The position numbers were made by a program, and so were the translations under genes. From the NCBI GenBank assembly GCA_002779065.1, contig PEXL01000016.1:1-32436 (forward strand): DNA of 32,436 nucleotides. The letters run 5' to 3'. Origin of the DNA: Candidatus Diapherotrites archaeon CG08_land_8_20_14_0_20_34_12 (GTDB lineage Archaea; Iainarchaeota; Iainarchaeia; Iainarchaeales; 0-14-0-20-34-12). The notes beneath the pieces were generated by a model. The model saw nothing but the letters and a program-made list of their open reading frames with translations. It was not told the DNA's origin and ran no database searches. Positions within the stretch are counted from its first letter, which is position 1; every line of letters begins with the position of its first letter. This document shows positions 1 through 32,436 of this stretch, piece by piece.

Positions 1-350
1 ATTTGGATATAAGAAACATAATAAAAGAATCATACTCAGCAAGAAACATAATGGATGCTTCCTGGAGTAACTTTTTACAGATGTTGAAATACAAGGCTGA
101 AAGCGCTGGTATTTCCTTTGTAAAAGTAAATCCAAGAGATACAACAAGCAAGTGTTACAAGTGCGGAACAATAGTTAAAAAACCATTATCTGAAAGAATA
201 CATAGATGCGCATGCGGCCTTGAAATAGACAGAGACTACAATGCAGCATTGAATATATTAAAATCTGGCCAGGAACTGGCCTTAGAGCCTTTGGAGCTTC
301 CTATTAAGGAAGTGATGAATCAGGAAGCTGCAGCCTTTAGGCTGCAGTAG
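1..350 (+). CDS. tnpB: TnpB (IS200/IS605-family RNA-guided nuclease/transposase-associated protein), C-terminal fragment, truncated by window start
   Basis: Zinc-ribbon CYKCG...CACG followed by DRDYNAALNIL (RuvC-III region). The frame is open to the window edge; the TTG at position 3 is not a real start. Confidence 0.9.
   Translation, partial: LDIRNIIKESYSARNIMDASWSNFLQMLKYKAESAGISFVKVNPRDTTSKCYKCGTIVKKPLSERIHRCACGLEIDRDYNAALNILKSGQELALEPLELPIKEVMNQEAAAFRLQ
328..347 (+). mobile_element. IS200/IS605-type right-end hairpin / candidate 3' end of the TnpB omega (reRNA) scaffold
   Basis: Perfect 8-bp stem CTGCAGCC-TTTA-GGCTGCAG overlapping the tnpB stop codon. A second small stem-loop (CTTCC...GGAAG) lies just upstream at about 298-312. 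Confidence 0.6.
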
Positions 351-363
351 TTCACTTAGTCTT

Positions 364-531
364 TTACAAGAATCTCTTTATTGCTATTACTATTATTATG
401 AATGCAATGCACAACCCCACAATAAGATATGGGCTTAATTTAGGGCCTGCTACTTCTGCATCAAAGAATCTCATTATGCCAATTTCACTAGTTGGGCTTG
501 AAACCCTATTTCCTCTGTTCAATTTCACCAA
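364..531 (-). CDS. Preprotein translocase subunit Sec61beta (archaeal SecG), 55 aa, missed by the ORF track
   Basis: Minus-strand translation MVKLNRGNRVSSPTSEIGIMRFFDAEVAGPKLSPYLIVGLCIAFIIIVIAIKRFL*. GIMRFFD...GPKLSP plus a single C-terminal TM helix is the Sec61beta signature. TTG start with a GGTG ribosome-binding site 5 nt upstream. Confidence 0.82.
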   Translation of the reverse strand: MVKLNRGNRVSSPTSEIGIMRFFDAEVAGPKLSPYLIVGLCIAFIIIVIAIKRFL

Positions 532-552
532 TTTATCACCATTTATAGGATA

Positions 553-896
553 TAGTAAAAAACATTAATTTTTGAATTTATTTGGTCTTTTACTACCACT
601 TAAAGCAATGCTTTAAGGGTACAATTAAATCCTTTTGGATTTAATTTGTATCTAGTAAGAGACAATTTTGCTCAATTATTTGGATCTCTTACTATAATTA
701 ACTATTTATACACCAATTATTATAAATGTTTATATTGCCGCCTTTTCTTTCTTTTTGCTAAAAAGAAAGAACCAAGTAAACCAAAGTTTACTGGTCCAAT
801 AAAATTCCTTGGGAATTTTATTTGGAAATGTAGGTTGCAATTAAAATCCAAAAACGGATTTTAATGCACAATAAAACCGTTAGGTTTTATTTGTGC
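553..896. repeat. Dense array of consecutive inverted repeats/hairpins (about 9) in intergenic DNA
   Basis: Arms read directly: 553-560/588-595; 599-606/610-617; 620-632/637-650; 653-662/685-694; 745-756/760-771; 772-781/786-794; 796-808/812-825; 836-849/856-868; 866-878/883-896. Confidence 0.85.
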
Positions 897-927
897 CAAA
901 AGAAAGAAAAGAATAAGGTGTAAATAA

Positions 928-1962
928 ATGGCTTTGATTAAACAAGGTTTTTTTGGTTTTCAATTAGATGTAAAATCTATGATTCCTTTGGCTGCGGTAC
1001 TTGTTCTTGCATTCATACTTCTTTTTGTACTTACCTGGACTAATACGTTCCATTGCAAATCCTTGCCTGGATGGTGTGATGTTTATTATTCAATTAAAAA
1101 TGCAGTATTCTATGGGGATATGGGAATAAAATCACAGCCAAAAGTAGCGATTGTTTATGGTGATGATGGTTTAGGCGATCCATATGCTTTGCAAACATTA
1201 ATTTCAGATATTGCAAGCATAAAAGGCCAAAAACCAGATATGCTTAATATTAAGTTTTTGAGTTTAGGCAATCTGAAACAATATGATATGATAATAGTAG
1301 ATCGTGCAAGAACCATGTCAACAGAACACGTAAGCATGTTTGTTACTTATGCTAACCAAGGCGGAAAACTTGTCTGGACCGGGGATGCAGGGGCACAATT
1401 GCCAAAAAGTGAAAATCCCGAACAATATCTGCTTTATGAGGATGAAACAACAAAAAACCCAGATACCCCACATAATGTAATAAATCCCTGGGCAAGAAAA
1501 TTAGGCACAAAGATGGTTTTGCTTAATGAATTGCTTTCAGTAAATTATCGCGGCAATTACTGCGATTTTAAGCCATGCATGCCTGTAATTAATTGCGATG
1601 GCAAGCTTGTTGCAATTAATAAAAAGCATCCTTTGGTTTATGGTTTAAGCCCGATTTTAGAATTCTGTTTTGTAGGTAAAAATAGTTTCTCGCTTGTAAC
1701 AATAATTGGGAAGAATCCAAGCACAACTGTTTTAAGCGCGGAAATGGGTTCAAACATATTTGATGAATCCCAAACTAATTATGGAAATATTATGCCATTA
1801 ATTGTCCTGACTTCTAAATCAAGCATTCTTACTTTAAATATCGGGGAGAATGTTGCTTACTATGCCTTGCCCCCGGAATATTATGCTTATTCTTCTATAG
1901 ATGATAAGCACAGATATTATTCTTTAATAGAGAATCTTTATTATGGAATGTTATTTGGTTAG
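928..1962 (+). CDS. Membrane-anchored protein with extracytoplasmic glutamine-amidotransferase-like/DUF4350-like domain
   Basis: 344 aa; one N-terminal TM (PLAAVLVLAFILLFVL); YDMIIVDRARTMS...YANQGGKLVWTGDAG resembles the GATase-like fold; GGTG RBS at 918-921 upstream. Confidence 0.6.
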   Translation: MALIKQGFFGFQLDVKSMIPLAAVLVLAFILLFVLTWTNTFHCKSLPGWCDVYYSIKNAVFYGDMGIKSQPKVAIVYGDDGLGDPYALQTLISDIASIKGQKPDMLNIKFLSLGNLKQYDMIIVDRARTMSTEHVSMFVTYANQGGKLVWTGDAGAQLPKSENPEQYLLYEDETTKNPDTPHNVINPWARKLGTKMVLLNELLSVNYRGNYCDFKPCMPVINCDGKLVAINKKHPLVYGLSPILEFCFVGKNSFSLVTIIGKNPSTTVLSAEMGSNIFDESQTNYGNIMPLIVLTSKSSILTLNIGENVAYYALPPEYYAYSSIDDKHRYYSLIENLYYGMLFG

Positions 1963-2039
1963 GGAATATCCATTAACCGCAGAGAAACATATTTAAAGGA
2001 GAAAAGTGTTTAGATAATATTAAGTATATGTTCTAAAAT

Positions 2040-2069
2040 GTGGCTTTCCTGCTGTTTGCAGGCAACCAC
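2040..2069. other. Intergenic hairpin GTGG-CTTT-CCTGC-TGTTT-GCAGG-CAA-CCAC
   Basis: Two-part stem (4 bp and 5 bp) with an asymmetric internal loop, located between two paralogous genes. Confidence 0.55.
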
Positions 2070-2136
2070 AATATATAAAAACAAATAATCGCATAATTAA
2101 CATATTAATTATAAATAATTAAAAAAAGGTGATTTG

Positions 2137-2979
2137 GTGGCATATCCGGAAGAAGAAGGAGGAGCAGATGTTGGTGCATCTTATAATTATGCGCCTTCAA
2201 GATTTGGTCGTAATTTAGAAGGATTAATTCCCTTGATTCTTATTATTGTTATTGCAGCAGTGGCAGGGGGTTATTTGGGCTTATGGGATATTCCCTATGT
2301 TATGGAGCACAAAGCCACTAAAATGTTAATTGTTGGCCAGCCTAGTTTAGAAACTTTGTCTGTATTTGATCAGTCAAAAGATTTGGTTGGCTATGTAACT
2401 AAAAGCGCTGAAAGCCTTAAATTAAATCCTAAAGAATATATTGCACAGTATAATATTGTTTGGTTAGATCAGTCAAATATACAGCCAGAGGGAGCAAAAT
2501 ATATTCCAAGACAGTTAGGAGAAGCATTGACTGAATATGTAAAAAAAGGCGGTAAATTAGTAACAGTAATGGATAGTGGAGTATTTAGAAAAGGAGATAT
2601 TAGCATTGTTGGATGGGAAGGTACATTCCAAAGTGATGTAGTTCCAGCGAAATGTGAAGCAGATTATGTCGGGAATCCGAGTTGCTTGAATGCGATAATT
2701 GTTCCACAGGCAGAAATTTGGTCTGCAGATCCAGATCACCCCATCATGAAGGGAATTACAGTTATACCGGCTATTCCCACATTGCCTAAGCTCTCATTAA
2801 CTACTTTTAATGTGACGCCTAATGGCTATGAAGTAGCATATATACAATCAACAGCAACACCAGAATCATATCCTGGAATCATTGAAAAAAGATTGTTGTT
2901 GGGTAAGAGTATTTACATTAATTATAATCCAGGGATTGCCCCAGGAGTATTACAAAATATATTAGTATACTTAAGATAA
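2137..2979 (+). CDS. Membrane-anchored protein with GATase-like/DUF4350-like domain, paralogous in architecture to 928-1962
   Basis: N-terminal TM (LIPLILIIVIAAVAGGYLGL); YNIVWLDQSN...YVKKGGKLVTVMDSG. GTG start at 2137 has GGTG 5 nt upstream; the ORF track starts at TTG 2134. Confidence 0.6.
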   Translation: MAYPEEEGGADVGASYNYAPSRFGRNLEGLIPLILIIVIAAVAGGYLGLWDIPYVMEHKATKMLIVGQPSLETLSVFDQSKDLVGYVTKSAESLKLNPKEYIAQYNIVWLDQSNIQPEGAKYIPRQLGEALTEYVKKGGKLVTVMDSGVFRKGDISIVGWEGTFQSDVVPAKCEADYVGNPSCLNAIIVPQAEIWSADPDHPIMKGITVIPAIPTLPKLSLTTFNVTPNGYEVAYIQSTATPESYPGIIEKRLLLGKSIYINYNPGIAPGVLQNILVYLR

Positions 2980-3053
2980 CCGAATAGAGTGTAAACACTC
3001 AACAAGGTTTCTTGAAACAAACAAAAATACGTCTTAAATTGGAGGTGTACACA

Positions 3054-3356
3054 ATGGCAGAAGAAAGTACAGCAATGGCTGAAAGAAGTGCAGATAACAC
3101 AATATATGTAGGTAAAAAAGATACAATGGCTTATGTGTTAGCGGTTGTAACCCAGATGAATCAAGGTATGAACGAGGTAGTAATTAAAGCTAGGGGAAAA
3201 GCAATCAGCCGAGCAGTAGATGTTGCTGAGATTGTGAAGAATAAATTCTCAACCGATGCAAGAATCGAATCAATTATTACCAGCACTGAAGAAGTGGAAT
3301 CAGACGAAGGTAAATCAGTAAAGGTATCAGCAATTGAGATAAGGGTTGTAAAGTAA
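3054..3356 (+). CDS. alba: DNA/RNA-binding protein Alba
   Basis: [52 protein letters not shown]...IEIRVV is typical Alba. ATG at 3054 is preceded by GGAGGTG; the upstream ATG at 3012 in the track is unlikely. Confidence 0.95.
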
Positions 3357-3778
3357 CTTTTTATTTAATTCTGATTTAACCTTTATTTTTCTTTTTTTTC
3401 TTATTTTTATGCATTTAACCCTAACAACTCTAACCTAATTAAACTGTTTTCAGTTTGTACTATTTTCCCAATGTACCAAAATTCCTTTATAAATCAAAGG
3501 TGACTATCTTTTCTGGAAAGGCAATGTTTTCATTTCCCTCACAGTTTTAAATTCATAACCTTTCCCAAGGTGTCAAATAAACAGTAATGAAAAAATACTT
3601 TTGATTTTTGAAAGTAATTATCAATATACGTTTGGCATCTTGTCTCTCCTTTTTATTTTTATTCTGTTTTTTTAAATAAATTTTAAACTCCCAAGTTTAT
3701 TAAAAATAAACCTTAGTTCTATTAATCACTTTAATCAGTATTATTGTAGGATAAGGAGAGTTGGAAAAAACGCAGATT

Positions 3779-3804
3779 GGGCAAGCTTAAACAGCAGCTT
3801 GCCC
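3779..3804 (-). terminator. Hairpin at the 3' end of the minus-strand methyltransferase gene
   Basis: GGGCAAGCT-TAAACAGC-AGCTTGCCC, 9-bp perfect stem abutting the stop codon. Confidence 0.6.
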
Positions 3805-4607
3805 TATCCCTCTTTTATGCCGGTCATTACAAAGAAAGCACCCCTCCTTCCCAATACCCAGCTTAATTCCGATACTTCCAACATCTTTCCCAAATCCGGT
3901 TTTGAACTTATGAATTTTATTCTATTTTTTCTGAACCAGCCTTTTACTTCCCTTGCAGAATGATAGGATTCATGCGGATGTGCATATTTATCTGCTAACC
4001 AAATAATGCCCTGTTTAGGCATTTCACCAAAAAAGAATAATTTTCTTGCCAGATTCATGCGTTTTTCAAAATTTTCCCCAGCTATAACATTTACTATTTT
4101 TCTTTTAATCCTGTGCCTTATCCTTCCTATGCGATTATATAACCCAATGCTAATCAACCCATTATCTTTTACTAATCTAACAAGATTTTCAAATCCTTTT
4201 TTTGGATTAGAAGTGTGGTGCAAAACACCATAAGAAATTACCAGGTCAAATTTTGTTTTTTGTGAGAAAGCAATGCTCAAAATATCGCTTTGTATTAAAT
4301 CCCAGTTTTTAATATCAAGCCTTTTCTTTAATTCCTCTGCTTTTTTTAAAGATGCATTGCTTATGTCAATTCCAACAACCTTTGCCCCGCACAAAGCCAG
4401 GGACGCGCCCAATTCACCAGTGCCGCAGCCTGCTTCCAGAATAAACTTTCCTTTAAAAAAATCCAAATCCTTTTCACCAATTGCATTTAACACCCATTTT
4501 GCATATGTTTCCATGCCTTTTCTTCTTGTTACATTCCTGCTCGGGTAAGGATATTTTTCATACAGGCTTTTTACTTTTTTTAATATTTCATCAGCCATTT
4601 TCTTCAC
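3804..4607 (-). CDS. Class I SAM-dependent methyltransferase
   Basis: ILEAGCGTGELGASLA (motif I), VVGIDIS, DLVISYGVLHH. Confidence 0.88.
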   Translation of the reverse strand: MKKMADEILKKVKSLYEKYPYPSRNVTRRKGMETYAKWVLNAIGEKDLDFFKGKFILEAGCGTGELGASLALCGAKVVGIDISNASLKKAEELKKRLDIKNWDLIQSDILSIAFSQKTKFDLVISYGVLHHTSNPKKGFENLVRLVKDNGLISIGLYNRIGRIRHRIKRKIVNVIAGENFEKRMNLARKLFFFGEMPKQGIIWLADKYAHPHESYHSAREVKGWFRKNRIKFISSKPDLGKMLEVSELSWVLGRRGAFFVMTGIKEG

Positions 4608-4709
4608 ATTTTTGTTTGACCATTGTATCCAATTCTTTTAAATAAGTAATTACTACTATTACATTATTAATTCTAATTAATATTTGCAATATGGGTAAAG
4701 AGTGGTTTT

Positions 4710-5585
4710 ATGAAGATTACGAAAAGGATGAAGGTTAATTATGGCCTTGCACAAATGTTAAAAGGCGGGGTAATAATGGATGTAACAAGCGCTGCACAGG
4801 CAAGGATAGCTGAAAAAGCCGGGGCAGTTGCTGCTATGGCTCTTGAAAGAGTGCCTGCTGATATAAGAAAGCAGGGAGGCATAGCCAGGATGGCCGATCC
4901 TACCATAGTTAAGGAGATTATGGAGTCTGTTTCCATCCCTGTAATGGCAAAGGTAAGGATAGGGCATTTTGCTGAAGCACAGATATTGCAGGAATTAGGC
5001 GTTGATTTTATTGATGAATCTGAGGTATTAACACCAGCAGATAACCGTTATCACATTCCTAAATTAGATTTTAATGTGCCTTTTGTTTGCGGAGCCACTT
5101 GTTTAGGCGAGGCTTTAAGAAGAATTAAAGAAGGGGCTTCTATGCTAAGGACAAAGGGAGAGGCAGGAACCGGCAATATTATTGAAGCAGTAAAGCACAT
5201 ACGCATGATTAATGAAGAAATTGCTTTGTTAAAAGGAAATAGAAAATTGCAAAAAACATTTGCAGTAAGGGAAAGGGTTCCTTTAGATATGGTAAAAGAT
5301 ATTGCAAAGAATCAAAAATTGCAGGTAGTTAATTTCGCTGCCGGCGGAATAGCAACTCCAGCTGATGCTTCTTTGGTTATGCAGTTAGGGGTTGAAGGAG
5401 TTTTTGTTGGTTCTGGCATTTTTAAATCATCAGATCCTGAAAGAAGGGCAGCAGCAATTGTTGAAGCCACAACTAATTTCAATAATCCTAAAATATTAGC
5501 AAGGGTTTCATCCGGTTTAGGGGAAGCAATGCCTGGTTTAGATATTAAAGATTTAGATATTAAGTATGCTGAACGAGGATGGTAG
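4710..5585 (+). CDS. pdxS: Pyridoxal 5'-phosphate synthase lyase subunit PdxS
   Basis: [35 protein letters not shown]...GGIARMADP, plus [12 protein letters not shown]. Confidence 0.98.
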
Positions 5586-6171
5586 TCTGCTTACTATCGG
5601 AGTGCTTGCCCTGCAAGGCAGTTTTGCAGAGCATATTGCAGCATTAAAGAAATGCAAAGTAAATACAAGGGAAGTTCGCCTGCCTTCAGATATTGAAGGT
5701 CTTTCCGGTTTGATTATTCCTGGAGGGGAATCTACTGCTATAAGAACTCTTTTGCAGGTTTCAGGATTGGATAAAGCAATTATTAAAGCAAAAGATAAAG
5801 GGTTGAAATTTTTTGGCACATGCGCTGGTGCAATCCTTCTTTCCAGTAAAATAGAAGGAGAATCAAACTATTCTTTTGGTTTTATTGGTGCCGTTGTTTC
5901 AAGGAATGCTTATGGCAGGCAGCTTTATTCTTTTGAAAAAGAATTTGATATAAAAAATATTGGAAAATTTAATGTTATTTTTATCAGGGCGCCAAAAATT
6001 CTTTATGTCGGGAAAGATGTTGAAATTTTAGCAAGGGATGGCCGTGATATTATTCTTGCTGAGAATGATTCCTGCTTAATAGCAACATTCCATCCAGAAC
6101 TTACTGGTGATTTAAGGATTCACAAATATTTTATAAATAAAATTAGTAAGAATAAGAATGCTAAAAAATAG
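5566..6171 (+). CDS. pdxT: Pyridoxal 5'-phosphate synthase glutaminase subunit PdxT
   Basis: [39 protein letters not shown]; overlaps the pdxS 3' end by 20 nt. Confidence 0.97.
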
Positions 6172-6251
6172 CCCAAATACGGCAAGAATATAAAAAGCAG
6201 CCTCCCTTTATGAGAAAGAAAGGCCCTGATTGTTATTAAAAATTATTTCAG

Positions 6252-6300
6252 ACAAAATCTGATGATTTTGTAACAGTAAAAAATCTTTAGATTTTTTACT
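6252..6300. terminator. Two adjacent AT-rich hairpins between convergent genes (possible bidirectional terminator)
   Basis: ACAAAATC-TGAT-GATTTTGT (6252-6271) and AGTAAAAAATCT-TT-AGATTTTTTACT (6275-6300, 12-bp stem). Confidence 0.6.
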
Positions 6301-7306
6301 TTCTCAAGAAGCCGAGTAAAGTAAATCCTTTCTTCTCTTTTGGTTCTGATCCTGGCTCTTTATAAGCCCATTTTCCCTTACCCTTTTGCTCTACTGCTCT
6401 TGCTAATTCTTTACTTTCATATGAATTGCTAGCGAATAACATATCATCCCCACCTCTAACTCCGCTTTTATCTAATACTAACAATATTAATGCGATTACT
6501 ATAATAATCCCACCTAAAACCCCGATCCAGAAAGGATTTAAAATACTGCTTGCTGTAGAAGCAAGGCCTGCCCATACAGGTTTATTTTTCTCTTCTAATG
6601 CTTCTTTTTGTACATTTAAATCCTGCTTTACTGTATCCAGATTTTTTAATAATTCATTAATCTCATCTGCTGTTTTTGTGTCAGAACTGCCCAACTTTTT
6701 TGCTTCCAAATCAAGGAGTTCAACATTCTTTGAGATTTTATCGAGCTGGCTGTTTAATGATTCAATTGAACCCTGTTTTTCTTTTAATATATTTTTCAGT
6801 TCATCAATTGTTTTATTGATGTTATCAGTTGTTGTTGAAAAATCATTCAGCTTTTTTTCAAGTTGGGTATTCAATTCACGCAATTTGTTCAATTCAAATG
6901 TCATTTCATTCCTAAAAGAATCTGATAATGGGTTAAATACTGAAAAATCTCTTGAAGTTGTATTCTGCAAAGCATCGCTTTTGAACCCATCTACCTTAAT
7001 CATATAAGAGCCAGCATTTAAACCAACCATTGCGATTACAATAGCAGTATCTGTTGTATTATATGCCTTAATTACTTGGCTTGATATTGCCTCTAAACTA
7101 ATTACATGGCCATCAGCAATATATATTTTCAAAATCTGCTGGTCACCTAAATAAACAATTGCTTTGTCTATTGTTGTGTCTACATTTAGATTAAAACTCC
7201 AGGCAGTATTTGCACTTATTGACTGTGAACCTGAAATTTCAAGTGCAAATGCTGAATTTATTAAAAAAACTGCTGCAATTAAGAAGGCAAAAATCCTTAT
7301 CTTCAT
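6296..7306 (-). CDS. Secreted/surface protein with signal peptide, coiled coil and C-terminal TM segment
   Basis: N-terminal signal IFAFLIAAVFLINSAFA; long heptad-rich region (LNKLRELNTQLEKKLNDF...); TM FWIGVLGGIIIVIALILLVL. Confidence 0.7.
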   Translation of the reverse strand: MKIRIFAFLIAAVFLINSAFALEISGSQSISANTAWSFNLNVDTTIDKAIVYLGDQQILKIYIADGHVISLEAISSQVIKAYNTTDTAIVIAMVGLNAGSYMIKVDGFKSDALQNTTSRDFSVFNPLSDSFRNEMTFELNKLRELNTQLEKKLNDFSTTTDNINKTIDELKNILKEKQGSIESLNSQLDKISKNVELLDLEAKKLGSSDTKTADEINELLKNLDTVKQDLNVQKEALEEKNKPVWAGLASTASSILNPFWIGVLGGIIIVIALILLVLDKSGVRGGDDMLFASNSYESKELARAVEQKGKGKWAYKEPGSEPKEKKGFTLLGFLRK

Positions 7307-7410
7307 TTATACTACACCCCGAATATCCGTTATTATTGCTAAGATTAATGTTAAAATTGTTTAAAAAGAATGTGGTTGACTATCTTTGTATTGATTTTTT
7401 GTTTTTTAAA

Positions 7411-7482
7411 GGGCCTGTGGTCTATTGGTGTGATGTCGCTTTCACAGAGCGAAGATAAGCGGTTCGATTCCGCTCAGGCCCA
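7411..7482 (+). tRNA. tRNA-Val(CAC)
   Basis: Acceptor GGGCCTG/CAGGCCC, anticodon arm TCGCT-TTCACAG-AGCGA (anticodon CAC at 7443-7445), T arm AGCGG-TTCGATT-CCGCT; discriminator A, CCA not encoded. Confidence 0.95.
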
Positions 7483-7491
7483 TTTCGCCTT

Positions 7492-7515
7492 TCTTTTTCT
7501 TTGCAAAGAAAAAGA
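7492..7515. repeat. 24-bp perfect palindrome TCTTTTTCTTTGCAAAGAAAAAGA downstream of the tRNA
   Basis: Direct reading; related in composition to 745-771 and 21451-21498. Confidence 0.8.
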
Positions 7516-7557
7516 GAAAATAGTTAACCTTTAATTAAGTTAATTGCTACTATTTTT

Positions 7558-7899
7558 GTGAGAGAAGTTTTGCGTTCTAAAATCCATAAAGCTACAGTAA
7601 CGGATGCTAATGTGCATTATATTGGCAGCATTACTATTGACAAAGATTTAGTTGAGAAAGCAGGTTTTTGGGAAGGGGAAAAAGTACTGGTTGTAAGCAA
7701 TACTTCGGGTGCGAGATTAGAGACTTACCTTATTTTGGGAGAAAAAGGCTCTGGCACAATTACAATGAATGGCGCGGCAGCCCATTTAATAAAAAAAGGT
7801 GAAGAAATAATTGTTTTAGGCTTTGAATTAACTGATTTGCCAATAAAGCCAAAAATAATCCTTGTTGATAAGAACAATAAGTTTGTGAAATATTTGTAA
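7558..7899 (+). CDS. panD: Aspartate 1-decarboxylase (pyruvoyl-dependent PanD), GTG start
   Basis: REVLRSKIHKATVTDANVHYIGSITID (GS self-cleavage site), TYLILGEKGSGTITMNGAAAHL. Confidence 0.95.
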   Translation: MREVLRSKIHKATVTDANVHYIGSITIDKDLVEKAGFWEGEKVLVVSNTSGARLETYLILGEKGSGTITMNGAAAHLIKKGEEIIVLGFELTDLPIKPKIILVDKNNKFVKYL

Positions 7900-7916
7900 A
7901 TCATTTTTTGTATTTT

Positions 7917-9215
7917 TCATTTCACAAATGCGCTTGCTGTTACACCAGCATCCCAACTCAATCTTGGCCTGATTTTAATCATCCACAATTTTTCAGAATT
8001 ATCATCAAGAACTAAAGCATATCCCTTATCCTTTGGCATTTCCTGGAAATATTTATCAAAATCTTGGTGTAAATAACTCGGCCTTAAAGTAGCAATTGCC
8101 CCGATATCATCCTGTGCAGTCATCCTGTGGCTTATGAATAAATCACATTGTGAAATACAATCAGGATGCAATCTGTTCGGCCTTTGTGTTGCTAATACAA
8201 GACTTAACCCTGGCTGCCTTCCAACCCTTACCCATTCCAATAATACCTTTAATGCAATGCTGTCTTCATCCTTAGGCATAAACATGTGTGCTTCATCTAT
8301 AAGCATCCAAACGATTGGCATTGAACTTTCTTTCCTTTCCCCTCTAATTAATTTAGCCTCTTCTTCTTTTCTGTAAAGCATTCGTTCCTCAAATAATTTC
8401 TTCCCGATTACTCCGACAATAATATCCTTTGTGCCTTCCATTCCTATTGCTTGCCTGTAAGCAGAAACATCAATTATATTTATTGTTCCAGGCTTTACTA
8501 TATCCTTAATTTTTGTGCCAGTTTTTTCAATCAATCCCCAGCCTTTTGCTGCTTTCAGCCTGTTTATCAAGGCCTCCTTTGCCAGCTTATCTGCATCCTG
8601 GTCTGCTCTCACTGCCCCGATTAATTCATCAATTCCATAATATGTGCCCAATTTTTCAGCAACATCATCCACAATCCTGCTTAATAAAACCCCTTCTGCA
8701 TCCTTCCATGTCAATTTGAAAAGAGCCATCCATTCCAAGCCAGAAAGTTCTGAAGCTTTAATTGTAAAAGCCCCATCAATTGGGATTCCATTCTGCTTGT
8801 AAAAATCTTCCTTCCCTTTCGGGACAAATACGCGGGCATCAGCAATTGCTTCAGGCTTTAAGTCCCATTCAGCCAAGGCTTTCTCATCTTTTTTATTTGG
8901 GAATTTTAATCCCCAGAATATTCCAACAAGGTCAATTGCAATTACAGAAATCCTTGACTTTATTTCCGGGGGCAATTTTGAAAAACTTTCTAAAAGAACG
9001 CAAAGCGAAAATGACTTCCCCCCTCCTCTTTTTCCGCAAATCAGCATAACGTGCGGGCTTGCAAGGTCAACCATTACCTTTCTTCCCAAAACAGGATTCT
9101 CGCCAGATGACATTACTACTTTTCCTAAATAACCTGTCCCTTCCTTCCCATATTTTTCTATTCCCCTTTGGCTTCTACCTATTACAACCTCATCCTTGCT
9201 TAATTCTGAGACCAT
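7917..9215 (-). CDS. HerA-like ATPase (DUF87 domain)
   Basis: Walker A ICGKRGGGKSFS; Walker B MLIDEAHMFMP; LVLATQRPNRLHPD. Confidence 0.85.
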   Translation of the reverse strand: MVSELSKDEVVIGRSQRGIEKYGKEGTGYLGKVVMSSGENPVLGRKVMVDLASPHVMLICGKRGGGKSFSLCVLLESFSKLPPEIKSRISVIAIDLVGIFWGLKFPNKKDEKALAEWDLKPEAIADARVFVPKGKEDFYKQNGIPIDGAFTIKASELSGLEWMALFKLTWKDAEGVLLSRIVDDVAEKLGTYYGIDELIGAVRADQDADKLAKEALINRLKAAKGWGLIEKTGTKIKDIVKPGTINIIDVSAYRQAIGMEGTKDIIVGVIGKKLFEERMLYRKEEEAKLIRGERKESSMPIVWMLIDEAHMFMPKDEDSIALKVLLEWVRVGRQPGLSLVLATQRPNRLHPDCISQCDLFISHRMTAQDDIGAIATLRPSYLHQDFDKYFQEMPKDKGYALVLDDNSEKLWMIKIRPRLSWDAGVTASAFVK

Positions 9216-9260
9216 GAAGTAAATAACACTGAACAGATTAATAATTGTTTTCGTGCTTTT

Positions 9261-10253
9261 TCAGCCCAAAATAGCATTAAACAGCAAACCAACAAGAACA
9301 AATGAAACAGCTAAAATTCCAATAAAAATTGCAAGCAATTTTGGCTTTATGACTCTTCTTAATATAATCATCTCAGGGAAGGATAATGCTGTAATGCTCA
9401 TCATTAAAGCCAAGGCAGTTCCTAAAGCCATGCCTTTTGACATTAATGCCTGTACAATTGGAATTGTGCCTGCAGCATTTGAATAAAGAGGAATTCCAAT
9501 CAAAACAGCAATAGGGACGGCAAAAGGATTATTCTTTCCAGCGAAATCTGCAAGGAATCCAACAGGAACAAATCCATGGACTAATGCCCCAACCCCAATT
9601 CCCAATAAAACATAAGGGATTACCCTCAAGCATATTTGTTTTGTCTGCTGTTTTGCAAATTCAATTCTTTTTTTCCAGTTCATTTTCTTTTCTTTTGTTT
9701 TTGTTACGGTTAATTCATACACTTCTTTTTCAATCTGGTCTTCAAGATGTAATCTGCCAATAATAATTCCTCCAATTATCGCTATTAATAATCCTGTGCC
9801 AATATACAAAGCAGTAATTTTCCAGCCCACAAGCCCTAGCAACAGTGCAATAGCTATTTCATTCACCATAGGGCTTGCAATTAAAAAAGAAAATGTTACC
9901 CCAAGAGGGATTCCGGATTCCACAAATCCAATGAATAAAGGAACAGCAGAGCAGGAACAAAAAGGTGTAGGAATGCCAAGCAATGCAGCCAGAACATTCC
10001 CAATGCCTTCTTTTTTCCCGCCAAGGATTTTTCTTACCCTTTCCCTTGTAATGAACGTTCTTATTATTGAAACAATAAAAATCGCAATTATCAAAAGCAA
10101 AGAAACCTTTATGCTGTCATAAATGAAAAAATTCAATGCCTCAGCCAATGCGTCTTCTTTGCTCATTCCCAATATTTGAAAAACCACAAATGCCGCAAAA
10201 TCTTCAAGAATTCCCATTATGCTCACTGTTTTTTGAATATTTCTTAGTATCAT
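9261..10253 (-). CDS. Predicted permease (ArsP/YraQ-like, DUF318 family)
   Basis: GIPTPFCSCSAVPLFIGFVESGIPLGVTFSFLIASPMVNEIA; multiple TM segments; repeat half GIPLYSNAAGTIPIVQAL. Confidence 0.88.
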   Translation of the reverse strand: MILRNIQKTVSIMGILEDFAAFVVFQILGMSKEDALAEALNFFIYDSIKVSLLLIIAIFIVSIIRTFITRERVRKILGGKKEGIGNVLAALLGIPTPFCSCSAVPLFIGFVESGIPLGVTFSFLIASPMVNEIAIALLLGLVGWKITALYIGTGLLIAIIGGIIIGRLHLEDQIEKEVYELTVTKTKEKKMNWKKRIEFAKQQTKQICLRVIPYVLLGIGVGALVHGFVPVGFLADFAGKNNPFAVPIAVLIGIPLYSNAAGTIPIVQALMSKGMALGTALALMMSITALSFPEMIILRRVIKPKLLAIFIGILAVSFVLVGLLFNAILG

Positions 10254-10299
10254 TCAGTAACAAAAAGCCTTTAAAATATGGATTATCTTATATGATTAC

Positions 10300-12408
10300 A
10301 TGGTTTCTTCACCAAATATAAAATATCTTTTTGAGCCGAGAAGCATCGCGATTATTGGCGCTTCTTATGATAATGAAAAGATCGGGCACACAATTTTGGA
10401 GAATATTGTTGCAGGCGATTATGCCGGCAAGGTTTATCCAATAAATCCAAAAGCCGGTGTGTTGTACAGCCTTAAGGTTTTCAAAAGCCTGGATGAAATA
10501 AAAGAGGATATTGATTTGGCAGTGATTGTTATCCCTGCAAAATTTGTATTTGATGAAATAAAGAAATGTGCAAAAAGGAAAGTGAAATTTGCCCTTATTA
10601 TTTCATCAGGGTTTTCCGAGGTAGGAAATTCTGATGCTGAAAAGAAGATTGTTGAATTTGCCAAATCGCACGGAATGCGGATTCTTGGCCCGAATATTTT
10701 CGGATTATTCTCTGCAAAATCAAATCTTAATGCAACATTCGGCCCGAAAAATATCAAGAAAGGGAATATAGCAATAATAACCCAGAGCGGGGCTTTGGGC
10801 ATTGCAATGATCGGCAAGACAGCATTTGAAAATGTCGGCCTTTCATCAATTGTTTCAGTGGGAAATAAGGCAGATATTGATGAAGCAGATTTGCTTGAAT
10901 ATTTTATGCATGATCCTGAGACAAAATCTATCCTTATTTACGTTGAAGGAGTAAAAAATGGTGAAAAATTTTCAAAAATCCTTAAAGAAGTCACAAAAAA
11001 GAAGCCGGTTGTTGTGGTAAAAGCCGGCCGCTCCAAGAAGGGGGTACAGGCAGTGGCTTCACATACTGGTGCATTATCAGGATCAGATGATGTTTTTAAT
11101 GGGGTAATGAAACAATGCAGAACTCTAAGGGCTGATACATTAAAAGAAGCCCTGGACTGGAGTGAATTCTTTGTTTATTCCCCGCATCCAAAAGCGCCAA
11201 ATACTTTAATTCTCACAAATGGAGGGGGAATTGGAGTGCTTGCCACAGATGCTGCTGAAAAGTACGGCGTTACCTTATATGACAATTTAGAGGATTTGAA
11301 AAAAACATTTGCAAAGGATATGCCTTACTTTGGTTCATTAAAAAATCCCATTGATTTAACCGGGCAAGCAGATCCTCTGCATTATAATGCGGCACTTAGT
11401 TCTGCGCTGAAAAACAAAAATATCCACGCAGTCATAGCCTTGTATTGCGAAACTGCTGTTTTTGATACTGATTCTTTCGCAAAAATAATACTTGAAAATT
11501 ATGTAAAATTCCATGAGGCAAGGAAACCAATTGTATTCTGCTTATTCGGAGGAGAAAAAACAGAAAAATGCCTTGCTTGCTTAAGGAAAAAAGTGCCTGT
11601 TTTTTCCGAGCCTTATGATGCTGTTTCCTGCATTGGTGCACAATATACCTATTACAAATATTTGTTAGAAAAATCTGATAAGATAGATACTGCAAAGATT
11701 AATTCAAAATTCATTGATAAACTTATTAAGAACGCTAAGAAAGAAAAAAGGCAATTTTTGTTCTCAAAAGAAGGGCAGCAGATAATAAACAGCGTGAAAA
11801 TTCCTTTGCCAAAATGCTTTGTCGCGCGAAATGTTGGACAAGCAGTTGAATTTGCTAATAAAATTGGCTATCCTGTTGCAATGAAAATAGTTTCAAAGGA
11901 CATCCTGCACAAAAGCGATGCTGGCGGCGTTTTTTTAAATGTAAAAAAGAAGCAGGATGTTATCGAAGTGTATCATTTAATCATAAAAAATGTCAAAAAA
12001 TTCAAGAGAAAAGCAAAGATTGATGGAATTGAAATATGCGAGATGGTTCCAAAAGGGGCAGAATTAATAATCGGGGCAAGGCGGGATCCAATATTTGGGC
12101 CTGTTGTTATGTGCGGCCTTGGAGGAATATATGTTGAATTAATGAAAGACTTTTCCTTTAGATCCGCATTTTTGAACCGGAAGGAAGCTCTTTCCATGCT
12201 GCAGGAATTAAGGTCATATCCTCTTTTGTTGGGGGTGAGGGGGGAAAAAGGCAAGGATATTGAAAGTGTTATTGATTCAATAATTAAAATTGCAACAATA
12301 ATTAGGAAACATGAAGATATTACTGACCTTGAAATCAATCCATTAACTGCTTATCCAAGAGGGGTAAAGGCAGTTGATGTCCGCATTTTAATTTCAGGCC
12401 AAAAATAA
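10300..12408 (+). CDS. ADP-forming acetate/acyl-CoA synthetase (fused alpha-beta subunits)
   Basis: FEPRSIAIIGAS (CoA-binding); TQSGALGIAM; VASHTGALSGSD; C-terminal ATP-grasp VAMKIVSKDILHKSDAGGVFLN. Confidence 0.95.
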   Translation: MVSSPNIKYLFEPRSIAIIGASYDNEKIGHTILENIVAGDYAGKVYPINPKAGVLYSLKVFKSLDEIKEDIDLAVIVIPAKFVFDEIKKCAKRKVKFALIISSGFSEVGNSDAEKKIVEFAKSHGMRILGPNIFGLFSAKSNLNATFGPKNIKKGNIAIITQSGALGIAMIGKTAFENVGLSSIVSVGNKADIDEADLLEYFMHDPETKSILIYVEGVKNGEKFSKILKEVTKKKPVVVVKAGRSKKGVQAVASHTGALSGSDDVFNGVMKQCRTLRADTLKEALDWSEFFVYSPHPKAPNTLILTNGGGIGVLATDAAEKYGVTLYDNLEDLKKTFAKDMPYFGSLKNPIDLTGQADPLHYNAALSSALKNKNIHAVIALYCETAVFDTDSFAKIILENYVKFHEARKPIVFCLFGGEKTEKCLACLRKKVPVFSEPYDAVSCIGAQYTYYKYLLEKSDKIDTAKINSKFIDKLIKNAKKEKRQFLFSKEGQQIINSVKIPLPKCFVARNVGQAVEFANKIGYPVAMKIVSKDILHKSDAGGVFLNVKKKQDVIEVYHLIIKNVKKFKRKAKIDGIEICEMVPKGAELIIGARRDPIFGPVVMCGLGGIYVELMKDFSFRSAFLNRKEALSMLQELRSYPLLLGVRGEKGKDIESVIDSIIKIATIIRKHEDITDLEINPLTAYPRGVKAVDVRILISGQK

Positions 12409-12421
12409 TTAAAAATGAACA

Positions 12422-12440
12422 AGTCTAATGTTATTAGACT
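12422..12440. promoter_or_regulatory. Hairpin AGTCTAAT-GTT-ATTAGACT between acyl-CoA synthetase and rubrerythrin (terminator or operator)
   Basis: Perfect 8-bp inverted repeat, 14 nt after one stop and 38 nt before the next start. Confidence 0.55.
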
Positions 12441-12478
12441 GCTTATTTGATCAATATTTTTTATCAGGAGGTTTTTTT

Positions 12479-13063
12479 ATGAAGAATACAATCCAAAACC
12501 TTGCAAAAGCTTTTATTGGAGAGAGCCAAGCAAGAAACAGGTATACTTACTACTCAAAAATAGCAAAAAAAGAAGGTTATGAACAAATTGGGGAGATATT
12601 CGAGCTTACTGCTAATCAGGAAAAAGAGCATGCCTCCTGGCTTATGAAAATGATTAATGAATTGAAAAAGAAAACCCCTGATAATTTGGATGAAATTAAA
12701 GTAGAGGTTTCTGTCCCAACTATTGTTGGAACAACAGCCGAAAATCTCAAAGCTGCAATTGCTGGTGAAAATTATGAATACACAAAGATGTATCCTGACT
12801 TTGCATCAACCGCAGATAAAGAAAATCTTCCTGATGTAGCAAAAAGAATTAGGGCAATATCTGTTGCAGAAAAACATCATGAAGAGCGCTATAAAAAATT
12901 GCTTGAGCAGCTTGAAAAAGGTACTTTGTTCAAGAAAAATGATGCTGTTTGGTGGGTTTGCAGGGAATGTGGCTATGTTCATTTTGGAAAAGAGCCACCG
13001 GTAGAATGCCCTTCATGCGGCCATGAAAAAGGATTTTATCAATTGAAATGTGAAGAATATTAA
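12479..13063 (+). CDS. rbr: Rubrerythrin
   Basis: [27 protein letters not shown]-terminal rubredoxin-like [34 protein letters not shown] before ATG 12479. Confidence 0.96.
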
Positions 13064-13141
13064 CTAGTTTTAAATTGTTGAAATTAAGTCGTGAAACTTA
13101 TTTAATAAATAAAAGTACGATAGATTTGAAAAGGTGAAAAT

Positions 13142-13519
13142 ATGGTTGCAAAAAATGAAATTTACAAATGTTCTGTTTGCGGGAATATTGTCGGGGTTTT
13201 GCATGTTGGCGGCGGAACATTAGTCTGCTGTGGCAAGCCGATGGATTTAATGAAAGAAAATACTGTGGATGCTGCATTGGAAAAACATGTGCCGGTTATT
13301 GAAAAAACAAGTGCTGGCTTTAAAGTAAAGGTTGGTTCTGTTCCGCACCCAATGGAAGAAAAGCATTACATAGAATTTATTGAACTTATTGCTGATGGTC
13401 TTATTTATAAAAAATTCTTGAATCCAGGTGAAAAACCAGAAGCAGAATTTTGCATAAATGCAAAGCAAGTAACTGCAAGGGAATATTGTAATTTGCATGG
13501 TTTATGGAAATCCCAATAA
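13142..13519 (+). CDS. dfx: Desulfoferrodoxin / superoxide reductase
   Basis: CSVCGN...[36 protein letters not shown]. Confidence 0.96.
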
Positions 13520-13557
13520 GGATTTCCAATTTTTTCTATCTTAGTTGTGATTACATT

Positions 13558-14199
13558 ATGGATGACTTGAAATTATTAAAACAAATTCAGAAACTTAAGG
13601 ATTCTGATATAAGGCAAAAAATTGGTAGAAGAATTTCAGAATTTAAATCGCTTGGGAAGAAATCAGATGTCATCTTGTTTTCCGAATTGTGCTTCTGTAT
13701 CCTTACCGCAAATTTTACTGCTGAAAAAACCATTAAAATTCAAAACGAAATTGGTTCAAGCGGATTTTTGAATCTTCCAGAAAGAAAATTAGCCAACAAA
13801 CTCAAAAGTTTGGGCCATAGGTATCCAAACACAAGGGCAAAGTATATTGTTGAAGCAAGAAAATTTGCCAAAAATCTTGGGCAATTGGTTAAATCCCAAA
13901 AAACAGATATTGAAGCAAGGGAATTCTTCGCAGAGAATGTGAAAGGCTTGGGATATAAAGAAGCAAGCCATTTTCTGCGGAATATTGGCTTTGAAAATCT
14001 AGCAATAATTGATTTTCACATTTTGGATTTGCTTGCAAAGCATAATTTAATAAAAAAGCCAAAAACAAAAAGCTTGACAAAAAAGAACTATCTGGAGTTT
14101 GAAAAGATTCTTTCAAATCTCTCTAAAAAAGTTTCTCTTAACCTAGCAGAACTTGATGTTTATTTATGGCTTTTGGAAACAGGGAAAGTGCTGAAATAG
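13558..14199 (+). CDS. N-glycosylase/DNA lyase (archaeal Ogg2-type 8-oxoguanine DNA glycosylase)
   Basis: LCFCILTANFTAEKTIKIQNEIG; HhH-like VKGLGYKEASHFLRNIGFENLAIIDFHIL with the conserved catalytic D; likely start ATG 13558. Confidence 0.88.
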   Translation: MDDLKLLKQIQKLKDSDIRQKIGRRISEFKSLGKKSDVILFSELCFCILTANFTAEKTIKIQNEIGSSGFLNLPERKLANKLKSLGHRYPNTRAKYIVEARKFAKNLGQLVKSQKTDIEAREFFAENVKGLGYKEASHFLRNIGFENLAIIDFHILDLLAKHNLIKKPKTKSLTKKNYLEFEKILSNLSKKVSLNLAELDVYLWLLETGKVLK

Positions 14200-14240
14200 C
14201 CTTATTAATTATTTTAACTATTGGATGTTTATGAAAAATG

Positions 14241-14342
14241 GCCTGAAATGGGTATTTTGCCCCTTAGGCAATGTTTTAAAAAGTTCCATATGCTATATTA
14301 ATAGAAATGTTAATGTTTTTTAACATTTTTTGAAAGCTTTCA
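14241..14342 (+). other. Structured upstream region of the zinc-ribbon gene (three inverted repeats)
   Basis: GCCT...GGG-tattttg-CCC...AGGC (14241-14269); AAATGTTAA-TGTTTT-TTAACATTT (14305-14328); TGAAAGCTTTCA (14331-14342). Confidence 0.5.
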
Positions 14343-14425
14343 GTAAGGGAATTGATGATATTCTTTTTCTTTAATCATTTTATTGATTATTGTTAGCTTT
14401 TTTTTATTTAAAGAGGTGATGTACA

Positions 14426-14581
14426 ATGGCTGATGACCAATTCAGTAGAAAGTTATTCAAAGTAACTTGTGCTGATTGCGGGCAAGAAACTGAAGTTCCA
14501 TTTGAACCAGATGGCACTAGACCAGTTTACTGCAAAGACTGCTATCAAAAGCACAAAAAACCACGTAGAGATAGATACTAA
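14426..14581 (+). CDS. Small zinc-ribbon protein with CxxC-x17-CxxC domain, 51 aa, missed by the ORF track
   Basis: MADDQFSRKLFKVTCADCGQETEVPFEPDGTRPVYCKDCYQKHKKPRRDRY*; RBS AGAGGTG before ATG 14426. Confidence 0.85.
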   Translation: MADDQFSRKLFKVTCADCGQETEVPFEPDGTRPVYCKDCYQKHKKPRRDRY

Positions 14582-14591
14582 ATAATCGATA

Positions 14592-14610
14592 CTAATTCTA
14601 ACAATTAGTT
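14592..14610 (+). terminator. Hairpin ACTAATT-CTAAC-AATTAGT followed by TTT
   Basis: 7-bp stem, 10 nt after the zinc-ribbon stop codon. Confidence 0.6.
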
Positions 14611-14731
14611 TTCAAATCTTTACGAATTTATTTTTTTATTTTTTTCTTTTTATTTTATTTTTTTATTTTCTATTCAAATCAATTAACGCATGATGTGGCA
14701 AAAGCACTGAAAGTAAAAATTGAAGAATTGT

Positions 14732-15088
14732 TTATTTTTGATTAATATTTCCTAAAAGATTCTTCGGAACTTTCACTAATCCCTTTTTTGTCATTTTTTT
14801 CTTTTTAATCATCTTTTTTACCCTGACTATATTGTGCGGAGACCAGATACTTTTCTGTCTTCTTGGACTGAATCTTACAATATGTTTTTCTTTCCCAAAA
14901 CTCTTTAGTATTCCATCAATCCAGCCATAGCATAATGCTTCTTCAACAGCATCAGTGTAAAGAATTCCTTTTCCCAAATGTTTCTTGTAAAAAAGCAGCC
15001 ATAATTCTTTCTTTTTATTATGATTCTTCTTCAGCCATTCCCTGAATTCATTCCTTGAATTGAAATGAATCGTTTCTCCTATCTCCAT
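14732..15088 (-). CDS. YdeI/OmpD-associated family protein
   Basis: MEIGETIHFNSRNEFREWLKKNHNKKKELWLLFYKK...YTDAVEEALCYGWIDGILKSF...FSPRRQKSIWSPHN is characteristic. Start trimmed to ATG 15088. Confidence 0.85.
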   Translation of the reverse strand: MEIGETIHFNSRNEFREWLKKNHNKKKELWLLFYKKHLGKGILYTDAVEEALCYGWIDGILKSFGKEKHIVRFSPRRQKSIWSPHNIVRVKKMIKKKKMTKKGLVKVPKNLLGNINQK

Positions 15089-15125
15089 ATTTATCAGATT
15101 TAAGTATAAGTATGCTTGCTTATTA

Positions 15126-15686
15126 TTATTTCTGTTCTTTCTTTTGTCTTGCAAGCTTCTCTTTGTTTGGAACATTATCATTTAATAAAAATGATGCCCA
15201 AATTCTCTTCTCTTTGTCAATATTTGCTTCCCAGTATAGTAAACTGTCATACAACCATTTACATTTTTTAGCAATCACATCATCAGCGTCTTTTTTTCTA
15301 GCAGCATATACAAATGCAGTGATAGCATAAATAACAAAACCTAGGGCATGTGTTTCAACATGAATTATTCCTACAACATGCCCAATAGCGCGTGCAGCAG
15401 CACAAGCAGCAGGATCTTCTTCTGCGACTGCGGTTGCGGCATTGTGAGTAGCATGAGCAGCTTTTTTTGCTATGGGCATTTTTATCTTTCCATTCGCCCA
15501 TGCTTTTGCGGCTTCAATAGCTTCTCTTGGGCGCTTATCTTGCGGATATTTCTCTTCAAAAATTGGAAGTATTGAATTGGCACATTCAATAGTCCATAAT
15601 ACTAAAGTCCTGTGCTTTTGCTTTTCAATTAGTTCCCTAAGTGGCTGTAAGCAGGCGCTTTCTCTTGTAACTAAAAGTTTTTTCAT
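15126..15686 (-). CDS. Putative immunity protein (Imm-5-like family)
   Basis: Ala-rich helical protein ECANSILPIFEEKYPQDKRPREAIEAAKAWANGKIKM...HATHNAATAVAEEDPAACAAARAIGHVVGIIHVETHALG. Confidence 0.75.
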   Translation of the reverse strand: MKKLLVTRESACLQPLRELIEKQKHRTLVLWTIECANSILPIFEEKYPQDKRPREAIEAAKAWANGKIKMPIAKKAAHATHNAATAVAEEDPAACAAARAIGHVVGIIHVETHALGFVIYAITAFVYAARKKDADDVIAKKCKWLYDSLLYWEANIDKEKRIWASFLLNDNVPNKEKLARQKKEQK

Positions 15687-15763
15687 AATTTTCCATTAAT
15701 TTTTAATTTCAAGAAGAAAGAATCAGTTGTAGAAAAACGAGACTTTTAAGCCACTTTCTGCGA

Positions 15764-15835
15764 CAAAGCCCGTGAAACCAGCTTTGCTCCTAAAATCAGT
15801 TCTGCTCCTAAAGTCGGATGGCTGCTCCTAAAGTC
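15764..15835. repeat. Left-flank repeats: CAAAGCCCGTGAAACC plus three TGCTCCTAAA(A/G)TC units
   Basis: CAAAGCCCGTGAAACC 15764-15779; TGCTCCTAAA starts at 15785, 15803 and 15823. Confidence 0.8.
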
Positions 15836-15919
15836 AAAATTGTGTAAAAAGTCTATCTTCTTTTGTAAAAATAAACTTTGCATACCCCTAATCTTTAAGG
15901 TCTAATTCATTAATTTTCA

Positions 15920-18784
15920 TTATTGCACCTTAAGTTCATTTAATATAGAGTTATACAATTGGGGGAGCCATACATTAATTTCTGATTTTGAAAATCCAAA
16001 AATCTCTAAAAGTCCCCTATCCATTTCTATTCTTTGTTTAAATCGGGTCTCAAATTGTTCGATTAGACTTGGAAAAGATACCTTTTCAATACTTTTAAAC
16101 AGAATCTCTATTTGATTAATGTCTTTATTAGAAAACTCTTTTATATTTGGTATATTCATTAGGACAAAGTCGTTTTCTAAGAATTCAAGAAAACCTTCGG
16201 TTGTTTCCTTTTTTAATCTTAATAATTCAAATAATCCAAGTGAGCTGTTCAAAAATAATGCAATTAACTTTGCTTCTATTCCTTTTGAATTAAAGATTGT
16301 GAAAGCATGTGTTGTATAAAATTGATTATCAGAGTATACTGCAACAAGATTTGTGTTTTTTGAATTTAATCTTATTCTATGAAGCAGGGCAAGGTTAGTT
16401 TTCTTATTAACAATTTTCTTATTTAATATTTCCCAGCTAAAATCACCTTTCCATTTTGAAAATTGTTTTATCTTTTTAAATTCAGCGTATTCTTTTGTAA
16501 TGAAATAATCAGAATTAGCATTAATGTTTAATGTTTTTATTCCAGTCAATGTTTTTAAAGCGGGTTCACAATTTGCATTTGGTATTTTGATTATTTCCTT
16601 CGTTGTAGTAATAGCACTAATGTTTGTTTTATCTTCCTTATATAGTTCTAATAAAACATTTCTTTTTGTTCTGGATTTATTAATAGGTCTTACGATAAAA
16701 GTTAGTTCTGAAAATCCAGCTGGCGATGCGTGTACCCCCTCTCTAATTTCCTCTGATTCAATCTTTCTAAGTTTCTTGTTCGCATTCTTTATCAAAAGTT
16801 GATTAAATTCATCAAATATTTCCTTTGAGGCTAACGAAGTGCCACCAATAATCTGCATTAAATTGTCTAAATCCGTAATTATTTGCTTTTGAGTTATTGT
16901 AAAGAATTCATAATCTTTAGTAATTAATTTCTCTTCTTTTATTTCTTTCAGTTGTTCGACTAATTCTTTTGCATATTCTTCATTCATATCAGCCTTTTTC
17001 TTTTTTAAGAATACTATTTTCGTTTTTGTTTCAGAGGTTGGTTTACACTTTTTTGCAATAATTAAAATGTCTTTAAACGCAGCGCCTTCGCTAAAAGCGG
17101 TGTCAACCACTGGTTTTATAATATATTCAACAGAATAATTGCTAAATAAAAACTTTCTAATATTTTCAGTTGATTTTCCACGAGCTATATTTATTGGAAT
17201 TACTGCTGCAACTTTTCCATTTGGCTTTAAAAGCAGTTCTGATAGGGCAATAAAATATCCCCACAAATTAATCTGATTGCCACAAATGTTTGCCAGCGTC
17301 TTATTTTGATTCAGTAAATCTCGCATTTCTTTTGGCATCTTTTCCCTATCGCTGAATGGCGGGTTCATTATCACTATATCAACTGGTTTTAGGTAGAATT
17401 CTGCCCCCTTTCCTTCGGGAGATATTGCCCCGTGTTTTTTCTTTATTATTTCCCCGCCAAAGATTGTTTTTTGGATTTGCCTTTCATATCCACTTATTTT
17501 TACTCCTCCTTTCTTGAAGTTAGTTGCTTTAAGCTGGTTTGCCAAATTCAAAGAATCCATAGTTGCTATTCTAACAACATTGGTTGTTTGCTCTATTTCC
17601 TGCATTGTCAAATTAATTGTTGTTAAGTGAGCTGCAAAAGGCATTAGGTCAATTCCAGTAATATCATTTTCCACAAATTGTTTATGGAGCTTTTTCAAGT
17701 CTTTAAATCCATAAAGTTTCTGATAAAGCTCCTGTTTTCTTTGATATGCTGCAACAAGAAGAGTTCCAGAACCACAAGAAGGGTCTATTACTGTTTCATC
17801 AAAAGAGTCAATTGTCAAACCAGCAAGAATGTTAGCTGCTATCGGATGAGTATAGAATGCAGCCAAGACTTTTCTAACTTCAAAAGGAATTAAGTCATGA
17901 AAGAATCTGCCTGCTAAGTCGTGGGTTATATATTCTGCTCTTAAGAGTTTTACTGCATCAATTGTTTCATTCAAAGTTTTTATTACATCTGGTTTGTTTG
18001 GGATATGATATAGAATGTTTGCTTGATAGATTGACCGATAATCAATTTCAGTTATTAAATCAAAGTATTGCTGGATTTCTTTAATGTTTTTGACGTTCTC
18101 TAACTCTTTAAGCTTTTTTGAGCCCGTCTTTCTTTTGTAAATGTGATAAAAGAGTAATTGGTTAAACAGCAAATAAGATGCAAGATTAATTACTTGGTTT
18201 TGAGCAGTTTTCTTATCCTTTATTTCTCCCATTGAAGCAAATAAGTCTAATTTGCTTACTACTTCTGAAACCAACTCATCAGTCTTAATTTGATAAATCA
18301 CTTGATTTAAGTCTGTCACATAGCTTTCTATTAACTTGACAACAGTATTGAAGTCAATAGTTACCTGTTCTTTTACAAACAATTCTTTGAGTTTAGTAAA
18401 AATATTTGATACTGTGTCAGTAAGGCTTTCTGTCCAAAATTGCGTTAAAATTAATGCAGTAACTTTTTCATCTAAAGCAATCCTATCCAGTCCTTGCTCG
18501 TTCAATATTACTTGATTGCTATATTTTTCTGGATAAATGAGAATGATAATGTTGTCTGTTTTTAGTTTGTTTGCATATCCTTTGGCTTGGGCTACTGCAC
18601 TTAATCCAATGTCTGATTTTCCAATCTTGACTTCAATAACAAAAGAGTGCTCTTGAATTTTAAACAAGATATCTGGGTGTTTAGTCAAAACCTTAGTTTC
18701 TCCAATCGCCTCAAAACCCAATTCTTTGAGTTTCCCAATTAGAGGTGGATATAGAGTTCTTTCTTCAATCTTTGGTAAAACCAT
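15920..18784 (-). CDS. Type IIG-like restriction-modification enzyme (N-terminal PD-(D/E)XK-like domain plus N6-adenine methylase)
   Basis: N-terminal HPDILFKIQEHSFVIEVKIGK; methylase motifs VIDPSCGSGTLL and VIMNPPFSDR; long C-terminal candidate specificity region. Confidence 0.88.
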   Translation of the reverse strand: MVLPKIEERTLYPPLIGKLKELGFEAIGETKVLTKHPDILFKIQEHSFVIEVKIGKSDIGLSAVAQAKGYANKLKTDNIIILIYPEKYSNQVILNEQGLDRIALDEKVTALILTQFWTESLTDTVSNIFTKLKELFVKEQVTIDFNTVVKLIESYVTDLNQVIYQIKTDELVSEVVSKLDLFASMGEIKDKKTAQNQVINLASYLLFNQLLFYHIYKRKTGSKKLKELENVKNIKEIQQYFDLITEIDYRSIYQANILYHIPNKPDVIKTLNETIDAVKLLRAEYITHDLAGRFFHDLIPFEVRKVLAAFYTHPIAANILAGLTIDSFDETVIDPSCGSGTLLVAAYQRKQELYQKLYGFKDLKKLHKQFVENDITGIDLMPFAAHLTTINLTMQEIEQTTNVVRIATMDSLNLANQLKATNFKKGGVKISGYERQIQKTIFGGEIIKKKHGAISPEGKGAEFYLKPVDIVIMNPPFSDREKMPKEMRDLLNQNKTLANICGNQINLWGYFIALSELLLKPNGKVAAVIPINIARGKSTENIRKFLFSNYSVEYIIKPVVDTAFSEGAAFKDILIIAKKCKPTSETKTKIVFLKKKKADMNEEYAKELVEQLKEIKEEKLITKDYEFFTITQKQIITDLDNLMQIIGGTSLASKEIFDEFNQLLIKNANKKLRKIESEEIREGVHASPAGFSELTFIVRPINKSRTKRNVLLELYKEDKTNISAITTTKEIIKIPNANCEPALKTLTGIKTLNINANSDYFITKEYAEFKKIKQFSKWKGDFSWEILNKKIVNKKTNLALLHRIRLNSKNTNLVAVYSDNQFYTTHAFTIFNSKGIEAKLIALFLNSSLGLFELLRLKKETTEGFLEFLENDFVLMNIPNIKEFSNKDINQIEILFKSIEKVSFPSLIEQFETRFKQRIEMDRGLLEIFGFSKSEINVWLPQLYNSILNELKVQ

Positions 18785-18807
18785 GTTTAATTATATGATT
18801 TTACTTT

Positions 18808-19008
18808 TTAAATGCCTTTCCTAAGAGTATATTTCTTTTGAGTTTCTATGGTTATCCTTACCTTAGCCATCTTTCCAATATATTTTGCCAATTCTGGCTT
18901 CCTTATATTAATTGTTCCATAGTCATAATTCTTGGTTTCCTTTGTAGCCAGCTTCTTTCTATCAGTAGTCCTGCTGATTTTAGCCTCATATTCAAACCTG
19001 TTAGCCAT
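18808..19008 (-). CDS. Small uncharacterised protein upstream of and co-oriented with the R-M gene
   Basis: 66-aa ORF MANRFEYEAKISRTT...YDYGTINIRKPELAKYIGKMAKVRITI; 23-nt gap to the R-M start; GAAGG upstream. Confidence 0.65.
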   Translation of the reverse strand: MANRFEYEAKISRTTDRKKLATKETKNYDYGTINIRKPELAKYIGKMAKVRITIETQKKYTLRKGI

Positions 19009-19014
19009 ATATCC

Positions 19015-19070
19015 TTCTATATAGAATAGGTTTATAAATCCTTTGGTGTAATATATTCTATATAGAATAT
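19015..19070. promoter_or_regulatory. Divergent promoter region with two TTCTATATAGAA palindromes
   Basis: TTCTATATAGAA at 19015-19026 and at 19056-19067 (the latter inside the 18-bp palindrome ATATTCTATATAGAATAT 19053-19070); centres 41 bp apart. Confidence 0.75.
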
Positions 19071-19084
19071 AAGGAAGTGATATT

Positions 19085-20281
19085 ATGGATTTCCGAAAAA
19101 TTAAAGGATTGCAAATCTGCCAAACAAAGCAGATACAAAGGGTTGAGGGCGGTTATATTGTCCCAAGCCAAAACTCAAATAAAAAATACTTTGTAGATGA
19201 GCATGAATATGATTGTACTTGCCCAGACTATAAAGAAAGGCAATGCACATGCAAGCATGCTTATGCTGTAAGGTATTACCTGCATATTGAGAAAGAAACC
19301 TCACAGGGAACGCAAACAGAGAAGCTATCCTTAACCCATAAGCAGGCATGGCACGCTTATAACCAAGCACAGAACAATGAAGTAATGCAATTTGATATTC
19401 TTCTTAAAGACTTGGTTGAAAGAATTGAAGAACCAGAACAAAGATTTGGCAGACCAAGACTAAGTCTAAAAGAACAAATATTCTGTTCAACGCAGAAGGT
19501 TTATTCCCAATTATCAAGCAGAAGGGCATACTCTTTATTCAAGAATGCACAGGCAAAGGAACAGATAGAAAAAGCCCCTAATTACAATGCAATAAACAAG
19601 CTATTGAACAGGGAAGATATTACTCCTATTTTGCACGAATTAATTTCCTTATCTGCCTTTCCATTAAAAGTAGTTGAGGAAACATTCGCCATTGATTCAA
19701 GCGGATTTAGGACAACAAGCTTTAACGACTATTGCAGGGAAAAGCACGACATAAAGAAAGAGCATGAATGGGTTAAGGTTCATATCCTCTGCGGAACAAA
19801 AACTAATGTAATATGCTCTGCCGAAATCACAGAGGAGAATGCAAGCGATTGCAGGCAGTTTATTCCATTGGCAGATAAAGCCTCAAAATCTGGTTTTAAT
19901 ATTAAGGAACTATGTGCTGACAAGGCTTATTCTTCAAGGGATAATATTGACTTTATTGATGATTTGGGCGGAACAGCATATATTCCTTTTAAAAGTAATT
20001 CCACAGGAAGAAGTAGAGGTTCTTTGCTTTGGCATAAAATGTTCCATTATTTCAAATATAGGAAAGAGGATTTTTTGGCTCACTATCACAGGAGAAGCAA
20101 TGTAGAAAGCACGTTCAACATGATAAAAGCCAAATTCGGCGACAAGATAAAGAGCAAGAACAAGACAGCACGAGTTAATGAAATGCTTTGCAAAATTCTG
20201 GCTCATAATATTGTGGTTTTGATACATGAATTTTATGAGCTTGGAATTAGCCCTGATTTAGTGTTTGGGAAGAAGGGATAA
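19085..20281 (+). CDS. Transposase with N-terminal SWIM zinc finger and DDE domain
   Basis: CTCPDYKERQCTCKHAYAVRYY (SWIM CxCxnCxH); FAIDSSGF, LCADKAYSSRDN, HYHRRSNVESTFNMIKAKFGD (DDE core). Confidence 0.88.
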   Translation: MDFRKIKGLQICQTKQIQRVEGGYIVPSQNSNKKYFVDEHEYDCTCPDYKERQCTCKHAYAVRYYLHIEKETSQGTQTEKLSLTHKQAWHAYNQAQNNEVMQFDILLKDLVERIEEPEQRFGRPRLSLKEQIFCSTQKVYSQLSSRRAYSLFKNAQAKEQIEKAPNYNAINKLLNREDITPILHELISLSAFPLKVVEETFAIDSSGFRTTSFNDYCREKHDIKKEHEWVKVHILCGTKTNVICSAEITEENASDCRQFIPLADKASKSGFNIKELCADKAYSSRDNIDFIDDLGGTAYIPFKSNSTGRSRGSLLWHKMFHYFKYRKEDFLAHYHRRSNVESTFNMIKAKFGDKIKSKNKTARVNEMLCKILAHNIVVLIHEFYELGISPDLVFGKKG

Positions 20282-20283
20282 GA

Positions 20284-20535
20284 CTAAACCATTTCTTCAA
20301 TATTTTCTAATTTTTTTCTAAAGTATAAAAAACCAATAAAACCGAGTATTATAGCTAAAACATAATTATTGAATATTATTACTCCAAAAAAGTTGGAATA
20401 TATTTCAAACAACTTGAAATATTGACCAGCAATTAATCCAATGCAAAGTGCCGAAAATATTTGCAAATAGGCAATATATTTATTATGCAACAGCACAGCT
20501 CTATCTTTTGAAGGTTTTTCTGATGTCATTTCCAA
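20284..20535 (-). CDS. Small membrane protein, two TM segments
   Basis: 83 aa; LQIFSALCIGLIAGQYF and IIFNNYVLAIILGFIGFLYF; overlaps the upstream ORF by 35 nt. Confidence 0.55.
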   Translation of the reverse strand: MEMTSEKPSKDRAVLLHNKYIAYLQIFSALCIGLIAGQYFKLFEIYSNFFGVIIFNNYVLAIILGFIGFLYFRKKLENIEEMV

Positions 20536-20743
20536 AAATCACCCAAAGCCCAATAGCAATTAAGGCAAGTCCTATCAATCCCCAAGTTATCCCTAAAGGT
20601 ACTCCCAACCACAATTCTTGTTTTGATTGAACAATAAGTAATCCTACAATAATTAAAATTACAAAACCAGTAATATCTTTCTTTTTACCCATTTTCTCTT
20701 TCTTATTTACTTCTTTCTTCCTTAAATCCCTTTCGTTATACAT
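20501..20743 (-). CDS. Small membrane protein, two TM segments
   Basis: ITGFVILIIVGLLIVQ and ITWGLIGLALIAIGLWVIFG; start trimmed to MYNERDLRKKEVNK. Confidence 0.55.
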   Translation of the reverse strand: MYNERDLRKKEVNKKEKMGKKKDITGFVILIIVGLLIVQSKQELWLGVPLGITWGLIGLALIAIGLWVIFGNDIRKTFKR

Positions 20744-20764
20744 TTGTTCACATCCTTTTATTCT

Positions 20765-20836
20765 TGCTCCCAAACCTCCATTTCTGCTCCTAAACTCACC
20801 TTTTTTGGCTACTTTAGGAGCAAAGTCCGTGAAACC
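20765..20836. repeat. Right-flank repeats: TGCTCCCAAA, TGCTCCTAAAC, inverted ACTTTAGGAGCA, and CAAAGTCCGTGAAACC
   Basis: TGCTCC starts at 20765 and 20785; ACTTTAGGAGCA 20811-20822; CAAAGTCCGTGAAACC 20821-20836. Confidence 0.8.
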
Positions 20837-20842
20837 GAAAAG

Positions 20843-20861
20843 TATTTAAATATCATGATAT
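20843..20861 (+). promoter_or_regulatory. TATA box (TATTTAAATAT) and overlapping ATATCATGATAT palindrome; predicted leaderless promoter
   Basis: TATA centre about 27 nt before ATG 20875; perfect 12-bp palindrome 20850-20861 between TATA and start. Confidence 0.65.
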
Positions 20862-20874
20862 ATTATGATAGTAT

Positions 20875-21402
20875 ATGACTAATCATGACATAGCTATCAA
20901 TGGCAAAATTAGTAATGAACAATTGTCAGAACTCCTTAAAAAGGTTGCTCCGCAATACAGCGAGCTTTCCTTGGATATCTCTGATGTAGCTAAATTTGCC
21001 AATGACCCAATGTTTTTGGCTATGTTGATGTTCCAGCTAACAAAGGAAAGAGAGCAGACAAATAAACTTTTGGAGCGCTTGGAAGAGAAGTTTGACAAAA
21101 TAATGTTGATACTTAAAACAAAAGGGATAGAGTCTTCCACTCTAAACACACAGAACACACAGCAGAGTTTTGAAGTCCTGCCGGAACAGGATGAAAAAAT
21201 TTTGCATTTAGCAGAACTAAAAAAAAGAATAACCTGTGAAGAGGTCCAAGTAGAGTTAGGCTACAAGGGCCACAATGGAGCTTCACAGCGTTTAAACAAG
21301 CTTATGAAGGAGGGACATTTGAAGAAGGTTAAAGCAGGAAGAAAAGTCTATTTTATTCCTGTTTGTGATACTGATTCTGCAAAGAATCAAATCCCCCAAT
21401 AA
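20875..21402 (+). CDS. Winged-helix-type DNA-binding protein with coiled-coil N-terminal region
   Basis: C-terminal KRITCEEVQVELGYKGHNGASQRLNKLMKEGHLKKVKAGRKVYFIP (wHTH-like). Confidence 0.65.
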   Translation: MTNHDIAINGKISNEQLSELLKKVAPQYSELSLDISDVAKFANDPMFLAMLMFQLTKEREQTNKLLERLEEKFDKIMLILKTKGIESSTLNTQNTQQSFEVLPEQDEKILHLAELKKRITCEEVQVELGYKGHNGASQRLNKLMKEGHLKKVKAGRKVYFIPVCDTDSAKNQIPQ

Positions 21403-21450
21403 CCTTCCACTCCCAACAAACAAATGTCCCTTCCTCCTTTGCCTTAACCC

Positions 21451-21498
21451 CTTTTCTTTTTCTTCAATATGTTCTTAATATCAAAAGAAAAAGAAAAG
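21451..21498. repeat. Large inverted repeat CTTTTCTTTTTCTT...AAGAAAAAGAAAAG
   Basis: 14-bp perfect arms 21451-21464 and 21485-21498. Confidence 0.75.
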
Positions 21499-21624
21499 CT
21501 AGTTGCACCAAAAGAAAAAGAAACTAATTGAATAAGTTGCGCAAAAAAGAAAGAAAACTACTTTTGAAAATTTGAGTATTGCAGCCTTACGTCAAGAAGA
21601 AAGAAATAAAATAAAAATAAGAAA

Positions 21625-21638
21625 GGGGCTTTTGCCCC
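21625..21638 (-). terminator. GGGGC-TTTT-GCCCC hairpin near the 3' end of the minus-strand membrane protein gene
   Basis: 5-bp GC stem about 25 nt from the stop codon. Confidence 0.5.
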
Positions 21639-21663
21639 AAGGTCTGCCTAATGTAACTAGTTA

Positions 21664-22029
21664 CTACTTAGTTGCATCAACAGTTTTACCCATTACGTAG
21701 ATAGCCTTCAAAGCCAAGATTATGGCTGCTGGGGCTACGAACACTACAATCTGGCTTACAATGCCCTGTAGATAAGTCCCTAATGGATTAAGAACTGCAT
21801 CCAATGGCAATAATGTAGCGTTTCCTACTGACATTAAAGCTATTGTAGCTACTAAAAATGGGATTAATTCTTTATCAGATACATTCAGGAATCCTACGAT
21901 TAAACCTAGGACTACTAATAGAAGGGTTACATACCCCATGTATTCGGCTACTAAAGAACCTCCGACTGCTGCTACTATTGCTAATAGCACACCTAAAATA
22001 AAGGCTATACTTCCTAATTGTTCACTCAC
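21664..22029 (-). CDS. Small polytopic membrane protein (about 4 TM)
   Basis: Successive hydrophobic segments; AGGTGTAATTGTG context at the start on the minus strand. Confidence 0.65.
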   Translation of the reverse strand: MSEQLGSIAFILGVLLAIVAAVGGSLVAEYMGYVTLLLVVLGLIVGFLNVSDKELIPFLVATIALMSVGNATLLPLDAVLNPLGTYLQGIVSQIVVFVAPAAIILALKAIYVMGKTVDATK

Positions 22030-22169
22030 AATTACACCTCCCTGTATACTTTTAATAATAATTGACCATCTATTTAAAGCTATCTGTCTATCCCTTTTTC
22101 GACTATTGACTATCTTTATGTTATATTAATATATACCCTAAAGTAATACTAATCCGAATTAATCTCTAG

Positions 22170-22766
22170 CTATGATTGATGCTTTTTCTTTAGGGTTTTC
22201 CTTAGTGTTAACATAGGGTTTACTGCTAAGAATAAGAAGTATAGAAAACCCCAAGGAGCAATTAGCTCCGGAAATCTAAGTGCTTCAATCGGATTATGCT
22301 TTGAAATTGTCTTAACTAAATTACTTGGCTCAAATACTAGTGAATATGCGGTAAAAACGATTAATGCTAACATCAGCGAGAAAGCAAGCATAAGTAAATT
22401 ATAATTAATAGTTTCTTGCCTTTGTTCTAATTTTATTTTAGATTTTATGTGGTAGAAGTTTATTACAAATGAAACCCAGAAAAATGCTAAAACAAAAATG
22501 CCTGTGCTATATGCAAAATATGATGCAATCAGTAAAAATAAAACAATCATAACTATAACTGAAAATTTTTCTTTTATTTCCAAAGCGTTTTCGTAATACC
22601 ATTTAACCACAAAATCATTAATCATTAGAGCATATGCCTCTAGCACAAGAATGATTAGTCCATTTGCCAGCAACCAATTTCCCGCAAAGTTTTGAAAGAA
22701 TAATGCATACAGGAAAAATAAAGCCATCCCTATGTGCGATAATTTATAGATTTTTTCTTCGATCAT
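22170..22766 (-). CDS. Polytopic membrane protein of unknown function
   Basis: 198 aa with several TM segments (ALFFLYALFFQNFAGNWLLANGLIILVLEAYALM, IVMIVLFLLIASYFAYSTGIFVLAFFWVSF). Confidence 0.65.
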   Translation of the reverse strand: MIEEKIYKLSHIGMALFFLYALFFQNFAGNWLLANGLIILVLEAYALMINDFVVKWYYENALEIKEKFSVIVMIVLFLLIASYFAYSTGIFVLAFFWVSFVINFYHIKSKIKLEQRQETINYNLLMLAFSLMLALIVFTAYSLVFEPSNLVKTISKHNPIEALRFPELIAPWGFLYFLFLAVNPMLTLRKTLKKKHQS

Positions 22767-22808
22767 TTAGCCACCAGGCACAAAACTATTAAATTGTAAA
22801 ACATATCG

Positions 22809-23369
22809 TCAAATTTTAGGATTCAATTGTTTCCCGGATTCTGGCCTTGAAAAATCAAAGCAATCTTGCTTTTTCAGGATAAAATAGCATTCCTTTTCAT
22901 TATTTAAAGCGCATTTTGTTTCAACGCAATCGATATCCTCTTCAAAAACGTTTGAAAAGATAGCAGCCAATATGCCGCGCATAATATGGTCTGCATTTTC
23001 TGTAGGATTTTTTATAATCACAGTAAAAGGGTTGTCAATTAAAGCAACAATTGCCTGCTTCTCTTTATAGTTTGCATTAACCACATGCAATTGCCCCCAG
23101 CCGGAATATGAAATATATTCAATCCAGAAACTTAGTAATTCATCCTTATTCTTGAATTCAATTTGCGAATTCTTTCTTATCTGTTCTTTTGTAGTTTCCT
23201 TTATATCATAATACAATTTTCTGCAGAATTCACTATCCTTAATAGTCATTAAAGAGGCAAAAACAGCCAAAGGGCTAATAACAAAAGGTTCATTTGCCAA
23301 GTAAAAATTATTGTGCACGAATTTCAGGTTGTTTGTGAAAATAAATTTGTCAAAGAATCTATTCAGCAT
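22809..23369 (-). CDS. V4R (4-vinyl reductase) domain protein
   Basis: C-terminal MRGILAAIFSNVFEEDIDCVETKCALNNEKECYFILKK is V4R-like. Confidence 0.75.
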   Translation of the reverse strand: MLNRFFDKFIFTNNLKFVHNNFYLANEPFVISPLAVFASLMTIKDSEFCRKLYYDIKETTKEQIRKNSQIEFKNKDELLSFWIEYISYSGWGQLHVVNANYKEKQAIVALIDNPFTVIIKNPTENADHIMRGILAAIFSNVFEEDIDCVETKCALNNEKECYFILKKQDCFDFSRPESGKQLNPKI

Positions 23370-23640
23370 ATTTTACCTCTCTCAGAATCTGATGTATTGT
23401 CCTGTATTTTTCAACTTCTATCGGCCATACAATTAAGGAATTGCCTGCTCTTTTGCTTAACACCAAATGTTTATTTATAAGTTTTTTCAAATAATAAGTG
23501 TACTTTGTTGAAGCTTTTCTTTTTTCCTTCCTTAATTTTACATTCTCTTTAAAATGGTCAGCAATTTCCAATGCTGAAATAGGCCAATATTCTTTAATTA
23601 TTTCCAATATAACTTTCTCGCGATCAATTATCTCTGGCAT
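23359..23640 (-). CDS. Winged-helix transcriptional regulator
   Basis: ILEIIKEYWPISALEIADHFKENVKLRKEKRKASTKYTYYLKKLINKHLVLSKRAGNSLIVWP; overlaps the V4R gene start by 11 nt. Confidence 0.7.
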   Translation of the reverse strand: MPEIIDREKVILEIIKEYWPISALEIADHFKENVKLRKEKRKASTKYTYYLKKLINKHLVLSKRAGNSLIVWPIEVEKYRTIHQILREVKYAE

Positions 23641-23705
23641 GCCAATGACAGTATTACAATAACCTTACTTATATTTAAATATAGCTTATCAAAAGTGGGC
23701 ATGCC
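23636..23705. promoter_or_regulatory. Two GGCATGCC palindromes flanking an AT-rich promoter region
   Basis: GGCATGCC 23636-23643 (contains the HTH start codon on minus) and 23698-23705; extended arms TTATCTCTGGCATGCC / GGCATGCCAGAATAA. Confidence 0.55.
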
Positions 23706-23906
23706 AGAATAAGTTATTATTTAATATCCTCCCAACCATTTTTATTTAATGCCTTCTTTGGGAAAATTTCTGACGATTTGGTTGTTTCAGCGAAAAAAAC
23801 GCAGAGAATTTCCCCAAAAAATGATTTTACTAAGTGGTGTTCCTTTGAGGCAATTGATTCTGAAACCGGAAAGAAAAGGATGTTCAGGATAAAAATTAGC
23901 AGATAA

Positions 23907-25097
23907 TTACAATAAATGCCCTAACTTAGTCCTTTTTGTTTCAAGGTATTTTTTATTATATTTGTTGCATTTTATAATAATTGGAATCTGTTTCACAATT
24001 TCAATTCCATATCCCCTCAAAGCAACAATCTTTTTTGGATTATTCGTAAGCAGTTTTATTTTTTTGACACCAAGTTCTTTCAAGACTTGTGCACCAATTC
24101 CATATTCCCGTAAATCAGCGGAAAATCCCAATGCCTTATTTGCTTCAACTGTATCCAAACCTTTCTCCTGTAATTTATATGCTTTAATTTTGTTTGAAAT
24201 CCCTATTCCCCTTCCTTCATGCTGTGGAATATACAAAACAAGTCCGGCTTTGCTTTCAGAAATCTGTTTTAGTGCACTTTCCAACTGTTTTCTGCAGTCG
24301 CATCTCAAAGAATGGAATACATCACCAGTAATGCAACCAGAATGCACCCTTACAAGAACCTCTTTTGCTTTTTTTATGTTCCCTTTTACCAATGCCAGAT
24401 ATTCCCCATTCTGAATCTTATCTTTAAACGCAATTACCTTAAATTCACCAAATTCTGTTGGCAATTTTGCCTCAGAAACCTTTTCCACAAAGCTTTCTTT
24501 CTTAAGCCTGTATTTTATAATATCTGCAACCGTAACAAGGGTTAATTTATGCCTTCTTGCAATCTTTTTCAAATCAACCAAGCGCGCCATTTCACCATTT
24601 GATTTTATAACTTCACAAATCACGCCAACCTGTTTCATTTTTGCAATTTTCAACAAATCAATTGTTGCCTCAGTATGCCCTGCTCTTTGTAAAACCCCTC
24701 CTTCTTTTGCAAGCAAAGGGAATAAATGCCCTGGCTTATTTAAATCATCAGCATTTTTCCTTTCATCACACAAAACCTTTATTGTTTTTACACGGTCTGA
24801 TGCTGAAATTCCGGTTGTTGTACCTTCTTTTGCATCAACAGAAACAGTAAAACCTGTTTGGAACGGGTCTTTCGGCTTTGTCATTAGTTCAAGATTAAAT
24901 CGTGAAGCAATTTCTTTAGCTATTGGGGCGCAAATTAATCCCCTGCCTTGTTTTAGCATAAAATTTATTTTCTCTTTATCAACCAAAGAGCCAGCGCAGA
25001 CAAAATCTCCTTCATTTTCCCTGTCCTCATCATCTACAACAAGAATTAATTTCCCTTTTTTCAAATCAGAAACCACTTTTTCAATTGTTGCAAACAT
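23907..25097 (-). CDS. ribBA: Bifunctional 3,4-dihydroxy-2-butanone 4-phosphate synthase / GTP cyclohydrolase II (RibBA)
   Basis: DDEDRENEGDFV (RibB); HSGCITGDVFHSLRCDC...IPQHEGRGIGISNKIKAYKLQ (RibA). Confidence 0.97.
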   Translation of the reverse strand: MFATIEKVVSDLKKGKLILVVDDEDRENEGDFVCAGSLVDKEKINFMLKQGRGLICAPIAKEIASRFNLELMTKPKDPFQTGFTVSVDAKEGTTTGISASDRVKTIKVLCDERKNADDLNKPGHLFPLLAKEGGVLQRAGHTEATIDLLKIAKMKQVGVICEVIKSNGEMARLVDLKKIARRHKLTLVTVADIIKYRLKKESFVEKVSEAKLPTEFGEFKVIAFKDKIQNGEYLALVKGNIKKAKEVLVRVHSGCITGDVFHSLRCDCRKQLESALKQISESKAGLVLYIPQHEGRGIGISNKIKAYKLQEKGLDTVEANKALGFSADLREYGIGAQVLKELGVKKIKLLTNNPKKIVALRGYGIEIVKQIPIIIKCNKYNKKYLETKRTKLGHLL

Positions 25098-25179
25098 AAA
25101 CATCGCATAACTTCAGTATATCAAAAAAGAAATAAAAATAATTTCAAAAAAAAAGAAATTATTTCTGATTTTAATTATT

Positions 25180-26625
<1,446 letters not shown>

Positions 26626-26673
26626 TTATAATATTCCTGCATTCGGCTAATATAATACTTATAGTATAATTAT

Positions 26674-26787
26674 CCTTTTACAGGGCTAATTATATGTTGT
26701 AAAGGGCATAATTATTTTGACAAAATATCGTCCTTTACATATAGCAAATGAGCAATAACTGCCTAATTATTTAGGCTATTTGCTATA
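26674..26787. promoter_or_regulatory. Symmetric regulatory region between divergent guaB and purA
   Basis: CCTTTTACA 26674-26682, TGTAAAGG 26698-26705, CCTTTACA 26732-26739; TATAGCAAAT 26740-26749 with ATTTGCTATA 26778-26787 enclosing GCCTAA-TTAT-TTAGGC 26761-26776. Confidence 0.75.
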
Positions 26788-26912
26788 GATTAACCTAATT
26801 ACGCAGAATGTTTTTTAAAGTCTTTCCTAATAAGAATAATGGGGAATTAGAGTATAATTTTCAAAGTTTTATACAAATTCAATTTAATTTATTTTTAGGT
26901 TGGGGGTTTTAG

Positions 26913-28172
<1,260 letters not shown>

Positions 28173-28217
28173 ATTGGATTAGTTCTGCTTTTTAAAAAAT
28201 AATAAAAAAGAAGAGAA

Positions 28218-29015
28218 TTATCTCTTCTTCTGTTTTTTCAATTTCTGCAAAGTAAGATGCGCTGCTTTCTGCCCTGACAGGAACATTGCCCCAAATATCG
28301 GGCCCATTCTTGGTGCACCGTAAGTGCTGTTTGCAGCCATTCCACAAACAATTAACCCGGGATATATCTCTTTTGTATGCCTGATCGTGGCTTTCTCTGC
28401 TTCTTCAACCCACATTGAACCTTCCATTCCTATAAATTTGAATCCAATTTTTTCTGAAGCAACCCTAGCAACTTCTGCAGCATGCCCTGTTGCATCAATT
28501 ACCATCTTGCTCTTGAAACAAAGAGGATCAACACAGGTAATGAATTTTGGCAAAGCAGAAACAGCATGCCAGTTAGCAACAATTCCGCAGATGCCTGTTT
28601 TTCTGTAAATCACATCAACAGTTTCAATTGCATTAAATACCTTTGCACCAGCATCAATTGCCCCGGCCATTAATTTAATGCCTGCTTCAACTGCATCGCA
28701 CACATATAAGCCCTTTTTGTATTCCTTGAGTGTTTTTACTCCTACATCTTTCAAAATTTTTTCAGCAGGGCTTTCCACTACAAGTTTATTCATTAACATG
28801 CCCCCGACGTACATTCCTCCCCCTGGCTTGATATTTCTTTCAAAAATAGCAGTTTTCAATCCGTTTTCAGCAAGTATCTTTGCAGCTACACTTCCTGAAG
28901 GACCGGCGCCAACAACAATAACATCACATTCAGTGTAATCATAAAGTTCTTTCATGTACTCTTCAATTATTGCCTTGGAAATGTCTGCTTCATCAATCTT
29001 AGAATTAATGTGCAT
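28218..29015 (-). CDS. thi4: Thi4-family thiazole synthase (ribose-1,5-bisphosphate isomerase-like/Thi4)
   Basis: DVIVVGAGPSGSVAAKILAENGLKTAIFERNIKPGGGMYVGGMLMN; VIDATGHAAEVARV; GMAANSTYGAPRMGPIFGAMFLSGQKAA. Confidence 0.93.
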   Translation of the reverse strand: MHINSKIDEADISKAIIEEYMKELYDYTECDVIVVGAGPSGSVAAKILAENGLKTAIFERNIKPGGGMYVGGMLMNKLVVESPAEKILKDVGVKTLKEYKKGLYVCDAVEAGIKLMAGAIDAGAKVFNAIETVDVIYRKTGICGIVANWHAVSALPKFITCVDPLCFKSKMVIDATGHAAEVARVASEKIGFKFIGMEGSMWVEEAEKATIRHTKEIYPGLIVCGMAANSTYGAPRMGPIFGAMFLSGQKAAHLTLQKLKKQKKR

Positions 29016-29153
29016 TGCCTCACCTCAACTTCTCTTAAACCATATATTCTAACAACTAAAGTTTTATTAATCCACCTTAAAATATGCTGAAATAGTTCGG
29101 CAATTGCAAAATAGGCCATATGTTAACGAAATCAGGCAAATTAATTCTGTTTG

Positions 29154-29175
29154 ATTTAATAGTATGCTATTAAAT
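29154..29175 (+). promoter_or_regulatory. ATTTAATAG-TATG-CTATTAAAT palindrome overlapping the probable TATA box of the RHH gene
   Basis: Perfect 9-bp arms; TATTAAATATT centred about 26 nt before ATG 29199. Confidence 0.65.
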
Positions 29176-29198
29176 ATTTTTCCCATCATTTTCTAAAT

Positions 29199-29468
29199 AT
29201 GACCGGAAAAGTTACAACAATGAGTTTTACGGTTGAGCCAGAATTTGTAAAATTTTTGAATAGTCTTATTGCAAAAACAGGCATGTACCATTCCAAGAGT
29301 GAATTTTTGCGGGATGCGGCCAGGCAGAGAATGATTCAACTGCTCGGAGTTGAGGCAGAATATGCAAAAGTACATGAAGCTGCAAAAAAGCTCAGGAAAA
29401 AAACAAAGTTTGCCAGGGAACTTTCACAGGTAGAACGAGATGAAATTGCTAGGAAATATGTCGAATAA
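29199..29468 (+). CDS. Ribbon-helix-helix DNA-binding protein (antitoxin-like)
   Basis: VTTMSFTVEPEFVKFLNSLIAKTGMYHSKSEFLRDAARQRM is an RHH fold signature. Confidence 0.85.
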   Translation: MTGKVTTMSFTVEPEFVKFLNSLIAKTGMYHSKSEFLRDAARQRMIQLLGVEAEYAKVHEAAKKLRKKTKFARELSQVERDEIARKYVE

Positions 29469-29901
29469 TCTTATCAATGAATTCTGTGGGAGTTTGGCAT
29501 TCAATTAGCCCAGCTACTTTAACGAAATCTTTTTTATTCCAAGAGATGATTAAATTGCAATTGCTTTTAATTGCTAAGGCAGTATGTACCGCGTCAGAAT
29601 AATGGATATTCTTGTTAAATATTATTTCAGATACTCTTTCGTTTTCTGCTTTGATTGAAATTTCCTCATAATTTACAGAAAGTTGTTTTAGCATTTCGGT
29701 CACATCACTCCGTTCTATACAAACAACTTTTTTGATTTCATCAGAGAATGCTTGGGATAAAATAATTGAGCATTTCTTTTCAGCACAAAGTGCAAAGAAA
29801 ATTTCGGAATCCTTGCCTCTGAGATTGAAAGCCATGTCAATTTCATCCCTTACCAAAGAGATAAACACATTTGAATCTAAATAAATTCTCACACTAACCA
29901 A
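29449..29901 (-). CDS. PIN-domain ribonuclease (VapC-like)
   Basis: RIYLDSNVFISLV; HYSDAVHTALAIKSNCNLIISWNKKDF with conserved acidic residues. Confidence 0.88.
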   Translation of the reverse strand: MVSVRIYLDSNVFISLVRDEIDMAFNLRGKDSEIFFALCAEKKCSIILSQAFSDEIKKVVCIERSDVTEMLKQLSVNYEEISIKAENERVSEIIFNKNIHYSDAVHTALAIKSNCNLIISWNKKDFVKVAGLIECQTPTEFIDKIIRHIS

Positions 29902-29914
29902 CTCTACTCAGCAG

Positions 29915-29931
29915 TAACATTTGAAATGTTA
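29915..29931. promoter_or_regulatory. Perfect palindrome TAACATTT-G-AAATGTTA upstream of tyrS
   Basis: 8-bp arms; between the divergent PIN and tyrS starts. Confidence 0.55.
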
Positions 29932-29971
29932 ATGTTTTTAACCTTAATTACCTTAGTTTTATTCAGATAGA

Positions 29972-31033
29972 ATGGATTCAGAAAAACGTTTTGAGCTTGT
30001 GAAATCAATCGGCGAAGAAATTATAACTGAGGAAGAATTGAAAACCCTGCTTGAAACAAATGACAAGCCAATTGCGTATGACGGTTTTGAGCCATCAGGC
30101 CTTGCACATTTGCCTTTCGGCGTTTATAGGGCTTTAACATTAAAGAAACTTTTGGAAGCCAATGTTCATTTCAAATTATATTTAGCTGATTATTTTGCAT
30201 TTGTAAACAACAAGCTTGAAGGGGACTTGAATCTGATTAATACTTGTGGAGATTATTTTATTGAGGTATGGAAAGCTGCAGGCATTCCTATAAAAAAGGT
30301 AGAAATTATTAAAGCTTCAGAACTGATGGACTCCTTAAAATACTGGAACAGGGTTTTGACTGTCGCAAAAAACATGACATTAAACAGAACAAAAAGGGCA
30401 ATGAGCATTGCTGGCAGAAAAGAAACAGATGAATTGCACACAGCCCAACTGTTTTATCCGGCGATGCAGGTTGCAGATATCTTCGAGATGGATGTTGATA
30501 TTTGCCAGTTGGGTTTAGACCAAAGAAGGGCAAATATTTTAGCAAGAGAGGTTGCCGAAAAAATGCACTGGAAAAAGCCAGTTGCTCTGCATCACCATAT
30601 GCTTCTTGGTTTGCAGGGTTTGGATAAAAGTGGAGATGTGATTGACAGCAAGATGTCAAAATCCAAGCCAGAAACCTGTATATTTGTACATGATTCCTTT
30701 GAGGAAATCAAGAAGAAAATCAATACTGCATATTGCCTGCCAAAAGATATTGTGAATAATCCTTTGCTTGATTATTCAAAACACATTATTTTCCAAGAGT
30801 TTAAAGAAATGAAAATAGAAAGGCCAGAGAAATTTGGCGGAAATTTGGCATTTAATTCATATGCTGAATTAGAAACAGCATTTGCTTCAGGCAATTTGCA
30901 TCCGCTTGACCTTAAAAATGGCGTTTCTTTTTATTTGAATGAATTAATTAAACCAATAAGGGGGCATTTTGAAAAAGATGCAAAAGCAAAGAAATTATAT
31001 GAAGCGGTAAGAGATGCAAAGAAGACGAGATGA
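29972..31033 (+). CDS. tyrS: Tyrosyl-tRNA synthetase (archaeal type)
   Basis: AYDGFEPSGLAHLPFGV; LGLDQRRANILARE; KMSKSKP. Confidence 0.96.
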   Translation: MDSEKRFELVKSIGEEIITEEELKTLLETNDKPIAYDGFEPSGLAHLPFGVYRALTLKKLLEANVHFKLYLADYFAFVNNKLEGDLNLINTCGDYFIEVWKAAGIPIKKVEIIKASELMDSLKYWNRVLTVAKNMTLNRTKRAMSIAGRKETDELHTAQLFYPAMQVADIFEMDVDICQLGLDQRRANILAREVAEKMHWKKPVALHHHMLLGLQGLDKSGDVIDSKMSKSKPETCIFVHDSFEEIKKKINTAYCLPKDIVNNPLLDYSKHIIFQEFKEMKIERPEKFGGNLAFNSYAELETAFASGNLHPLDLKNGVSFYLNELIKPIRGHFEKDAKAKKLYEAVRDAKKTR

Positions 31034-31097
31034 TTATTGTTCTAAATAGCTTTATTAATTTTATTTAACTTAATTATATTCCTTTGTTTGTGATTTT

Positions 31098-31802
31098 ATG
31101 GAGACAATTCAAAAGCATAAAAATTCATTTCTGAAAACTATTCTAAAACAAAAACAGCGTGAAAAAACAAATGATAAAGAGATAGAAAAAGATGTTCAGC
31201 AGGAAAAGATAAATTCTGAAATAAAAAGTACAGCAATCTTTTTAGCTTTGTTCATGTCTGCGGTTTTAGGGCGGGTAGCTTTGCAATTTGTCCCAAGTGT
31301 TGAACCAATTATCCCAATTGCCATCTTAGCCGGGCTTTTATTTGGTGCAAAGGAAGGTTTTTCATTAGGATTTTTTGCATATGTGGTTTCAAATTTCTTT
31401 GTTTGGGGTCTGCAAGGCCCATGGACATTATTTCAGGCATTGGGCGCAGGAATTCCTGCTGCTGGTGCGGGTTTAATTGGCAAGGTTAAACAGCCAACCA
31501 AAAGAGATTTCATTATAATGTCAATTGCAGGAACAATCTTCTTTGAGGTTCTGATGAATTTGTTTGGATCATTATTCTTTTATGGTTTATTTTTGGGGGC
31601 ATTATCCCTTCCAATTTATTTTTTGACATCCCTGCCATTTTCAATTGCCCATATTGCCGCGAATATTGGATTTGCAGGATTATTTTCTAAATTCTTAAAA
31701 TTAAAAAACAAGGTGAATGAAGATGATGAAATCAAGGTTCTTAGTGTTAGCAAGCATACTGATGGCAGCACTACTTCTGTCAGGCTGTATAAGTTCAAGT
31801 AA
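31098..31802 (+). CDS. ECF-type transporter S component-like membrane protein
   Basis: Six-helix integral protein; FVPSVEPIIPIAILAGLLFGAKEGFSLGFFAYVVSNFFVWGLQGPWTLFQALGAGIPAAGAGLIG is characteristic of ECF S components. Confidence 0.8.
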   Translation: METIQKHKNSFLKTILKQKQREKTNDKEIEKDVQQEKINSEIKSTAIFLALFMSAVLGRVALQFVPSVEPIIPIAILAGLLFGAKEGFSLGFFAYVVSNFFVWGLQGPWTLFQALGAGIPAAGAGLIGKVKQPTKRDFIIMSIAGTIFFEVLMNLFGSLFFYGLFLGALSLPIYFLTSLPFSIAHIAANIGFAGLFSKFLKLKNKVNEDDEIKVLSVSKHTDGSTTSVRLYKFK

Positions 31803-32121
31803 TTCAGAAAATGCAGTGCCTGAAAAAGTGGATGTTTCAATTAAGGTTATTGTAAACGAAAAAACAATTGTTGATCAAACTATTTCAGTTGCAAAAGGTA
31901 CATCAGCATTAGAAGCACTGCAAAAAGTTGCTTTAGTTGAAACAAAACCCTATTCTCTTGGGAAATTTATTGTTGGAATAGCCGGAATTAATTCTACTGG
32001 CGCAGATTACTGGGCCTTTTACATAAATAAAGAGTATGCGCAAGTTGGGACAGATTCTTATAAAATCGAAAATCCTGCAGAACTTATGTTCAAGCTTGAA
32101 AAAATTACTAATTTTTCTTAA
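31723..32121 (+). CDS. Lipoprotein with DUF4430 / transcobalamin-C-terminal-like domain
   Basis: Lipobox LLLSGC; VAKGTSALEALQKVALVETKPYSLGKFIVGIAGI...YWAFYINKEYAQVGTDSYKI. ATG 31723 has GGTG 7 nt upstream. Confidence 0.85.
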   Translation: MMKSRFLVLASILMAALLLSGCISSSNSENAVPEKVDVSIKVIVNEKTIVDQTISVAKGTSALEALQKVALVETKPYSLGKFIVGIAGINSTGADYWAFYINKEYAQVGTDSYKIENPAELMFKLEKITNFS

Positions 32122-32247
32122 AAATGAATGATTTTTTCATTCATTTTTCCCGATTTCCGCCTTTTGGTTATTTTTGATGATTAAAAGTAATAATATAAAT
32201 ATAATTGTACTCAAATATAACAAATAAATTGCAAAAAGAGGGGAAAT

Positions 32248-32436
32248 ATGAAAAATTTTTTGTTAATCTTAAGCATAGCATTTATCCTATTTTGTTCTGC
32301 AGCATTTGCCAGCATAATGACCGCCAGCATAATGACCGCCAGCATAACAAGCCCAGCAGCTGGCACTTATTATAAAACAAGCGGAAATATTGTTTTTACC
32401 TGGGCAGATAATAATGTCGTAGCACTTACTTTGGCT
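32248..32436 (+). CDS. Secreted/surface protein, truncated by window end, with 15-nt tandem repeats after the signal peptide
   Basis: MKNFLLILSIAFILFCSAAFASIMTASIMTASITSPAAGTYYKTSGNIVFTWADNNVVALTLA...; RBS GAGGGG before ATG. Confidence 0.75.
   Translation, partial: MKNFLLILSIAFILFCSAAFASIMTASIMTASITSPAAGTYYKTSGNIVFTWADNNVVALTLA
32308..32352 (+). repeat. Three tandem copies of a 15-nt unit (GCCAGCATAATGACC x2 plus GCCAGCATAACAAGC)
   Basis: Direct reading; encodes ASIMT-ASIMT-ASITS. Confidence 0.9.

Follow-up and report, generated by a model that had tools for sequence, protein, structure and literature searches.

The relevance of intramolecular triplexes in living cells has long been debated, usually on the strength of over-representation alone. 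The RNA triple helices of MALAT1 and the PAN ENE join two U-rich tracts with one A-rich tract and occur at the 3' ends of eukaryotic and viral RNAs. In bacteria, repeats with the potential for an intrastrand triplex are known as PIT/BoxC/TM-ECO (Hoyne and Maher; Holder et al. 2015, PMC4666352). They represent a dispersed class II motif whose function is unknown, and PMC4666352 gives the permitted loop lengths as 1-6 nt under ITxF and 0-10 nt according to Hoyne et al. PMC7218506 cites mobile double-hairpin elements from Allomyces mitochondria as well as GC-rich palindromes on the flanks of mitochondrial tRNA genes in Neurospora (Yin et al. 1981). Here, we describe repeats, termed element B, whose nearest known kind is the bacterial PIT/BoxC triplex repeats. 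On balance, they probably form an order-wide archaeal family of selection-maintained intrastrand triplexes, with three tracts co-varying in more than 100 copies that border tRNA, RNase P RNA and protein genes; their role would be that of a gene-border device or of mobile DNA recognised through its triplex.

The window, that is, the whole stretch of 32,436 nt analysed here, is contig C35 of a draft genome of 940 kb that is about 75% complete; the genomes compared with it are drafts as well, and sequence was read around the matched sites. Sec61 beta (PF03911; secG, about 364-531, minus strand) and Alba (3012-3356), together with an archaeal RNase P RNA in the same genome, identify the window as archaeal. 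Just beyond secG, positions 3-350 encode the C-terminal part of a TnpB (PF07282), truncated by the contig start, which is an IS605/IS607-type element or its remnant. We also noticed a DDE transposase (PF01609) at 19085-20281 with an N-terminal Cys/His-rich, SWIM-like stretch recognised by eye, and an adenylosuccinate synthase at 26913-28172 that was likely acquired by horizontal transfer, its nearest 80 relatives among GTDB genomes being mostly bacterial.

The original prediction described positions 553-896, between secG and gene 928, as a single array of about nine hairpins in which structure is conserved. Every hairpin that it named was found and its count was right, comprising five bulged hairpins (620-650, 772-794, 796-825, 836-868 and 867-895, the last two overlapping by two bases) as well as H1 (553-595), 596-619, H2 (653-694) and a Y/R hairpin (743-771). 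The single bulge claimed for each of the five is present: in three hairpins it is a 3'-side T, in the other two a 5'-side A. Positions 540-930 (391 nt) fold at -113.1 kcal/mol, compared with -65.7 ± 4.9 kcal/mol in 100 dinucleotide shuffles (z = -9.6), none of which reached this stability. The hairpins are thus real, with the correction that 695-737 is a surviving piece of the original promoter spacer that contains no hairpin and lies outside all repeat matches.

Further copies, which the original prediction had proposed to look for, are numerous: BLAST of 541-927 against its own genome gave 76 matches, and the left (about 550-696) and right (about 738-917) parts recur at different sites. The supposed single array therefore comprises two independent elements, A (553-694) and B (741-911), that recur separately, and B runs past the proposed array end at 896 because the purine tract at 898-911 is also part of the unit. 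In relatives, secG and the gene-928 orthologue are also divergent, separated by about 85-130 nt where starts are cleanly readable, a range that excludes seven relatives whose start call failed and three whose calls were inconsistent; no array was found in the 17 relatives' spacers inspected. The spacer of the window measures about 390 nt and, after removal of 553-694 and 741-914, about 75 nt, a length similar to that in relatives. Because the spacer is short and array-free in relatives, the array is an insertion into a conserved short promoter rather than a conserved leader. Judged from these comparisons, the hairpin stretch is two non-coding dispersed repeats that landed in the divergent promoter of secG (Sec61 beta) and gene 928, and of the three readings originally offered, a nest of small palindromic elements was the right one.

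Element A (553-694, plus strand) is a double hairpin, H1 and H2, whose halves enclose a second, nested double hairpin, as delimited by separate genomic copies and covariation. At least 12 copies are present in its own genome, with separate copies on contigs C41, C37, C16, C17, C38, C13, C32, C5 and others. The inner double-hairpin module (596-650, plus strand; hairpins 596-619 and 620-650, CCACTTAAAGC..GCTTTAAGGG and TACAATTAAATCC..GGATTTAATTTGTA) is optional, being carried by copies L005, L010, L011 and L023 and missing from L015, L020, L022 and L024. Minimal copies (L015, L020, L024) consist of H1 and H2 only, TAGTAAAAGAC..GTCTTTTACTA and TAGTAAGAGAC..GTCTCTTACTA, and the terminal sequences, inspected for terminal inverted repeats, are TAGTAAAAGAC / GTCTCTTACTA. 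Across 22 stems, both sides changed in 7 of 11 pairs (23 cells), as against 0 of 500 shuffles and far lower values in slid controls. TA stands on both sides of the window copy and flanks most others (no empty site is available at base resolution), and may represent a target duplication or part of the palindrome. Copies L011 and L023 carry an additional hairpin pair within a loop, in opposite orientations, and L024 (2243-2345) differs from other copies in the inverted loop of its second hairpin; this loop and the inner module of L011 versus L023 are consistent with inversion between palindrome arms. One arm of a further copy holds an extra insert (L019 1373-1470) with inverted ends CAGCGTGTTGAAT..ATTCAACACGCTG and an apparent 2-base (GA) duplication, apparently a third small mobile family.

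Element B is modular. Constant across its copies is an A/T-rich core, consisting of a pyrimidine tract (Y), a loop of 2-6 nt, a purine tract (R1), a linker (e.g., TGTAGGTTGCC or TGTAAGTTGCCC) and a further purine tract (R2), with stems of 9-17 nt and a second loop usually of 10-15 nt, longer where modules are present. The long form in the window (741-911, plus strand throughout), delimited by full-length copies and covariance-model matches, begins with CC at 741-742 and Y at 743-756 (TTTTCTTTCTTTTT), followed by R1, the Watson-Crick partner of Y, at 760-771 (AAAAAGAAAGAA). Between R1 and the linker lies double-hairpin module b1b2 (772-825), missing in L007, L008 and L009; the linker (826-838, AAATGTAGGTTGC) is conserved with and without modules, and between it and R2 lies module b3b4 (836-895), missing in L012, L013, L016 and L018. 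R2, the proposed third strand (898-911, AAAAGAAAGAAAAG), is the same-direction complement of Y at 13 of 14 positions. The bulged hairpins that the original prediction had recognised within B are these two modules, and the double-hairpin pairs of both A and B are present or missing as a unit. In module b3b4, compared across six genomes, seven pairs show changes on both sides (0 of 500 shuffles), and the claim of conserved structure is thereby borne out by compensatory changes in both element families. In a relative (G001), module b3b4 was found alone within a different hairpin (L046 1490-1560), which argues that it spreads independently of core B.

Core B is dispersed. Full-length copies of the element at 86% occur on contigs C31 and C45, with partial copies elsewhere in the same genome, and the covariance model of the core, whose E-values are rough, gave 54 full-length matches there plus shorter ones, or about 55-60 copies. 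The window itself holds a second core with three purine tracts (21449-21560, plus strand; match C35:21449-21523, E 1.2e-6) and a degenerate one, a Y/R1 hairpin without R2 (7487-7516, plus strand), a few bases past tRNA-Val (7411-7482). Some cores (21449-21560, L050 and L042) contain between three and five purine tracts in a row, and the linker preceding each tract has CC or GC at its end.

The relation among the three tracts follows a single rule. R2 complements Y base by base without a change of direction and is thus the mirror image of R1, not a repeat of it (e.g., in L208 and L211, Y TTTTTTCTTTCTCTTT, R1 AAAGAGAAAGAAAAAA and R2 AAAAAAGAAAGAGAAA); likewise, the ends of B are related as a mirror and not as an inverted repeat. 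Many copies are uninformative because the commonest Y tract is itself mirror-symmetric (TTTTCTTTCTTTT). In a first set of 58 cores, 29 could distinguish mirror from direct repeat, of which 26 were perfect mirrors and 3 perfect direct repeats, and the own-copy score was 381 against 261 ± 10 with Y tracts swapped. All 25 cores at later loci were perfect mirrors, although this set, fetched with the covariance model and partly overlapping the first, is not fully unbiased since the model favours canonical R2 sequences. After pooling and de-duplication, the pyrimidine-purine-purine order of class II, with R2 mirroring R1, held exactly in 109 of 118 distinct cores, and among 49 informative cores the perfect mirror fitted 44 and the perfect direct repeat 8. 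The pooled own score was 618 against 417 ± 12.6 (maximum 462 in 5,000 Y-tract swaps), figures that overstate independence and are not strict probabilities because the copies are related. These 49 cores contain 38 different Y sequences, each tracked by R2, and the stem continues past a C.T mismatch, where pairs also co-vary. To our knowledge, DNA copying yields direct or inverted repeats and never mirror repeats; with 38 Y sequences agreeing three ways, this points to selection for a three-stranded structure.

The hairpin base is where R2 begins, and from there R2 runs antiparallel to R1, the geometry required of a purine third strand; the stems of core B exceed the minimum of 8 triplets of the PIT/ITxF class II motif. 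Y and R1 would pair as a hairpin, with R2, antiparallel to R1, acting as the reverse-Hoogsteen third strand of a class II purine-motif triplex, and the complementary strand, Y2-linker-Y1-loop-R, would present a pyrimidine-motif arrangement. The added double hairpins sit in the R1-R2 connector, where they would leave the triplex intact. From sequence alone, we infer that core B forms a triplex in DNA rather than RNA; DNA is favoured because both transcript orientations occur and because, according to PMC4666352, RNA does not form purine-motif triplexes. A switch based on competition between R1 and R2 for Y was rejected, as it needs a direct repeat, which only 8 of 49 cores fit.

We show that core B is associated with RNA-gene borders. 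When an exact Y/R1 pattern was selected regardless of neighbours, it matched in 13 of the 81 genomes of the order, and its mirrored control in none of the 81; when contexts were read, about 16 of 21 fetched sites proved to be tRNA ends, tRNA introns or RNase P RNA. Of the 54 full-length cores in the genome of the window, 15 have one of the 24 tRNAs within 10 nt (binomial P = 1.5e-36), and core B stands beside 16 of 23 tRNAs checked, with tRNA finding missing some intron-bearing genes. On the 3' side of a tRNA the core is on the same strand and on the 5' side on the opposite strand, so that the Y end always points toward the tRNA, 0-10 nt from the mature RNA. More copies lie in tRNA introns, and three introns (L013 1302-1440, L035 2204-2345 and L307) were seen to hold two cores each, their Y ends facing both exons. 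The RNase P RNA of this archaeon (L002 1124-1495) contains a core in the region following CCCUCC, with which it retains a match to RF00373 (120 bits); another core lies immediately beyond its 3' end. Directly past stop codons, cores were recognised by eye at L007, L008, L311 and L312. The window copy of B is exceptional in that it lies in a promoter and touches no gene. This tRNA association, like the R2 purine tract that completes the triple-helix design, had been overlooked in the original prediction. We also noticed AGAGTAGATTTCCGCTGAACC conserved directly 5' of core B at about five loci (L324, L325, L313, L318 on C12, C37 and C18, and L025), mostly downstream of a TATA-like box; it may be a small RNA gene, or else a promoter shared by these loci from which core B would be transcribed.

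The core B model matched in 61 of the 81 genomes of the order, with 0-66 copies each and counts that are very uneven within genera (e.g., 5, 7, 5, 0 and 2 in genus g18), and 12 genomes from other orders of the same class gave a single marginal match (E 0.0066) and none that was convincing. Uneven copy number, together with insertion in RNase P RNA and in a short promoter, favours mobility, and we infer that B is most likely a non-autonomous mobile element whose recognised form would be the folded single strand. Neither an autonomous copy, nor a transposase tied to B, nor an established target-site duplication was found. Y1 (HUH) transposase counts did not correlate with core B counts (Spearman 0.11, p = 0.32), and 14 of 25 genomes with at least 10 cores have no such transposase; a REP/RAYT reading was rejected for lack of this correlation. 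Viral carriage was also set aside, IMG/VR containing no exact canonical core in a search with one sequence variant. RNA-gene borders, and points directly following a stop codon, would suit such an element, as the insert would either be cut out during RNA maturation (by RNase P, RNase Z or the splicing endonuclease) or cause little harm.

The other explanations differ in how far they can accommodate these observations. A structured leader or a single multi-hairpin ncRNA of gene 928, both raised in the original prediction, would account for the strong fold just 5' of the gene-928 start codon, but is hardly credible and was rejected: the array is missing upstream of orthologues, its two halves occur separately at dozens of unrelated sites, and no Rfam 15 family matched the hairpin stretch at gathering score. 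It is also improbable, if less so, that B represents ordinary MITE- or REP-like palindromes whose mirror relation arose by accident, through shared descent and the symmetry of an ancestral tract (TTTTCTTTCTTTT). Dispersed palindromic repeats are common in prokaryotes, and the symmetry of the commonest Y tract leaves many copies uninformative, but R2 follows each of the 38 informative Y sequences, the direct repeat fits few cores and the swap test lies far outside its null, so that the mirror and swap counts largely refute this reading.

The exact abutment of B to tRNA ends, intron borders and stop codons could instead reflect a host function. An RNA element in tRNA and RNase P precursors, which would mark or protect processing borders or end transcription in its U-rich tract, would explain why the Y end always faces a nearby mature RNA, why most tRNAs checked carry a core and why several copies begin directly past a stop codon, and the minus strand has the U-rich/U-rich/A-rich order of RNA triple helices such as MALAT1 and the PAN ENE. 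We nevertheless consider it unlikely, since a transcription-ending copy would kill the genes that hold it internally (tRNA introns and RNase P RNA, on which ground a terminator was rejected), both transcript orientations occur although only one can form an RNA triplex, and several tRNAs and whole genomes lack core B. Slightly less likely again is a host DNA-structure element, a triplex-prone boundary or fork barrier at tRNA genes kept by selection and not by mobility. High occupancy of tRNA borders, the presence of both orientations and the arrest of polymerases by purine-motif triplexes (PMC4666352) speak for it; very uneven copy number between close relatives, insertions in the promoter spacer and RNase P RNA, and nested modules that appear accreted speak against it. 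Overall, the sequences lead us to favour, with somewhat better than even confidence, the view that what core B conserves is the capacity of a single DNA strand to adopt an intramolecular triplex fold, in an element that is most likely mobile and prefers gene borders.

Like PIT/BoxC/TM-ECO, element B is dispersed and intergenic, follows the order Y - loop - R - loop - R(mirror), offers a class II triplex with one strand and a pyrimidine-motif triplex with its complement, and differs greatly in number among close relatives. In contrast to those repeats, B is archaeal and A/T-rich, varies widely in sequence without losing the mirror rule, lies directly against tRNA genes, introns and RNase P RNA, and carries double-hairpin modules. 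Against the PIT/ITxF loop limits, its first loop spans 2-6 nt and its second, usually 10-15 nt or longer, lies beyond them, and the G/C-rich 37-nt BoxC/TM-ECO consensus (CCCTCNCCC...GGGNGAGGG) is not matched by the A/T-rich core. Being beyond published loop limits and consensus, and differing in host, composition, variability, niche and modules, core B is not a BoxC member. The modules of A and B resemble the mitochondrial double-hairpin elements in being short, optional between relatives and nested, but reside on an archaeal chromosome; the likeness is one of architecture alone, with no homology claimed. The Neurospora palindromes share with B the flanking of tRNA genes by palindromic repeats. 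REP/BIME sequences with their RAYT (Y1) transposases resemble A and B as imperfect dispersed palindromes in modular arrays, whereas B lacks the Y1 correlation and its mirror tract has no REP counterpart. We know of no mirror third strand in the Neurospora palindromes. The minus strand of B shares the tract order of MALAT1 and the PAN ENE, but B uses both strand orientations. In the open-access literature, we found no such repeats at DPANN tRNA genes.

Element B offers comparative evidence of the type that proved RNA helices, with three tracts changing together over many copies. It further provides many natural sequences, along with natural controls in the form of rule-breaking copies, for physical and cellular tests. 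Finally, B suggests an unusual niche for small selfish DNA, namely the edges of RNA genes at which processing takes place.
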